The notes under the pieces were generated by a model. The model did not search any database and was not told the DNA's origin. It was given only the letters and a program-made list of their open reading frames with translations. Shown here piece by piece: positions 1-64,000 of a stretch of DNA of 64,000 nucleotides (positions within the stretch are counted from its first letter, which is position 1; every line of letters begins with the position of its first letter). A program made the position numbers and the translations under genes. The stretch is taken from assembly GCA_002696035.1 (NCBI GenBank), contig NZQV01000026.1, forward strand, positions 1-64,000. Reading direction: 5' to 3'. This DNA is from Balneola sp. Its GTDB lineage: Bacteria > Bacteroidota > Rhodothermia > Balneolales > Balneolaceae.

Positions 1-3000
1 CTGCCCCTGAACTGATGTTTTTTGGCACTACCAAAGATGAAAAGGTTTTCTCATTCAGCGAATTGGACGCGATGTTTAAATCTCAGTACGAACAGATGGC
101 CGGATTTGTGAATTCACTTGATCGCAAACGACTTTTCACTCGAACATCGAATGATGGGAAAAACGCATTTATCACGGAAGAAGTAACCCTTACCATGACT
201 TCCCCCGAAGAAGTGAACACCATTTTTATGAGGTGCAGCTGCGTAATGGAATACATAGACAACCAGTGGAAACTAACCCACTTGCATGCCTCAACTCCGG
301 TAGAGACAGAGAATGACCACTGGCACATGGAGGAGTGGAAACGGGAAAATGAGAAGCTTCAAAAGCTGGTTGATGAGCAGACAGCCGATCTTCATGGCAA
401 GAACCGAGAATTGAAAATTGAAGCTGCCCTGGAGCGCATCCGTGCACAGGCCACGGCCATGAAAGAATCATCCGACCTGCTCGATATTGTGGTGACCATG
501 CGATCGGAGTTTGTAAATCTCGGGCATGAGGCCCACTACTTTTGGCACATGCGTTGGCTGCCGGATACCTACGAGAAGGCGATGACCTCCGGCGACGGCA
601 CCCGCATCGGAATGGTGATGACCCTCCCCCGGCATATTCACGGTGACATTGAACCCGTAGCAGCGTGGGAAAAAAGTAAGGAACCCACCTACGTTTTAGC
701 CATGGACGTGGATACGGCCGTGGATTACGTGGATAAGATGATCTCCCTGGGTGATTTTGAGCAGGTGGATCCTCAGGCCCCGAGCCTGGATGATATCCGG
801 CACATCGGCGGACTCACATTCATCATGGCACGCACTACCCATGGTGAGATCGGATTCAGCCTGCCCGGTGTGGTACCCGATCCGCCAATAGACGCAGTCG
901 ATACACTCGTCCGTTTTGCCGGCGTATTTGACCTTGCCTACAAGCGATTTGAAGATTTGAAATCCGCTGAACGTCAGCACCGCGAAGCTCAGATTGAACT
1001 GGCCCTTGAAAGAGTCCGAGCTCGGACCATGGCCATGCAAAATTCTGAAGAACTGGCCGATGTAGTTTCTGTACTGTTTGATCAGATTAGAACATTGGGT
1101 GGTAATCTCTGGGGTACCGGATTCGGGTTGTGTGAAGAGGATGCGGACAATGACGAGTTCTGGTTTGCAAATGAAAATGGCGTATTCCCAGCCGTTTCAA
1201 TTCCCAATACCGAAGATCCTGCTCATAAAAAAATGTATGAGGGATGGAAAAATGAGATGGAATTTCTGGCATTAGAAGGGAGCGGAGAAGACCTCAAAAG
1301 CCATTACAATTACATGATGACCCTTCCGGAGGTCAGGCCGTTTTTCCAGAAAATACTGGATGAGGGTCTCTCCTTTCCCGAGTGGCAGCAGTGGAATGCC
1401 GCCTATTTTTCACACGGATACCTGTTGATCATTACGCTCGAACCGTATTCGAATCAAGAGATCCTCAAACGATTTGCCAGGGTCTTTGATCAGACCTACA
1501 CGCGCTTCCTGGATCTCCAAAAAGCAGAGGCACAGGCAAGAGAGTCAAAGATACAACTGGCCCTTGAGAGGGTTCGTGCCCGAACAATGGCCATGCATAA
1601 TAGTGAAGAGCTGGGCGAAGTAGCTGCTGTTATGTTTGAACAGATCAGTTCACTCACTTCGACTCCCGATCGCTTCAATATCTGTATTGCAAACAAGGAA
1701 GATAAATCTTTCGACGTATTTGTAACGGATCAAAGCGGATTTAAAATAAAGAATACATTTAATGCCAAAGCAAAAAACTCACCTGTTATTGCCGAGTGCT
1801 TTGAAACCTGGAAAAATGATGCAGCGCATCTTATTCAGGACATACATGGCAAAGAGCTGGAAAACTGGATCCGCTATATGGGAAAGGTAGTAGGCATTCC
1901 CTTTAAAATGGAGAACGTCAAAAAGCACCGATTTCTCAGTTCGGTTTTCTTCTCTCATGGCTTTATCGGGATCACTACTCATAGTCAACCGCAGGAAACC
2001 ACTATTAATTTAATAGAGCGGTTCGCTAAAGTATTCCAGCAAACATACACGCGCTTCCTCGACCTCAAAAAAGCGGAAACGCAAGCCCGGGAGTCAGAAA
2101 TACAGCTGGCGCTGGAACGGGTGAGAGCCAGAAGCATGGCCATGCATCAAAGTGATGAGCTGGCAGATCTTTCCCTTGAGCTGGTTAAGCAGGTTCACGC
2201 ACTAGGCATCGATACCTGGTTCTGTGCGTTCAACATCTACGATGATCATCCGGATGGATCGATTGAATGGGGAAGTAACGGCCAGGGGACGTTTCCCAGG
2301 TACAGAACGCCAAGAGAAGGAGTCTTTCTGGACTACTATGAGGCCGGTCAGCGGGGGGAAACACTCCTGATCAATGAGATCGGGGAGGATGAGTGCCCTG
2401 CACACTACGATTATTTATGCAGCCTGCCGGGTGTGGGTGACCAATTGCTGAAAATGAAAGATGAAGGCATACCCTTCCCAACCTCGCAAATTGACCATGT
2501 AGCCTATTTCAAATATGGATATATCATATTTATAACCTTTGAACCGGCTCCCGAAGCCTATGATATTTTCAAACGCTTTGCTAAAGTTTTTCAGCAGACA
2601 TATACCCGTTTTCTGGATCTGCAAAAAGCGGAAGCCCAGGCGCGCGAAGCCAAGATCGAAGCGGCTCTGGAACGTGTAAGGGCACGATCAATGGGAATGC
2701 ACAAAAGTGATGATCTGATCGATGTAGTCAGAGAAATCGGAATGGGAATTCATGAACTGGGTATACAGCTCCACTACTCTCAAATTTATACTGACTATAC
2801 TTATGACCCGAAAACAGGATTAAATATCTGGGTGGATGTTGAGGGGCAAGATTACCTCGAAAAATTTCATATTCCCTATATCGACCATACCATCACCTTA
2901 AATTTTTACAACGCACTGAACGAAGGTCTGGATTATTTCAGTGATCGCTATTCAAAGGCGGAAAAAGACTCCTTTTTCAAGCTGCTGTTCAAATATTCTG

Positions 3001-5183
3001 ACCTCAAAAGAATACCCAAGAAAAGAAAAGAGCTGATTCTCAATGCTTCCGGATGGACACGATTTACAGTAATCTTAAATGAAGCCACCTTAAATTTTGG
3101 CCGATACAGCCTGGATGAATTCACAGAAGAAGAACACGAGATTTTCATACGATTTGCAAAGGTTTTTGGACAGGCCTACACCCGTTTTCTGGATCTCAAG
3201 AAAGCAGAAGAACAGGCGCGTGAAGCCAAAATTGAAACATCACTCGAAAAAGTCCGCTCCCGAACCATGGGTATGCAGTCGAGCGATGAGTTGCCGGAAG
3301 TGGCCAATCTCTTGTTTTTGGAAGTACAATCTCTTGGTATTCCAGCCTGGAGCTGTGGATATTGTATTTTAGAGGAAGACAGCAGGTCCAGCATTTGCAT
3401 TATGAGTAGTGAAGGCACCCTTCAAAAGCCTTTCCTGCTCCCCCATCATGGCGAAGTTTCTTTTGAAGAATGGGACGATTTTGTTCAGGGAGATCAGACT
3501 TTTTTCACCCAGGAATTGGGTGGAGAAGCCATAGAAAGTCATTATGGCTTTATGAAATCCCTTCCCCAATTGACTCCAATTTTCCGAGAGATCGAAGAGG
3601 CCGGACTTTCATTGCCAACCTACCAAATTAACCACCTATGCAAATTTGCCCATGGGTTTCTTCTGTTCATCACTTACGAACCGATTCCGGAAGCTCATGA
3701 CATTTTCAGACGATTTACCAGGGTATTTGACCAAACCTACACCCGTTTTCTTGATCTGAAAAAGGCGGAAGCGCAAGCCATTGAGGCCACCAAGCAGGCC
3801 TCCTTAGACCGGGTGCGTGGTGAAATAGCAAGTATGCGATCTGCTGAGGATCTTGGGATTATCACCCCATTAATCTGGAACGAACTGACCACGCTAGGCA
3901 TCCCCTTTATCCGATGCGGCATATTTATTATTCAGGAAGAAGATAAACACATCGAGGTCTATCTTTCCAAACCCGACGGCACTTCCCTCGCGGCGATGCA
4001 TCTCCCCTTCGATTCCAGTGAACTTGTCACCCAAACTCTAAATGCCTGGCAACAGGGCAGCGTCTACACACAGCACTGGACCCGGGAAGAGTTTTTGGAG
4101 TGGGGCCAATCCATGATGGCGCAGGGACAGGTTCCTGATCTTGAATCATATCAAGGCGCTGAAGAAGCACCGAAATCGCTGCATCTGCAGTTTTTACCCT
4201 TTAACCAGGGAATGCTTTACGTAGGATCAACGAATCCACTCGACGAGGAAGAGATCAGCCTGTCGGAATCCCTGGCTAAAGCCTTTTCTATCGCCTATGC
4301 TCGGTACGAAGATTTTGTAAAACTGGAAAGAGCTAAGGCAGGCATTGAAGATGCTTTAGCCGAACTCAAAGCTACCCAGTCGCAGCTGGTCCAACAAGAA
4401 AAACTCGCAAGTCTTGGTCAGCTCACCGCCGGCATCGCCCACGAGATTAAGAATCCCCTTAATTTTGTGAATAATTTTTCGGAGCTAAGCGTGGAATTGA
4501 TCGAGGAAACTAGGGAGGAGCTTTCAGCTGTCAGCAATCAGCTTTCAGCAGAGGATAAAAAGCGGGTGGATGAAGCAACGGAGATCTTGAATGCCATTGA
4601 TATGAATCTCCGCAAAATTCATGAGCACGGAAGTCGCGCCGATTCTATCGTAAAGTCTATGCTGGAACACAGCCGGGGTGGATCAGGGAAAATGGAACCT
4701 ACTGACCTAAATACTTTGCTTAAAGAATATGTGAATCTCAGTTTTCATGGCATGCGCGCCGGGAAAGATCCGATCAACGTGGATCTTCAATTTGAAATGG
4801 ATGAGTCTATTACAGAAGTCCCACTTATAGCTGAAGATTTTAGCCGGGTGATTATAAATCTGAGCAATAATGCATTTGATGCGATGAGGGAAAAGCTGTC
4901 GAAAACAAATGATGACAGCTACAAACCTCGATTAATAGTAAGAACGATCAATAATAAACAGGCAACTTTCATAGAAATTCAGGATAATGGGCCGGGTATA
5001 CCAAAAGAAATTAAGGACAAAATTTTACAGCCTTTCTTCACTACCAAAAAAGGGACAGAAGGAACGGGATTGGGATTAAGCATCACCAACGATATTATCA
5101 AAGCACATGGTGGAAGTTTAGAAGTCACCACTAAACAAGATGAGGGTACAACCTTTACTATTAAACTCCCCACAGGTGGGTAA
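1..5183 (+). CDS. Multi-module sensor histidine kinase, 5' end cut by window
   Basis: The reading frame is open to the first base, so the true start lies upstream; the first ATG is at 15 and residue numbers here count from it. Residues 1-100 look like the C-terminal part of a SnoaL/NTF2-like domain. Then come seven repeats of about 185-190 residues, each starting with a helical linker of the type ALERVRARTMAMHNSEEL and ending near FAKVFQQTYTRFLDL; the fold between linkers is probably GAF-like (inference). A HisKA domain follows (GIAHEIKNPLNF, His about 1476), then an HATPase domain with an N box (NLSNNAFDAM) and DNGPGIP and GTGLGLSI motifs. There is no membrane segment or receiver in the visible part, so it is a cytosolic kinase. 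The next gene starts 3 bases downstream and carries a sister kinase core. Kinase function is certain; the signal is unknown. Confidence 0.9.
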   Translation, partial: APELMFFGTTKDEKVFSFSELDAMFKSQYEQMAGFVNSLDRKRLFTRTSNDGKNAFITEEVTLTMTSPEEVNTIFMRCSCVMEYIDNQWKLTHLHASTPVETENDHWHMEEWKRENEKLQKLVDEQTADLHGKNRELKIEAALERIRAQATAMKESSDLLDIVVTMRSEFVNLGHEAHYFWHMRWLPDTYEKAMTSGDGTRIGMVMTLPRHIHGDIEPVAAWEKSKEPTYVLAMDVDTAVDYVDKMISLGDFEQVDPQAPSLDDIRHIGGLTFIMARTTHGEIGFSLPGVVPDPPIDAVDTLVRFAGVFDLAYKRFEDLKSAERQHREAQIELALERVRARTMAMQNSEELADVVSVLFDQIRTLGGNLWGTGFGLCEEDADNDEFWFANENGVFPAVSIPNTEDPAHKKMYEGWKNEMEFLALEGSGEDLKSHYNYMMTLPEVRPFFQKILDEGLSFPEWQQWNAAYFSHGYLLIITLEPYSNQEILKRFARVFDQTYTRFLDLQKAEAQARESKIQLALERVRARTMAMHNSEELGEVAAVMFEQISSLTSTPDRFNICIANKEDKSFDVFVTDQSGFKIKNTFNAKAKNSPVIAECFETWKNDAAHLIQDIHGKELENWIRYMGKVVGIPFKMENVKKHRFLSSVFFSHGFIGITTHSQPQETTINLIERFAKVFQQTYTRFLDLKKAETQARESEIQLALERVRARSMAMHQSDELADLSLELVKQVHALGIDTWFCAFNIYDDHPDGSIEWGSNGQGTFPRYRTPREGVFLDYYEAGQRGETLLINEIGEDECPAHYDYLCSLPGVGDQLLKMKDEGIPFPTSQIDHVAYFKYGYIIFITFEPAPEAYDIFKRFAKVFQQTYTRFLDLQKAEAQAREAKIEAALERVRARSMGMHKSDDLIDVVREIGMGIHELGIQLHYSQIYTDYTYDPKTGLNIWVDVEGQDYLEKFHIPYIDHTITLNFYNALNEGLDYFSDRYSKAEKDSFFKLLFKYSDLKRIPKKRKELILNASGWTRFTVILNEATLNFGRYSLDEFTEEEHEIFIRFAKVFGQAYTRFLDLKKAEEQAREAKIETSLEKVRSRTMGMQSSDELPEVANLLFLEVQSLGIPAWSCGYCILEEDSRSSICIMSSEGTLQKPFLLPHHGEVSFEEWDDFVQGDQTFFTQELGGEAIESHYGFMKSLPQLTPIFREIEEAGLSLPTYQINHLCKFAHGFLLFITYEPIPEAHDIFRRFTRVFDQTYTRFLDLKKAEAQAIEATKQASLDRVRGEIASMRSAEDLGIITPLIWNELTTLGIPFIRCGIFIIQEEDKHIEVYLSKPDGTSLAAMHLPFDSSELVTQTLNAWQQGSVYTQHWTREEFLEWGQSMMAQGQVPDLESYQGAEEAPKSLHLQFLPFNQGMLYVGSTNPLDEEEISLSESLAKAFSIAYARYEDFVKLERAKAGIEDALAELKATQSQLVQQEKLASLGQLTAGIAHEIKNPLNFVNNFSELSVELIEETREELSAVSNQLSAEDKKRVDEATEILNAIDMNLRKIHEHGSRADSIVKSMLEHSRGGSGKMEPTDLNTLLKEYVNLSFHGMRAGKDPINVDLQFEMDESITEVPLIAEDFSRVIINLSNNAFDAMREKLSKTNDDSYKPRLIVRTINNKQATFIEIQDNGPGIPKEIKDKILQPFFTTKKGTEGTGLGLSITNDIIKAHGGSLEVTTKQDEGTTFTIKLPTGG
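411..3855 (+). repeat. Seven in-frame coding repeats (helical linker plus sensory module)
   Basis: The linker coding for variants of ALERVRARTMAMHNSEEL begins at about 411, 987, 1545, 2094, 2649, 3225 and 3786, a spacing of 549-576 bases. The last copy is the most divergent (SLDRVRGEIASMRSAEDL). The modules between linkers share a late FAHGYLLFITYEP-like strand and the TRFLDLKKAEAQARE exit helix. The pattern is seen directly; internal duplication is the natural reading. Confidence 0.9.
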
Positions 5184-5186
5184 AAG

Positions 5187-8100
5187 ATGACATTTCGTAC
5201 TAATTATTTCTTGATAACAGGATTACTGTATCTGTTGCTCACAACTCCGATTTTTGGGCAAGCGGAACAGGAGAAAAAGCCCACGATCTTAAGTAGTGAG
5301 GCCCCCACCCTTCGTTTTGAGCATATCGGTCTTGGCGAAGGCATGAAACAGGCTAGTGCAAACACCATCATGCAGGACAGTAAAGGGTTTCTTTGGATCG
5401 CCACACAAGGTGGACTTCATCGCTATGATGGTCACGAATTCAAAGTATACCAACAAACACCTTTTGATACCACTTCCCTTTCTGAAAACTGGGTTTGGGG
5501 GATGGAAGAATCCAAAAACGGGGACATCTGGGTTACTACAGAAGATGGAGGGCTGAACCGTTTAGATCAGTCAACCGGACAGTTTAAAAAATACTTCCAT
5601 GATCCCGACGATTCTACAAGCATCTCAAGCAACCGAACATTCATGCCCTTTGAAGATAGCCAGGGTAATCTTTGGGTGAGTTCTCTGGATGCTGGACTAA
5701 ACCGAATGAAGGCCGGTGAAGATGGCATTTTCACTCGCTTCACTCACGTTCATGAGGATTCAAGTACTATTTCCTCCAATACAATGTTCTGGATATCAGA
5801 AGATAATGAGGGTTATTTATGGATCGGAAGCATTAATGGACTTACAAGAATAGATCCTGAAACGGATGAGATAACCCGCTTCCTCTTCGACCCGGAAGCT
5901 CAAGAGTTTTATGGGAATCATGTAAATATTCTGGATCAATATTTACCCCCAAATGAAACCGACTTCCTTTGGCTTGCTACCGGAAATGGCCTTGTACATT
6001 TTAATAGGAAAACAGGTGATTTTGAACGGTACCTGCTTGAACCAAATGAAGGAGATAATTTCAACCCACTTAATTTTTTACATCAGGTAGTTCCTGACCC
6101 GGATAACCCAAATGTACTGTGGGTAGGAGGCCCGGGAACAGGGGTGGCCCGTTTTGACATGCAATCGGAAAAATTCACCTCATATAGAAACGACCCCCAA
6201 GATCCTTATAGCTTAAGTGACAATAACGTATCAGCTATGTTTACCGATCGCTCAGGTACTATTTGGGTGGGTACCGCTACGGAAGGTCTGGAGGCTTTTA
6301 ACCCGGGCGCCGTTAATTTTACGCACCTTAAAAATGATCCAAATAATGACCAAAGCATTGCCCCGGGCATTGTTTGGGGGGTCTATGAGGATTCCGATGG
6401 CACATTATGGCTTGGCAGTGATGTAGGTGTAGGCGCAGAAGGTCAAATTCTCACAGAGTTTAAAATGAGTTCAGGGGAAACCAGCCGTTATACGTTCAAC
6501 CCAGATGACTCTACAACCCTCCTTTTCGGTAATAAGCGAGTTTTTGCAGAAGATGCTGATGGTAATTTCTGGGTTGGTGGCAGTGGGGGACTCAACCAAT
6601 TCGATCGTTCAACAAAAAAGGTTACTCGATACCGGCACCCTCAGCTTGAAGAAAACCTTGGACGTAATAACCTTTTTTCTATGAGCCCTACTTTAGCAGA
6701 TAAAAACATCTTTTGGATTGGGAGTGTTGGAGGTCTTGATCGATTTGATACCCGAACGGGGCAATACGATCAAATTCCATTACCAATGGAAGAGTTAGGC
6801 GCTGAATTTGGCCCGCCTGTACTAAGTTTACACGAAGATACTGAAGGTATTCTTTGGGCAGGCACCAATAATGGTTTAGTGCGCATATCACCAGAAGGGA
6901 GCGCAACCGTTGCCTCTGTATACAACCCATCTGACACAACTACTATAAATAACAACCAAATATCGAGCATAGCCCAACGAACGAATGAACCCGATATATT
7001 ATGGCTGGGCATGCAGAACGGTGGGTTGAATCGCTTTGATATTACAACAAATACGGCAACACACTTCACCGAAGAAGATGGTCTTCCCAGCAACACCATC
7101 TATGCCGTGCTTGTCGACAAAAATAATACTCTGTGGATGAGTACGAATGGCGGTATATCCAACTTTGATCCTGATACTGAAACCTTTCGTAACTATGGGC
7201 TAGATGATGGCTTAATGGCTCTCGAATATTCCCAAAACGGTTATTTTAAAAGTAAAGATGGGGTCATGTATTTCGGAAGTGGTAAAGGCGTAACCGCTTT
7301 TGTCCCAGAGCAACTTCATATAAATGAAATACCTCCTCAGATTGCCCTTAGTGATTTTAAAATCTTCAACAAATCAGTAGCCATTGGTCCTGACTCTCCC
7401 CTCAAAAAACCTCTAAGTGAAACCACAAGAATCACTCTTCCTTACTCCCAGAATGAAGTAGCTTTTGATTATGTAGCTCTACATTTTGCAAATCCTGAGG
7501 GGAATACATATTCCTACCAATTGGAGGGTTTTGACCCTGACTGGGTTGATGCCGGCAATAAAAGGACTGCCACCTATACTAATCTTCCGGAAGGGGAATA
7601 TACGTTTCATGTAAAAGCAGCAAATGCGGATGGAATCTGGAATAATGAAGGAGTATCAGTAGGGCTTACCATTTTGCCCCCTTGGTACCGAACCTGGTGG
7701 GCTTATGGGTTGGGGATAGGAATGATTGGCTTTATGGTATTTGGCACAGACCGTTTACAGCGTCGCCGAATATCTAAAAAGGAAGAAGAACGGCAAACCT
7801 TAAGAGAAGCCGAGCTCCGAGCCGAGGCCGAAAATAAACGACGATCAGATACTGAACAACTTAGTCAGATCGGTCGTGCTATTACCTCTACCCTTTCCGT
7901 AGAAAAGATCATAGAAACAGTGTACGAACACGTTAATGCGCTTATGGATGCCGCTGTTTTCGGTGTAGGCATTTATAACGAAGAAAAGAAACGTATTGAT
8001 TTTCCCGCAACCAAAGAAAAAGGGGAAATGCTTCCGGCTTTTGCCAATTACCTTGATGAAGATGACCGGCTTGCTGTTTATTGTTTTAAGAATAAAGAAG

Positions 8101-9164
8101 AGATCATAATTGGTGACTTTGAAAAAGAACATACAAAATACGTTACATCTTATAAGCCACCTGTTGCCGGAGAGGCTTCCTTATCCATACTCTATTTACC
8201 TCTTATTCATCAAGATAAAGTGATCGGGGTAATTACCACCCAAAGTTTTAAGAAAGATGCATATTCAGCCTACCATGTAAACCTGATCCGCAATCTTGCT
8301 ACCTATGCAGCCATCGCACTTGATAACGCCTCTGCCTACCGCCGGCTCAATGCTACCTTAAGCGAACTCCAGAACATGCAACAGCAGCTGGTACAACAGG
8401 AAAAACTAGCCTCGCTCGGACAGCTTACAGCAGGCATCGCTCATGAAATAAAGAACCCATTGAACTTTGTAAACAATTTCTCTGACCTAAGTATAGAATT
8501 GCTAGATGAGGCACGGGAAGAGCTGACAAAAAGTAATAACGGCAAAAACTCCGCTTGCTTTGAGATCTTAAATGATATTGAGACAAATCTAAAAAAGATC
8601 TATGAACATGGAACCCGGGCTGACAATATTGTCAAATCCATGCTCGAGCACAGTCGGGGAGGATCAGGTATAATGGAACCCACCGACTTGAATTCACTGC
8701 TGAAAGAGTATGTAAACCTAAGCTTTCATGGGATGAGAGCCGGCAAAAACCCGATCAGTGTGGATCTGAATTTTGAGCTGGATGAGAATATTGAAACTGT
8801 TCCTCTGAAAAGCGAAGATTTTTCAAGGGTGATCGTAAACCTAAGCAATAATGCCTTTGATGCCATGCGGGAGAAGCTGAATGGTGAATCCAGAATTCAG
8901 AATCCAGGAGAATACAAGCCGAAACTTACGATTCGATCCCAACAGACTGGCAAAAATATAACCATCCAAATCGAAGACAACGGACCGGGCATTCCCGATG
9001 AGATCAAGGATCAAATACTGCAGCCATTTTTTACAACAAAAAAAGGTACGGAAGGAACAGGATTAGGATTGTCAATAACCAATGACATTATCAAAGCACA
9101 CGGTGGTATTTTAGAAATTGAAACAAAACAAAACGAGTTTACATGTTTCAGAATATTAATTTAA
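5187..9164 (+). CDS. Reg_prop/Y_Y_Y periplasmic sensor with GAF and histidine kinase domains
   Basis: A signal peptide (about residues 1-25, ending IFGQA) leads into roughly 650 residues of two-component beta-propeller repeats, recognisable from recurring units such as LWIGSINGLTRID and IWVGTATEGLEAFN. A Y_Y_Y domain follows (about 750-820; YSYQLEGFDPDWV), then one membrane helix near 838-856, a charged coiled coil, a GAF domain (about 892-1053), HisKA (IAHEIKNPLNF, His about 1086) and HATPase (DNGPGIPDEIK, GTGLGLSI). Unlike the hybrid two-component systems of Bacteroides it has no receiver or AraC domain. The kinase core is closely related to that of the upstream gene, 3 bases away. The last residues (NEFTCFRILI) depart from the sister's GTTFTIKLP ending. 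Ligand unknown; in other bacteria such propellers often sense carbohydrates (family knowledge). Confidence 0.93.
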   Translation: MTFRTNYFLITGLLYLLLTTPIFGQAEQEKKPTILSSEAPTLRFEHIGLGEGMKQASANTIMQDSKGFLWIATQGGLHRYDGHEFKVYQQTPFDTTSLSENWVWGMEESKNGDIWVTTEDGGLNRLDQSTGQFKKYFHDPDDSTSISSNRTFMPFEDSQGNLWVSSLDAGLNRMKAGEDGIFTRFTHVHEDSSTISSNTMFWISEDNEGYLWIGSINGLTRIDPETDEITRFLFDPEAQEFYGNHVNILDQYLPPNETDFLWLATGNGLVHFNRKTGDFERYLLEPNEGDNFNPLNFLHQVVPDPDNPNVLWVGGPGTGVARFDMQSEKFTSYRNDPQDPYSLSDNNVSAMFTDRSGTIWVGTATEGLEAFNPGAVNFTHLKNDPNNDQSIAPGIVWGVYEDSDGTLWLGSDVGVGAEGQILTEFKMSSGETSRYTFNPDDSTTLLFGNKRVFAEDADGNFWVGGSGGLNQFDRSTKKVTRYRHPQLEENLGRNNLFSMSPTLADKNIFWIGSVGGLDRFDTRTGQYDQIPLPMEELGAEFGPPVLSLHEDTEGILWAGTNNGLVRISPEGSATVASVYNPSDTTTINNNQISSIAQRTNEPDILWLGMQNGGLNRFDITTNTATHFTEEDGLPSNTIYAVLVDKNNTLWMSTNGGISNFDPDTETFRNYGLDDGLMALEYSQNGYFKSKDGVMYFGSGKGVTAFVPEQLHINEIPPQIALSDFKIFNKSVAIGPDSPLKKPLSETTRITLPYSQNEVAFDYVALHFANPEGNTYSYQLEGFDPDWVDAGNKRTATYTNLPEGEYTFHVKAANADGIWNNEGVSVGLTILPPWYRTWWAYGLGIGMIGFMVFGTDRLQRRRISKKEEERQTLREAELRAEAENKRRSDTEQLSQIGRAITSTLSVEKIIETVYEHVNALMDAAVFGVGIYNEEKKRIDFPATKEKGEMLPAFANYLDEDDRLAVYCFKNKEEIIIGDFEKEHTKYVTSYKPPVAGEASLSILYLPLIHQDKVIGVITTQSFKKDAYSAYHVNLIRNLATYAAIALDNASAYRRLNATLSELQNMQQQLVQQEKLASLGQLTAGIAHEIKNPLNFVNNFSDLSIELLDEAREELTKSNNGKNSACFEILNDIETNLKKIYEHGTRADNIVKSMLEHSRGGSGIMEPTDLNSLLKEYVNLSFHGMRAGKNPISVDLNFELDENIETVPLKSEDFSRVIVNLSNNAFDAMREKLNGESRIQNPGEYKPKLTIRSQQTGKNITIQIEDNGPGIPDEIKDQILQPFFTTKKGTEGTGLGLSITNDIIKAHGGILEIETKQNEFTCFRILI

Positions 9165-9176
9165 ACGGGCCCAGAA

Positions 9177-9554
9177 ATGAAATTTCTTGTAGTAGATGAT
9201 GAAAAAGATGTGGAAATGCTTTTCCGCCAAAAATTTCGAAAGGAAGTCAGGAAGGGATTACTGGAATTGGTTTTTGCCTTTTCCGGAGGTGAAGCGTTAG
9301 AAGTACTGAAAAGCAGTAGTCCGCCGGATGTTATGTATATATTCTCAGACATCAACATGCCGGGGATGTCGGGGCTGGAGCTTCTTGAGAAAGTAAAAAA
9401 TGAATTCCCAAATATTAAAGTAAGCATGATCTCGGCTTACGGAGATCAGGAAAATTACGACAAAGCCATGAATTCGGGCGCAAAGGCCTTTTTTACAAAA
9501 CCCATAGATTTTGACGAGTTAAAAGAAGAAGTAAATCAGCTCCTGCAGCAATAA
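9177..9554 (+). CDS. Single-domain response regulator (CheY-like receiver)
   Basis: The 125-residue protein is a receiver domain only: acidic pair DD at 7-8, phospho-acceptor Asp about 58 in FSDINMPGMSG, Ser of MISAYGD, and Lys in FFTKPIDF. With no output domain it must act by protein contact or as a phosphate relay. It sits 12 bases after the Reg_prop kinase and 20 bases before a receiver-phosphatase fusion, so it probably takes phosphate from one or both upstream kinases. Its closest visible relative here is the receiver of the next gene (SDINMP and TKPIDF in both). Confidence 0.93.
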   Translation: MKFLVVDDEKDVEMLFRQKFRKEVRKGLLELVFAFSGGEALEVLKSSSPPDVMYIFSDINMPGMSGLELLEKVKNEFPNIKVSMISAYGDQENYDKAMNSGAKAFFTKPIDFDELKEEVNQLLQQ

Positions 9555-9574
9555 TAGTTTTAATAAGCTAGGTT

Positions 9575-10741
9575 ATGGAACAGCATAAAATATTAGTAGT
9601 CGATGACGAACCGGATCTGCAAATGCTGATCTTACAGCGATTCCGTAAACAAATCCAAAATGATGAGTATGAGTTTTTCTTTGCAGAAAATGGCGAAGAT
9701 GCCCTGACTATGCTCAATGATTCTCTTAAAATTTCCCTGGTATTATCGGACATCAATATGCCCAAGATGGATGGGTTGACATTCCTGAGTGAGACTCAAA
9801 AACTCGAAAACCCAATGTTTAAGACGGTGATCGTATCTGCGTACGGCGATATGGATAATATCCGAACAGCAATGAATCGCGGTGCTTTTGATTTTGTGAC
9901 CAAACCCATTGATTTCACCGACCTGAATACAACGATCGAAAAAACGTTGAAAGAGATACAGCTTATACAGGCTGGGGTCGAGAATAAAAAGACCCTCGAA
10001 GCTGTACAAACCGATCTGGAAACTGCTGCCCGCATCCAGAAAAAAATGTTACCTCAGCAGTTCCCCCCTTTTCCGGATCGAACGGACTTCAGTATTTACG
10101 CCGAGATGCATACGGCCAAACAGGTAGGCGGCGACCTCTATGATTTCTTTTTGCTGGATGAAGACCGTTTAGGATTCGTGATCGGGGATGTCTCCGGAAA
10201 AGGCGTTCCGGCTTCTTTGTATATGGCGGTTTCCCGAACCATGATAAAAGCGATCGCCTCTCAAATTGATGACCCAGGCAGATGTCTGCAAACAGTGAAC
10301 GAAATGCTGATCCCGGAAAGCGACCTCACTACGTTTGTAACCGTTTTTTACGGGGTATTGAATACCAAAACCGGACAGGTCAGATACTGCAACGGAGGAC
10401 ATAATCTGCCTTACGTGATCAGAAAAGACGGCATGATTGAAGAGCTGGAAAATACCAATGGATTATTATTGGGCAAGATCGATGAGATTGAATTTGAAAC
10501 CAAAGAATTGACCCTTCAGCCGGAAGAAAAGGTCCTGATGTTCACCGACGGTGTTACTGAAGCCACGAACGAGCTTGGTGACATGTTTGAAGAGCCCCGT
10601 TTAGAGAAATTACTTCAGAAACATGCAAAAGATGACACCAGTAAATTGGTCAGAAATGTGATCGTTGATGTTTTGAAGTTCATGAATAAAGCAGATCAAT
10701 CTGATGATATCACAGTCATGAGTGTGGGTTATAACGGCTGA
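9575..10741 (+). CDS. Response regulator with PP2C/SpoIIE-type phosphatase output
   Basis: Residues 1-125 form a receiver (DDE at 10-12, Asp about 59 in LSDINMPKMDG, Lys in FVTKPIDF). A helical linker (AARIQKKMLPQQFPP) leads to a PP2C-like SpoIIE domain from about 155 to the end, with the metal-binding motifs GGDLYD and GDVSGKG and a late DDITVM. RsbU-like proteins of this kind dephosphorylate a serine-phosphorylated anti-sigma-antagonist in partner-switching systems (family knowledge). No STAS or anti-sigma gene is in the window, so the substrate is unknown. It ends the four-gene signalling block and faces the next gene, which lies on the other strand. Confidence 0.93.
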   Translation: MEQHKILVVDDEPDLQMLILQRFRKQIQNDEYEFFFAENGEDALTMLNDSLKISLVLSDINMPKMDGLTFLSETQKLENPMFKTVIVSAYGDMDNIRTAMNRGAFDFVTKPIDFTDLNTTIEKTLKEIQLIQAGVENKKTLEAVQTDLETAARIQKKMLPQQFPPFPDRTDFSIYAEMHTAKQVGGDLYDFFLLDEDRLGFVIGDVSGKGVPASLYMAVSRTMIKAIASQIDDPGRCLQTVNEMLIPESDLTTFVTVFYGVLNTKTGQVRYCNGGHNLPYVIRKDGMIEELENTNGLLLGKIDEIEFETKELTLQPEEKVLMFTDGVTEATNELGDMFEEPRLEKLLQKHAKDDTSKLVRNVIVDVLKFMNKADQSDDITVMSVGYNG

Positions 10742-10749
10742 TAATTATT

Positions 10750-12690
10750 CTATTCCACCGTAGTGATAGGTCGCAACTTCTGCAACGTTTTAGGCCCAAT
10801 ACCCCGTATATTGGTGATCTCATCCACGCTTTTGAAGCTACCGTTTTCTTCACGATATGTAATGATACGTTCAGAATACGCCGGTCCAATTCCGGGCAAC
10901 AGCTGTAAGGTGGCGGCATCTGCTGTATTTATATTGATCGGATAAACCACACTCGCAGGATTTCCGGTATCCACCTCCTCGGCTCGCAAAACTTTACTGC
11001 CGATCTTGTCCGGATTCTTCCAAATTCCTTCGTTGTTTTGGCGAGCTCTTTCTTCATATCGTTTAAAAGCTGCTACAGAATCGGAATGCTGTCGATAGTA
11101 CACCGAGCTGGTTCCATATCCTTTTTCCAACAACCATTTGTTCAGACTGATCGGGCCATTATCATATTCCATTTCCACATAAGCCTGAAAAGCATTGTAC
11201 CGAGCATCAGGAGTATCTCCGTCATATCCTTTAATACGGACTTTCCTTCCTTCCAGTAAATTTTGCAGATAATCCGCAGCTGCACCTGAGTAAAATCGAG
11301 CCGAATCTTCACCGGCATAAATAGAAGGAACATTCACTCCTAAAAACCGAACGCCATATCCAAAACCCGGAGCGATCTCGATCTCAAACCGACTCCCGTC
11401 TGTGATGGCGTAGATATCGTACCATTTTTCCGTATCAACCGGCGGAGCGGGTGGATAAGACTCCTCATTCGCACGATTTAAGGCTCCCTGAAAATCCTGA
11501 TAAAACTGGTTGGTGATCTCATCAGAATAAATAATGATCGTATTCTCATCATTGTTCATTTCTGCATTCATCGAAAAGTTATACGAGCCTGCTACCATCA
11601 CAGCAATATCAGATGGATCGGGATGCTGCGTATCAAGTAAGATTATTTTATGGTGAAGTTTACGGAGCTCGTTTGCAGGCAAAATGAGTCTATTTCCCGT
11701 GGAGGCTTCAGAACTTCCCCAGATCTCCCCGGCACTTTCATAGCGACTGTAAAAAGCTCGATCAATGAGTCCTCTTAACAATATTTGTCCATCTGCTGTT
11801 TGATCCCACATTTGCTTACTGATCGGGATATTTGGGGTGATGGCAAAGGCCTGAAAGTTAATACCGTGCTGTGCTTCTTCATCCATCAATTGAACCAGGC
11901 GATCGCTTACACTCGGTTTGGTTCGGTCGCGATTGACAGGGGCAAAGTATACTTCCACCTTGATTCCCCCCACATCAAAAATATTTTGGCTGACGTTTAC
12001 TTTGTCTTTGTGAAAAACCGCCAGCGTGTGTTCAGGTGTCTCATCCCCATCACCCCACATTTGTTCGAATTCTTCGGTATAAACACGAGCCACTTCCGTA
12101 TCCTTTATTACGAGGGTGTGATTGGTGTTGAAAGCTCCCGTGTAGGTCATATTGGTAGAGCCGGTCCAAACGTAATCGTCAACCGTGGCAGGACTTTTGT
12201 AGTCAATTATGGCAAACTTATTATGCATGTCAGAACTGTTGTTTACCAAGTCGTTATCCATGATATGACCATCCGGAGTGTAAATATCCCCGTCATCGTC
12301 AATGGAGGTAATTCCTGCTTTGGCCAAAATAGTCCAGACCTCAAGGTCCAGCTCTCCGCCATCGGTTCGGTTGTGATCGTCAGTAACAATGCGCACTTGT
12401 ACGCCACGATCGGCCGCGCGGGCAAGGGCATGTGCTATTCGGGGATGCTCGAGATCATAAATACAGAGATCAACGCTGGTGGTGGCCGAATCAATAAGAA
12501 GTTCCAGCGTCCCGATCAGGTCCCATTCGTCATTGCTTTCATTACCGGGAAGGGCCACCGATTGATCAGCCGGCATATTAAAATACACCTTGATCCATTC
12601 TTCGCTTTGGGCGAATGCGGTATTCCCCTGCAAACCCCATCCACAAAAAGAGCATCCAAAAAGTAAAAGAAACCCGAAAAAATTTTTCAT
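10750..12690 (-). CDS. Exported phospholipase D-like protein with SNase-like and HhH domains
   Basis: I start it at the ATG at 12690, which gives a clean signal peptide (MKNFFGFLLLFGC..., ending TAFAQ); a TTG at 12723 would add 11 residues. A Cys in LLFGC could make it a lipoprotein. Two HKD motifs mark a PLD pair: HNKFAIID (about residue 155) and HHKIILLD (about 343). Next comes a staphylococcal-nuclease-like domain (about 425-555) that keeps the Arg of VRFLGV but has VPS for the usual TPE and ARYNAFQAYV where a second Arg is expected, so that domain is probably inactive. A ComEA-type helix-hairpin-helix pair closes the protein (LPGIGPAYSERI, IRGIGPKTLQKL). It may bind or cut extracellular DNA; phospholipid as substrate is also possible. 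Confidence 0.88.
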   Translation of the reverse strand: MKNFFGFLLLFGCSFCGWGLQGNTAFAQSEEWIKVYFNMPADQSVALPGNESNDEWDLIGTLELLIDSATTSVDLCIYDLEHPRIAHALARAADRGVQVRIVTDDHNRTDGGELDLEVWTILAKAGITSIDDDGDIYTPDGHIMDNDLVNNSSDMHNKFAIIDYKSPATVDDYVWTGSTNMTYTGAFNTNHTLVIKDTEVARVYTEEFEQMWGDGDETPEHTLAVFHKDKVNVSQNIFDVGGIKVEVYFAPVNRDRTKPSVSDRLVQLMDEEAQHGINFQAFAITPNIPISKQMWDQTADGQILLRGLIDRAFYSRYESAGEIWGSSEASTGNRLILPANELRKLHHKIILLDTQHPDPSDIAVMVAGSYNFSMNAEMNNDENTIIIYSDEITNQFYQDFQGALNRANEESYPPAPPVDTEKWYDIYAITDGSRFEIEIAPGFGYGVRFLGVNVPSIYAGEDSARFYSGAAADYLQNLLEGRKVRIKGYDGDTPDARYNAFQAYVEMEYDNGPISLNKWLLEKGYGTSSVYYRQHSDSVAAFKRYEERARQNNEGIWKNPDKIGSKVLRAEEVDTGNPASVVYPININTADAATLQLLPGIGPAYSERIITYREENGSFKSVDEITNIRGIGPKTLQKLRPITTVE

Positions 12691-12767
12691 GATCCGAAAC
12701 ACATATTTGTACTTAGTAGCCAAATTAATGTATTTTGGCGAGCAAAGGGAAATCTACAGGCAAATTA

Positions 12768-13073
12768 ATGAACCTACATTCACTAAACCCATTACGCTGG
12801 AAGAAGTCTTTTCTCCTGTTGCTTCTCGTTTCCTTTGTGGTAGTTTGGTTTACTTTTGTTGATACCTACAGCCTGAAAACCCGATGGGATCTTTACTCTC
12901 AGAAAAAAGAACTGCAAGAGCAAACCATCAAGCTTCAGAAACTTTCTGAAGAACTCAAGATCAAGATCGAAGACCTTGAAAATGACCCTGCCCTTCTCGA
13001 AAAAATTGCCCGCGAAGAATATGGGATGAGAAAGCCCGGCGAAACCGTGTATAAAGTGAAACGCGAAGAATAG
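12768..13073 (+). CDS. FtsB/DivIC-family septum formation initiator
   Basis: A small bitopic protein: short basic N-terminus, one membrane helix (FLLLLLVSFVVVWFTFV), then a heptad coiled coil (KKELQEQTIKLQKLSEELK) and the family's late motif, an ARE-EYGM-KPGE stretch. Such proteins form a trimer with FtsL and FtsQ in the divisome. The start chosen is ATG 12768; an in-frame TTG at 12735 would add 11 residues. It is transcribed away from the PLD gene through a region of about 77 bases, and the ROK kinase follows in the same direction. The family is clear; FtsB and DivIC cannot be told apart here. Confidence 0.85.
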   Translation: MNLHSLNPLRWKKSFLLLLLVSFVVVWFTFVDTYSLKTRWDLYSQKKELQEQTIKLQKLSEELKIKIEDLENDPALLEKIAREEYGMRKPGETVYKVKREE

Positions 13074-13141
13074 GTTCTTTTGGTTCATGCCATCCAGCCT
13101 GTTATCTTCAGCGGAAGAATCTCAGTCATAAAGTAAAATAG

Positions 13142-14086
13142 ATGAAAGCCATTGGTGTAGATCTGGGCGGCACAAATATCAAAGCTGCCGTGGTGGATAA
13201 AGAACAAGGTATTATTGATCAGGTTACCCGACCGACAAAAGCCAGCCTGGGAAAGGACCTTTTGTTAGACCGCATTGGGGAAACGATCTCTGACTTGATT
13301 AAAGACCATGATATTATTGGTGTGGGACTTGGCCTTCCGGGAATGGTCTCCAAAGATCAGACCACTGTTAAGAATCCGCCGAACCTGCCGGGCTGGACTG
13401 TCGTTAATGCCGCTGAAGAGATCACTAAGAGAACCAGTTTACCCTGCCGAATTGAAAATGACGCAAACGTAGCCGCTTTGGGTTCCCTGCATTTTGGGGC
13501 TGGAAAACAATTCGACAGTTTTATTATGATCACCCTTGGAACAGGCGTGGGCGGGGGCATCATCTACGAAAGGAAATTATTTAAAGGCACACAGGGCATG
13601 GCTGCTGAACTCGGTCATGTGATCATTGATTATCATGGCCCGCTTTCAAACAGCGTAACCCGCGGAACGGTAGAAGCTTACCTTGGGCAGCGTTTTCTGA
13701 GTCGTTTTGCTTCAGATCTGATCTCTCAAAATCCCTCAAATCCGTTGTACAAAAGCTTTTCTGACGATTTTGACAAACTTGAACCGGTGGACCTCACCAA
13801 CGCGGCCAAAAAAGGAAACGAACTCGCTATTGAGATCTTAGCCAAAAGCGGCCATCGCCTGGGATATGCCATTATCAATTATGTGCATATGATGGATATC
13901 AGGAAGTTTGTGGTAAGCGGTGGCGTTTCTAAAGCGGGTGATTTTTTATTCGAACCTGCCCGCGAAGTTATACGAAAACAAATGATGGAACCGTTTCAAG
14001 AAGGGTTTGAACTGGTAGCTGAAAACCTCGGTAACGACAGTGCGCTTTTGGGTGCAGCCGGTCTTGCTTTCGATTCTTTTTCTTAA
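13142..14086 (+). CDS. ROK-family sugar kinase (glucokinase-like)
   Basis: The 314-residue protein starts with the phosphate-binding motif GVDLGGTNIKAAVVD and has the sugar-binding stretch IENDANVAALG and the adenosine-side loop LGTGVGGG. Most ROK kinases carry a zinc motif of the form CxCGxxGCxE after GHxxID; here that place reads GPLSNSVTRGTVE, with Ser, Ser and Thr replacing the three Cys, so it should not bind structural zinc in the usual way. The most probable role is ATP-dependent phosphorylation of glucose or a related sugar. It lies 12 bases before lptD. Confidence 0.88.
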   Translation: MKAIGVDLGGTNIKAAVVDKEQGIIDQVTRPTKASLGKDLLLDRIGETISDLIKDHDIIGVGLGLPGMVSKDQTTVKNPPNLPGWTVVNAAEEITKRTSLPCRIENDANVAALGSLHFGAGKQFDSFIMITLGTGVGGGIIYERKLFKGTQGMAAELGHVIIDYHGPLSNSVTRGTVEAYLGQRFLSRFASDLISQNPSNPLYKSFSDDFDKLEPVDLTNAAKKGNELAIEILAKSGHRLGYAIINYVHMMDIRKFVVSGGVSKAGDFLFEPAREVIRKQMMEPFQEGFELVAENLGNDSALLGAAGLAFDSFS

Positions 14087-14098
14087 CAGATCAACTTC

Positions 14099-16786
14099 AT
14101 GTCTTTCGTCATTAAACCACATATAGGCAAAACCATTTCAGGTATTTGCCTTTTTTGTTTGATGGCAATTCCTCTTTCAGCCCAACAGACAGACACTACA
14201 GCCGTAACAACTGATACCACCCAAATTCAGGAGGACGAGTCTTCCTCCCAAATTCGTTCTGCAGGTGGAAGCATTCCGAAAGATGCGGTAGAGTTTCAGT
14301 CGTCTGATTCGCTTATCATAGACTTCACTGAGGGCAAGAAAGCCTTCCTTTTTGGGAAAGCCAGCGTCACGCACACTTCAGGTCAGCTTAAGGCCGGGGA
14401 GATCAACATGGATATTGATAATAGCACGGTTGAGGCCCGCACGCTCACCCCGAATGATACGCTGTCTCGCCCCGTTCTGACCCGGGATTCTGAAGAGATC
14501 AAAAGCACCCGCATCCTCTTCAATTACAAAACCAAAAAAGGAAAGTTTGAAGAAGCACAGGTAAAGATATCTGAGGGACATTTGATCGGTTCCAAGATCA
14601 AGAACATCAATGAAAACGAAGTATTTATACAAGATGGCCGATACTCAACTTGTCCTCCCGAATACCTGTATTACTACATTCAGGCTCAAAGAATGAAAGT
14701 GGTAGATCAGGATGAATTATTCTTCAGCAATGCACAGCTTTATATTTTAGATATTCCCTATCCCATCATTTTTCCGTTCGGCTATGTGCCTACCGATATT
14801 GAACAAAAACGCTCGGGATTGTTAACGCCCACTTATGCTTTTCAGGCACAAAATGATCGCGGACTCGGACTTCAGAATGTTGGGTGGTTTCAGTATTTCA
14901 ACGATAATTTAACAGGCCAAGTGGATGGAGATATCTACACTTCCGGCACCTTTTACCTGAATGGATTGATGCAGTACAGAAGAACGGATTACTATAACGG
15001 GAGAATTAGCCTTGGTTATTCCAACGATCGTGGTATGGAGCCCACCGATCCCGACTTTACAGAGAATATTGAGAAATCACTCTCGGTTCAGCACAACCAG
15101 AATTTATCGCCTTATGCATCATTATCTGCAAATGTGAACCTCCGGACTGCAGAGTTTAACCGTCGTAATTCCTACAATATCAACGATCGGGCAGAAACGA
15201 ATTCCAACTCAAAAGTCTCCTATAATTACCGGCATCCCGAAAACCTGTTCACCTTTAGCACGAACGCTCAGGTGGTTCAGAATTTCACCAATTACTCCAC
15301 TCGTGTAAGTGGGCCATCTGCTAATTTCAGGTTTAAGACTTTTTCACCCTTTCAAAATGAGAATAGTCCGGCCGGACAAACCTCTTGGTACGAAAGTATA
15401 AACCTCAGCTACAATAACACCCTGCGGTCTCGTTTTGAGTTTGACCCGATAGATGCCGACAGTTCTGAGATCACTTTTTTTGATGCCCTTACCGACCGTG
15501 AACTGTATGAACAGGCTACCGGAGATCAGGATTATCTACAAGCCGGTTTTCAGCAATCCGCGGGGCTTTCTATTGGTCAGCTTATTCCAAGCCAGTTTCT
15601 AAACGTCTCAGCCAGCGCCAACCTGAACGAATATTGGTATCCATCCTCTATCCGCAAAAGCTTTAACGCTGACTCTAACCGGATTGAAACAGATAAAGTC
15701 TATGAATTTGAAGCTGCCCGCGACTTTGACACCGGATTGAATTTCAGTACTACTTTGTATGGAATTTCGAACGCCAAGATCGGAAATGTGGAAGGCTTTA
15801 GGCACACCCTTCGTCCTTCCGTCGGCTTCAATTACCGTCCGGATTTCAGCGAAGATCGGTGGGGATACTATCAAACCGTGCAAACCGATACCTCCGGTAC
15901 TACGCAACGTTATTCTATTTTTGAGAACGAAGTATTCTCCGGACCCGGAAGAGGAGAACAACGCTCGATCAGTTTTTCCCTTCGAAATGTATTTGAGGCT
16001 AAAGTGGTAAAGAGGGACACCACCGGAGAAGTTTCTGAAAATACTCTGCGCTTCATCGATAACCTGTCACTTAGCTCATCCTACAACTTTGCCGCCGACA
16101 GCCTAAACTTTAGCAACTTAAATACTTCGCTCAGCTCTAACGCTATTCCGGGCGTAAATCTGAGTGCTTCCGCAAGTTTTTCCTTTTACCAGCGCGGAGA
16201 AGATGGTCAGCCGATCGATCGTTTTTTATATGAGGATGGAAAAAAGATTGCCCAGCTTCAAAATTTTAGCGTGAATGCCAGCACCTCATTCCGGGGAGGA
16301 AACGGGGTGGAAGTTTTTACACCGGAATACCGCCGCCGGTACGATCCCTTTAATCAAGCCCGCTTTCATCCCATAGATACCCGCTTTGGATTAGACCCCA
16401 TAAATCCCATTCGTTCGCCGTGGAGTTTTTCGTTGAATTTAAGCTACAGCTGGCGATATCAGTTTAATCAGGACCCGCAACGTTCTGCAACCATTCGTGC
16501 CACCAATATTTCTTTCAACCTTACGCCAAAATGGAAATTCAGCACAGAACTTGGCTATGATTTTATTGGCAAAGAAGTGCTCCCTTCGGAATTCTCGCTA
16601 CAGCGAAACCTCGAATGCTGGGACCTTTCTTTTCAGATCCGTCCTTTTGGGGATTTCCAATACTATTTTTTCAGCCTGAGAGTAAACAGCTCACAAATTC
16701 AGAGTCTGTTCCAGAAATTGCCGGTACTTAAGAATTTAGAGAGAAGCTCAAGTCCGAGTGGCCGGGGAAGGAGGTATGGAAATTAA
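14099..16786 (+). CDS. lptD: LPS-assembly outer membrane protein LptD (OstA-like)
   Basis: An 895-residue outer membrane protein with a signal peptide (to about residue 28, SAQQTD). An N-terminal OstA/LptA-like beta-jellyroll (about 55-165; FLFGKASVTHTSGQLKAGEI) is followed by a long LptD C-terminal beta-barrel rich in alternating aromatic strands. The part near IFPFGYVPTDIEQKRSGLLTP is typical of LptD in Bacteroidota. It inserts lipopolysaccharide into the outer leaflet with a partner LptE that is not seen here. It is the last gene of a rightward run and converges with ribE, leaving 6 bases between the stops. Confidence 0.9.
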   Translation: MSFVIKPHIGKTISGICLFCLMAIPLSAQQTDTTAVTTDTTQIQEDESSSQIRSAGGSIPKDAVEFQSSDSLIIDFTEGKKAFLFGKASVTHTSGQLKAGEINMDIDNSTVEARTLTPNDTLSRPVLTRDSEEIKSTRILFNYKTKKGKFEEAQVKISEGHLIGSKIKNINENEVFIQDGRYSTCPPEYLYYYIQAQRMKVVDQDELFFSNAQLYILDIPYPIIFPFGYVPTDIEQKRSGLLTPTYAFQAQNDRGLGLQNVGWFQYFNDNLTGQVDGDIYTSGTFYLNGLMQYRRTDYYNGRISLGYSNDRGMEPTDPDFTENIEKSLSVQHNQNLSPYASLSANVNLRTAEFNRRNSYNINDRAETNSNSKVSYNYRHPENLFTFSTNAQVVQNFTNYSTRVSGPSANFRFKTFSPFQNENSPAGQTSWYESINLSYNNTLRSRFEFDPIDADSSEITFFDALTDRELYEQATGDQDYLQAGFQQSAGLSIGQLIPSQFLNVSASANLNEYWYPSSIRKSFNADSNRIETDKVYEFEAARDFDTGLNFSTTLYGISNAKIGNVEGFRHTLRPSVGFNYRPDFSEDRWGYYQTVQTDTSGTTQRYSIFENEVFSGPGRGEQRSISFSLRNVFEAKVVKRDTTGEVSENTLRFIDNLSLSSSYNFAADSLNFSNLNTSLSSNAIPGVNLSASASFSFYQRGEDGQPIDRFLYEDGKKIAQLQNFSVNASTSFRGGNGVEVFTPEYRRRYDPFNQARFHPIDTRFGLDPINPIRSPWSFSLNLSYSWRYQFNQDPQRSATIRATNISFNLTPKWKFSTELGYDFIGKEVLPSEFSLQRNLECWDLSFQIRPFGDFQYYFFSLRVNSSQIQSLFQKLPVLKNLERSSSPSGRGRRYGN

Positions 16787-16792
16787 ATTTTT

Positions 16793-17398
16793 CTATAACG
16801 AATCCCTGCCGATCTTCGCCAAATATTTGACTACATACTTACCGATCACATCGAATTCCAGGTTTACTTTATCTCCCTTTTTCTTGTGCTTCAGGTTGGT
16901 GTGATTCCAGGTATACGGGATAATAGCAACGGTGAAATTATGTCCTGATTCCCGGGCCACAGTCAAACTAATTCCCTCCATGGTGATACTGCCACGCCCC
17001 ACGATCATATCGGTAAATTCATCCGGGTAGTCTATCGAAAGTAGCCATCCCGTATCTTCCTTTTCGATATTCGTGATAGTACCCGTGGTATCCACATGTC
17101 CCTGCACCAGGTGGCCTTCAAGGCCTCTATTCAATGTAAGAGAACGCTCAAGGTTAACCGGTGCTTTTTCCTCTAGCTCTCTAATTGAGGTCTTTCGAAG
17201 GGTTTCTTCCACAGCCTGAACCGTAAATGTTTCCTCATCAAATTCTGTGACCGTGAGGCATACTCCGTTTACTGCGATGCTTTCATCCTCGTGGCAGGTT
17301 TCGGCAAAAGAGCAAGCGATCTTCAGTTCTTTGCCTCCTCCATTCAGGGAGGTTACTGATCTTACACTACCAATTTCTTGTACTATTCCTGTAAACAT
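16793..17398 (-). CDS. ribE: Riboflavin synthase alpha chain
   Basis: The 201-residue protein begins MFTGIVQEIG, the hallmark of riboflavin synthase, and holds two lumazine-binding repeats: the first contains VNGVCLTV, the second MEGISLTV, each with a GHLVQGHVD-like or Ile-Pro-Tyr-Thr element. It dismutates two 6,7-dimethyl-8-ribityllumazine molecules to riboflavin. It lies 4 bases downstream of ribD on the same strand, so the last and early steps of the pathway are co-transcribed. No FMN riboswitch is visible upstream of the pair. Confidence 0.96.
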   Translation of the reverse strand: MFTGIVQEIGSVRSVTSLNGGGKELKIACSFAETCHEDESIAVNGVCLTVTEFDEETFTVQAVEETLRKTSIRELEEKAPVNLERSLTLNRGLEGHLVQGHVDTTGTITNIEKEDTGWLLSIDYPDEFTDMIVGRGSITMEGISLTVARESGHNFTVAIIPYTWNHTNLKHKKKGDKVNLEFDVIGKYVVKYLAKIGRDSL

Positions 17399-17402
17399 GA
17401 TC

Positions 17403-18530
17403 TTAGAAATATCCGGTTAATAATATATCATCGCCGACTTTTGTCCAGCTGACGTCTTTAAGTTCGGCAATTTCTTTCATTTTGTTGATGCCAATATTGA
17501 TCAGCGATCGGGTTCCGGCTCCCAACAATTTTGGGGCTATAAATAGTTCGAGCTTATCTACCAGCCCTTGTCGTAAAAGTGCAGATGATAACTGCTGTCC
17601 TCCTTCCACCAATACCGATGAAATTCCCTTTTCACCAAGTGCTTTAAAAGACTGACGAAGGTCTACATGACCATCCATCTTTGAGACCTGGATCACTTCA
17701 CCCCTGAAATAATTTTGCTTCATCAGTTTTAACATGGGATCAGCATCGGTGGCAGAAGCTTCTTTATTCCAGGTCAAAATGATGGTCTTTTCCTCAAACT
17801 TATCTGAAAACAGATTCAGTTCCTTTGGAAGCTCGTACGGTCCATCGATCACAATGCGGCGGGGTTGACGGCCGGCCACATGTCGCACGGTAAGTGAAGG
17901 ATTGTCAACCATAGCGGTAGTCCTTCCCACTAAAACGGCATCGTATTCTGCCCGCCATTTATGCACCATTTTTCGGGATTGTTTCCCGGTGATCCACTGC
18001 GACTCTCCATCGGCCGCAGCCAGGTATCCATCAGCGGTTTGCGCCATTTTCAGTGTAATAAAAGGTCGCCCAAATGTTTGATGATGAATAAAAAACTCGT
18101 TCAGCTGCTCCGTTTCCTCTTTCAGAATCCCAGTCTCTACCTCAATGCCTTTATTTCGAAGATGCAGGATGCCCTTCCCGTCTACGCTCGGGTTGGGATC
18201 TTTCATAGCTACCACTACCTTTTTTATAGGCAGCTTGGCAAGCATATGGGCACAAGGCGGGGTTTTTCCTTGGTGGGAACATGGCTCCAGTGTCACATAT
18301 ACCGTAGCATTTTTGAGCGACTCTTTGTCCTTCACCGATTCTACGGCGTTCACTTCAGCATGGGCTTCACCAAACTTTTTATGATAGCCTTTTCCGATCA
18401 GCTCTCCATCTTCTGAGATAATTACGCAACCTACCATTGGATTTGGAGAAACTGCTCCTTTCCCTTTTCCAGCAAGATCCAGGGCTTGCTGCATCCAGTA
18501 TTCATGGCTTTGAGAGACAGATTCTTTCAT
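17403..18530 (-). CDS. ribD: Bifunctional riboflavin deaminase/reductase RibD
   Basis: The 375-residue protein joins an N-terminal cytidine-deaminase-like domain with the zinc motifs HAEVNA and PCSHQGKTPPC (about residues 1-150) to a C-terminal DHFR-like reductase domain (about 155-375; ITLKMAQTADGYLA, VLVEGG). It carries out the deamination and NADPH reduction steps of riboflavin synthesis. Length and motif order are normal. The gene is first in the ribD-ribE pair. A terminator for the upstream ppiD-like gene stands at 18574-18605, so ribD probably has its own promoter in the short gap. Confidence 0.96.
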   Translation of the reverse strand: MKESVSQSHEYWMQQALDLAGKGKGAVSPNPMVGCVIISEDGELIGKGYHKKFGEAHAEVNAVESVKDKESLKNATVYVTLEPCSHQGKTPPCAHMLAKLPIKKVVVAMKDPNPSVDGKGILHLRNKGIEVETGILKEETEQLNEFFIHHQTFGRPFITLKMAQTADGYLAAADGESQWITGKQSRKMVHKWRAEYDAVLVGRTTAMVDNPSLTVRHVAGRQPRRIVIDGPYELPKELNLFSDKFEEKTIILTWNKEASATDADPMLKLMKQNYFRGEVIQVSKMDGHVDLRQSFKALGEKGISSVLVEGGQQLSSALLRQGLVDKLELFIAPKLLGAGTRSLINIGINKMKEIAELKDVSWTKVGDDILLTGYF

Positions 18531-18573
18531 GCTTGAAATCTAACGGTTTTAGCTTTGTGAAATATAAGCAAAC

Positions 18574-18605
18574 AAAAAAGGGGTGAGAATAATCCTCACC
18601 CCTTT
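18574..18605 (-). terminator. Rho-independent terminator after the PpiD-like gene
   Basis: An 11-bp perfect stem (aaaggggtgag / ctcacccctttt-type arms at 18577-18587 and 18595-18605) with a 7-base loop is followed, on the minus strand, by a T run (18574-18579). It lies about 30 bases past the stop of the foldase gene. Confidence 0.85.
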
Positions 18606-18633
18606 GATAAATAAAAGTTATTGGCTCCGTGTA

Positions 18634-20406
18634 TTAACGAAGAAGTCGCGAGCGGTTATCAACAATGTCGGCGCCTTCCCGGAGTTCTTCTAACCAGATA
18701 GATGTAAACTCCTGCACTTTCTGTTGTTCCATACGCTGTCGAATTTCTTGTCGACGTTGCGAAGTCAGGTTGGCCAGATTCGCTTCTGTTTTTTCTACAA
18801 GCTGCACCATAAATACTGCACTATTGCCTGTAATAGCTCCGGAAGTTTCATCTTCGTTTAGTGCAAAAATAGCCCCAATTACTCTCGGCTCACGTCCGGC
18901 ACCCGGAATTACGGTAGCACTGGCGCTCAAACCACTGGCACTTTGGATTTCTTTATCGGAAGCCTGAGCTACGGCATTCAGAGTTTCATACTGGTTAACC
19001 AGCTCTTCAACCCGCTGCCGGGTTAATTCTTTTCGTCGTTCAATTTTTACATTATTCTCTACTGCAGCACGTACTTCTTCAAAGGGACGATAGCCTTCCG
19101 GAGTTACTTCAAGCACCTCGAGTACCACAAAGTCTGAACTCAACTCAATGACTTCCGATACCTCGCCTTCATCAGCCGACTCAAGGAAATTCATGATCTG
19201 CTGACTACTACCAAGTCCTGAAATAAAGTTATTCCCTTTGGTTGCAAAAGCTTCTTTCACTTCAAGCTCTCTTGTTTCTGCCTCTTCGTCAAAACTGGTT
19301 TCTTCGGAAGCAAAAAATTCAAAATCAGCGGCTCTGTCATTCGCTTCATCAACTGTAGCAGGCAGGGCTTGAATGTTGTAACTCATAGTCTGAAACTTGA
19401 TCTCATTTCCTTGCTGAGCTTCTTTTTTCAGAATAGCGGCCTGATTTGCAGTAAGGATCACATCGGTAACTTCTCCGACTTCGAGATCCACAACAGGTTG
19501 GTATTCTTCACGAATCTCATCCTGGGCTACAAAAGCAGGGCGGTAATCAGTTGAAGAAGCCTGTAGCGCTATGAACATGGAATCATCCTGAGCAGCTGCA
19601 AAATCTTCGCGAAGGTTGCGCAGATCTTCGATGATCTGAGCCGTATCGCGGGAAGTTGGCAATTTACTAAAGGTCACATACTGAATGCGATAGCTTTCAT
19701 CGCGACGGTAGCGTTCTTTATTGTTGTTGTAATACGCGCGCAGATCACTATCCGAGATCTCAAGCTCCTGCTCCGTTACTTCACTGTAAGGGAAACGCAG
19801 GTAATCGATATTTGCAGAAGTGTTGGCCTGAATAAATTCTTTTTCCACTTCAGAGTCTGTCACCTGTAAGCCGGAAGAGATATAGTTGTTCAGCTTTTGT
19901 TGTCGTCGTTGCTCACGAAGCTGCATTTCAAGCGCCATAGCCTGTTGCGAAAACTGACTGGACGAGAGAACCTGCTGAATAGCAGCACGATCTATGGTAC
20001 CATCTTCACGAGTAAAGTTTTGACGGATGATAGGAGCAGGATTATCGCCGTACACCATATCAAGTACTTCCTGATCGGAAACAGTGATTCCAAGTTCTTC
20101 CATCTTTTGTTCCAGAAGACGGGAGTTAACTAATTCATTCCATGCCTGTGTTTCGTAATACGCGCGCATCTCTGGTGTTACAGAGCTACCGGATTGCTGA
20201 CTATATGCATTCGTATAATATTGCACCCGGCTTTGATATTCCTCATTGGAAATTTTTTCACCGTTTACGGTTCCCAATGCACTGGGTCCGGATTGAAGTG
20301 CACCAAAAAAGTCTACATCTGCTAAAACCCACAAAAGGCCAAAAGAAACAATCAGCAGCCACAAAATTGCGCCGGTGCTGTTTCTCATTTTTTCCATTAC
20401 ACCCAT
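18634..20406 (-). CDS. SurA/PpiD-like membrane-anchored foldase (parvulin family)
   Basis: A 590-residue protein with one N-terminal membrane anchor (ILWLLIVSFGLLWVLADV, about 14-31), followed by a SurA N-type helical chaperone domain (about 40-190; LGTVNGEKISNEEYQ, ELVNSRLLEQKMEELGI) and two poorly conserved parvulin-like regions. The layout matches PpiD: anchored in the inner membrane, with a periplasmic chaperone domain acting on outer membrane proteins. Rotamase activity cannot be asserted. It is transcribed alone and ends at a strong terminator. Confidence 0.85.
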   Translation of the reverse strand: MGVMEKMRNSTGAILWLLIVSFGLLWVLADVDFFGALQSGPSALGTVNGEKISNEEYQSRVQYYTNAYSQQSGSSVTPEMRAYYETQAWNELVNSRLLEQKMEELGITVSDQEVLDMVYGDNPAPIIRQNFTREDGTIDRAAIQQVLSSSQFSQQAMALEMQLREQRRQQKLNNYISSGLQVTDSEVEKEFIQANTSANIDYLRFPYSEVTEQELEISDSDLRAYYNNNKERYRRDESYRIQYVTFSKLPTSRDTAQIIEDLRNLREDFAAAQDDSMFIALQASSTDYRPAFVAQDEIREEYQPVVDLEVGEVTDVILTANQAAILKKEAQQGNEIKFQTMSYNIQALPATVDEANDRAADFEFFASEETSFDEEAETRELEVKEAFATKGNNFISGLGSSQQIMNFLESADEGEVSEVIELSSDFVVLEVLEVTPEGYRPFEEVRAAVENNVKIERRKELTRQRVEELVNQYETLNAVAQASDKEIQSASGLSASATVIPGAGREPRVIGAIFALNEDETSGAITGNSAVFMVQLVEKTEANLANLTSQRRQEIRQRMEQQKVQEFTSIWLEELREGADIVDNRSRLLR

Positions 20407-20543
20407 AAAAGGTTACCTCTAAAAAAACATTATTTAATTGCGATTTGGATACCAACAGGCGATTTCTACGCTATGTCAGTAAGCTTGGAAATATAAGTGA
20501 ATACCACAGGAATTGAAAACAAATTACAGGGCGTTTTCTAAAG

Positions 20544-21476
20544 CTAAAATATCTCTATCAAACGCATATGTTTCAGATATTGCCCGGGGTTTTCGTTGAT
20601 ATTCTTGATCAGCTTATTCAGATTAACCGAAAGGCTGTCAACATTATTATAGAGCGAAGGGTCATTCACCATTTTACCGAGAGTACCTTCTCCGTTGTTG
20701 ATCTTTCCCAATACCTCGTTGAGCGTGAGGTTGGTTTCATTTAAACCACTGCTTAACGTATCAAGTTTGGCGCTGGTGGCTTCCAGGTTCTGAATGAGCA
20801 CGGTCAGCGACTCCTTATTATTGGAACTGAGGTCACTCACATTTTCCATGGTGTTTTTTGCTTCGCGGATCATGGTATCAAGATCGTTTTGCCGCTGCTG
20901 GATCAATTGATCGAGAGATCCTGTGGTGTTTTTCAGATTGCTGATGATCCCTGAGATATTCTCTTTGTTTTCTTCATCCAGCGTTTCGTTGAGGCTGCCA
21001 ACTAATTTCTCCACGCCGCGGATGGATGCAGAAATATCAGAACTGAGCTTTTCGCCTTCTTCAGCAAAGGTATCCATCATGCCTTGCTCAAAAACTCCTT
21101 TAATAGACCCTTCATGGGGAACCATTTCTTCAGCTTCCGATTTTTGGATCTCTATGAATTTCCCTCCCAATACACCACTTGACTTCAGCACAGCTATCGA
21201 GCCTTTCGGAATCTCATATCCCTCTTCAAGATTCATGGTCACTAAGGTGGAATCTGACTCAAGCAGCTTCATCTTCTTTACAGTACCAATTTTGAATCCC
21301 TTTATATTTACTACGTTCCCGGGAATTAAGCCATGTACCTGATCGAATTTAGTGTAAATAGTGGTTGATGATCGAAACATAGGGATATCCTTCATGATGC
21401 TGTATCCTACAAAGCCTACGATAACAGCTACAATGACGGTCAGCCCAATTTTCAATTCATTCGATACTTTTGCCAA
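20544..21476 (-). CDS. mlaD: MlaD/Mce-family lipid-transport substrate-binding protein
   Basis: One N-terminal membrane helix (IGLTVIVAVIVGFVGYSI) precedes an Mce/MlaD beta-domain (about 38-120; FDQVHGLIPGNVVNIKGFKIG and SSGVLGGKFIEI). A long helical C-terminal tail (about 150-300) has amphipathic repeats around SDLSSNNKESLTVLIQNL. It is the periplasmic lipid-binding part of the Mla phospholipid transporter, or of a Mce-like relative. It is third in mlaE-mlaF-mlaD, with a gap of 20 bases after mlaF. Confidence 0.9.
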   Translation of the reverse strand: MAKVSNELKIGLTVIVAVIVGFVGYSIMKDIPMFRSSTTIYTKFDQVHGLIPGNVVNIKGFKIGTVKKMKLLESDSTLVTMNLEEGYEIPKGSIAVLKSSGVLGGKFIEIQKSEAEEMVPHEGSIKGVFEQGMMDTFAEEGEKLSSDISASIRGVEKLVGSLNETLDEENKENISGIISNLKNTTGSLDQLIQQRQNDLDTMIREAKNTMENVSDLSSNNKESLTVLIQNLEATSAKLDTLSSGLNETNLTLNEVLGKINNGEGTLGKMVNDPSLYNNVDSLSVNLNKLIKNINENPGQYLKHMRLIEIF

Positions 21477-21496
21477 AACAATTCTCCTTAACGATT

Positions 21497-22234
21497 TTAA
21501 GTTATTTTATACTCACTGGCTTTGATGAACTCAAGCAGATTTTGATTATCACTATGCTTCATGTCATCAGTATTACCAAACCAGCTTAACTTTTGTTCAT
21601 CCAAAAATGCAACTCTATCAGATACTTCTAACACACTGTGCATATCGTGTGTAATTACCACAGAGGTGATATCAAGATTATCTGCCATGGTCACGATCAG
21701 CTCGTTGATCTCATCGGATGTTTTCGGGTCCAAGCCTGAGGTTGGTTCATCATATAAAAGATAATCCGGCTGCAGGATAATGGCTCGTGCCAGCCCTACG
21801 CGTTTCCGCATCCCTCCTGAAAGTTCTGAGGTGGATTTTTCGCCCACATCTTCCAAATTCACCATACTCAGGGCTTCATACACATTATGTGCAATTTCTT
21901 CTTCTCCCTGTTCGGTAAAATACCGAAGTGGAAATGCCACATTCTCAAAAGTACTGATAGAGTCAAATAACGCCCCGCCCTGAAAAAGAATTCCAAAACG
22001 CTGGCGCACTTTTCGTAATCCGGTATAGCTTAGGTCGAAGACATCCTCTCCATCGATCAATACGTTACCCTCATCTGGATATAGCAACGCATTCAGGTGT
22101 TTAAGCAACACCGACTTTCCACAGCCCGACCTTCCGATCACAGCTGTCGTCTCTCCGTCCTGGATGGTGAAGCTGACATCTTCCCAAACCAAAAGGTCTC
22201 CAAAACTTTTCTTCAGATTCTTGATCTCTATCAT
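21497..22234 (-). CDS. mlaF: Mla-type ABC transporter ATPase
   Basis: A 245-residue ABC ATPase with Walker A (GRSGCGKS, about 34-41), Q-loop (GILFQGGALFDS), the signature LSGGMRKRVGLARA, Walker B YLLYDEPTSGLDP and switch His in VITHDM. The GGALFDS stretch and MRKRV signature are typical of MlaF. It powers phospholipid movement with the MlaE permease encoded 3 bases upstream and MlaD encoded downstream. Confidence 0.95.
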   Translation of the reverse strand: MIEIKNLKKSFGDLLVWEDVSFTIQDGETTAVIGRSGCGKSVLLKHLNALLYPDEGNVLIDGEDVFDLSYTGLRKVRQRFGILFQGGALFDSISTFENVAFPLRYFTEQGEEEIAHNVYEALSMVNLEDVGEKSTSELSGGMRKRVGLARAIILQPDYLLYDEPTSGLDPKTSDEINELIVTMADNLDITSVVITHDMHSVLEVSDRVAFLDEQKLSWFGNTDDMKHSDNQNLLEFIKASEYKIT

Positions 22235-22237
22235 GGA

Positions 22238-22996
22238 CTACAATAATATAGCGGCTAAGGTAAAGTCTGCTAAAAGCACAAAGATACAACTTAAAACCGT
22301 GGCTTGTGTAGTTGCATTTCCGACTCCTTCGGCCCCGCCAAACGCATAATATCCCTTATAACAAGAGATGGAAGTGATCACAAAACCAAACACCACCGAC
22401 TTGATCAACCCAAAAATAATATCGGATTCAAAGAAGAAGGCCCGGGCTCCCTCCATAAACTCTGCAGCAGGGAGAATTCCATCTAACGCACCAGCTGAAA
22501 CCCCACCAATAATCCCAAATACGGCGGCCGTAATGTATAGGATGGGAAACATGAAAATACCGGCCAAAATACGAGGAACCACTAAAAAAGAGACCGAGTT
22601 AAACCCCATGGATTCCAACGCGTCAATTTGCTCGCTCACACGCATGGTACCAAGTTCGGTGGAAATCCTTGCCCCAACCTTCCCGGCCAGCACCAGCGCA
22701 CTGATCACCGCAGCTAGCTCAATCACAATAGACTGTGCCACAATGGAACCGATGATGGTACTGGGATAAATATCGGTATCTAACTGATAGGCTGTTTGAA
22801 GGGTAAGTACCGCGCCGGTGAAAATGCCCACCAAAAAGATAATGGGAATAGACTCATAGCCAACCTTCACAAACTCCTGAAACAGGTTTTTCCGGTAGGT
22901 ACTTATTTCTGTTGACGAACGTAATGCCTGATATAATAATTGAGCGTAGTGGCCAAACTGACGAATGCCGGCCGCTCCTGGAAAATTGGTATTCAT
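22238..22996 (-). CDS. mlaE: MlaE-type permease of phospholipid ABC transporter
   Basis: A 252-residue integral membrane protein of the MlaE/YrbE family with about five or six helices, an N-terminal interfacial helix, and the conserved stretch ARISTELGTMRVSEQIDALE that contacts the ATPase. It opens the mlaE-mlaF-mlaD operon. It is divergent from porQ across 89 bases that must hold both promoters. Confidence 0.95.
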   Translation of the reverse strand: MNTNFPGAAGIRQFGHYAQLLYQALRSSTEISTYRKNLFQEFVKVGYESIPIIFLVGIFTGAVLTLQTAYQLDTDIYPSTIIGSIVAQSIVIELAAVISALVLAGKVGARISTELGTMRVSEQIDALESMGFNSVSFLVVPRILAGIFMFPILYITAAVFGIIGGVSAGALDGILPAAEFMEGARAFFFESDIIFGLIKSVVFGFVITSISCYKGYYAFGGAEGVGNATTQATVLSCIFVLLADFTLAAILL

Positions 22997-23085
22997 TTCT
23001 TAATCAATATTCTTGACGTATTGCCGAAGCATTTGATTATATTACAAAACATTTTCACCAATTGTGATTTCTAATTCGTTAAATA

Positions 23086-24066
23086 ATGGCAAGAGCTGTT
23101 TTAACTTTCTTTCTTTTTTTCCTGATATCCGAGTGCTCCTTCGCCCAATCTAATTCCTCCGGCGTATTCCGATTTCTGGATATCACCCCAACTGCCCGTA
23201 CGGCTGCTTTAGGGGGAAATCATACCGGGCTTTATAATGGGGATTTCAGCCTGATCCATATCAATCCCGCCTATTTAAGCGCGCAAAATTCCGGAGCAGT
23301 CTCCGCTTCGTATATGAATTTTTTAGGAGGAGCCAATATGGGTTTCACCAATGGCGCTTATCACTTTGAAGATATTGGTACGTTTGCGGCAGGCATCCGT
23401 TTTATGGGGTATGGGGAATTTGACCGCCTCGACGAAAATGGCAATCAGATGGGGAATTTTCGTGCAAATGATCTTGCCGTAACAGGAACGTATAGTCTTC
23501 CTCTTTCCACAAAAATTCGCGCCGGAGCCGGTTTAGATCTCATTCACTCTTCTTATGCTGAATTTAGATCTACAGCGCTGGCTGTTTCAGGTGGTATTTT
23601 CTATCAGGATACGGCCAGTCATTTCAGCGCTGGGATCGCTATTCGAAATATTGGCGGACAGCTTACCACTTTTGATGAACGCCGGGAACCACTCCCTATG
23701 GATCTTTCAGTTGGGATCACCAAAAAACCGGAGGCTTTTCCATTTCAGCTGAGCCTTACACTTCGGCGACTTACGGATTGGGACCTGCGAACAGTGGGAG
23801 AATCGAGCCGCCCCGATTTAATTGATAACGCTTTCCGACATATTGTTTTTGGGGGAGAGGCTTATTTAGGTGAAAACGTCGCCTTTCGTCTTGGCTATGA
23901 CCACTACCTGCACGAGCAACTGAAAACCGGAAGTGATTTTGATCTCGCCGGTTTTTCTATCGGTGTCGGTTTCACCATAAAAGACATAACTTTCGACTTC
24001 AGCAGAAATTCCTATAGCAAACTGGGCGGACTAACCCGATTGAGCGTTAATACCAGATTGTTTTAA
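23086..24066 (+). CDS. porQ: Type IX secretion system protein PorQ
   Basis: A 326-residue outer membrane beta-barrel of the PorV/PorQ/FadL-like group: signal peptide (ending SFAQS), the early motif FLDITPTARTAALGGNH, NPAYL, then strands such as GIAIRNIGGQLTTF and LTLRRLTDWDL. PorQ works with PorZ and the attachment complex at the cell surface of bacteria with type IX secretion. No other por gene lies here, which is usual since they are scattered. It precedes aroC in the same direction. Confidence 0.87.
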   Translation: MARAVLTFFLFFLISECSFAQSNSSGVFRFLDITPTARTAALGGNHTGLYNGDFSLIHINPAYLSAQNSGAVSASYMNFLGGANMGFTNGAYHFEDIGTFAAGIRFMGYGEFDRLDENGNQMGNFRANDLAVTGTYSLPLSTKIRAGAGLDLIHSSYAEFRSTALAVSGGIFYQDTASHFSAGIAIRNIGGQLTTFDERREPLPMDLSVGITKKPEAFPFQLSLTLRRLTDWDLRTVGESSRPDLIDNAFRHIVFGGEAYLGENVAFRLGYDHYLHEQLKTGSDFDLAGFSIGVGFTIKDITFDFSRNSYSKLGGLTRLSVNTRLF

Positions 24067-24102
24067 ATTCATTTCAACTCACTTACTTAGTACCCTTTTA
24101 TT

Positions 24103-25287
24103 ATGATCAGATATATCACCGCCGGAGAATCACACGGACCACAACTCACAGGTATTGTTGAAGGTGTTCCTGCAGGTTTACAAATAACCGAAGAAGACAT
24201 TGCCACACATCTCGTTCGCCGCCAAAAAGGCTATGGCCGGGGCGGACGTATGGCTTTTGAAAAAGATTTTGCCACTATTTCCTCCGGACTTCGGTTTGGG
24301 AAAACCATGGGCGGACCTATAGCCCTGAGCATGCCCAACCGCGCTTTCGAAAAAGATGAAGCCGGCTGGCCTACTGTAATGAATAAAAAGGAAGAAGCCG
24401 ATGGCATCGAAAAGATCACCTTGCCACGCCCCGGACACGCCGATCTGGTAGGCGCTCAAAAGTATAATTTTGATGATATTCGTCCGGTTATTGAACGCTC
24501 CAGTGCTCGTGAAACCGCCATGCGTGTTGCCTGCTGTAGCGTAGCCCGGCAGTTCCTGAAACATTTTGGTATTGAAATTGGCGGACATGTGATGCGAATC
24601 GGATCCGTAGGCTATGAAAGCTGGAATGAAGTTCGGGAGATCGCCGACCCCTTAGCAGACAATGGAGCCGAAGCTATCTACAAAGCTGCCGATGAATCGG
24701 ATGTGCGCTGCCTGAATGAGGGTCTTTCTGCCCAGATGAGAGAGGAGATCAAAGTTCGGCGCAAAGAGGGTTCTTCTTTGGGTGGAATTTATGAGATCAT
24801 TGTAACAGGATTACCGGTTGGCCTTGGAAGTTACGTGCATTGGGATCGTAAACTCGATGGATTGCTGGCTCAGGCCATCATTGGAACACAGGCTATGAAA
24901 GGAGTAGAATTCGGGCTCGGGTTTGAATCCGGCCACCGACACGGACAACAAGTTCACGACGAAATTGATCATGACGAAAAAAAGTTCACCCGTAAAACCA
25001 ACCGAATGGGTGGCTTGGAAGGTGGCATGAGTACCGGAATGCCCCTAATTATTCGAGGAGTGATGAAGCCCATTCCGACCATGCTAAATCCACTTGGCAC
25101 TGTTGATATGCACACCAAGGAACAAACCGAAACCCGCTACGAACGCTCGGATGTTTGTGCGCTCCCTCGCGCCATCGTGGTTGCAGAAAGCGTGATAGCT
25201 CCGGTGTTAGCCAATGCTTTTCTGGAAAAATTCGGCGGTGATTCTCTTTCAGAAATTGAAGCAAATTTCAAAAACAGAACGCAATGA
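24103..25287 (+). CDS. aroC: Chorismate synthase
   Basis: The 394-residue enzyme shows the family signatures ESHGPQLTGIVEGVPAG, GRGGRM, FGKTMGGPIAL and RSSARETAMRVA, and ends in the conserved RSDVCALPRAIVVAE part. It converts 5-enolpyruvylshikimate 3-phosphate to chorismate with reduced FMN. It is slightly longer than the common 360 residues. The next gene starts inside its stop (4-base overlap), so the two are translationally coupled. The shikimate gene aroQ is also in this window, at 56307. Confidence 0.97.
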   Translation: MIRYITAGESHGPQLTGIVEGVPAGLQITEEDIATHLVRRQKGYGRGGRMAFEKDFATISSGLRFGKTMGGPIALSMPNRAFEKDEAGWPTVMNKKEEADGIEKITLPRPGHADLVGAQKYNFDDIRPVIERSSARETAMRVACCSVARQFLKHFGIEIGGHVMRIGSVGYESWNEVREIADPLADNGAEAIYKAADESDVRCLNEGLSAQMREEIKVRRKEGSSLGGIYEIIVTGLPVGLGSYVHWDRKLDGLLAQAIIGTQAMKGVEFGLGFESGHRHGQQVHDEIDHDEKKFTRKTNRMGGLEGGMSTGMPLIIRGVMKPIPTMLNPLGTVDMHTKEQTETRYERSDVCALPRAIVVAESVIAPVLANAFLEKFGGDSLSEIEANFKNRTQ

Positions 25288-25610
25288 ATTCACGCATTTC
25301 AACGTTGGCAAAAGCGGTTAAAGAAAATCCCGAAGATTCTTTCTATAAATTCACCCTTGCTCTTGAAATGCTGAAGATCGGTCAAACCAACAAAGCCCGG
25401 GTTTTATTTGAGGCTATTAGGGAGCAGGATCCGGAGTATGTTGGTGTATATTATCATCTGGCTAAATTATATGTTGAGTTAGATGAGAACAAAAAAGCGC
25501 TGGATACCTATAAAGAAGGAATCAGGGTTGCGGAGTCACAAAACGATCTTCACACAAAATCGGAATTGTCTTCCGCCCTTCTTAATCTTGAAATGGAAAT
25601 GGATGCGTAA
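25284..25610 (+). CDS. Small TPR-repeat protein
   Basis: The 108-residue protein consists of about three helical TPR-like units, for example AKAVKENPEDSFYKFTLALEM and VYYHLAKLYVELDENKKALD. It has no signal peptide or membrane segment, so it is cytosolic and probably an adaptor. Its ATG overlaps the aroC stop by 4 bases and its stop abuts the ATG of the LysM gene. Partner unknown. Confidence 0.85.
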   Translation: MNSRISTLAKAVKENPEDSFYKFTLALEMLKIGQTNKARVLFEAIREQDPEYVGVYYHLAKLYVELDENKKALDTYKEGIRVAESQNDLHTKSELSSALLNLEMEMDA

Positions 25611-26609
25611 ATGATGAGAACCAATTTCACCCCTTATAAAACGTTTTTTGCTACGGTATTGGTCTTTTTAATCCTGAGTGTCACCGCCCTGGCTCAATCT
25701 CAGGAAACCTACACCGTAAAAAATGGCGACACTTTGTATAACATTTCTAAAAAACTGAATGTGACCATCGCCGAGCTTCAGGAATGGAATGACCTTGACA
25801 ATAATGAGATCGAGCTTGGGCAGGAATTGACCTATTACCGCAATGAGGAAATGAATACGGCTCCTGAGGAGAATGAGAACCTTGATTCCGATCCCTTGAT
25901 CAATCGCTCCCCGGGCTCTCAAACCGAATTCTACATTGTTAAAAGCGGTGATACCTTATATGAAATAGCTCAGGAACACGACATGACCGTCAGCGAGCTT
26001 CAGTCTTTGAACAATCTTTCTGGAAGCAATATTGGTATCGGCCAGCGTTTGACGGTTAAGAAAATGGCTTCTGCTGCTGCACCAAGTATTTCGGCTTTTT
26101 CGGAAGAATCGGCTCCCCAGGGTGTTTTTTCGGTTTATGAGGTCCAGTCCGGAGAATCCCGGGATGATATTTTATCAAAATTTAAGCTGACTTCGGAAGA
26201 ATTAGAACGCCTGAACCCAGAACTTGATCTTGAGCAGTTATCTGGTGGACAGGAAATCACGGTGCTGCTTCCTCCGTCCAGAAAGTATGAAAATCCCTAT
26301 CTACAGAAAGCAAATTTACAGGATCTTGGGGAAGTTAAAGTGAGTCGGTACAACAGAAATCAGGTGGGGTCTACCACCACGAATGGTGAACTATATGATC
26401 CCGAACTATTGACTGCGGCCCATTCCAACATCGCGCTGGGAAGCATTATTTTTGTTGAAAATGCGATCACCGGAAATGGTATTTATGTCAAGATCAACGA
26501 CCGTATTACAAATTCCGGAATCAAATTATCCCAAAAAGCGTATGAGGTGTTGAATTTATCCGGAACCGGCGATCCTGCTGTAAGCATTTATACAGAAACC
26601 AATGACTAA
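25611..26609 (+). CDS. LysM and RlpA-like double-psi barrel exported protein
   Basis: Signal peptide (to about residue 29, TALAQ), then LysM repeats at about 34-76 (YTVKNGDTLYNISKKLNV) and 107-150 (YIVKSGDTLYEIAQEHDM), a weaker third one at about 174-220, and an RlpA-like double-psi beta-barrel at about 240-325 (TAAHSNIALGSIIFV, VKINDR). LysM binds peptidoglycan; RlpA domains bind or cleave denuded glycan strands at the septum. The catalytic Asp of active RlpA is plausible in KINDR, but activity cannot be claimed. It starts directly after the TPR stop and overlaps the CPBP gene by 8 bases. Confidence 0.88.
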   Translation: MMRTNFTPYKTFFATVLVFLILSVTALAQSQETYTVKNGDTLYNISKKLNVTIAELQEWNDLDNNEIELGQELTYYRNEEMNTAPEENENLDSDPLINRSPGSQTEFYIVKSGDTLYEIAQEHDMTVSELQSLNNLSGSNIGIGQRLTVKKMASAAAPSISAFSEESAPQGVFSVYEVQSGESRDDILSKFKLTSEELERLNPELDLEQLSGGQEITVLLPPSRKYENPYLQKANLQDLGEVKVSRYNRNQVGSTTTNGELYDPELLTAAHSNIALGSIIFVENAITGNGIYVKINDRITNSGIKLSQKAYEVLNLSGTGDPAVSIYTETND

Positions 26610-27327
26610 TCACCTTAAGCCTTATTTTGAGAATACCAACAATCTCTTATACAGCTTTCTTGTAAGCCTTCCGCTTTTCTTGCTGTATGAATTTTTGATC
26701 CTTATCTCTCAGCCTTCCGGAGATGCCATTGTTCGCATCAGTGTTGATGTATGGATCAAAACCTTATTTAGTTCTCTCGGCGTTAACGCGATTTCATTTT
26801 CCTTGTTGATCGTAGCTATTGCCGGGGTCTTTATTGTGTACCGGGAACGGCATCGGCTCAAAACATTACGCTTTTCCTACTTCCCAATTATGATTGTGGA
26901 AGCTACTTTTTATGCCATTATTGTAGCTTTTATTAGTCAGACCATGGTTTCCTGGGTCGTTAATATTGCAGCCAGCGATCCCATTGAAAGTCTTTCTATC
27001 TTGCAGAAACTCGCGCTCTCATTAGGCGCCGGTTTATATGAAGAACTTTTCTTCAGGGTGATTCTGGTTACCGTTTTCATACTCATATTCACCAAGATAT
27101 TTGGAAAAAAATGGGCTGGTGTAGCTGCTGCTGTCGTATTATCGGCTCTGTTATTCTCTGCGGTGCATTACGTTGGCTCTATGGGCGATGCTTTTACACT
27201 AAATAGCTTTCTATATCGGTTTTTGTTTGGATTAATTCTAAATGGAATCTATGTTTGGAGAGGTTTTGGAGTTACAGCCTGGACACACGCTATTTATGAT
27301 ATTATGGTGATCGCGTTCCTGTCATAA
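26602..27327 (+). CDS. CPBP-family intramembrane protease (Abi/CAAX-like)
   Basis: A 241-residue membrane protein with about six to eight helices. It carries the three CPBP motifs: EExxxR in YEELFFR (about 145-151), FSAVH (His about 188), and a late His in WTHAIYD. The family includes CAAX-processing and other intramembrane proteases; the substrate is unknown. It overlaps the upstream LysM gene by 8 bases, ending the aroC-TPR-LysM-CPBP run. Confidence 0.88.
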   Translation: MTNHLKPYFENTNNLLYSFLVSLPLFLLYEFLILISQPSGDAIVRISVDVWIKTLFSSLGVNAISFSLLIVAIAGVFIVYRERHRLKTLRFSYFPIMIVEATFYAIIVAFISQTMVSWVVNIAASDPIESLSILQKLALSLGAGLYEELFFRVILVTVFILIFTKIFGKKWAGVAAAVVLSALLFSAVHYVGSMGDAFTLNSFLYRFLFGLILNGIYVWRGFGVTAWTHAIYDIMVIAFLS

Positions 27328-27361
27328 GTAAATTATTAACGGGTTTATCAATACAATCTAT

Positions 27362-27390
27362 TTAACATTAAAGTATTTTTTAGATATAAT
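27362..27390 (+). promoter_or_regulatory. Candidate promoter of the ECF sigma gene
   Basis: TTAACA (27362-27367), a 17-base spacer and TATAAT (27385-27390) form a near-ideal sigma-70 promoter 73 bases before the ATG at 27463. The stable RNA genes here use TAnnTTTG instead, so use of this site by the host sigma factor is uncertain. Confidence 0.4.
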
Positions 27391-27462
27391 AGATTTAGTT
27401 ATTGAAAGACTTGTGATTCGGAATATTATTAGAAGGATATTGAATAAAGAAGGGATGGTATT

Positions 27463-28038
27463 ATGTCTCAATTAACAAGAGACGAAAAACAAAAACAAAA
27501 GGATTTCGACGATGAGATTATTCCTCACATGGATGCCCTGTATAACTTTGCTCTTCGGTTAACTACGGATCCCAACGACGCTGAAGATCTTGTACAAGAT
27601 ACTATTGTTAAAGCGTATCGTTTTTTCAGCAGTTACGAGAAAGGCACTAATGCCAAGGCGTGGATGTTCCGTATCCTCAAGAATTCTTTCATCAATAATT
27701 ACCGAAAGAATTCAAAAAAACCATCCCAGGTAGATTATGACGAGGTTTCATCCTACTACGAGTCAGTAAGAGCCGAACGCACCGAGACCTCCGATCTTGA
27801 GAACCTGATGTTTCGGGAGATGATGGATGACGATCTTTCCGAAGCTTTAACCCGCCTTCCGGAAGATTTCAGAACCGTTGTTTTATTGTGTGATGTAGAT
27901 GGTTATACCTACGAAGAGATCGCTAATATGCTGGATGTGCCCATTGGAACCATCCGCTCCCGACTGCACCGTGGCAGAAACCTCCTGAAAACTGAGTTGC
28001 TGGAATACGCCAAAAAACGTGGCTACACCGGAGACTGA
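27463..28038 (+). CDS. ECF-type RNA polymerase sigma factor
   Basis: The 191-residue protein has sigma region 2 (about 20-90; LTTDPNDAEDLVQDTIVKAYRF, KAWMFRILKNSFINNYR) and region 4 (about 130-183; LPEDFRTVVLLCDVDGYTYEE and GTIRSRLHRGR). There is no membrane anti-sigma gene beside it; the only neighbour is a histidine kinase gene on the other strand whose 3' end overlaps this one by 16 bases. It is close to the RpoE-like sigma of Bacteroidota and Balneolota that is often expressed constitutively. Regulon unknown. Confidence 0.93.
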   Translation: MSQLTRDEKQKQKDFDDEIIPHMDALYNFALRLTTDPNDAEDLVQDTIVKAYRFFSSYEKGTNAKAWMFRILKNSFINNYRKNSKKPSQVDYDEVSSYYESVRAERTETSDLENLMFREMMDDDLSEALTRLPEDFRTVVLLCDVDGYTYEEIANMLDVPIGTIRSRLHRGRNLLKTELLEYAKKRGYTGD

Positions 28039-29366
28039 TCCGTTAAGGGATAGGCATCATCTTCTTTATTTTCCTTTTGTACTTTCAGGGCTACACGCAT
28101 GGTTGTCCCCTCATCAAGTTCTGAACGCAGTACAAATACACTTCCGTTATGGTAGTCTTCAATAATGCGTTTTGTGAGGCTAAGTCCCAATCCCCATCCT
28201 CTCTTTTTGGTACTGAATCCCGGCTTAAAGATGTTCTTCACATTTTTGATATCAATACCTGAGCCAGAATCCTCAATATCGATCACAACTTCTCCCTCCT
28301 GAACTTTTGAACTCACAGAGATATAACCCTCGGCTTCCTTCCCCCGCAGGGAATCCATGGCATTTTTAACCAGGTTCTCAATAGCCCACTGCAGCAATTC
28401 AGGATTGGCTTTCACTAAAGCATTGGCACTCAGATCTTTTCGCACTTCTATGGCTTTACCCAGGCGCGGTAATCGACGTTCCATATATACCATTACCTGC
28501 TCCAGGATCGGGCCGATATCCATTTTCTTGAGTTCCGGTTCCGATCCAATTTTTCCAAACCGCTCCGCCACTCCCCTTAATCGCTGTATATCTTTCTCAA
28601 TTTCATTGGCGATGTTGGTAGCGGTCTCATCATACCGATATTCATCTTTCAGCAGTTGCAGCCAGCCATATAAACTGGAAATAGGAGTACCTAGCTGGTG
28701 AGCGGCCTCTTTTGCCATTCCCACCCACAAGTTTGACTGTTCAGAGCGTGTAATACTCCGATAGGTTGTGTACCCAATTCCCAGCAGCAAGCCTAAAAGA
28801 AGGATCTGTATATAGGGGAAGTACCGCAGCATCTGCACGGTGGGACTTTCACCATAATACACAAACTGAGGGATCTGATAATTTTCATCCCCAATGTAAA
28901 ACTCGATCGGGCTGTTGAGACTCTTAAATTCCCGGATTAGCTCTGATCTTTTTTCCGGTGTTTCTATGCGTACGGAATCAATATTGCGAATTGCGTTAAT
29001 GGCGTCGTTTGAGTCCAGCACGATGGTGGGTATGCTAAAGCGATCTCTGAGAATGATCTCATTGGTCACAAAATCAATGGAACTGCGTGCTGTTTCTGCT
29101 TCTTCAATGAGGGCGATCACGCTGTCGGGGACTTCCTCAATTTGCCGGAGTTGCCGGACGGCATTCAGCAGCATGGTACTAGGCTGCTCATTTACCGGCT
29201 GGCTGTTGAATTCGATCCCTTTCGTCCAAAGCTCTACGCTGGCTCGTTCCTGCTCCAGGATCTTTGTCACCAGATATTGATTGTAAACCACCGAACCGAC
29301 TCCCAGAAAGATGAGTAGGAGCACCAGAATAAGCTTGATCCTGTTTGATGGTACAAAAAGTTTCAT
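28023..29366 (-). CDS. Membrane sensor histidine kinase
   Basis: Two membrane helices (about 11-31 and 183-203) flank an extracytoplasmic region of about 150 residues with coiled-coil character. HisKA follows (KEAAHQLGTPISSLYG, His about 226), then HATPase with DSGSGID, the F box and GLGLSL. The order AxHQLGTP is typical of a Bacteroidota kinase subgroup. No response regulator is adjacent, so it is an orphan. A terminator at 29414-29442 separates it from clpX. Its 3' end overlaps the convergent sigma gene by 16 bases. Confidence 0.92.
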   Translation of the reverse strand: MKLFVPSNRIKLILVLLLIFLGVGSVVYNQYLVTKILEQERASVELWTKGIEFNSQPVNEQPSTMLLNAVRQLRQIEEVPDSVIALIEEAETARSSIDFVTNEIILRDRFSIPTIVLDSNDAINAIRNIDSVRIETPEKRSELIREFKSLNSPIEFYIGDENYQIPQFVYYGESPTVQMLRYFPYIQILLLGLLLGIGYTTYRSITRSEQSNLWVGMAKEAAHQLGTPISSLYGWLQLLKDEYRYDETATNIANEIEKDIQRLRGVAERFGKIGSEPELKKMDIGPILEQVMVYMERRLPRLGKAIEVRKDLSANALVKANPELLQWAIENLVKNAMDSLRGKEAEGYISVSSKVQEGEVVIDIEDSGSGIDIKNVKNIFKPGFSTKKRGWGLGLSLTKRIIEDYHNGSVFVLRSELDEGTTMRVALKVQKENKEDDAYPLTDQSPV

Positions 29367-29413
29367 GTAGTAAAGAGTAAACCTTTTCAGGTAATATAAA
29401 AAGGAGGAGATAC

Positions 29414-29442
29414 AAAAAAGCCTCCCGTTTTACAGGGAGGCT
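29414..29442 (-). terminator. Rho-independent terminator after clpX
   Basis: Arms agcctccc and gggaggct (29419-29426, 29435-29442) pair perfectly around an 8-base loop. A run of A on the plus strand at 29414-29419 becomes the T tract of minus-strand transcripts. It stops the tig-clpP-clpX transcript before the kinase gene. Confidence 0.82.
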
Positions 29443-29451
29443 GAAATTCAT

Positions 29452-30705
29452 TTAAGCGGATGCTTTTTGTTTTTCATATACCGGCGGTGCTTGTTTCTGG
29501 ATCGTCTCTTTGGTGATCACGCACTTTGATATATTTTTCATGGAAGGCAGTGTAAACATAATGTCTAACATTGCTGCCTCCATAATGGAACGTAAGCCCC
29601 GGGCGCCGGTTTTGCGAGCCTTAGCTCTTTGAACGATGGCTTTGAGTGCTTCCTCTTCGAGTTCAAGCTCTACATCTTCCATCCCAAATAGTTTTTTATA
29701 CTGTTTGACCAGTGCATTTTTGGGAGTTTTGAGGATATCGAGCATGGCCTCATCAGAAAGTTCATGCAGTCCGCAAATAACAGGTAAACGACCTATCAGC
29801 TCTGGGATCAACCCAAAGTGCTGCAGATCTTCCGGTTCCACATGTACAAAGATCTCGGGATCATCCTTATCGAATTTCACCTGGTCTTTGTTATGGAAAC
29901 CCATTACGCTGGTTGAAAGCCGTCGCGAAATAATTTCTTCAAGTCCGTTGAAAGCTCCACCGCATACAAATAAAATATCTGCTGTATCTAACTGAATGAA
30001 GCTTTGCTCGGGATGTTTACGCCCGCCTTTTGGTGGAATATTAGCAACGGTGCCTTCCAAGATCTTCAATAATGCCTGTTGGACCCCTTCACCACTTACA
30101 TCGCGGGTAATTGAAGGATTGTCGCTTTTGCGAGCCACTTTGTCTACCTCATCAATATAGACGATACCACGCTTGGCACGTTCTACATCATAATCAGCAG
30201 CTTGAAGTAAGTTACTGAGGATACTTTCCACATCTTCACCTACATAACCGGCTTCCGTCAGCACGGTGGCATCGGCAATGGTAAAGGGTACGTCAATGAT
30301 TCGGGCAAGCGTACGGGCAAGCAAGGTTTTACCGCTTCCTGTAGGACCGAGCATCATGATGTTTGATTTCTCGATCTGTGTATCATCCAGATCGGCATTT
30401 TCTGCAGAAATTCGTTTGTAGTGATTGTAAACCGCTACCGATAAGGTCTTTTTAGCTTGCTCCTGACCGATCACATATTCATCAAGCTTACTTTTGATCT
30501 CGACGGGTTTGAGCATAGGCTTGAAGCTCTTCTCTCTTCGGCGAGCCAGTGAAGCAAGGTCACTTTGAATGATACTTGAGGCATCTTCTACGCAACGATC
30601 ACAGATATACACTCCGGGACCGGCCACCATACTGTTCACTTCCAGGCTGGAACGACTGCAAAATGAACAGTGTACAATATCGCTGTTTTTCTCTTTATCG
30701 CTCAT
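29452..30705 (-). CDS. clpX: ATP-dependent Clp protease ATPase subunit ClpX
   Basis: The 417-residue protein has an N-terminal zinc-binding domain with four Cys (13, 16, 35, 38), Walker A GPTGSGKT, Walker B region VYIDEVDK, pore and sensor motifs, and the C-terminal [13 protein letters not shown]. It unfolds tagged substrates, including SsrA-tagged products that need SmpB (encoded at 41271), and feeds them to ClpP encoded directly upstream. The gap to clpP is 28 bases. Confidence 0.98.
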
Positions 30706-30733
30706 AACAAGCTTAATTTAATGAAAATACCGA

Positions 30734-31390
30734 TTATTTGGAATCCTTAGCTGGCTTGCTTAATACATTATCTACCAAGCCGTAATCCTTAGCTTCATCA
30801 GCTGTCATCCACTTATTACGGTCGGAATCTTCAATGACCTGATCGACAGATTTCCCGCTATGGTCGGCTAATATCTGGCTCAATTCCTTCTTAACACGCA
30901 GAATTTCTTTTGCCTCAATTTCAATATCACTGGCTTGTCCGCGAGTACCGCCAAGTGGCTGGTGAATCATAACACGGGAATGCGGAAGACAACTTCTCTT
31001 ACCTTCGGTTCCTGCTGTTAACAGAACGGCTCCCATACTGGCAGCCATACCCATACATGTAGTCGCCACATCGCACTTAATGTGCTGCATGGTATCATAA
31101 ATAGCCAAGCCTGCTGAAACCACACCGCCCGGACTGTTAATATAGAACTGAATATCTTTTTCAGGATCTTCACTTTCCAGGAAAAGCAGCTGTGCCATGA
31201 TTGAACTTGCTACGGTATCATTTACCGGAGTACCTAAAATCACGATCCGATCTTTAAGCAGACGCGAGTAAATGTCGTACGCGCGCTCTCCCCTGCTGGT
31301 TGACTCAACAACCATAGGGACAAGATTGCCTTGAATAGGTTTAACTGACTCTAAATTCGGGTCTTCAAATAGAGGTTGATTGGTAATCAT
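30734..31390 (-). CDS. clpP: ATP-dependent Clp protease proteolytic subunit ClpP
   Basis: The 218-residue serine protease has the active Ser about 118 in [11 protein letters not shown], His about 143 in [11 protein letters not shown] and a later Asp around EDSDRNKWM. It forms the tetradecameric chamber used by ClpX. It sits between tig (18 bases upstream) and clpX, the classic order. Confidence 0.98.
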
Positions 31391-31408
31391 AGCTTCCTCG
31401 CTTGGTAA

Positions 31409-32686
31409 TTATTTATTCTTCTTAGATTCTTCTTCCTGCTGCTCGCGATACTCTTCCTTGCCGAGCTCTTTAATCTTCACTTTATCTTTCAGGATATCAA
31501 ACACTTTGTTCTCACGAATACTGCTTCGGAGCTGCTCTAGCATTTCTGGCTGTTGGGCATAATATTGCTTCAGCTGGTCGGTAGGCATTCCATATTGTGC
31601 AGCCTGCATTGCTAAATGCTCATCAATGTCTTCAGGTTTAATTTCGATGTCTTCAAATGTATCCTGAAGTTTCTGACTAATGAAAGACCATTTGGCTTCG
31701 CGAACGGCGCGTTCCTTCATTCCGGCCTTGTACTGCTCTGCATCAAAATCTTCCGGCAGCTGCCCACCTTGTTTTTGCTTCAGCTGATCTACATACGATC
31801 CCTGAATTTGAGCCACAAAGGTTTCAGGAACTTCAAAATCATGTGCTTCAACAAGTGCATCCGCTACATCATTCTTAAACAGGTCTTCGGAAGTTTGGTC
31901 ATAATATTCCTGCATGCGACTTTTTATGTAGCTTCGGAACTGATCTTCGTCTTCCGCTTCTCCGTTACTTTGCTCATCAATAAGTTCTTCATTCAGCTCA
32001 GCTTTATGCAGCTTCTGAACTTTCTTTAGGGTGATCTCAACTTCATCCTCATGATCACCATGCGGAATGCTCATCTTAACCACATCGCCAGGTTTTTTAC
32101 CTTTCAGGACATCCAAAAACTCTTCGGCTTCATCTTTTCGAAGATCGATCTTTTGATCTTTGTCTTCATCTCCGTGGGTTTTGGAAACCACATCAACCAA
32201 TACCTGAGATTCTTCGGTTGCTGCTTCATCTACATCTTCCCAGTTTCCTTCGCGCTCAAGCGTGCGCTCGATCTCCTCTTCAACCTCTTCATCCGTTACA
32301 TCGTGAACCATCTTTTTCACTTCGATCTCAGCCAGATCCTGCACGTCAACTTCAGGCTTGGCTCCGATCTTAAAAGTTACTTCCAGTTCATCATTCTCCC
32401 AGGAGAAGTTTACCATTTCGGTTTCACCAACCGGCTCATACTCAGGCACAACCTCTTTTTCAAAGATCTTCTGAACAATGTTGCTGATTTCTTCCTGCTC
32501 AATTTCTGAGCCAAAACGCTTCTTGATCAGCCCCATAGGCACTTTACCAGCACGAAAACCAGGTAACTGAATTTGATCTTTATACTTTTTATAAGCTTTA
32601 TCGAAGTCCTCTTGAAGATCTTCTCGTTTTGCTTTTAAGGTAACTTCTTTATCTACAGATGTGAGTTCTTCTACAGAAATATCCAC
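31409..32686 (-). CDS. tig: Trigger factor
   Basis: The 425-residue ribosome-associated chaperone shows the L23-binding signature GFRAGKVP in its N-terminal domain (about 1-140), a PPIase-like middle domain (about 150-240), and the helical SurA-like C-terminal arms. The start codon is GTG at 32686 with a good ribosome site (GGAG, 5-6 bases before), and no better ATG is in frame. It heads tig-clpP-clpX and lies 67 bases after tRNA-Leu on the same strand with no terminator between. Confidence 0.95.
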   Translation of the reverse strand: MDISVEELTSVDKEVTLKAKREDLQEDFDKAYKKYKDQIQLPGFRAGKVPMGLIKKRFGSEIEQEEISNIVQKIFEKEVVPEYEPVGETEMVNFSWENDELEVTFKIGAKPEVDVQDLAEIEVKKMVHDVTDEEVEEEIERTLEREGNWEDVDEAATEESQVLVDVVSKTHGDEDKDQKIDLRKDEAEEFLDVLKGKKPGDVVKMSIPHGDHEDEVEITLKKVQKLHKAELNEELIDEQSNGEAEDEDQFRSYIKSRMQEYYDQTSEDLFKNDVADALVEAHDFEVPETFVAQIQGSYVDQLKQKQGGQLPEDFDAEQYKAGMKERAVREAKWSFISQKLQDTFEDIEIKPEDIDEHLAMQAAQYGMPTDQLKQYYAQQPEMLEQLRSSIRENKVFDILKDKVKIKELGKEEYREQQEEESKKNK

Positions 32687-32753
32687 GTGTTCTCCGCTTT
32701 AATATTATGTGAATTCAATAAATGAACAGAATTTTAATTTACTAGGAAAGGAG

Positions 32754-32837
32754 TACGAGAGGGGGGACTCGAACCCCCACATCGGTTAAGATACTAGATC
32801 CTAAATCTAGCGCGTCTACCAATTCCGCCACTCTCGC
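32754..32837 (-). tRNA. tRNA-Leu (UAG)
   Basis: An 84-nt class II tRNA: acceptor GCGAGAG/CTCTCGT, anticodon stem CTAGA/TCTAG with loop TTTAGGA giving anticodon TAG, a variable arm, and T-loop GGTTCGAGTC. Discriminator A; CCA is not encoded. A TATCTTTG promoter lies just upstream. Confidence 0.96.
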
Positions 32838-32853
32838 AAAATTTCAGAGCTTA

Positions 32854-32884
32854 CAAAGATAATGGTTTCCCTTTCTGAATTCAA
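32854..32884 (-). promoter_or_regulatory. TTG-N20-TATCTTTG promoter of tRNA-Leu
   Basis: On the minus strand TTG (32884-32882), 20 bases, then TATCTTTG (32861-32854), which fits the Bacteroidota sigma consensus TTTG / TAnnTTTG. It ends 16 bases before the tRNA 5' end. Confidence 0.75.
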
Positions 32885-32993
32885 CCTATTTAACCAAGAA
32901 AGTGCCGCTACAATATCTCCCGTTTAAAAAGACCCCGTTATAACATAAAAAGCATTGGAATTTGGAAGCCTAATTGTGGAATTTTAAACCATT

Positions 32994-33335
32994 ATGTATA
33001 GAAACCTCCGCTTGCTTTACGTTACAACTTCAGATCATGCTGAAGCCCAAAAAATTGGACGCTCCCTGCTTGAAGAAAATCTGGCTGCCTGCGTCAACAT
33101 TATTGACGGCATGACCTCCATGTACAAATGGAAAGGAGAGATCCAAGAAGACAAAGAGTGCATTCTCATTGTTAAAACGCATTACTCAAGAGTGCAAAGA
33201 GTTACCAGGCTTATCAAGGAAATGCACAGCTACGAAGTGCCGGCAGTGCTCTCACTTACTATAACCGAAGATGAAGGGAATGTAGAATATCTCGACTGGC
33301 TGGAGAAAGAATCGAAGCAGCCTTTTAAGCTTTAA
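32994..33335 (+). CDS. cutA: CutA-like divalent ion tolerance protein
   Basis: The 113-residue protein has the CutA1 marks: LYVTTSDHAEAQKIGRSL, LAACVNII, a YKWKGEIQED strand, and SYEVPAV. CutA proteins are trimeric and have been linked to copper tolerance in E. coli, although their molecular role is not settled. It is a single gene, converging with cysH. Confidence 0.95.
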   Translation: MYRNLRLLYVTTSDHAEAQKIGRSLLEENLAACVNIIDGMTSMYKWKGEIQEDKECILIVKTHYSRVQRVTRLIKEMHSYEVPAVLSLTITEDEGNVEYLDWLEKESKQPFKL

Positions 33336-33338
33336 AAA

Positions 33339-33998
33339 CTACCAGTGCAGCCCGCACTCAGTTTTATCTGAATCACCCCAGCGCCCTTCTCGTCCGTCTC
33401 CTTTTTTGGTGCAATGCGTGCAGCCGATGGAATCGAACCCAAAGCGCTCCAGCGGGTGGCGCGGAATCCCGAAGCTCTCAAAGTAATCATCTACCATTTC
33501 GGGTGTCCAGTCGATGAGTGGATAATAACGGTAGATATCATCTTTTTGCTGAAGGATCTCGAGTCCACTGCGATAACTGTTTTGATATCCGATCAATCCG
33601 GAGATCCAGACATTATGCCCTTCTTTAATTTTTTCCAGCGGTTCCACTTTGTTGTAATGGCAGCACAGATCCGGATTTGATTTCCACAACTTATCTTCTT
33701 TGGTGATGCGATGTTTCTCCTCATCCGGAACATGATCCACCACGTTGATACCATATCGCTCTATGAGCTGATCTTTATACTCCAGCGTTTCCGGAAACAG
33801 GTAGCCTGTATTGATGAAGTGAATCGGATGATCGGGGCGAATTCGGCTGATCATGTGAATCAGCAACGCCGAGGTAGTTCCAAAGGAAGTGGTAATGAGC
33901 ACATCATCCCGATATTTGTTCAGGATATGCGCAATGCGCACATCATTATGTGCTGCAGAAAGTGACTTGTTTATTTTCTTTACTTGTACCGATTTCAT
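33339..33998 (-). CDS. cysH: Assimilatory APS/PAPS reductase, iron-sulfur type
   Basis: The 219-residue protein has the P-loop-like SFGTTS of the PAPS-reductase fold and a C-terminal catalytic Cys in ECGLHW (about 215). It also has the Cys pairs CC at 112-113 and CTHC at 193-196, the four ligands of the [4Fe-4S] cluster of adenylylsulfate (APS) reductases and some PAPS reductases; the cluster-free E. coli type lacks them. It reduces activated sulfate to sulfite with thioredoxin. Length is on the short side. No cysD/N/C gene is near. Confidence 0.93.
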   Translation of the reverse strand: MKSVQVKKINKSLSAAHNDVRIAHILNKYRDDVLITTSFGTTSALLIHMISRIRPDHPIHFINTGYLFPETLEYKDQLIERYGINVVDHVPDEEKHRITKEDKLWKSNPDLCCHYNKVEPLEKIKEGHNVWISGLIGYQNSYRSGLEILQQKDDIYRYYPLIDWTPEMVDDYFESFGIPRHPLERFGFDSIGCTHCTKKGDGREGRWGDSDKTECGLHW

Positions 33999-34171
33999 AC
34001 TCTAATGATGCCACATTCAGCGGGATTTTTCAATCACTCAACATTAAAAAATCGTTGCCTTTAAACTGTAAGCGCTTTTTTGAAGAGCCATGTACGATTC
34101 CGTCTGAAATTAATTTTCTCTGATCCCTCTCAAGTACCACAAAATTCCTATTTTGAAAGAAAAGACCCGAT

Positions 34172-34933
34172 ATGGCACTCACACAACAACGAATTTCCGA
34201 TCACATTCTCTGGGCCAGGATCAACCGGCCTGATGCCCGAAACGCCATTGACTTTAAAGTGATGGAGAAACTGGAGAAGCTTGTATCACAGGTTGAGGAA
34301 GATGAAGGCATCCGCGTGCTTATCCTCAGCGGAACAGGAACAGAATCCTTTGTATCGGGAGGAGACCTGAAGAAATTTCATTCCATAAAATCCAAACAGG
34401 AGGCCATAGCCAAAGCAAAAAGGATGCAGAGCCTTCTATGCCGCATAGAGCAACTTCCTTGCTGGACGGTAGCTTGCGTTAACGGAGATGCATATGGAGG
34501 CGGCATCGAACTTATGCTTGCTTTTGATTTCCGGATCTCCGGTCCAAATGCCAGGTTCGGCTTTACCCAGGGACGGTTTTACCTGGTTCCCGGCTGGGGC
34601 GGACTTACTCGTCTGGTCGAAAAAACAGGACGCACCAAAGCGCTTGAGTGGTTGGGGAAATCCGAAGTTCATGATGCGAAAACCGTTTTGGCTCATGGCT
34701 TGATCGAGCACATCACCCCAGGCAATTCACTGGAAGATGAAACCCTTGATTGGGTAGAAAAGCTCACCAAAAACGACCGTAAGTTTATCCGGATCATCAA
34801 AGAGGGCGCGATTCGATATTCCGCTCACCGACAGGAAGCTTTGGACGCCGAAGTAGAACCCTTTTCACGCTTATGGATCGATGAACAGCATACCGGCCGG
34901 GTAGAAAAGTTCATGAACCGGAAGCGAGAATAA
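34172..34933 (+). CDS. Crotonase-family (enoyl-CoA hydratase/isomerase-like) protein
   Basis: The 253-residue protein has the crotonase fold marks INRPDARNAID, the oxyanion loop SFVSGGDLKKF and GDAYGGGIEL. Its first catalytic Glu (IEL) is present, but the place of the second hydratase Glu reads FTQGRFYLVPGWGG, with Gln. The stretch GWGGLTRLVEKTGRTKALEWLG recalls ethylmalonyl-CoA decarboxylase (ECHDC1) rather than a hydratase, so a decarboxylase or metabolite-repair role is possible (inference). It lies 11 bases before the DUF2784 gene. Confidence 0.88.
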   Translation: MALTQQRISDHILWARINRPDARNAIDFKVMEKLEKLVSQVEEDEGIRVLILSGTGTESFVSGGDLKKFHSIKSKQEAIAKAKRMQSLLCRIEQLPCWTVACVNGDAYGGGIELMLAFDFRISGPNARFGFTQGRFYLVPGWGGLTRLVEKTGRTKALEWLGKSEVHDAKTVLAHGLIEHITPGNSLEDETLDWVEKLTKNDRKFIRIIKEGAIRYSAHRQEALDAEVEPFSRLWIDEQHTGRVEKFMNRKRE

Positions 34934-34944
34934 ACAATATTGTT

Positions 34945-35316
34945 ATGCCGGATCTCCTTTATCACGCACTGGATTACTTTTTTGTGATCTTTCACTTTGG
35001 GTTGATCGCCTTTAACCTCACGGGCTGGATATGGCAGAAGACTCAAAAACTGCATCTCTATGTGATCTCAGCAACCATTTTTTCGTGGGTGGGATTAGGT
35101 GCTTTCTACGGCTGGGGATATTGTCCCTGCACCGACTGGCACTGGCAGGTGAAGCGCGTACTCGGCGAAACGGACCTTCCGCTTTCTTACGTCAAATATT
35201 ACCTGGATCTGGTGACCGGTTTTAGTTGGGATCCGTTTACTGTTGATGTGATCGTTGCGGTAACCGGGGTGGTTGCATTTTTGACTTCTGTTTTGGTGAA
35301 TTTCAGAAAGAACTAG
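34945..35316 (+). CDS. DUF2784 family membrane protein
   Basis: A 123-residue protein with three or four membrane helices and the DUF2784 signature GWGYCPCTDWHWQV. Function is unknown for the family. It follows the crotonase-like gene and probably shares its transcript. No obvious terminator follows; the next 160 bases hold an inverted TTCCCG/CGGGAA repeat and the rnpB promoter. Confidence 0.87.
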   Translation: MPDLLYHALDYFFVIFHFGLIAFNLTGWIWQKTQKLHLYVISATIFSWVGLGAFYGWGYCPCTDWHWQVKRVLGETDLPLSYVKYYLDLVTGFSWDPFTVDVIVAVTGVVAFLTSVLVNFRKN

Positions 35317-35394
35317 CAAAGTCATTTCACTGCGACTGCATGAAATCCTATTGTTTTCCAGGATTGTGACGCCGATTTAAAGATTCCATTTATA

Positions 35395-35416
35395 TTCCCG
35401 CCTGCACGGGAATGAC
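35395..35416. repeat. Small palindromic intergenic element (copy 1)
   Basis: ttcccgcctgcacgggaatgac at about 35395-35416 forms a hairpin between TTCCCG and CGGGAA followed by ATGAC. It resembles a hairpin element seen between genes in many bacteria. A related copy is at 61906-61930. Confidence 0.5.
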
Positions 35417-35466
35417 CTATAGGGCAGAAGTGGAATATGGCTCAATTTTTTAAGTGAAATGAACGT

Positions 35467-35474
35467 TATCTTTG
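35467..35474 (+). promoter_or_regulatory. TATCTTTG -7 element of rnpB
   Basis: TATCTTTG ends 4 bases before the first base of the RNase P P1 helix (35479), the right distance for a Bacteroidota TAnnTTTG element. The -33 side is weak here: only a T run at 35446-35451. Confidence 0.7.
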
Positions 35475-35478
35475 AACT

Positions 35479-35924
35479 GCAGGAAAGCTGGATGATCGCT
35501 TGGCATGTTAAATGCTGGGAGGAAAGTCCGGACACCAACAAGCATCGCGCTCCCCGATTCGGTTCAGCCGGCGAAGGGGAGGCTTGATGAGAGGAATCTC
35601 ATCATGATAGACAGTGCAACAGAAAACAAACCGCCACAGCGCGGAACGCTGGAATATTTCAAATCACAAACTCCAATGTTCAAAAAAAGATCAATCATTG
35701 GAATTTGACACTTGGTTCTTGGAATTTCCAACGCTCCGCGTTGGGGTAAGGGTGAAAAGGTGAGGTAAAAGCTCACCGCCCCAAGGGCAACTGCGGGGGC
35801 ACGGCAAACCTCGCGAGGTGCAAGTTCATGCAGATGGTATATGCCGCTTGTCGTTACGCCATCGGGTGGAACGCGACAGACAAATGATCATCCCCGACAG
35901 AATCCGGCTTACAGGCTTTCCTGC
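35479..35924 (+). ncRNA. rnpB: RNase P RNA (class A)
   Basis: Hallmarks of bacterial RNase P RNA appear in order: GGAGGAAAGTCCGGACACC near 35518, ACAGAAAACAAACCGCC near 35617, GGTAAGGGTGAAA near 35744, and GACAGAATCCGGCTTAC near 35896. The ends pair perfectly as P1 (gcaggaaagc at 35479-35488 with gctttcctgc at 35915-35924). The helix that should be P12 is long: cagcgcggaacgctggaa (35637-35654) pairs with 35726-35743, with a 71-base apical part. About 446 nt, against 377 in E. coli. It processes the 5' ends of tRNA precursors. Confidence 0.96.
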
Positions 35925-35937
35925 TTGAATTTACATG

Positions 35938-35976
35938 AAAACCCCGCTCTTGAATGAGAGTGGGGTTTTGTTTTTT
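35938..35976 (+). terminator. Rho-independent terminator of rnpB
   Basis: A stem of aaaaccccgctct with agagtggggtttt (one G-U pair, 5-base loop) is followed by GTTTTTT. It lies 14 bases after the P1 3' strand. Confidence 0.88.
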
Positions 35977-35990
35977 GATATGCCTTTATC

Positions 35991-37271
35991 TCAAACAAAC
36001 AACCAAACACTCAATATCCCGCCTGCAGAAATAACGGCGATAAGCCACAGCAGTTCACGGCTTTTTTTCCATCCCGCCAGAAAAATAAATAAACCGGCTT
36101 TCACCAAAGTGTTTGACACCACGGCAATGATGATCCCGCGAATGGCAACTACGGACGAGATCTCACCCTGGGCCATTTTAGAAAATGAGACAGTGATGGC
36201 ATCCACATCCATCAGCCCCGAAATAAGTGCGAGCAGGTAAATACCGCGATCTCCAAACCATTCTTCAAGAGCCGTTGCCAGTACCAGTATCACTGCAAGC
36301 AAAGCGCCAAATTTTAGTGCTGTGCCAAGCTGCAAGGGATTCCCAAGATCGAGGGTGGGATTTTCTGAAGTGTCACCGGATGTTTGGGATGATCCTTTCC
36401 AGAGCCAGAATACGCAGCCAAAGGTTAGTAAAAGCATCACGGTAAGCGGAATCCAAATAGGATGTAGCAGTTCCGGATTTACCACAGCTACTTCTATATA
36501 AACGCGAATGAACATTACTGAAGAAGCGATCAGCACTCCGGCCGCAAATAATTTAGACATTGTTATTTTTTGCTGTTCAGCGAAGTTGGCCAGACTTACA
36601 GTCACTGCGGTAGAGGAAGCAAGTCCACCAATGATAGAGGTCAGCAAGGTGCCTTTATCCTGCCCCACATATTTCACCAATATGTATCCAAGAAAGGAAA
36701 GCCCTGAGATCAGGACCACCATCCACCAGATCCAATATGGATTCAGCGTCTCCCACGGACCATATCCCTGGTTTGGCAAAAGAGGGAGTAAGATCACCGA
36801 AATAATGAGCAACTTGATACCGGCATAGATCACATCCACTTCAATTTTTTGAAGCCAGCTGTGGAGTACCGGTTTTACACTGAGCAAAGTCATAACAACC
36901 ACGGCCGTTGCCAGCGCTTCGATCTGATGTCCCAAAGCAGCCCAAGCGGCCAGCGAAAATGTGAGCAGCAGTCCCACTTCCGTGGTTATACCAATATCCT
37001 GTTCGTCCAGCACTTTTTGTTCGAAAACGTAGGAAGCGATGATCAGCCCGGTAAAAGCTATGAACACAAGCCCCAGGATCCACTCCCCGGTGTAGGGAAT
37101 GAGAATCGCCCAAACGCCACCCAGCAAACCGGACAGACTGAAGGTGCGGATCCCGGCAATGCGATCGCCTTCATCTTCGCCACGACCATGCCAACCTCGC
37201 TCGATCCCAATGAGCAATCCAATGGCAAGGGCAGCGCCTAATTTCCATATCATTCCAATGTGCTGATCCAT
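35991..37271 (-). CDS. MgtC/SapB-like membrane protein with DUF4010
   Basis: The 426-residue polytopic protein has an N-terminal MgtC-like part (about 1-130; AIGLLIGIERGW and RTFSLSGLLGG) followed by a DUF4010 membrane domain (about 170-420; GGLASSTAVTVSLA, ALISGLMDVDAITVSFS). Each half has several hydrophobic helices. MgtC proteins of pathogens inhibit the F-type ATP synthase and help at low magnesium; whether this fusion does so is unknown. It is read toward the rnpB terminator, with its stop 14 bases from that hairpin. Confidence 0.87.
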   Translation of the reverse strand: MDQHIGMIWKLGAALAIGLLIGIERGWHGRGEDEGDRIAGIRTFSLSGLLGGVWAILIPYTGEWILGLVFIAFTGLIIASYVFEQKVLDEQDIGITTEVGLLLTFSLAAWAALGHQIEALATAVVVMTLLSVKPVLHSWLQKIEVDVIYAGIKLLIISVILLPLLPNQGYGPWETLNPYWIWWMVVLISGLSFLGYILVKYVGQDKGTLLTSIIGGLASSTAVTVSLANFAEQQKITMSKLFAAGVLIASSVMFIRVYIEVAVVNPELLHPIWIPLTVMLLLTFGCVFWLWKGSSQTSGDTSENPTLDLGNPLQLGTALKFGALLAVILVLATALEEWFGDRGIYLLALISGLMDVDAITVSFSKMAQGEISSVVAIRGIIIAVVSNTLVKAGLFIFLAGWKKSRELLWLIAVISAGGILSVWLFV

Positions 37272-37335
37272 GACGGATTATAACAATTGTACCGGTAAAT
37301 GGATAAAAACAATCAGAACCTCAACATATAGACAT

Positions 37336-37385
37336 AAAAAAACCTGCAGGGCTCCTCCAATACGGAAAGACTCCCACAGGTTTTT
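37336..37385 (-). terminator. Terminator after the chemoreceptor gene
   Basis: aaaacctgcaggg (from 37338) and cccacaggttttt (to 37385) pair with a small bulge around a long loop. The A run on the plus strand gives a T tract for minus-strand transcripts. It ends the porin-binding-protein-chemoreceptor operon about 50 bases past the last stop. Confidence 0.65.
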
Positions 37386-37433
37386 CAGATCATTTTGACT
37401 GTCTTGCATTACTTATTATAGGTATACACTCAC

Positions 37434-39035
37434 TTAGTTGAGCTCAAACTCCAAATCGAATTCTTCTGCCGGATGACCATTCGCTTTGTAACCACCCCCA
37501 GAATGTTCTTTGAGAAATGCATTCGACCGGGCATTCCGCGGATCTTCATTTAGTTGATAATAGGCAATAGACTGTTTCAGTCGCTCAGATTGCTTTTTAA
37601 GTTCCGTGGCAGAAGCTGCCAATTCTTCGCTGGAAGAGGCACTGTTTTGAGCCAGTACATTTAACTGCTGCATCGACTCATTCACCTGTCTAGCTCCGTG
37701 ACTTTGCTCATCACTGGCAATAGAAATTTTACTTACCAGCTGTGATGTTTCTTCCATTTTTGGGATCGTTTCAAACATAACATCACCTGCTTCAGAGGAA
37801 AGGTCGTATGCTTTTTGGGTGAGCTCAACGATCTCAATACCAACCGTTTTGCTCTTCTCGGCCAGCATCTGAACTTCGGTAGCCACTACCGCAAATCCTT
37901 TACCGGCATCCCCGGCACGTGCCGCTTCAATTGCTGCATTCAGTGCCAATACATTGGTTTGAAATGCGATCTCATTGATCTGATTGATGCGGTCTGTGAT
38001 CGTTTTATTTGCCGCGATAGCTTCCTTCGATTTATCTCCAACATCTTTCAGCTGAACATTGGCTTCGCGCGAAATTTGGTTTGTTTGTTGCGCATTCTCA
38101 GCATTCTGGCTGATATTTGCCGTAACTTCCTCCATGGTACTTGACACTTCCTCAACAAATGCTGCCTGCTCACTTGAACCTCTGGCCATGAGATTGGAAG
38201 TTTCTTCAAGTTGCCTGCTGATCTCAGAGATCTGTTCTGATTCTCTCTGTACTCCTAGGATCACATCCCGCAGCTGAGAAACAAGACTGTTTACTGCATT
38301 AGATATATCACCGATCTCATCTTTTCGTTTCAGGTATTTTTTAGCAACCTGAATATCCAGCTTCCCTTCAGCAAGGAAACGAAGATTTTCTACCGTTTTC
38401 TTAAGTGCTCCTGAAATTGCCTGTGATAAAAAGATCGACAAAGTAAGGAATACGCCGAGGCTGATAAGCAGTACCAAATTGATCGTATCCTTAAGGTTGG
38501 TCAATTCTGCACGGGCATTATCGAATGCAATACTTACCTCCTGACTCGAAACACGCCCGAGTAAGCCTTTAAGAACATCCAGTTCTGTGATCATCGCCTG
38601 TACGTTAGTGCTTACTTTTTCTGAAAAATCTTGCTTGATCATCAGCGAAGAGGCGGTAACTCCATACTTGTAGTAGCTTTTGAATGAGGCTATAGTACTG
38701 TCTAATAGCGCATAATCTTCATCCGCTTTTACGGCTTTGGCACTATCAGCCAGGTTAACAAATACGCTTGCCAGAATTTCGGTCTGCGCGATCTTTGAGC
38801 TATCCTGAGCGGCCACAGCATCCTGAAGTGCTTTCTGGATCTCAGTTTGAGTTGATTTCATTTTATTTGTGAAATCGTTGTATGGGATGTATGAATACTG
38901 CACGGTATCCAGTTCATTTCCGATGGCAGTATTACTCCATTGGGTTGTATAAAATATCACTCCAACCACCATCACAAATATGATGGGGAAAGTCAGGATC
39001 TTATATCGAAGTTTTATGTTATTAAATATGTTCAT
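37434..39035 (-). CDS. Methyl-accepting chemotaxis protein
   Basis: Started at ATG 39035 ([14 protein letters not shown]), which leaves the usual short N-terminus; an upstream in-frame ATG at 39098 would add 21 unlikely residues. Two membrane helices (about 12-32 and 183-203) enclose a helical extracytoplasmic sensor of about 150 residues. A HAMP domain and a long signalling hairpin follow, with the tip [27 protein letters not shown]. No C-terminal CheR-binding pentapeptide is apparent. It is the last gene of an operon with a small periplasmic binding protein and a porin, which may supply its ligand. No che kinase genes are here. Confidence 0.92.
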
Positions 39036-39118
39036 TGCTCTATCTCCAATTTGTATGCACCCCGGATCGGGAAAATCTCCGGATGAGTTTTTCGACACAC
39101 CCGGAGCTTTAGAAGTTA

Positions 39119-39541
39119 TTAGTTGATGCTAAGGACTTTTACTCCTGCAGCATCAGTATCAGCAGAGATATAGCCTACTGCGCCCGGATTGGACTTTACG
39201 AAATCAATGACTTCGGCATCTCCGGATCTTTCCAGCGGAGCAGTTCCCGCCCCTGAAAACGCAGCTTGTTGCCAATAACTACGTATGGCGCCAATACCAC
39301 GCCCATGGATATCCTTTGAGAATGCTTCACGTACTCCAGAACGAGCGTTCAGATCAACGGGAGTGATTGCTGAGCCGTAATCCCATTTGGTTTTCTTTTT
39401 CAGAAAAATGTCAGAAAGGTCACCTTTTGAAATCTCGGCTGTTGAATTAGATTCATTTACGATCACTTGATAGGATTGAGCTGAAACTTCCGTCGCAAAC
39501 GAGATCAAAAGAAGTATGATGATAGAATATAACTTGTTCAT
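39119..39541 (-). CDS. Small PstS-like periplasmic binding protein
   Basis: The 140-residue protein has a signal peptide (ending EVSAQ) and one PstS-like lobe: [27 protein letters not shown] and the late [16 protein letters not shown], typical of the family annotated as phosphate ABC substrate-binding protein-like. At half the size of real PstS, it may bind an anion or act as an adaptor. It lies 13 bases after the porin and 83 bases before the chemoreceptor. Confidence 0.85.
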
Positions 39542-39554
39542 TGTTTGGTCCTAT

Positions 39555-40727
39555 TTAGAATGAATAGATTAATGCAGCAACAAGTCCATTGATATTCCCG
39601 CTGGAATGATCATAGTGTACATACTCCAACTTCACGGTACGTGTAAAGCTTGGCTTGTAATTGAGTCCTGCAGAATATCTGCGGTACTTGACATCATTAG
39701 TATGCTGAAACTCGTAACGTGCATACGGTGTGAACTGGTCAATGCGATGACTCGCCTGTACAAAAATCCCTTCCAGTTCCACATCACCTGCCGGTGATAA
39801 AACTGTGGGATTACCTGCCCCCGTAAAATCGAATGCGATCTGATCCGTTTTTACATCTCCGGTCCAGTATTCAGCGTTAATAGTAGTATTACCATATTGA
39901 ACCTTCCCGTTAAAGCCCCAGGTTGGTCGCTCAAAACCTGTTGGTGTAACAATGGTCGTAGCCGGAGAACCTGCAAACAATGCATTCTGAGGCAGTCTTA
40001 CAGAAATGGGTAATTGTTCTTTTTTAGGTTGAAAAAATCCGGCTCCTAATTCTACATAGGTATCGTAAGCAACACTTACTTTACCACCCAAACCAACATT
40101 GTATGAACCGTTATAAGATTCATCGATGGTATTCATGGAGCTGATCTGATCTTTGTAATAAGGCACTTCCTGCCCAAAGAATCCTAATGCACCGGATGGG
40201 CGCCAGGTAGAGTTGGTATATCCTCCTGCAAAGGCTTCATACTTAACCTTAAACATATCTCCTACGGACCCATTGATCGAAATACCATCAATATTTAATG
40301 GGAAATTTTCATTGTTGGTGATGATGATAGGCAGAGTAGCACTTGTATTTACAGGTGCGTAGTAATAGGTATTCATAGGGCTCAGCGGAATGAGGAATCG
40401 GCCTACTTTGAAGCGCAATTCATCGTAAACTTTAAGCTCTCCAAACGCTTCGTTAAGCATCAGGTCAAAGTTGTAACCCGGACGATAGACGAATACACTT
40501 TTTAGTGTGAAATTTGAAGTAGGCTGATAAGTGAGAAGGATACCTGCTTCAGCGACAGATGCTCCATAGTTTGTATCATAACCGTCAAGCTCATCGAAAT
40601 AATTGAACTCCGTTGAGATATATCCTGTGATGTTAGTTTGAGGCTCCCAGTAACCCTGTGAAAAAGCCGGACCAGCCATAGCAATAAGAATTATAAAAGT
40701 TATTGCTGGTAGTATTTTTTTAACCAT
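39555..40727 (-). CDS. Outer membrane porin-like beta-barrel protein
   Basis: The 390-residue protein has a signal peptide (ending AFSQG) and a full set of amphipathic strands such as LKSVFVYRPGYNF, FKVGRFLIPLSP and RTVKLEYVHYDH, ending in Phe (ALIYSF), the usual C-terminal signal of outer membrane barrels. No Cys or TonB box is seen, so it looks like a passive porin, perhaps of the phosphate-selective O/P type. It is first in the operon with the PstS-like protein and the chemoreceptor. Confidence 0.85.
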   Translation of the reverse strand: MVKKILPAITFIILIAMAGPAFSQGYWEPQTNITGYISTEFNYFDELDGYDTNYGASVAEAGILLTYQPTSNFTLKSVFVYRPGYNFDLMLNEAFGELKVYDELRFKVGRFLIPLSPMNTYYYAPVNTSATLPIIITNNENFPLNIDGISINGSVGDMFKVKYEAFAGGYTNSTWRPSGALGFFGQEVPYYKDQISSMNTIDESYNGSYNVGLGGKVSVAYDTYVELGAGFFQPKKEQLPISVRLPQNALFAGSPATTIVTPTGFERPTWGFNGKVQYGNTTINAEYWTGDVKTDQIAFDFTGAGNPTVLSPAGDVELEGIFVQASHRIDQFTPYARYEFQHTNDVKYRRYSAGLNYKPSFTRTVKLEYVHYDHSSGNINGLVAALIYSF

Positions 40728-41270
40728 GACGTATTGGTTTTGTAGTTAGTATATTTTGCTAAACACTTCTATCGACAGAGCTTTTTTCTTTGTCTTCATA
40801 CGTGTTTCCTAAAGCTGTTTTGTTTTAGTCCCCTGATTATCGGCACACATTGATGTTTAGTTAAGCTTTTAAAGCACCCGCTTTGCCACCCTACCATTAC
40901 GCAATAAACGATTGTATATCAGCCTTTAACCCATAAGTACTCCTGTATATTTTTGAATCAGCAGCGGAGATTCTATGTTATTAAACATATGGAGTGTGCT
41001 TTTACAGGCTATATCCGCAGATCAACATCATAGCAATGCCGTTGACCAAGTACCATGATCACTTCCTAACAGATTTTTGAGAATAGCTTGAATTTAGATT
41101 CACTAGGAAAACACAGGTCCGGCAGTTCGTGACCTGGTGTAGAGTCAACTTTTTGCTGATTAGCAGATAGGATCTTGCCGGATAGGTGCGTTCAAAAACT
41201 TCTGACGTGAAAGTGCTCTGATTTGGAATAAAATATTAGCACATCCTTTCATGTCAGGACACCCTCGAGA
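40728..41270. other. Intergenic region of about 540 bases without a gene
   Basis: This is the longest gap between protein genes without an RNA gene. I found no reading frame or tRNA. On the minus strand, 40912-40838 contains GGTAGGGTGGCAAAGCGGGTGC, a GCTTTTAAAAGC palindrome and GTGTGCCGAT, which could form a structured leader of the porin mRNA about 110-185 bases before its ATG. The right part (about 41110-41180) has short inverted pieces such as acaggtc/gacctg. Promoters for the porin and a 3' tail of smpB are expected here. Confidence 0.5.
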
Positions 41271-41747
41271 TCACATATTGATCTTATAATTCCCTTTCAC
41301 ATTGCGCTCTATCTGTCGCTTCACATCTTTTTCTTTGATGGAATCTCGCTTATCAAATTGCTTCTTACCTTTAGCTACGCCAATAAGTACTTTGGCGTTT
41401 CCTTTCTTGAAGTAGAGCTTTAGCGGAACGATGGTGTAGCCTTTTTGCTCCGTTGCTTTTTCAAGCTCACGGATCTCTCTTTTGTTGAGCAACAGCTTTC
41501 GCGGGCGGGTTTCATTGTGATTGTAATAGGAGCCGTGCTCGTAGGGCTTGATATACATATCCCGCAAAAAAACCTCTCCGTTTTGTATAAAGGCAAAGGT
41601 ATCCGCAAAACTGGCCTTCCCCTGCCGCAGCGATTTCACTTCGGTTCCTTTCAAAACCAAGCCTGCCTCATACGTTTCCTCCACAGAATAGTCGTGGCGG
41701 GCTTTCCGATTTTGGATGGTAGGTGTTGTTTTCTTTTCGTTGCTCAT
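41271..41747 (-). CDS. smpB: SsrA-binding protein SmpB
   Basis: The 158-residue protein shows the SmpB marks NRKARHDYSVEETYEAGLVL, GTEVKSLRQGKASF, and KLYFKKGNAKVLIGVAKGKK with a basic tail. With tmRNA it rescues stalled ribosomes and tags products for ClpXP (genes at 29452-31390). tmRNA itself is not seen in the window. It follows the TPR-like lipoprotein gene by 34 bases. Confidence 0.97.
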   Translation of the reverse strand: MSNEKKTTPTIQNRKARHDYSVEETYEAGLVLKGTEVKSLRQGKASFADTFAFIQNGEVFLRDMYIKPYEHGSYYNHNETRPRKLLLNKREIRELEKATEQKGYTIVPLKLYFKKGNAKVLIGVAKGKKQFDKRDSIKEKDVKRQIERNVKGNYKINM

Positions 41748-41781
41748 AGAGCCTGGGATGTTGTGTTTACAAAAGGCTTAT

Positions 41782-42219
41782 TTATACCTGGAAGCCCATT
41801 TCTTCTAATTCGTCTAATATCTCCTGTTCGGGCTGACGATCAGGGAAGCTGCGATAGATGGCTAAGATCTGGTCAATTTCGGCACGGGCTTTTTCGTTTT
41901 CCGGATTGATCTCTAGTACCTTGATAAACTCGCGCAGTGCATTATTGGCACTTTCTCTCATTTGGGAAGGATCCGCATTGTAGATCAGGTGGATGCCATG
42001 CTGGAGATGGATCTGTTCTTTTAATTCCTGAGCATTTTCAGGAGCTGCTTCTTCAACGGCTTGCTCGGCAGCTTCAAAATTGGCGTTGGATATATACTGC
42101 TCAACTTGCTCTTCTAAAGTAAGCTCAGCAGCATTCTGTTTCTGAGTTTCAGATTGAGAACAAGCGGCGGTAAGGCCAAAGGCTAAAAGGGAAATAAGTA
42201 AAATTCTCATAGTGTTCAT
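41782..42219 (-). CDS. Small lipoprotein with TPR-like helices
   Basis: A 145-residue protein with a lipobox (LTAACSQSE, Cys about 20) and a helical body rich in Glu and Gln with one or two TPR-like units (ALREFIKVLEINPENEKA). It is probably anchored at the outer or inner membrane and faces the periplasm. Its ATG overlaps the stop of the M50 protease gene by 1 base (TAATG), so they are coupled. Function unknown. Confidence 0.8.
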   Translation of the reverse strand: MNTMRILLISLLAFGLTAACSQSETQKQNAAELTLEEQVEQYISNANFEAAEQAVEEAAPENAQELKEQIHLQHGIHLIYNADPSQMRESANNALREFIKVLEINPENEKARAEIDQILAIYRSFPDRQPEQEILDELEEMGFQV

Positions 42220-43439
42220 TAATTCATAAAAATTGGGTTCGGACTAATACAGAGTAAAAAGATAAGCATACTTAGCCATCCTATCACACGTCGTGTTGGA
42301 GATAATTTCTCTTCAATATCCACCGGCGGGTGTTCTACTTTAACCACAAAAGCTACAAAAAAGCTCCATACCAGCCAGATAAACGATCCTTTGCCGGGTT
42401 CAATCCCGCCAGTCACGATGGTGTAGCCCGCAGTTAATGCGATCGACAAAATGGCCATTCCCTGAATCCAGGTTTTATCTGCGCGAACGAACGCCTTGCT
42501 CATCAGAAAGTAAACCAGCATCCCCCAAATCAGCCATTCTGCTATGGGTACATCCAGGTAGTTCGAGAGCAATTCCCGGATCACCGGAACCACCTCAATT
42601 CCTGCAAGAGCGGTAAGAAATGCGTAGAAAACCCGCGCTACGATATTGTGTTTTTTGTGGCCAATAAGTGAATATAAGATGTGACCGCCATCAAGCTGAC
42701 CGACCGGCATTAAATTCAATGCTGTAAAAAAGAGGCCAAGCCATCCTGCAAATAAAAAAGGGAAGTGATACATCTCCCACATTGGCGGTACATTTTCAAA
42801 CAAAGAAGCCAGGGCCGTATACAGAATCGTATTTCCAATGGTGAGCACCCCCTGATCTTCCACTTCATCGGTGATAAAGTCAGGATAGGTTCCATGCTGC
42901 GCAACATATTCTTTCAACTCCTCATGGCCGGCAAAATTCTCCACGTAACCGGGATCAGGAAGGGTGGCAAAACCCACCATCAAAACTATAAGTGCTACAA
43001 TGAATCCTGCAACCGGACCCGCAGCGCCCACATCAAACAACTGATGCATTTTTCTAATACGCTCTTTGATGCGGATCACCGCCCCCATCGTTCCAACACC
43101 CAGCGGAATGGGAATATAGTACGGCAGAGTAACCTCGATCTTATGCTTCACGGCAGCAAAATAATGCCCAAACTCATGAAAGGTCAGAAAAGCGAGTAAC
43201 AATCCTGCAAATAGTAATCCCCGCAAAATATCTGTGGAATTCGGGATGCCGAACGGGAAGAACACAGGGTCCAGACCAACAAAATTAGCACCGGTCAGGG
43301 TTACAAAGATCAACGTAAGCAAAAACAATCCTGTGTGCTTCAGAATTGTTTTTTTATCGAGCTTGTTCTTGGATTCTGCCTCTTTTGACAGTACTTCAAA
43401 ATCTGTGTCTACTTCTTCCCGGAATGGATTCGGATTCAA
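42219..43439 (-). CDS. Site-2 protease family (M50) membrane metalloprotease
   Basis: The 406-residue membrane protein has the zinc motif HEFGH (about 88-92) in a membrane helix and the second-site motif NLMPVGQLDGGHIL that supplies the Asp ligand. About eight helices are visible. Such proteases cleave membrane proteins, sometimes anti-sigma factors; without a PDZ domain visible, the target is unknown. It follows arcA by 20 bases and precedes a lipoprotein on the same strand. Confidence 0.9.
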   Translation of the reverse strand: MNPNPFREEVDTDFEVLSKEAESKNKLDKKTILKHTGLFLLTLIFVTLTGANFVGLDPVFFPFGIPNSTDILRGLLFAGLLLAFLTFHEFGHYFAAVKHKIEVTLPYYIPIPLGVGTMGAVIRIKERIRKMHQLFDVGAAGPVAGFIVALIVLMVGFATLPDPGYVENFAGHEELKEYVAQHGTYPDFITDEVEDQGVLTIGNTILYTALASLFENVPPMWEMYHFPFLFAGWLGLFFTALNLMPVGQLDGGHILYSLIGHKKHNIVARVFYAFLTALAGIEVVPVIRELLSNYLDVPIAEWLIWGMLVYFLMSKAFVRADKTWIQGMAILSIALTAGYTIVTGGIEPGKGSFIWLVWSFFVAFVVKVEHPPVDIEEKLSPTRRVIGWLSMLIFLLCISPNPIFMN

Positions 43440-43459
43440 TCGTCTCCCTCAGTTTTGGA

Positions 43460-44689
43460 TTATAGTGGCTTTCTTGAAATTGGCATCGTCATACAGCGCG
43501 CCCCGCCACGACCTCTGCATAACTCATGTCCCTGAAAACTGATCGCAATTTTTTGATCAGGATTTGGGTTGAATTCTTTGTTTTCAAATTCTTCTATGAA
43601 CTCGAATTGGGTCATCAGGTCATAGCCATGATCGACCAAGGTGTTAAAGGTGTTGGTATTACGCTCGTAGCCCACAATTATTCCCGGGGCAAGGGCAAAA
43701 ACATTGGCGCCATCGGTCCACTGCTCGCGAAACTGATTGGTGCGGTCTTCGCCTCCGCATTTAATGAAGGTAAACTGCTGTCCCGTTGCTTCTTCCAAAC
43801 CAACTTTCAACGAACTTCGGGTTTCCGTTTTAATGGAATCGCCATCTTTAAATAAAGCTACAACATTATCTTGTTGCTCCAGGATTGCCGGAGGGAAAGC
43901 GATACACTCGTTTTGGCTGGCAAAAGTGAAAATTGTATCAAGGTGCATGGACGAGCGTTGCTTGGGAATATCTACCGCAAGAACCGTTTCAACCCCACTA
44001 TTCAATAATCCTTCAGTTGCCTTCATCAAGCCGCTGAAGGAAGTACGTTCACTCATCCCAATTAAAACCAGCTTATTGGAAACCACCAACACATCACCAC
44101 CTTCAATGGATTGATGACTGGAGATCCGGATCGCATTTTCATTCACCTTGGCAAACATTGGGTGAAATTGTACTACCGTCTCCATCAGCAGCGATTCCCG
44201 AAGCCGGGCTTTTTTGGCCGCCCGGGAAACCAAAATGGAATCACCCACCACTGCAGCAAGGTCACGCGTAAATAATAGATTTGGGGAAGGGTGAAGCGTA
44301 AATCCTTTGGAATTTTTGAGATGTCCCTGGGTCACAAAATCCAGCAGATCCTGCTCCTCCAGCTTTAAGAGCTCCTTTTCAATGACATGAAGGTTCTCTT
44401 CAGGAAATTCTTTCACCAGCTGTTCAATGAAATAAGCGCGGGCATCTGCCTGTAAAAACACTTCACGAAACAGATCTACGATCTCGATCACTTCTCCATC
44501 GGCAGGCATAGCGGCTTTGAAAACATCCAGCATATCAAGGTGTTCGCCACGAGCGTCTTCCTCAAAAATGATATCATCAAAAAGCAGTTCATCTTTTAAT
44601 TCCGGATTTACCAGCGAAACCTCGTGACCGGGAGTGTGAACAATGACCCCCTGCAGGTGTCCGATCTCAGAAGAAACATTTATATCCAT
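43460..44689 (-). CDS. arcA: Arginine deiminase
   Basis: The 409-residue enzyme has the guanidine-binding motifs FTRDLAAVV, EGGDVLV, the catalytic His region HLDTIFTFAS, and the catalytic Cys in GARCMTMPI near the end. It hydrolyses arginine to citrulline and ammonia. The usual partners arcB, arcC and arcD are absent from the window, so the pathway may run elsewhere or serve another purpose. Confidence 0.95.
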   Translation of the reverse strand: MDINVSSEIGHLQGVIVHTPGHEVSLVNPELKDELLFDDIIFEEDARGEHLDMLDVFKAAMPADGEVIEIVDLFREVFLQADARAYFIEQLVKEFPEENLHVIEKELLKLEEQDLLDFVTQGHLKNSKGFTLHPSPNLLFTRDLAAVVGDSILVSRAAKKARLRESLLMETVVQFHPMFAKVNENAIRISSHQSIEGGDVLVVSNKLVLIGMSERTSFSGLMKATEGLLNSGVETVLAVDIPKQRSSMHLDTIFTFASQNECIAFPPAILEQQDNVVALFKDGDSIKTETRSSLKVGLEEATGQQFTFIKCGGEDRTNQFREQWTDGANVFALAPGIIVGYERNTNTFNTLVDHGYDLMTQFEFIEEFENKEFNPNPDQKIAISFQGHELCRGRGGARCMTMPISRKPL

Positions 44690-44809
44690 AAACGGGTTGG
44701 GTTAGTTGTTGAACAGAGCCGTGAAATATAACGGTTCGCTGTGGCATTTATAAGAAGTAATTGTATATATGAATGGATATCTTGGGTAGCCAAGAAAAAG
44801 AGATGATGT

Positions 44810-45664
44810 ATGACTTCAAAAAATGAAATTGAATCGCTGCTTTTTTTAATGGATGATCCTGATCCATTTGTGCAGCAGAGTGTGGAAAGCAGGCTTCAGG
44901 AATTGGGAGAAAATGCGGTACCTCTGCTGGATGAATACCGGGCCGAACTGAGCGAACGAAAAGCAAAGGAAAAAGTAGGTGATGTGATCCACAAGCTTAC
45001 TTTTGAAACACTGGAAACAGACTTTATTGAGGTATTGGAGGGAGGCTTAAAAACACGCAGATCTCTCGAAAAAGCAATTTTCACGCTGGCTCGCTTTGAG
45101 GACCCTACCTTACGGACCTCAGAATACCGGAAAAAACTGGATCAGTTTGCAAAAATGGTGGAACCGCAGATAAAGTACCGCCTGGATGAAAAACGCAAAA
45201 TGAAACGTTTGCTTAAATTTGTGTTCGAGGACCTCCATTTCAGAGGCGACCCCAATAACTACCATGCGCCGGAAAATTGCTTTTTGAATACAGTTATTGA
45301 TCGCCGAAAAGGCCTTCCGATATCACTGAGTTTAGTGGTGATGTTTATAGCACACCGACTTGAAATGCCTTTTTTTGGAATCAATATGCCTATTCATTTT
45401 ATGCTGAATTTTGTGGGCGATAAAGAGGAAGTGCTCATAGATCCATATGATGATGGCGCCATTGTGACTTACGATCAGTGTTACTTTTTCCTGAAAAAGA
45501 ACAACATTGAACCCCGTCCGGAGCACTTCCAGATCGCAACCAACCTCGATATTCTGTTACGCTGCATTCGCAATCTCATACACAGTTACGAGCGGGAAGA
45601 AGAACTGGAACGGGTCGAAGATCTGCAAAAACTCCTGCACGTGGCAGAGATGTATCTTGATTAG
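44810..45664 (+). CDS. SirB1-type transglutaminase-like protein
   Basis: The 284-residue protein has the SirB1 N-terminal region (about 100-260) with LPISLSLVVMFIAHRLEMPFF and NMPIHFML, where the transglutaminase-fold Cys/His would sit: Cys is at APENCFLN and His at PIHFML. The N-terminus (about 1-90) is HEAT-like (DPDPFVQQSVESRLQELGENA). Family members are of unknown function. It is a single gene, divergent from arcA. Confidence 0.85.
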   Translation: MTSKNEIESLLFLMDDPDPFVQQSVESRLQELGENAVPLLDEYRAELSERKAKEKVGDVIHKLTFETLETDFIEVLEGGLKTRRSLEKAIFTLARFEDPTLRTSEYRKKLDQFAKMVEPQIKYRLDEKRKMKRLLKFVFEDLHFRGDPNNYHAPENCFLNTVIDRRKGLPISLSLVVMFIAHRLEMPFFGINMPIHFMLNFVGDKEEVLIDPYDDGAIVTYDQCYFFLKKNNIEPRPEHFQIATNLDILLRCIRNLIHSYEREEELERVEDLQKLLHVAEMYLD

Positions 45665-45765
45665 CGACAAGGCTAAAATACGGCGCCTTGTGATTATCGT
45701 GGCTTTACAAAAAATTTTGTAGATTCAATTTGTGCTTTTAATAAGCGAAAGACAGGCTGAAGCCC

Positions 45766-46332
45766 ATGCAAAAACGAAGCGATTTTTATTTTAGATACCC
45801 TCCCAACATCCACGAGCTGGATCTGGCGACCATGGTGAACCTGTTTCGGACGCGTGGCGAACCTAAAAAAGCTTCTGCCGGACAATACATTGCCTGCGCC
45901 AAAAGTGGCGTTTTACTTAGAGAAGCCAAGTCATGGTTTGGGCTCCACTATTCCCAAAAAACATGGGACAATTTACTAACCAAGGGCTCCGAGGGATTTC
46001 CGCTCACCGACGTTGAACTCAATATTCTTGGGTTGGTTTACGTCAGCGAGGACGAGCCGCCTCACCGGGAGTATGTAGAAAAGCAATCGGGCGTAACCGA
46101 GAAACTTGCTTACCTGATCGTAAATGACCTGCGTTCATTCGGTTTTTTTGACGAGGACGAAAGTGGCTTTTTACGCATCACTCCAAGAGGAGAAAAAGCC
46201 TTACACGGCATTTCAAGGAGGATTTACGAAAAACGGTTTTTACCGGAAATGCTGAATACCTACACCCATACCGATGATCCCAAAATTGAACAAGCGCAAA
46301 AAGAAGACTTGGATCAGACTACGTTGTTTTAA
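45766..46332 (+). CDS. Orphan protein, possible winged-helix
   Basis: The 188-residue cytosolic protein is not one I recognise. A basic N-terminus (FYFRYPPNIHELDLATMVNLF) is followed by a part with LNILGLVYVSEDEPPHREYVEKQSGVTEKLAYLIVN, which resembles a winged-helix pattern (helices then a strand RITPRGEKALHG). The tail is acidic (DLDQTTLF). It overlaps the convergent LuxR regulator by 4 bases. A DNA-binding role is only a guess. Confidence 0.7.
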   Translation: MQKRSDFYFRYPPNIHELDLATMVNLFRTRGEPKKASAGQYIACAKSGVLLREAKSWFGLHYSQKTWDNLLTKGSEGFPLTDVELNILGLVYVSEDEPPHREYVEKQSGVTEKLAYLIVNDLRSFGFFDEDESGFLRITPRGEKALHGISRRIYEKRFLPEMLNTYTHTDDPKIEQAQKEDLDQTTLF

Positions 46333-46982
46333 CCGTCAAACAAATTATTCTTGATCGCATATTTAACTAATCCGGCAGTGTTTTTAGCCCCTGTTTTTTG
46401 AAGCAGGTTTCGGCGATGGGCATCTACTGTTCGAACGCTCACAAACAATTCATCGGCAATTTCCTGATTGGTGTACTCATCTACGATAAGTTGCAACACC
46501 TCCATTTCCCGGTCGGTAATATTTACCTGTTCAGGCTCGCGGGTTGATTTCACTTCAGGACTTACCAATTCCTGCAGGATAGCCTGGGTGGCATCGTCAC
46601 TGAAATAGTGCTGGCCATCCATAATTTTGTTGATCGCTTTGATGAGCTCTTCTTTGCCCGAACTTTTAAGAAGATATCCGGAAGCTCCCGCTTTGATCAT
46701 TTTCCGGATGTGTTGATCTTCCTTTAACATCGTTAATGCCAAGATCTTGACGTCTGGATATTTGTCTTTGATGATCTTTGTAGCCTGTATTCCATCCATT
46801 TCCGGCATGGTGACATCCATGATGATCAGATCCGGAGTATCTTCTTTACAATTGTTGACGGCTTTTTTTCCATTTTCAGCCTCAAAAACAATATCCATTC
46901 CGGGTTCGTCTTCAAGTAATATCTTTATACCATCCCGAACAATTTCATGATCATCTACAACAGCGATGCGAATATTGGGCAT
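46329..46982 (-). CDS. NarL/LuxR-type response regulator
   Basis: The 217-residue protein has a receiver (DDHE near 10-13, phospho-Asp about 56 in IIMDVTMPEMDG, Lys in YLLKSSG) and a LuxR helix-turn-helix (about 150-210; TDREMEVLQLIVDEYTNQEIA, SVRTVDAHR). It lies 12 bases after the seven-PAS kinase, which is of the matching HisKA_3 type, so the two form a pair. Target genes are unknown. Confidence 0.95.
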   Translation of the reverse strand: MPNIRIAVVDDHEIVRDGIKILLEDEPGMDIVFEAENGKKAVNNCKEDTPDLIIMDVTMPEMDGIQATKIIKDKYPDVKILALTMLKEDQHIRKMIKAGASGYLLKSSGKEELIKAINKIMDGQHYFSDDATQAILQELVSPEVKSTREPEQVNITDREMEVLQLIVDEYTNQEIADELFVSVRTVDAHRRNLLQKTGAKNTAGLVKYAIKNNLFDG

Positions 46983-46994
46983 AATTATTATCTG

Positions 46995-49900
46995 TTAAGA
47001 GTTTTGCTCAATAGGAACAATTATATGTAAAAATGTACCTTTACCTGGCTGACTCTCTAGTTCAAGATCCCCACCGAGAGCCCCTGTTCTTGTTTTTATG
47101 GTTTGAAGTCCCAACCCGGGTTTAAAATCCGGGGCCGACAAATCAAAACCTTTGCCATTATCATCAATCGAGAGAATCAAATCAAGTTCATCCTTTATGA
47201 GCTGCACATTGATCTGACTAGCCTCGGCATACTTAATGGCGTTTGAAATTCCTTCCTGTGCGATCCTGTAAAGATTCAGCTCCACTTTACGGGGCAATTT
47301 CACGCCATCAATATTGTGATAATACGTAATTTCTATATCAGAATTACTGCTGTAATTGTCTATCAAAGCCTCAATTGCCAGGGCAAGTCCGTAATCATGA
47401 ACTACACGTGGCAGCAGGTTTCTGGATATTTGAGCCGTTTCAGTGACAGCATGCTTTAGTAGCGTTAATCCTTTTTTAAACTGTTTTTGCCGGCGTTCAT
47501 CAAGTTTCTGAAGATCATTTTGGACCGCATCAAAATTCATATTTGCCGCAGCCAGGTATTGCCCCAATCCGTCATGCAGCTCTCGAGCAATTCGTGCACG
47601 CTCTTTGTTTTCTCCCTCTACCAGCGACGACAGCACCATGGCCTCTGCTTCTTTCTGTTTGGTGATGTCATTCACAAGAATTAACCGGAAGCTATTGCCA
47701 AAATAGTCAATATCAGAACCGGCAATGGTTACATAGATCAGTTCGCCATTCTTTTTAATATGTCGCCATTCTTTATTAACACCTAACTTCAAGTGATTGG
47801 GCTTCTCTATATCTGCTTTTACTTCTTCCCGGTCACTCTCGGGGCGAATATCCAAAATATTCATTTGCTGAAATTCCTTTCGGCTATATCCATAATGCTT
47901 AACGGCAGCATTATTCACTTCAACAAAAGCCAGATCTTCAGGATTAAAGATCCACATGGGCTGCGGACTCTTCTGAAATAACAGCCGGTAGTTGTGTTCC
48001 GACTCCGCTAATCTTTTTTCCGCCTCTGCCTGTGCAGTCACATCCACCACGGTAGATATCATCAGGTTTTGGTCGTAAACAGGAATATTCTTAGCGTTCA
48101 CAATTCGCTTTTCTCCGGAACTGGTTGTGATCTCGATGCCCTTCCATGACATTCGTTCAGGATCTTTTGAAGCCATATCCGCACGAACCATGTCCATCAT
48201 TTTTCTGCGGTACTGCTCATCGGGATAGACCTTTTCAAAAAAAGTATCCACATTCTTCATGACTTGTTTTGGCCATCCGTATATCTCTGAAAATTTGGAA
48301 TTCATAAGAGTGGCCTCCCCCGAATCAATCTGATTGACCGCTACCCCAATGGGTAAATTTTCGAGCGTAGTCTCAATGAATTCATTTCGCTTGTTGAGCT
48401 TGATCTGGAATTCTTCCCGTTCAGTTACATCCTGAATAGTGCCGCTTATCAATAAGGGCTCCCCTTCTTCATCATATTCCGTTTGTGCCAGCTCATGATA
48501 ATATCCAACCTCTCCCGTAGTCGGTTTGATGATACGGTACCTGACATTCAAAGAGCCGGTTTCGAGAGCTTCTTTAAAAGCAGTGTCAAATATTTCACGG
48601 TCATCGGGGTGAATCATATTTATTAACGACTCATAGCTCGTGTCATATTCGCCTGGCTCAAGACCAACCGCATCATAAAATCCCTGCGACCACACCGCTT
48701 CATCGGTTTGTACATTTCGCTGCCAGTGCCCAAAAGTGGCAATTTCTTCTGCACGCCTGTACCGATTGGTGAGCTCCTGCAATCTCCGCTGATATTCCAG
48801 TTCCTCTGTAATATCCTGAATAGTACCACTTAATATGACCGGCTTTCCATCCTCGTCATATTCCACCTTTTCAAGCTCATGAATATGCTTCACATTGCCC
48901 GTCCTTTGTCCCACGATCCGATAATGGAAGTCGTTAGAACCCTTCTCAATTCCTTTTTCAACATTACTTACAAAATCATCCCAATCTTCTTCATGGACGA
49001 TATCTTTGAGTGCATCAAAAGTAATCGTCTCTTTTTCAGGGTCCATATCTGCGATCTCAAAAAACCCGGTAGAGACGACTGACTTATTTGTTTTCAGGTT
49101 TCGTTTCCAATGCCCCAGTCTGGCCAGTTTTTCGGCATTTTTGTACCGCTTATTGAGGTCTTTCAGCTCTCGCTCTTTTTGCTTCAGCTCGGTGGTATCG
49201 ATACCAATTCCCATTTTGAGGGAACTGGTTACTTTTATCACCGTCCATGTGGTATCAATAATATCGCCAGACTTTGTGGTCAATTTAAAATCCAGCCAAC
49301 TGCCATCAGCCTCTTCTAAATGTCTTTCCGCTTCTATGCGGTCATCCCGATCCGGAATCAGTTCAAACACCAGGTCAGCAGAAGTTAGATCTTCGTCTTT
49401 ATACCCAATGACGTCTTCAAAATATTTATTTATCCGGTGGACTTCCTTCCGGCCTTTATACAAACTTACAAATACAGGAATGTTATCGTACACTTTTTGC
49501 AGTTCACGCCGGTCTCTTTCATGCATCCTCTGCAGCTCTTTTTGTTCGGTAACATCCAGGCCAATCCCAACGGTACTGCCATCCGAAAGACGGATATTTG
49601 CCCAGCGCTGTATACGTTTTTCGCCCTCTTTTGTCAATGTTTCAAACTCATGCCATTCTCCATTGGCCTCATCAATAACCTGTTTTGCTTTTTCACGTGT
49701 TGCAGGATCAGGATAAACCTCTTTCATGATATTCTTATCCCTGATCTCCTCCTGAGTCCATCCCGTAATATCTTCATACGCTTTGTTCACTCTTATAGAG
49801 GTGATATCAGGAGAGTTCACATCTATCATAATTGGGATATTCTGGAAGATGCTTTCAAAAAGTTCTTTTTCCCGGGCAAACTTCTCTTCCAGTTCTTTTT

Positions 49901-50486
49901 GAGCTGTGACATCCTTCACTACTCCGGCCAGAGTTGCAAAATGTGACTCAGATTCCGGAATCAGTGTGGCCTGACTTCTCAGCCAATGAATGGAATTGTC
50001 GGGCCATTTCACACGGTAATCAACATTAAAACTATCGGCTTCGCCCTTCTTCACCAGGTCAAGCTTCTGGCGAACATCATCTTGGTCTTCGGGATGGATT
50101 GCAGAGAAATAATATTCCTGTTCATCCTTTTTAGGTTTTTTCGGCAAACCATACAGTTCATGATAATGCTCAGAGCGCTTGATCTTCCCGCTATCCAGAT
50201 CCAAAGACCATGTGGCCGTCATGGTAACCTTCAGGGCCTTGTCCGTTCGTTTCTTTTCGTTCTCAATTTTTTTGTTACTCAAAGTGATCAGGTAGAAAAG
50301 AAAAGCCCCCGTCATGATCACATAGAATATCCCCTTCAGGGTTTGATACTGGGAAATGAGTTGAGGATCGTTGGTGATCCAGATCAAGAGCTGGTCGGAC
50401 AGTAAGATCCAAAGCGTAGCAAAAATTAAATAAAACAGTGTGATTGAAAGGGCATTCAGCTCAAGTAATTTAGGTACCCGTCTCAT
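46995..50486 (-). CDS. Sensor kinase with seven PAS domains (NarX/HisKA_3 type)
   Basis: The 1163-residue protein begins with two membrane helices (about 11-35 and 49-66) and a short coiled coil. Seven PAS/PAC units follow between about 80 and 960, most ending in GTIQDVTE-like or IDTTE-like linkers; two of them (starting GHWKRN and GHWQRN) are near copies. A HisKA_3 domain (RARIARELHDGLGQYLAAA) and HATPase (DDNGKGFDL) end the protein. This is the NarX/NarQ/DegS class, paired with the LuxR regulator 12 bases downstream. PAS units may bind haem, flavin or small molecules; none is certain here. Confidence 0.92.
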   Translation of the reverse strand: MRRVPKLLELNALSITLFYLIFATLWILLSDQLLIWITNDPQLISQYQTLKGIFYVIMTGAFLFYLITLSNKKIENEKKRTDKALKVTMTATWSLDLDSGKIKRSEHYHELYGLPKKPKKDEQEYYFSAIHPEDQDDVRQKLDLVKKGEADSFNVDYRVKWPDNSIHWLRSQATLIPESESHFATLAGVVKDVTAQKELEEKFAREKELFESIFQNIPIMIDVNSPDITSIRVNKAYEDITGWTQEEIRDKNIMKEVYPDPATREKAKQVIDEANGEWHEFETLTKEGEKRIQRWANIRLSDGSTVGIGLDVTEQKELQRMHERDRRELQKVYDNIPVFVSLYKGRKEVHRINKYFEDVIGYKDEDLTSADLVFELIPDRDDRIEAERHLEEADGSWLDFKLTTKSGDIIDTTWTVIKVTSSLKMGIGIDTTELKQKERELKDLNKRYKNAEKLARLGHWKRNLKTNKSVVSTGFFEIADMDPEKETITFDALKDIVHEEDWDDFVSNVEKGIEKGSNDFHYRIVGQRTGNVKHIHELEKVEYDEDGKPVILSGTIQDITEELEYQRRLQELTNRYRRAEEIATFGHWQRNVQTDEAVWSQGFYDAVGLEPGEYDTSYESLINMIHPDDREIFDTAFKEALETGSLNVRYRIIKPTTGEVGYYHELAQTEYDEEGEPLLISGTIQDVTEREEFQIKLNKRNEFIETTLENLPIGVAVNQIDSGEATLMNSKFSEIYGWPKQVMKNVDTFFEKVYPDEQYRRKMMDMVRADMASKDPERMSWKGIEITTSSGEKRIVNAKNIPVYDQNLMISTVVDVTAQAEAEKRLAESEHNYRLLFQKSPQPMWIFNPEDLAFVEVNNAAVKHYGYSRKEFQQMNILDIRPESDREEVKADIEKPNHLKLGVNKEWRHIKKNGELIYVTIAGSDIDYFGNSFRLILVNDITKQKEAEAMVLSSLVEGENKERARIARELHDGLGQYLAAANMNFDAVQNDLQKLDERRQKQFKKGLTLLKHAVTETAQISRNLLPRVVHDYGLALAIEALIDNYSSNSDIEITYYHNIDGVKLPRKVELNLYRIAQEGISNAIKYAEASQINVQLIKDELDLILSIDDNGKGFDLSAPDFKPGLGLQTIKTRTGALGGDLELESQPGKGTFLHIIVPIEQNS

Positions 50487-50610
50487 AAAATGAATTATTT
50501 AATACTGTAGAAGTTTATTGAAAGAAATAAAGGGTTTCTGCCATCAACAACAACTATCTACTGAGTGGATAATATACCTGCCAATTGATCTTCCTCTGAA
50601 ATCTGGCCAT

Positions 50611-50649
50611 AAAAAAACCACCCTCACCTACTTAAAGGTGAGGGTGGTT
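50611..50649 (-). terminator. Rho-independent terminator
   Basis: A 14-bp perfect stem (aaccaccctcacct at 50616-50629 with aggtgagggtggtt at 50636-50649), 6-base loop and, on the minus strand, a T run (50611-50617). It lies between tRNA-Arg and the PAS kinase on the same strand and guards against read-through. Confidence 0.8.
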
Positions 50650-50867
50650 GCATTAGTACCCCCGATATAACCCAAAAATGTCTCTCTCTTAACCACTTAG
50701 TTAGAGCAATCTCAAAGCAATTCCTTACACTTTTTTTTAAAAAATATTTTCAGACTAAAATCAGCTTTTAAAAAGCCTGAAAGGTGATTTCTGGAAAATA
50801 TAAACAACCACTCTAAAATTATTTCTCTGAGATAAGCCGGATCTTGTTCGAGAAAAGTGCAGATAAT

Positions 50868-50895
50868 AAAAAAGCCACTTAAAATTAAGTGGCTT
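50868..50895 (-). terminator. Terminator of tRNA-Arg
   Basis: aagccactt-(aaaat)-taagtggctt pairs perfectly, with an A run on its left side that is a T tract in minus-strand transcripts. It lies directly after the tRNA 3' end at 50903. Confidence 0.82.
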
Positions 50896-50902
50896 CTAAA
50901 AG

Positions 50903-50976
50903 TACACCCGGGGGGATTCGAACCTCCAACCGCCTGATTCGTAGTCAGGTACTCTATCCAATTGAGCTACGGGTGC
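50903..50976 (-). tRNA. tRNA-Arg (ACG)
   Basis: A 74-nt tRNA: acceptor GCACCCG/CGGGTGT, D-arm AGCTCAATTGGAT, anticodon stem CCTGA/TCAGG with loop CTACGAA giving ACG (A34 to inosine), T-arm with GGTTCGAATCC. CCA is not encoded. The promoter TATCTTTG is upstream. Confidence 0.97.
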
Positions 50977-50994
50977 ATAAAAATTTGAGAGCAT

Positions 50995-51025
50995 CAAAGA
51001 TAATAAGAACCTGACTGCAGGGCAA
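50995..51025 (-). promoter_or_regulatory. TTG-N20-TATCTTTG promoter of tRNA-Arg
   Basis: On the minus strand TTG (51025-51023), 20 bases, then TATCTTTG (51002-50995), the same core as at tRNA-Leu, tRNA-Lys and rnpB. Confidence 0.75.
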
Positions 51026-51063
51026 TTATTTCTGCAATAATTCTCACTTGTAACGGCAACCCC

Positions 51064-52245
51064 TCACTCAGATCCGGATAACCATTCCTGGTATTGCGCC
51101 CTTCGTTCCGTTACTTTTTTCAGATAATCTTTGGTCTCATCCCAGGGGAGGTTGGCCAGTAAGTAGTCGTAGTTTTCCTGGGGACTCATTCCATTTATCT
51201 TATCCCGGGCATTGTTGAAATTGGTTGTGTTTATATAAGCCCGGGCCACATTTCCAGCCCCGGTGTTGTAGGCACAGATCACCAAATACTCGTGTACGGT
51301 TTTATTATCAATGCCTCTCATATACCGATTCATCAGAATATCGATGTACGTGGATCCGAAAAGCACATTTTGGTCCGGTTGAAAAAGAAAATCTGAAGAA
51401 GGTATAGCATCTTCTCCATTTAAAACCCGATACACGTCGCGACCTGCGGTTCGTGGCACAATTTGCATCAACCCAAGTGCATTGGCATGCGATTTTGCCA
51501 TTGGATTGAAGAACGATTCGGTATGAATGATCGCCAACACCAGGGTAGGATCAAGATCATATTGGTTGGAATAGGATTCTACTTCACTCCGGAATTTCTC
51601 GGCTCGAGTTCGCAGATGATCAGGCACCAGGGCAAGATTTAATACCGCTACTTGTCTCACCTGTCCATCTTCACCCTGAACTTCCTTTATTTCTGCCTGA
51701 TCGGATACTTCTTCCGCATATTGTTGGGTATCCATGTCTTCCGGAATATCGATCTGATCACTCAACACAGGTTCAGGTAGCACATCTTCCTTCTCACCAC
51801 TTTCTTCATCCGGCATTTCTGTTTCCGAACCACGGCTGTCGATCATTTCCGCGATCGTTTCGGCAACTGCTTTTTTTAAGCTTTCCTCATCATCGCTTTC
51901 ATCTGCCAAAACCTCAACCGTGCCCTGACCTTCTTCAAAGTCAACATCCCAGCGCACTTTCCCGCCTTTTTTGTATTCCACCCAATTTTTCTTGGTGCGT
52001 TCTTTGAAATCTCCCCACTTCCGCTCCATTTCATCCCGGAACTGCTGGTACTCCATTTCCTGCTGATACACGTATGCTTCATATTCAGCTTCACTGGCAA
52101 ACAATCCTGAATCCTGTACAGCTTCATATTCACTTAACTGCTCCTGACGTTGCTGCCTATATTCTTCCCAGCTCAGATCCTGAGCAAAAACATTACATGA
52201 TCCTAAAAAGAGAAGCCCCACCATCATGATCAAAACATTTTTCAT
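51064..52245 (-). CDS. MltC-like lytic transglycosylase
   Basis: The 393-residue protein has a signal peptide or lipobox (LLFLGSCNVFAQ) and a Glu/Gln-rich charged coil with a DUF3393-like part (WGDFKERTKKNWVEYKKGGKVRWDVDFEEG). A C-terminal SLT domain follows (about 225-390; catalytic Glu in IIHTESFFNPMAKSHANALGLMQIVP). The combination is that of membrane-bound lytic transglycosylase C, which cleaves glycan strands of peptidoglycan. It is a single gene before tRNA-Arg on the same strand. Confidence 0.9.
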   Translation of the reverse strand: MKNVLIMMVGLLFLGSCNVFAQDLSWEEYRQQRQEQLSEYEAVQDSGLFASEAEYEAYVYQQEMEYQQFRDEMERKWGDFKERTKKNWVEYKKGGKVRWDVDFEEGQGTVEVLADESDDEESLKKAVAETIAEMIDSRGSETEMPDEESGEKEDVLPEPVLSDQIDIPEDMDTQQYAEEVSDQAEIKEVQGEDGQVRQVAVLNLALVPDHLRTRAEKFRSEVESYSNQYDLDPTLVLAIIHTESFFNPMAKSHANALGLMQIVPRTAGRDVYRVLNGEDAIPSSDFLFQPDQNVLFGSTYIDILMNRYMRGIDNKTVHEYLVICAYNTGAGNVARAYINTTNFNNARDKINGMSPQENYDYLLANLPWDETKDYLKKVTERRAQYQEWLSGSE

Positions 52246-52441
52246 AGCTATTGTACCCTATACTTTTTTGTATTCCGAATTTGAGGCACATAATGTAAAA
52301 TGTAATCCTGAAAACCAAAATACCTCCCTTTGAATTGATCTCGTGGATTCTCATTATGTGAAACTTTGTGAGCTCCATTGCTTATACGCCAAATATTGAC
52401 TAATTCAATACCATTAAATTTTAACAAACTGAAGATATATC

Positions 52442-55039
52442 ATGAAAAAGCTACTCCTGTTTCTAGGCGTTTTGATACTGCTTCCCTCGATTGCATTTGC
52501 GCAAAAAGGGGACAAAGATGCCGAAGAGAAAGATAAATTTACTGAACTCACCAAAGATGCCGATCATATTGAAGGCTATTTAGACTTTTACCGAACCGAT
52601 GACGCCCTGTATATAGCGCTGACCAAAGAGCAGCTCAATACTGATTTCTTAATGAATATTGAGATCTCTAAAGGTATTGGATCTTCTTTTCTTTTTGGAG
52701 GTTTAATGCTGAACCGAAAAGCTCTTCTCCTGTCGCTTGAACAAAGAGAGGGCAAAATATTTTTGGTTCAAAAACCCTATCAGTATACCGCCAAAGAAGG
52801 AACCCCTGAAGCAAAAGCGGTTGACCTTACCTATGGAAATTCTGTTTTAGAAACCGCCAGCGTGGAGGCAACTAACAAGGATAGCGTGATGCTGATCAAC
52901 GTGTATGACTGGTTTGTTTCTGACTTCTCAGGAATTGGACAGTCGGTGGAACGGGCAGTAGCAGAACGACCCGGACAACCTGGTCGTGCTTCTTTTGATA
53001 AATCGCGCAGTTATCTGAACCTCGTTAAATCGTATCCTGAGAACAGCAACATCGAAGCCAGTCTTACTTTTAAAAATGGAGGAAGCTCTGCTCCCCGCAC
53101 CGTAGCAGATGCCCGATATATTCCCGTATCTATTTTCTATAGCATGACGGCACTGCCTGAAGTTCCCATGGAACCCCGCCTTGCCGATGACCGCGCCGGG
53201 TACTTTCTGACGGTTCACAAGGATTTTACTGTTGAAGATGAAACCTTTTTCAAGCGTTATGCCAACCGATGGAGGTTAGAGTGTGATGGCGAACCCGGAT
53301 CTGACGGTCTTTGTGACCCTGTAAAACCGATCACCTATTACATCGATCATACTGTGCCTGTTGAATACAGAGAAGCCATGATGGAAGGCGTGGAAGCTTG
53401 GTCAGATGCCTATGAGGCCGCTGGTTTCCGAAATGCTGTTCAAGCCGAAATGTTACCGGAAGGAGCTGAAGCCGGAGATATTCGCTACCCAACATTGCGC
53501 TGGAATGTATCTGATCAGGCAGGATATGGCGCTATTGGACCATCTGTTGTTGATCCCCGCACCGGCGAAATCCTGGATGCCGATATCCTTTTTGAAGCTA
53601 ATATGATCCTCGGCACCAAAGATGATTATCGTGAGCTGGTGGAGCCCCGTGCTGCAATCGACCAGATCTTCAATGTTTCTGAAGAGGAGCTGAATCACCT
53701 GAGCCTCGGCGGAGAATCTGCTGATTTTTACACTGAGTTGAACATGCAGATGCAAATGGCAAAAGGAATCCTGATGGCACGAGGTAAAATGGAGCCCGGT
53801 AGTCCTGTTCCTGATGAATTTGTAGATGAATTTTTCCGATGGGTGACCATGCACGAAGTCGGTCATACTTTAGGCCTTCGCCACAACTTTCGCTCTTCTG
53901 TAGATACCCCATTAGATAAACTCTATGACAAAGAATGGGGCGAAGAAAAGGGCGTTTTCAGTTCAGCCATGGAATATCCCACAGTGAATATTTCGCCGGA
54001 TGGAATGGAAAACGACGGATACTACTACAATCCCGGGGTGGGCTCTTATGATCGCTGGGTGATCAGTTACGGTTATACTCCGGATGCTGAAAAAGCTAAA
54101 GAAATTGCACGTCAGGCCGCCCAGCCGGGACATGCATACGGTACTGATGGCGATGCTCGTGGTTCTTCTGCGGTCGATCCTCATATAAACGTTTTTGATC
54201 TTGGCGAAGATCCACTACAGTGGGGTAAGAACCGGGCAGAATTGATCCGTGGATTGATTCCGGAATTGCCTGAAGTTGCCCTGGCTGATAACGTGCCCTA
54301 TTATGAGGCCACCGACCTTTTCAACACCTACTTTTTTCAATATACCCGCGCACTGGCGCCGGCCGTGAAATACATTGGCGGACAGTATCAGTATCGTGAC
54401 CATGTGGGGGATCCTGATGGACGCATGCCATTTGTGGCCATCGAAAAGGAGGAGCAGGAAGAAGCACTTAACATGATCATCGACTATGCTTTTGATGAAG
54501 ATGCCTTTGATCTTCCACAGGAAGTATATCAGCAGTTTGGCGCCAACCGGTGGAGTCATTGGGGTAATTCCATGACCTACCGCGGTCGTATCGACTATCC
54601 GCTGCATGATTACCTGATCGGAATTCAGTCTTCATTGCTGAGTCAGCTTCTGGATGGAACCCGACTTTCCCGTATCCGCGATACGGAAGTTAAATTTGGG
54701 CAGGAAAACACCGTCACCATTCCGGAGCTCATGAGTTCACTTACCAACGCTATCTGGAGTGAAGTTTGGTCGGCACCTGGCTCTGATATTAGCAGTAACC
54801 GTCGGGATCTGCAGCGTGCCTACCTGGATGAAATGATCGAGATCGTCACAGATGCTCCATCCGATATGCCGGCTGATGCGCGTTCGGTTGCGCGTGCACA
54901 GCTTACAGATGTGAACCAACGCATTAGCAGAAGGCTAACTCCACCGTATAATTTTGATGCCTACACCGAAGCACACCTTCGCGAAGTGAACACCCGCATC
55001 GAAAAAGCACTGGATGCAGGATTAAACCTGGAGAACTAA
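52442..55039 (+). CDS. Zinc-dependent metalloprotease, DUF5117/DUF4953 type
   Basis: The 865-residue exported protein has a signal peptide (ending AFAQK), a DUF5117 domain (about 80-270), a metzincin-like domain with the zinc motif HEVGHTLGLRH (His 471, 475, 481; Glu 472) and a met-turn-like SAMEYP, and a DUF4953 C-terminal part to about 860. Such proteases are common in Bacteroidota and Balneolota and are thought to act in the periplasm or outside. There is no type IX sorting domain at the end. It is a single gene between the MltC-like gene and tRNA-Lys, followed by a strong terminator. Confidence 0.92.
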   Translation: MKKLLLFLGVLILLPSIAFAQKGDKDAEEKDKFTELTKDADHIEGYLDFYRTDDALYIALTKEQLNTDFLMNIEISKGIGSSFLFGGLMLNRKALLLSLEQREGKIFLVQKPYQYTAKEGTPEAKAVDLTYGNSVLETASVEATNKDSVMLINVYDWFVSDFSGIGQSVERAVAERPGQPGRASFDKSRSYLNLVKSYPENSNIEASLTFKNGGSSAPRTVADARYIPVSIFYSMTALPEVPMEPRLADDRAGYFLTVHKDFTVEDETFFKRYANRWRLECDGEPGSDGLCDPVKPITYYIDHTVPVEYREAMMEGVEAWSDAYEAAGFRNAVQAEMLPEGAEAGDIRYPTLRWNVSDQAGYGAIGPSVVDPRTGEILDADILFEANMILGTKDDYRELVEPRAAIDQIFNVSEEELNHLSLGGESADFYTELNMQMQMAKGILMARGKMEPGSPVPDEFVDEFFRWVTMHEVGHTLGLRHNFRSSVDTPLDKLYDKEWGEEKGVFSSAMEYPTVNISPDGMENDGYYYNPGVGSYDRWVISYGYTPDAEKAKEIARQAAQPGHAYGTDGDARGSSAVDPHINVFDLGEDPLQWGKNRAELIRGLIPELPEVALADNVPYYEATDLFNTYFFQYTRALAPAVKYIGGQYQYRDHVGDPDGRMPFVAIEKEEQEEALNMIIDYAFDEDAFDLPQEVYQQFGANRWSHWGNSMTYRGRIDYPLHDYLIGIQSSLLSQLLDGTRLSRIRDTEVKFGQENTVTIPELMSSLTNAIWSEVWSAPGSDISSNRRDLQRAYLDEMIEIVTDAPSDMPADARSVARAQLTDVNQRISRRLTPPYNFDAYTEAHLREVNTRIEKALDAGLNLEN

Positions 55040-55063
55040 ATCCTTTAAAAAACACTCAACATA

Positions 55064-55101
55064 AAAAAAGCCGCTTCCTTGCGAAAAGAAGCGGCTTTTT
55101 T
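55064..55101 (+). terminator. Terminator after the zinc metalloprotease
   Basis: aaaaaagccgcttc pairs with gaagcggctttttt over 14 bp around a 10-base loop. The T run serves plus-strand transcripts and the A run would serve minus-strand ones. Confidence 0.88.
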
Positions 55102-55134
55102 ATTCGGCTTTAATCCGAAATCGCACCCTCCAAT

Positions 55135-55166
55135 AAAAAACCCCATCCGAGATCAATCGTATGGGG
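55135..55166 (-). terminator. Terminator of tRNA-Lys
   Basis: ccccat and atgggg pair, with an inner cga/tcg. An A run at 55135-55140 gives the T tract on the minus strand, about 45 bases past the tRNA 3' end. Confidence 0.72.
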
Positions 55167-55211
55167 CTGGTCAAGAGAGAGTCATTATGAAAACTTGTCA
55201 ATAAAATCGTG

Positions 55212-55284
55212 TGAATCGGGAGGGGCTCGAACCCTCGACCCACGGCTTAAAAGGCCGTTGCTCTACCAACTGAGCTACCGATTC
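55212..55284 (-). tRNA. tRNA-Lys (UUU)
   Basis: A 73-nt tRNA: acceptor GAATCGG/CCGATTC, anticodon stem ACGGC/GCCGT with loop CTTTTAA giving TTT, and T-arm GGTTCGAGCC. CCA is not encoded. A tandem gattcttaaga duplication lies just upstream (55280-55302). Confidence 0.97.
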
Positions 55285-55306
55285 TTAAGAGATTCTTAAG
55301 AGATTC

Positions 55307-55339
55307 CAAAGATAAGGCATTTATCAATTAGAGTGCAAA
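55307..55339 (-). promoter_or_regulatory. TTTG-N21-TATCTTTG promoter of tRNA-Lys
   Basis: On the minus strand TTTG (55339-55336), 21 bases, then TATCTTTG (55314-55307), matching the other tRNA promoters. Confidence 0.75.
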
Positions 55340-55357
55340 GAAAAAATCGAAAATTAC

Positions 55358-55852
55358 TCAATTTTTTCTGCCTTCAAGAATCTCCATTAATTCGAGCTCA
55401 ATCGGCTGTTGTGGCTCTTCAACGATACGTCCAATTTCTTTATCGCCTTTTAGCACCACAACGGTGGGAATATATTTTATCTGGTGCATATTTAAAAATG
55501 ATTCCGGAGAATTTTTTTGCGCATTCACTCCTACGTATTCTACATGGATATTCTTAGCGTCTGCTTCCCTCAATGATTTCATTAACCGGGGGATGTATTT
55601 TTTGGATTCTCTGCACCAACTTCCCAGAAAAACCATCAGCTTTACGGGCTCCTTCATATTCATCAAATAATCTATGGCTACGGAATCAGGAGTGTAGCGA
55701 TCTATATAGATCTCATATATACGATCATTCTCAAGAATTTGCTTTTCCGTAACCGGCCCTGTCAGTTCTGTTTCCTGAGCCTGAACCGCTCCAGGAGCCA
55801 TCATCCCCCAAAAAATAATGGAGACTAAAAAGAAGTACCTTGCAGAGTTCAT
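55358..55852 (-). CDS. Secreted thioredoxin-fold protein with CxxS motif
   Basis: The 164-residue protein has a signal peptide (ending VQAQE) and a thioredoxin fold with GSWCRESKKYIP (Cys about 80, Ser 83) and the cis-Pro loop IKYIPTVVV. The second Cys of the usual CxxC is Ser, so it cannot act as a simple dithiol reductant; monothiol, isomerase-like or substrate-trapping roles are possible. It is divergent from the HIT gene across 59 bases. Confidence 0.88.
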   Translation of the reverse strand: MNSARYFFLVSIIFWGMMAPGAVQAQETELTGPVTEKQILENDRIYEIYIDRYTPDSVAIDYLMNMKEPVKLMVFLGSWCRESKKYIPRLMKSLREADAKNIHVEYVGVNAQKNSPESFLNMHQIKYIPTVVVLKGDKEIGRIVEEPQQPIELELMEILEGRKN

Positions 55853-55911
55853 AAGGATTTCTGTTTTTTGGATAGTATCTTCAACTAAATTACCATCTTT
55901 TATCTTCAGTT

Positions 55912-56310
55912 ATGCCAAGCATTTTTACCAAGATCATCAACCGGGAAATTCCAAGTTTCACCATTGCCGAAGACGACAAGCATTATGCGTTTCTCGACAT
56001 CAATCCCGCGGCTCGTGGACACACTCTTTGCATCCCCAAAAAAGAAGTGGATTATTTGTTCGACCTGCCTGCAGATGAACTGGCCAGGCTCACTAAATTT
56101 TCCCAGAAAGTAGCGGCCGGCATGGATAAGGTTTTGAATCCGATCCGAACCGGGGTGATCGTTGAGGGCATGGAAGTGCCACACGCACATATTCATTTGA
56201 TCCCCATTTATGAAGCCACTCAGGATTTCAGCCTAGGTAAAAAAATTAATATGGATGAAGGGGAGATGTCTGAATTAGCCGAGAACATCAGTAAGGAAAT
56301 TAAGCTATGA
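55912..56310 (+). CDS. HIT family protein (histidine triad)
   Basis: The 132-residue protein has the early AFLDINPAARGHTLCIPKK and the catalytic triad HAHIHLIPI. HIT proteins hydrolyse nucleoside phosphoramidates or dinucleotides; this one is Hint-like in length. The next gene's ATG overlaps its stop by 4 bases. Confidence 0.94.
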   Translation: MPSIFTKIINREIPSFTIAEDDKHYAFLDINPAARGHTLCIPKKEVDYLFDLPADELARLTKFSQKVAAGMDKVLNPIRTGVIVEGMEVPHAHIHLIPIYEATQDFSLGKKINMDEGEMSELAENISKEIKL

Positions 56311-56738
56311 AGATCCTGATCGTAAACGGACCAAATTTGAATTTACTGGGTAAACGAAATCCCGGCGTATATGGAACCGGAAGCTTAAAAGACCTGGAAG
56401 ATTTTCTGCGGGGTGAATTTCCGGAACATGAGTTCTCTTTTTACCAAAGTAATGTGGAAGGCGAGCTCATCAACAAAGTGCAGGAAGCGATGGAAAATGG
56501 CACCGAAGGGCTCGTTATCAATCCCGGCGGATATTCGCATACCTCGGTTGCCCTCCGCGACGGACTGGAACCTTTGGAAATCCCCAAAGTTGAAGTTCAC
56601 ATTTCCAACATTCACGGACGAGAAGATTTCCGTGAGAAATCCATCACCGGCGGTGTTATGAACGGCATCATCACCGGTTTTGGGAAATATAGTTATGTAC
56701 TTGGAATCCGTGCCATCGAACAATTAGCCAACCACTAA
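56307..56738 (+). CDS. aroQ: 3-Dehydroquinate dehydratase, type II
   Basis: The 143-residue enzyme shows GPNLNLLGKRNPGVYG with its active Tyr, INPGGYSHTSVALRD, and EVHISNIHGREDFR. It makes 3-dehydroshikimate in the shikimate pathway whose last enzyme, AroC, is at 24103. It overlaps the HIT gene by 4 bases and lies 2 bases before the flippase. Confidence 0.96.
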   Translation: MKILIVNGPNLNLLGKRNPGVYGTGSLKDLEDFLRGEFPEHEFSFYQSNVEGELINKVQEAMENGTEGLVINPGGYSHTSVALRDGLEPLEIPKVEVHISNIHGREDFREKSITGGVMNGIITGFGKYSYVLGIRAIEQLANH

Positions 56739-56740
56739 GT

Positions 56741-58207
56741 TTGACCAAACTCAAAGAACTCTTTTCGGACACCCTGGTTTATGGCGTCAGTAGCGTGCTT
56801 TCACGTTTTATTGGGTATCTGCTGGTTCCCTTGCATACCGGGGTTTTCAGTGAAAGTCAGTATGGCGTGATCACCCTGATCTTTTCTGCCATCGCACTTT
56901 TTAATGTTCTTTTTACGATGGGGATGGAATCGGCCTACATCCGGTACGCCAAAGACCGTGAAAAAGCCGGCTCCTTCTTCAAAACGCTTCAGCTATTTCT
57001 GCTTGGTTCCTCAGGCATCCTGGTTGTTCTGATCTGGCTTGCAGAACCAGCCATAGCCCCTATAATTGGACTCGAGACAGGAGATCCAATTCTATGGATC
57101 ATGCTCGGTATTCTTTTCTTTGATACCATCGCTGTGGTTCCCTTTGCTGAACTTCGGCTGGTGCGGAAATCCATTTCGTTTGCCGTCATCAAAACCGGAA
57201 ACGTGCTCATCAATCTTGGGTTGAATTTCTACCTGATCCTGGGATTAAATTATGGCATAGAAGCCGTTTTCATCAGTAACGTTGTGGCTTCTCTTTTAAC
57301 AGCCATAGCCACCTGGGCGGTTACCATTTCACTTTTTACCGGCAGCTGGAATACCGCCTTCCTCAAAAAAGCCCTCATGTTTGGGCTCCCATTTGTGCCC
57401 GCAGGCTTTGGTCACGTCATCAACGAACTCATCGACCGGTTTTTCCTCAAATCCATGGATCCTGAAACCGTTCAACAGCTTTACGGCCCTGATTATACGC
57501 CCGACGACATCGTGGGAATCTATGGCGCCTGTTATAAGCTGGCTGTATTTATGCTACTGATCGTGCAGATGTTCCGCATGGCCTGGCAGCCGTTTTTTAT
57601 GCGACAGTCGGAGGAGGAATCAGCGCCCGTAACTTTTTCACAGACCTTCAGTTTTTTCAATATCGCTGCCGCAGGAGTCTTCTTATCCGTTGCCCTTTTT
57701 ACCGAGCAGATCGTTTCCATAAAAGTGCCCATTCTGGATTTTTACCTGGTCGACGAAAAGTTCTGGGAAGGGCTTGGCATCGTTCCCGTTCTGCTGATGG
57801 CGTACTGGTTCCAAGGCTGGTATATCAACTTTTCAGCCGGCATTTTCATCAGCGAAAGCACAAAAAGACTTCCACAAATCACCCTCATCGGTGCGGGGAT
57901 TACGATCGTAGCTAACCTCGTGCTCATACCTTATTTTGGAATGATGGGCTCGGCCTTCGCTACTTTGGCAAGCTACGGATTTATGGCCATGCTGATCTAC
58001 TACTACTCCACCAACGCCTTCCAAGTGCCTTACAAACTCGTCTCTGGTTTTGGGGTGATGCTGATCTCTGCCGGAGCATATTACCTGAAGCCATATTTCT
58101 TAGAAATTGGATATAACGAATGGATCGTTTCCGGCTTGTTATTTTTGAGCGGGATGTCAGCTGTGGTTGGGCTTACTTATTATTCCGTATTGAGAATCAG
58201 AGACTAG
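56741..58207 (+). CDS. Polysaccharide flippase (MATE/MurJ-like superfamily)
   Basis: The 488-residue protein has about 12-14 membrane helices and the family start SDTLVYGVSSVLSRFIGYLLVPL. Only a TTG at 56741 gives this N-terminus; the first in-frame ATG (about 60 residues later) would cut into the first helices, so TTG is the start. It probably flips lipid-linked oligosaccharide for surface polysaccharide. It follows aroQ by 2 bases, so it is translated from the same transcript. Confidence 0.9.
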   Translation: MTKLKELFSDTLVYGVSSVLSRFIGYLLVPLHTGVFSESQYGVITLIFSAIALFNVLFTMGMESAYIRYAKDREKAGSFFKTLQLFLLGSSGILVVLIWLAEPAIAPIIGLETGDPILWIMLGILFFDTIAVVPFAELRLVRKSISFAVIKTGNVLINLGLNFYLILGLNYGIEAVFISNVVASLLTAIATWAVTISLFTGSWNTAFLKKALMFGLPFVPAGFGHVINELIDRFFLKSMDPETVQQLYGPDYTPDDIVGIYGACYKLAVFMLLIVQMFRMAWQPFFMRQSEEESAPVTFSQTFSFFNIAAAGVFLSVALFTEQIVSIKVPILDFYLVDEKFWEGLGIVPVLLMAYWFQGWYINFSAGIFISESTKRLPQITLIGAGITIVANLVLIPYFGMMGSAFATLASYGFMAMLIYYYSTNAFQVPYKLVSGFGVMLISAGAYYLKPYFLEIGYNEWIVSGLLFLSGMSAVVGLTYYSVLRIRD

Positions 58208-58456
58208 GTTTTACTTAGAATGGGTCAATAGTGAAAATTTCTTAGTACCGGAATGTTCTGACAAGCATTCCCAACGGGACAAGATTAATAACTCGGGTAT
58301 ATCAAAAATAGAATAGGCCGCTCATTTTCACCCAAAAAGAAATAAATTGATTCTAAGCTAAATTTTTGAGTTAATTCATTGCTGTGCTTGAAGTTAAAAG
58401 AGTGCAAAACCACAGTTTCAATACTATTTTAAAATTTACTATGCAGGGATACTATT

Positions 58457-59272
58457 ATGAACACTCAGGAACGTGTCGGAATTTTTGTTGATGCCGTAAA
58501 TGTAACGATGAACGGTGGGTACGGACTACGATATGATACGTTGCGTATGTTTGGCTGTCGCGGCGGCGGCATTGCCTCCCGGCTGAATGTGTATCTCTGC
58601 TATGATGAGCAGCGCCTGAACGAAGATTCCGAATACCGCCATAAAACGCAGCGGTTTTGTGAAGTGCTTCGTGATTTTGAATACAAGGTGATCGAAAAAC
58701 CCATTCAAACCTACACCAATCATGAAACCGGCGAAAAGATCTCAAAATCTACCATTGATATGGATATGGCCGTGGATCTGCTCACCCAAGCCAAAAAACT
58801 GGATAAAATCGTGCTTCTTTCAAGCAGCGGAAGTTATGTAAGTGTCGTAAACGCTCTTCAAAACAAAGGATGTCGTGTGGAATTGGTGGGTTTTGATAAC
58901 GTTTCCTCATCCCTAAAAAAAGCTGTAGACTCTTCCGTTTCCGGGTACCTGATTCCCGGACTATTGCCTATTGACTCACCCTACAACTGGGGTGAAAACG
59001 GATCTCGGGTGCGTGGTGTTTGTTATGATTTCAGCCAGGATGAAGGCTACGGTTTTCTGCGTTTTCTCACCCGAAAAGAAGATTGCCTGTGGATCACCGA
59101 TTCGCGTGATGAAAAATCACCCTATAAAACGGTATTTGCCCACATTTCACAGTTCGAAGAAGATTTTGATGCGAACTATCTGCCCAGTCGCGAACTCATT
59201 TTTGAATTCGACATCACTGAAAATGACAAAGGTTTGATCGCCGAGAATATTGTTTTGGTGAGCGCCCCTTAA
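58457..59272 (+). CDS. NYN-domain protein fused to a cold-shock-like domain
   Basis: The 271-residue protein begins with a NYN/LabA-like domain (about 1-165; GIFVDAVNV with Asp 12, STIDMDMAVDLL with Asp 101, 103 and 107). The usual SGDSDF motif reads SSSGSY (about 122-127), so two metal-ligand Asp are Ser. The C-terminal 85 residues resemble a cold-shock/OB domain (GVCYDFSQDEGYGFLRF, VFAHISQF, GLIAENIVLV). An RNA-binding protein with a weak or lost nuclease is likely (inference). It is a single gene, and its 3' end overlaps the CDF gene by 4 bases. Confidence 0.87.
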   Translation: MNTQERVGIFVDAVNVTMNGGYGLRYDTLRMFGCRGGGIASRLNVYLCYDEQRLNEDSEYRHKTQRFCEVLRDFEYKVIEKPIQTYTNHETGEKISKSTIDMDMAVDLLTQAKKLDKIVLLSSSGSYVSVVNALQNKGCRVELVGFDNVSSSLKKAVDSSVSGYLIPGLLPIDSPYNWGENGSRVRGVCYDFSQDEGYGFLRFLTRKEDCLWITDSRDEKSPYKTVFAHISQFEEDFDANYLPSRELIFEFDITENDKGLIAENIVLVSAP

Positions 59273-59931
59273 CAGCAATCATCAGCACAGGCTATCTTCC
59301 TTTTCGCTGCTTTTTCAAAAGCTTCACGTCCCTCTTTGAATGCATAATAAGCAATCCCCAAACTTCCCAAAGCATCTACATACGGAATGGTAAAAAGTTC
59401 GTACAGCAGGCTTGATCCCAATAAAATAAAGGAGAGGTAAAAACAGGTTTTGGTACACTTGGCATCGGAGATGATGGGGCCGGAATTCAACGCTTTGCCG
59501 ATCTTCATCTTATAATAATACAAAGCATACATCGTCAGAATAGAAAGTGTGGAAATGATAATTCCGACAAATGTTGTTTGTGGTTCTGCCCCAGTGTAAA
59601 TGGCAAGACTTGCTCCGACGATCAATCCTGTCACTAAAATATAAAAAGCCGTTCCGGTGATCCAGAGTGCCGTAATTTCAAATTCATCGACCCCATTGTA
59701 TTCCTGTCGCCTCATCCGCAAGATCATGTGAGCAATACCCAATCCGGAGATCACTTCCACAAAGCTATCCACCCCAAACCCAAAGAGCGCCAGGGTTTCA
59801 TCATGGGCTCCAAACCAGGTTGCAACCGCTCCCTCGATCACATTATAACCGATAGTGATGAAGCTGAGCCAAAGAGCCCATTTATAGAGCTTTTCCTTGG
59901 GGAAATCTGCGAGCATTGTTTTGGTTGACAT
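59269..59931 (-). CDS. Cation transporter, CDF-like
   Basis: The 220-residue membrane protein has about six helices, an early FGFGVDSFVEVISG of the kind seen in cation diffusion facilitators, a second metal-type site (PIISDAKCTKTCF), and a Cys-rich end (CADDCC). Cation diffusion facilitators export zinc, cobalt or other divalent ions. It converges with the NYN gene (4-base overlap). The HMA-AraC regulator is two genes further right, so copper, cadmium or zinc is plausible. Confidence 0.82.
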   Translation of the reverse strand: MSTKTMLADFPKEKLYKWALWLSFITIGYNVIEGAVATWFGAHDETLALFGFGVDSFVEVISGLGIAHMILRMRRQEYNGVDEFEITALWITGTAFYILVTGLIVGASLAIYTGAEPQTTFVGIIISTLSILTMYALYYYKMKIGKALNSGPIISDAKCTKTCFYLSFILLGSSLLYELFTIPYVDALGSLGIAYYAFKEGREAFEKAAKRKIACADDCC

Positions 59932-59997
59932 ATCTACTTTCTAAAAGGTTTTGCCTTTAAATATAATGGTTGGACAAGCTGCCCAACCTACGTTTAT

Positions 59998-60453
59998 TCA
60001 TATCCATCTTCTTACCGAGGATTTATATTCTCTGAAATCTTTCCCAAACTTTTCCTTCATCATTTTTTCTTCGGGTAGAATCTGGAAGACATTCATATAC
60101 CAAATAAATAGCGGAAGGATGATGGCTGTCCAGGGATTTCCGAAATAGATGACCGCCGCCGCCAATCCGATCAAAAGCCCCACATACATTGGGTTTCTTG
60201 AGAACTTATAAATTCCCGTAGTAACAATGGTGTTAGCGTTTTCGGGTTTATGGGGATTAACTGTAGTTGAATGCCGAATGAATTCCCAAACGCCCAGCAA
60301 GCCGATCAGCACCCCAATTGAGAATACTGCGATAGCCGTGCTCATATTACTTCTGAAATTTAATCCATCAGCGGGGAGGTATTTGTTAATGAGCCACATC
60401 AAACCTACACTTATGAGGAATAACAGAGCCGGTGGAATTTTTAGTTTAAGCAT
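59998..60453 (-). CDS. Isoprenylcysteine carboxyl methyltransferase-like membrane protein
   Basis: The 151-residue protein has about four or five helices and the PEMT/ICMT signature GIYKFSRNPMYVG with the late EEKMMKEKFGKDFREY. Members methylate lipids or prenylated proteins using S-adenosylmethionine; bacterial ones are of unknown substrate. It sits between the cation transporter and the HMA-AraC gene, often seen beside metal genes. Confidence 0.87.
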   Translation of the reverse strand: MLKLKIPPALLFLISVGLMWLINKYLPADGLNFRSNMSTAIAVFSIGVLIGLLGVWEFIRHSTTVNPHKPENANTIVTTGIYKFSRNPMYVGLLIGLAAAVIYFGNPWTAIILPLFIWYMNVFQILPEEKMMKEKFGKDFREYKSSVRRWI

Positions 60454-60616
60454 CGGAAATTATTTCATTTGAACAGCACTAGTGCACTTTTAAAAACTCT
60501 CCAAGTTTCTAGATCACCTTCTTCTAAAACGTTGTTCAAATCCTTTCTTCGTGTTTTCATTTTACCTTAATCCAAAAAAGGTCAGTGATCATCGGCTAAA
60601 TCTATTTTTTCTATCA

Positions 60617-61189
60617 TTAAACCTTATCCAGGGATTTCCGGCTTGGATTCTGGAGTTTTTGGTAGGCGCTCATACTCATTCCTGTTAATTCTTTGAACTG
60701 TCGGGAGAGGTGTTGCAAATTCTTATAGCCCAGCTGATACGCTATTTCACTAAAACTGAGCGTGCCATATCCCACCAATTCCTTCGCTTTCTCGATCTTC
60801 AGGCGAATGAAATATTTTTCGATAGTAAGCTCTTCCTTCCTTGAAAAAACCCGGGAAATAGTGGCGTAACTTTTAGCTAGGTTCTTGGCCAGATAATCAG
60901 AGAGAGAGGTCTCATCGGTTTCCAGATCCCCAGAATCGATCCATTGTATCAGGCTTGTCTTCACCTTTTCCACCAATACCGATTCCTCATCTTTTATCAG
61001 TCCAAAATTGAAGCGTTCGAGTTCTTTTTCAATTTCGTGCATGGAGGGTTTATCACCGGTCCGTGTGACCTCCGCTTTTCCAAGCTGAATGTGGACAACT
61101 TCAAGTCCCAAAGCCTCAAGTGCGGTTTCGATCACCATCTCGCAGCGATCGCAAACCATGTTTTTTATATGCAGCGTCATTTTTTCCAT
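60617..61189 (-). CDS. AraC-family regulator with N-terminal HMA-like metal domain
   Basis: The 190-residue protein fuses an HMA-like fold (about 1-68) with the Cys pair MVCDRC (13, 16) to an AraC/XylS helix-turn-helix (about 90-180; IEKYFIRLKIEKAKELVG, SEIAYQLGYKNLQHLSRQFKELTG). HMA domains bind copper(I), zinc or cadmium through the CxxC, so this looks like a metal-responsive activator. Its genes are probably the CDF transporter and ICMT-like genes downstream (inference). Confidence 0.9.
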   Translation of the reverse strand: MEKMTLHIKNMVCDRCEMVIETALEALGLEVVHIQLGKAEVTRTGDKPSMHEIEKELERFNFGLIKDEESVLVEKVKTSLIQWIDSGDLETDETSLSDYLAKNLAKSYATISRVFSRKEELTIEKYFIRLKIEKAKELVGYGTLSFSEIAYQLGYKNLQHLSRQFKELTGMSMSAYQKLQNPSRKSLDKV

Positions 61190-61275
61190 AGCTATAATGT
61201 AAACACAAGTAGAAGAAACTGCATTCGAAGAAAAGTTCCGTTGCGGAATTTCAGGAAAGGTTTATCGAATTCCTG

Positions 61276-61872
61276 CTATTTGTTCAGGCTGGCCAGTGCT
61301 TTCTTAATAACGACTGACGCATCTTCGCTTCCCGTTTCTTTGAGAGCCTTCATAACGGCTTGCTCCGATTCTTTCTTTTTGAATCCAAGGGACTCAAGGG
61401 CTGAAATGGCCTCGCCGGTAACACTCGATTCTGAGGCAGATGTCGCTGTTACGCCAGCTGCCGCAGCATATTCCGCAAGCTTATCTTTTAATTCCACAAT
61501 GATCCGCTCTGCCGTTTTCTTGCCAATGCCAGGTACTTTCGATAGTGTTCCGGCTTCGCTGTTGGTGATGGCCCCGATAAGTTGATTGGCCGGTAATCCG
61601 GATAAAATAGTAAGCCCCAGTTTTGGTCCCACGCCTTTTACGGTGATCAGTTTTTCGAAGAGTGCTTTCTCATCCGTCGAAAAGAACCCAAATAATCGCT
61701 GATCGCTGTCGGTGATATGATGATAGATAAGCAGTTTTACTTCCGAGCCAGCACTTTCCAGTTGCTCCTGGGTGATGGAGGAAACTTCAACCCTGTACCC
61801 TACACCGGAGACATCCAGAATAACCGCGCCTTCTCTTTTTTCTTCGATGTATCCTTTTAAAAATGCGATCAT
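61276..61872 (-). CDS. ruvA: Holliday junction branch migration protein RuvA
   Basis: The 198-residue protein has the OB-fold start MIAFLKGYIEEK, two helix-hairpin-helix motifs (LITVKGVGPKLGLTILSGL, LSKVPGIGKKTAERIIVEL), and the C-terminal domain that binds RuvB. It works with RuvC, whose gene is 126 bases upstream on the same strand; ruvB is not in the window. Confidence 0.97.
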   Translation of the reverse strand: MIAFLKGYIEEKREGAVILDVSGVGYRVEVSSITQEQLESAGSEVKLLIYHHITDSDQRLFGFFSTDEKALFEKLITVKGVGPKLGLTILSGLPANQLIGAITNSEAGTLSKVPGIGKKTAERIIVELKDKLAEYAAAAGVTATSASESSVTGEAISALESLGFKKKESEQAVMKALKETGSEDASVVIKKALASLNK

Positions 61873-61905
61873 GAATTCTTCAGTTTACTCTTTATTTAAC
61901 ATTTA

Positions 61906-61930
61906 GATTCCCGTTTCACGGAAATGACGG
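61906..61930. repeat. Small palindromic intergenic element (copy 2, degenerate)
   Basis: gattcccgtttcacggaaatgac resembles the element at 35395-35416 (TTCCCG...CGGGAATGAC) with a few changes, in the ruvA-ruvC gap. Confidence 0.45.
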
Positions 61931-61998
61931 GTGAAGTTTATGTATTGATGCGCGGAGTTCCCAACTCTTCGAACTTGTTCAAGCGTCCGCTTGGCAAA

Positions 61999-62574
61999 TT
62001 ACATTCCTTTTACCCGATCCGGATTATCGGCTACAAAACTTGCCCAATCCCCTTTGGCATTATTTTGATGCGTTTTCTTTTTGCCTGAACCGGGAATGCC
62101 TTTGCCTTTCATGAGATGGCACCAGGCTACGGCGAGGGCATCAGTGGCATCATTCGATAACTTCTCATCCGGCAATTTCACCATTTTATTTAGCATAAAA
62201 GCGACCTGTTCTTTGCTGGCATTTCCATTTCCGGTGATGGATTTTTTTACCACTTTCGGGAAATACTCTACTGCCGGAAGTCCGTTATTAGTGATAGCCA
62301 ACATGGCCGCTGCCTGTGCCCGCCCCAATTTCAGCATGGCCATGGGATCAACCCCATAAACAGGCGTTTCAACCGCACAGGCGGTAGGCTTGTTGGATCG
62401 GATGATGGCTGAGACCTTATCAAAAATAACCTGTAATCGCTCGGCATGATCATCGATATCGGCCATTCGGATCACATCACACCGCAAGGCGATAAGCTTT
62501 CCGTTTTCTTCCGTCAACAGGGCATAACCGGTGTTTCGGGAGCCGGGATCAATACCGAGGATTATATCAGGCAT
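61999..62574 (-). CDS. ruvC: Crossover junction endodeoxyribonuclease RuvC
   Basis: The 191-residue nuclease has GIDPGSRNTGYALL with the first Asp, VETPVYG with Glu, and the pair DATDALAVAWCH; these are the four acidic residues of the active site. It cuts Holliday junctions. The gap to ruvA is 126 bases, which holds a small palindrome; fabI ends 3 bases upstream of its start. Confidence 0.97.
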   Translation of the reverse strand: MPDIILGIDPGSRNTGYALLTEENGKLIALRCDVIRMADIDDHAERLQVIFDKVSAIIRSNKPTACAVETPVYGVDPMAMLKLGRAQAAAMLAITNNGLPAVEYFPKVVKKSITGNGNASKEQVAFMLNKMVKLPDEKLSNDATDALAVAWCHLMKGKGIPGSGKKKTHQNNAKGDWASFVADNPDRVKGM

Positions 62575-62577
62575 ATA

Positions 62578-63420
62578 TTATTCTTCGTTGTCTTTATCTG
62601 CGTAAACTTTAGCCAGATCGTTGATCATTTCCTCAGAAATACCAGAGCTTACAAAACCACCGTCGTGAAACAGATTCTGCATGGTCACTTTTCGGGTAAG
62701 GTCAGAGAATAGAGTTACACAATAATCCGCACATTCATCCGCAGATGGATTTCCCATCGGGGCGATCATATCGGCAAAAGTGTACATTCCGTCAAAGCCT
62801 TTGATGCCGGTTCCGGCTGAGGTTTTAGTTGGAGCCTGAGAAACCGTATTCACGCGAATTCCCCGGTCTGCCAATCTGCTTCCATAATTTCGGGCAATGC
62901 TTTCCAGAAGTGCTTTGGCATCGTTCATATCAGAATACTTGGAAAATATTCGTTGCGCCCCGATATAGGAAAGTGCTACCACGCTACCGCCATCATTCAG
63001 CATATCCATCTTGTCGGCATGATGAAGAACGCGATGCAGGGAAATAGCTGATATATCCAGCGTTTGCTGCAGCCAATTGTAGTTCAGGTCTGTATATTCT
63101 TGTTTTTTACGCACATTGGGAGACATCCCGATCGCGTGCAAAATAAAATCAACGCCACCACCTAAATGCTCCTCGGTCTTTTTCATGAGTTCCTGGATTT
63201 CATCATCTTTAGTCACATCACAGGGGATAATGGGAGCCCCTGTTTCTTCACCTAATGCATCCAACGCTCCCAGCCTGAGTGCTACCGGGGCATTTGTCAG
63301 TACAAAGTCTGCGCCCTCTCTCTTACAGGCCAAAGCTATTCTCCAGGCAATACTTCGTTCATCCAAAGCGCCAAAAATAATTCCTTTTTTTCCTTTTAGT
63401 AATCCGTAACCTTCGCTCAT
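62578..63420 (-). CDS. fabI: Enoyl-ACP reductase (NADH)
   Basis: The 280-residue short-chain reductase has the FabI-type start GKKGIIFGALDERSIAWRIA, HAIGMSPN, the catalytic Tyr/Lys in SYIGAQRIFSKYSDMNDAKA (Tyr-x6-Lys) and NTVSQAPTKTSAGTGI. It carries out the last step of fatty-acid elongation and is the triclosan target in many bacteria. It starts the fabI-ruvC-ruvA run. Confidence 0.93.
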   Translation of the reverse strand: MSEGYGLLKGKKGIIFGALDERSIAWRIALACKREGADFVLTNAPVALRLGALDALGEETGAPIIPCDVTKDDEIQELMKKTEEHLGGGVDFILHAIGMSPNVRKKQEYTDLNYNWLQQTLDISAISLHRVLHHADKMDMLNDGGSVVALSYIGAQRIFSKYSDMNDAKALLESIARNYGSRLADRGIRVNTVSQAPTKTSAGTGIKGFDGMYTFADMIAPMGNPSADECADYCVTLFSDLTRKVTMQNLFHDGGFVSSGISEEMINDLAKVYADKDNEE

Positions 63421-63578
63421 TTTTTATCAGTTTCTTATTGTTGAATGTATCCGTGGAAATTCACGATAATCTTGGTAAAATGATAGTTATGTATGGATAA
63501 AGTGATAAAGTGGGTTTTGCAGAATTTTTTGTAAGGAATTCGGATTTCGTGGCTCTTACTCTAGAAAAAAGAGGTTAT

Positions 63579-63983
63579 ATGAATTTCAGAGATTGGAAAA
63601 GAGACGTGCATCCCGATATTAAAAATGATGTTTTATGGAAAATTGAAGCATATAGACTGTCACTATATCTGGCAGATTTATGTTGGCTTGATACGCAAAA
63701 GATTTTACAAAAGAAGTATTTCTCTATGGCTGATCAGTTAATTAGATCTTCAGGTTCAATAAGTGCTAATATTTCGGAAGGGTATTCCAGAATTTCAAAT
63801 AAGGAAAAAGCGCGATTTTATGAGATTGCATTTGGATCAGCCCGTGAAGCCCGCGGGTGGTATTTCAAAAGCCGACACATTCTAACCCCTGAACTAGCTG
63901 CAAAAAGAATTAACCTGATCACAAAGATCATAAAACTTTTGCTGAATATGATCGCTGACAGAAGAAAAGCTCACAATACCTAA
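63579..63983 (+). CDS. Four-helix-bundle protein (S23-like)
   Basis: Started at ATG 63579 (MNFRDWKRDVHPD), which gives 135 residues as usual; a GTG at 63510 would add 23. The family marks are WKIEAYRLSLYLADL, SMADQLIRSSGSISANISEGYSR and FYEIAFGSAREARGW. Such proteins form pentamers and are often encoded in rRNA intervening sequences. Here it stands alone after fabI. Function unknown. Confidence 0.87.
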   Translation: MNFRDWKRDVHPDIKNDVLWKIEAYRLSLYLADLCWLDTQKILQKKYFSMADQLIRSSGSISANISEGYSRISNKEKARFYEIAFGSAREARGWYFKSRHILTPELAAKRINLITKIIKLLLNMIADRRKAHNT

Positions 63984-64000
63984 ACAGCTTACTTTATTAC

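Follow-up and report, generated by a model that had tools for sequence, protein, structure and literature searches.

Does a protein with the fold of an NYN nuclease still cut RNA when the acidic residues of its active-site loop are gone, or does it act as a regulator that binds RNA without cutting it? This question is raised by a gene of Balneola sp. in the stretch of DNA analysed here (64,000 nucleotides, positions 1 to 64,000 of contig NZQV01000026.1; hereafter the window). The original prediction, made from the sequence alone, described its product as an NYN nuclease-like domain fused to a cold-shock domain and offered two readings: an RNA-binding regulator derived from a nuclease, or a nuclease with a changed metal site.

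Domain architecture of the window protein

58457–59272, + strand: NYN/cold-shock-like fusion gene (ATG start, open reading frame of 271 amino acids)
58472–58936, + strand: NYN domain, residues 6–160 (Pfam PF01936, E=3.2e-20, and matches of the structure model)
58964–59269, + strand: C-terminal region, residues 170–271, cold-shock-like (Y190, F192, GYGF at 197–200, W212, VFAH at 226–229)

The NYN match of the window protein lies above the curated Pfam cut-off (73.6 bits compared to 24.2), and PF01936 is matched by all 20 members of the family set that we compiled (A2). The predicted model of the full protein (30 sequences; mean pLDDT 62.8, mostly 60–90 in the NYN part) was the sole query of our fold searches against solved structures. 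It matches VPA0982 (2qip; Z 19.1, rmsd 2.9 over 154) and the NYN domain of MARF1 (5yaa; Z 18.4, rmsd 2.1 over 141; and 6fdl, Z 17.8), and the best match outside the NYN proteins reaches Z 9.5. According to this model, residues 1–172 would share the NYN fold with VPA0982, MARF1/Limkain b1 and the CRISPR-associated NYN protein of B. fragilis. The nuclease-like domain of the original prediction is borne out by profile and model alike.

Pfam detected no OST-HTH domain in the protein, NCBIfam TIGR00288 was rejected as its family (E=0.14), and its PHROGs matches were weak. The nearest named relative is from Gracilimonas amylolytica (88%), and the named relatives are Balneolaceae and allied records. 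Despite a match to the NYN/LabA-like model of PADLOC (E=3.9e-11), a defence-system reading was rejected, as there is no defence gene among the named neighbours. A viral origin was rejected as well, with no relative in viral contigs (where all 71 pattern matches were rejected) or in phage records. In a profile search of the window genome, the window protein was the only PF01936 protein. For PF01936, we thus rejected that it serves as a decoy subunit beside a second catalytic NYN protein of the same genome; a partner nuclease could still belong to another PIN or NYN family (e.g. YacP/Rae1).

The C-terminal part, which follows the NYN domain, is probably a divergent cold-shock/OB domain. Pfam CSD (PF00313) matches residues 224–267 with E=4.5e-4 and 20.5 bits, below the cut-off of 27, and matches at E≤0.1 are present in 18 of the 20 members of A2, with 4.5e-4 as the best value and L042 and L043 as the exceptions. 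A genome-wide PF00313 search of the window genome (E≤0.001) returned three other genes and not the window gene. When the profile of the C-terminal part was compared to four cold-shock proteins (three from the window genome and one from genome G116), we obtained a probability of 80.9 and E=1.2e-5, with a greater spacing between GYGF and VFAH than in the cold-shock proteins. The same profile had no significant match among solved structures (best E=0.092, a Y-box protein), and in both the full-length and the separate models pLDDT is below 50 in most of the region, which is too poor to show a fold. Y190, Y198, F200, W212, F227 and H229 are found in all 50 distinct proteins of the window's order, Balneolales, and F192 is found in 49 of them; we take these aromatic and His positions to be the RNP1/RNP2-like positions of cold-shock domains. 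The cold-shock fusion of the original prediction thus stands in a weaker form: a CSD match is present and the aromatic residues are kept, but the match does not reach the Pfam cut-off.

The active site

58490–58492, + strand: codon of D12, first Asp of the triad, kept (D in 50 of 50 distinct proteins)
58757–58759, + strand: codon of D101, second Asp of the triad, kept in the window protein (D in 40, E in 7, A in 2 and N in 1 of 50)
58820–58837, + strand: loop SSSGSY, residues 122–127, with S124 and S126 in place of the Asp pair of [ST]GDxDF

In PMC11346440, residues D13, D118 and D143 of the CRISPR-associated NYN protein are equated with D358, D426 and D452 of MARF1 and with D14, D92 and D115 of VPA0982, and the essential triad includes only the first loop Asp, not the second. 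The three equivalent Asp are reported as conserved in NYN ribonucleases (PMC11346440, PMC6294520), cleavage failed with the D13A variant of the CRISPR-associated protein (PMC11346440), and most activity was lost in MARF1 with D426A/D427A (PMC6294520).

In our alignment to 2qip, the triad D14/D92/D115 of VPA0982 corresponds to D12/D101/S124 of the window protein, a mapping for which we infer that chain index and residue number differ by 3. The loop of VPA0982 that aligns to SSSGSY carries two Asp. The triad of active NYN endoribonucleases is incomplete in the window protein, with one of three positions lost, and the second loop Asp is S126. Compared to VPA0982, MARF1 and the B. fragilis protein, the equivalents of D12 and D101 are kept, whereas the third triad Asp (D115/D452/D143) and the second loop Asp are replaced by Ser; the window protein also differs from these three in its C-terminal cold-shock-like domain. 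Besides D12, the acidic residues D101, D103 and D107 are present in IDMDMAVD (residues 100–107). The alignment agrees with the earlier claim that the loop lacks both Asp, with the first Asp and the DMD region still in place.

The loop change within Balneolales

Homologues were found in 41 of the 57 relatives searched. Among 244 genomes of the class, 70 contain a homologue: 63 from the window's order (two of these homologues are end fragments), three from a family labelled f7, and four that match the NYN part only. In total, 71 loci of the order were fetched, which cover part of the class genomes with a homologue; after dropping one truncated locus (L071), we obtained 50 distinct proteins. Records titled Rhodothermia, Rhodothermaceae or Bacteroidetes were placed in the order on 61–77% identity.

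None of the 50 proteins carries the D-x-D pair in the loop. Residues 12/101/124 occur in the combinations DDN (21), DDS (14), DEQ (6), DDE (2), DDD (2), DAD (2), DDH (1), DNN (1) and DED (1). Residue 124 is N in 22, S in 14, Q in 6, D in 5, E in 2 and H in 1 of the proteins, and its variability lies at the 86th percentile; Asp never occurs at residue 126 (S 36, K 6, G 4, N 2, A 2). A loop of the form [ST][SN][SN]GSY is kept in much of one family of the order. The survey of SSSGSY against SGDSDF that the original prediction had proposed thus places the owners of the Asp pair outside the order. A strain-specific mutation was ruled out by the spread of the loop change across all 50 distinct proteins.

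These data bear on the possibility that the protein still works as a nuclease but with an altered metal site, in which D12, D101, D103 and D107 hold one metal and the enzyme acts as a slow or differently regulated RNase. Such an enzyme would fit the invariant D12 and D107 as well as the Asp or Glu found at residue 101 in 47, at residue 103 in 48 and at residue 124 in seven of the 50 proteins. However, no constant new ligand is present, as residue 124 can be N, S, Q, D, E or H and residue 126 S, K, G, N or A. Furthermore, E101 is combined with Q124 in six proteins and A101 occurs in two, and therefore the second and the third triad positions both move. We thus consider this alternative unlikely. 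The changed metal site itself is real and order-wide and appears to be derived, and of the two readings offered at the outset the regulator fits better, because residue 124 is varied with no single new ligand.

The reading that we prefer, with a probability of about 0.6, is that of a nuclease-derived pseudonuclease that lost its loop in the order and would act as a non-cutting RNA-binding regulator. Several observations speak against it: D12 and D107 in 50 of 50 proteins together with D101 in 40 are compatible with a modified metal site, and Asp is found at residue 124 in five proteins, with the whole triad in two (L037 and L069). Residual nuclease activity is possible, above all in the latter two. 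The conservation of the loop within lineages, the weak assignment of the cold-shock domain and the dispensability of the gene also count against this reading.

The mean column entropy of the 50 proteins is 1.06 in the NYN part compared to 0.68 in the C-terminal part. Within the NYN part, the most conserved stretch lies off the old active-site loop and includes, for example, the invariant columns NGG, R25–D27, R30, R35 and R42. Strongest conservation outside the loop would also suit an NYN domain that serves as a protein-interaction or dimerisation module, joined to a C-terminal domain that binds RNA, DNA or protein; cold-shock domains are known to bind DNA too. Nothing points to a particular partner, however, and we regard such a module as quite improbable.

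Relatives outside the order and direction of change

The f7 proteins (L042, L043 and L074) are 39–40% identical to the window protein over nearly the full length, and their three distinct sequences all combine TGDGDF with D12 and D101. In a tblastn search of plasmid records, 124 records matched the f7 protein and eight matched the window protein. Five of these eight were inspected (L139–L143, four Pseudomonas genes and one Burkholderia gene; a small outside sample); they are 30–39% identical over most or all of the length, and each has an [ST]xDGDF loop. The NYN/OST-HTH-type paralogues of the order have [ST]SDSDF at six loci and SADSDQ at the seventh (L106). Most simply, the canonical catalytic loop would be ancestral and its loss derived in the window's order, because the relatives outside the order all carry [ST]xDGDF.

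Most of the cold-shock aromatics are absent from these relatives. At positions 190, 192, 198, 200, 212, 227 and 229, the f7 proteins have S, Y, I, S, Y, F and H; almost none of the positions are kept in the Pseudomonas genes, and the Burkholderia gene, which has GYGF, keeps F192, Y198 and F200. Pfam CSD found no match at E≤1 in f7 or in the five plasmid relatives. In the sequences compared, the canonical nuclease loop and the full cold-shock signature occur apart.

On a quick family tree of full-length proteins, which has many open forks and was estimated with the motif columns removed and rooted on f7 by choice, residue 124 needs at least 11 changes. Changes between Asp and non-Asp on this tree number at least 5 at residue 124, 4 at residue 101 and 1 at residue 126, the last at the split from f7. 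Residues 190, 198, 200 and 212 change once each, also at the split from f7, and residues 227 and 229 do not change. On a paralogue tree, whose very long branches restrict its use to this one statement, the order's proteins all lie on one side of a branch.

In f8, another family of the class, the NYN-type loop reads SGNGHF or SGNGHL (L076, L079), with Asn in place of the first loop Asp, possibly an independent loss. In three of the four Pseudomonas loci (L139, L141 and L143), the relative lies between a gene of the MvaT/MvaU family and a patatin-like phospholipase gene, and in the Pseudomonas locus L142 csrA comes next after the relative with the canonical loop. The start of the Burkholderia arboris gene (L140:2913-3720) is in another frame than the rest, reflecting either a disrupted gene or a sequencing error. 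PF00313 proteins were found in none of the three f7 genomes (G069, G088, G173), compared to three such proteins in the window genome.

Selection, gene neighbourhood and gene loss

55912–58207, + strand: neighbouring genes for HIT, DHquinase II (aroQ) and a polysaccharide flippase-like protein (Pfam)

When nine genomes of the genus are compared, no amino-acid difference occurs in the six codons of the loop, and 33.8% of the codon comparisons differ synonymously. Between the window protein and the other eight genomes, dN is 0.066–0.132 and dS is saturated, which leaves omega unusable (a value in 4 of 36 pairs). The reading frame is open throughout, with no internal stops, in the full-length matches listed. 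These comparisons indicate that the gene is under purifying selection. Loops of the SSSGSY type are not simply decaying, because they are conserved within lineages; judged from the alignment, the loop is held in a lineage-specific form rather than being free.

In the 31 loci of the order that include the window, the flippase gene lies upstream on the same strand in every case, with aroQ in 30 and HIT in 28. In 27 of the 30 named loci, the flippase gene and the NYN gene are separated by at most 160 bases; in the window the distance is 249 bases. This neighbourhood was not found in f7 (13 kb inspected).

Some genomes of the window's family lack the gene, which is therefore dispensable. All eight family genomes without the gene that we examined keep HIT, aroQ and the flippase gene, and no remnant better than E=1.4 was found in the stretch examined at these loci; clean loss of the gene is thus possible. 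Loss of the gene beside retained neighbours, together with loss of the active site, could point to a decaying relic without function. The full-length open frames in the listed matches, the low dN compared to saturated dS and the invariant columns across the order argue against this; on the selection data a relic is unlikely, and overall we give this reading hardly any weight.

Proposed model and comparison to known systems

For the pseudonuclease that we favour, the ancestor would have been an NYN endoribonuclease with a C-terminal OB-like domain. The loop that gives the third metal-binding Asp would have been rewritten in the order, resulting in SSSGSY in the window protein. Cleavage of RNA by the NYN domain would be inefficient or gone, and the domain would be left as a structural scaffold in contact with RNA, while single-stranded RNA would be bound by the cold-shock-like domain, in which the RNP-like aromatics are kept. 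Both domains together may form a regulator of the stability, structure or translation of its presumed mRNA targets.

A more detailed scenario, which we put forward tentatively and at somewhat less than even odds, is a stepwise stripping of the active site that led to an order-wide post-transcriptional regulator, a bacterial counterpart of Ssd1, with sister lineages taking the opposite course. Asp126 would have been lost first and once, followed by Asp124 several times and by Asp101 in some lineages, an order of losses that we infer from the quick family tree rooted on f7. The cold-shock-like domain would have become the fixed RNA-binding part, whereas the sister lineages would have kept the nuclease and lost the cold-shock aromatics.

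Fungal Ssd1 is described in PMC8097288 and PMC8934651 as a pseudonuclease of the RNase II family that underwent at least four losses of the active site with conserved cold-shock domains, and as a non-enzymatic protein that represses translation of the mRNAs it binds. The parallel is an analogy in behaviour, namely repeated loss of catalytic Asp next to conserved cold-shock domains, where RNA binding by the window protein is a prediction. The folds differ and are unrelated, with an RNase II fold in Ssd1 and an NYN fold in the window protein.

Like the LK-nuclease (DUF88)/OST-HTH proteins, the window protein has an NYN/DUF88-type domain and a C-terminal part that binds nucleic acids, which in the window protein is predicted. 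Unlike them, it is without OST-HTH and has lost the active-site loop, whereas the order's own NYN/OST-HTH paralogues keep [ST]SDSDF. The founding paper on NYN domains is reportedly that of Anantharaman and Aravind in 2006. A PIN-like fold without catalytic acidic residues is shared with SMG5, which is eukaryotic and is not known to have a cold-shock domain. The PIN domain of SMG5 is termed catalytically inactive in PMC6294520, and some bacterial LK-nuclease (DUF88)/OST-HTH proteins have fusions to OB folds of the S1/cold-shock type according to PMC2848206. Fusions of DUF88/NYN to OB folds and inactive PIN domains are thus already known (PMC2848206, PMC6294520). In the literature that we searched, which covered few subscription papers, we found no description of a bacterial NYN-OB family that has lost the NYN active site throughout an order.

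To our knowledge, little is known about RNA biology in the order Balneolales. If the regulator reading is true, it marks a candidate RNA regulator in this order. Furthermore, one orthologous family would then include nucleases with an intact [ST]xDGDF loop, the triad-keeping L037 and L069 as intermediates, and proteins with two changed triad positions, and pairs of close homologues would offer a way to test the transition from nuclease to RNA-binding regulator. The label 'NYN domain-containing protein' would then be no proof of RNase activity.

Upstream region and downstream genes

58350–58456, + strand: region upstream of the gene, containing blocks conserved within the genus (alignment of nine genomes)

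The upstream blocks common to the nine genomes include TTGATTCT, GTTAATT and a second GTTAA, and the rest of the 249-base gap is variable. Rfam had no match near the gene up to E=1, and a pattern scan of the upstream region gave no telling excess over chance. As far as the alignment goes, the blocks might represent the gene's own promoter or an autoregulatory leader.

On the other side of the gene, a small protein is encoded at 60617–61189 on the − strand, with an AraC-type HTH (HTH_18, E=4.2e-16) behind an HMA match (E=8.7e-5) just below the cut-off. A gene of the cation-efflux family (59269–59931) lies near it, and the HTH_18/HMA protein is possibly a metal-sensing regulator.
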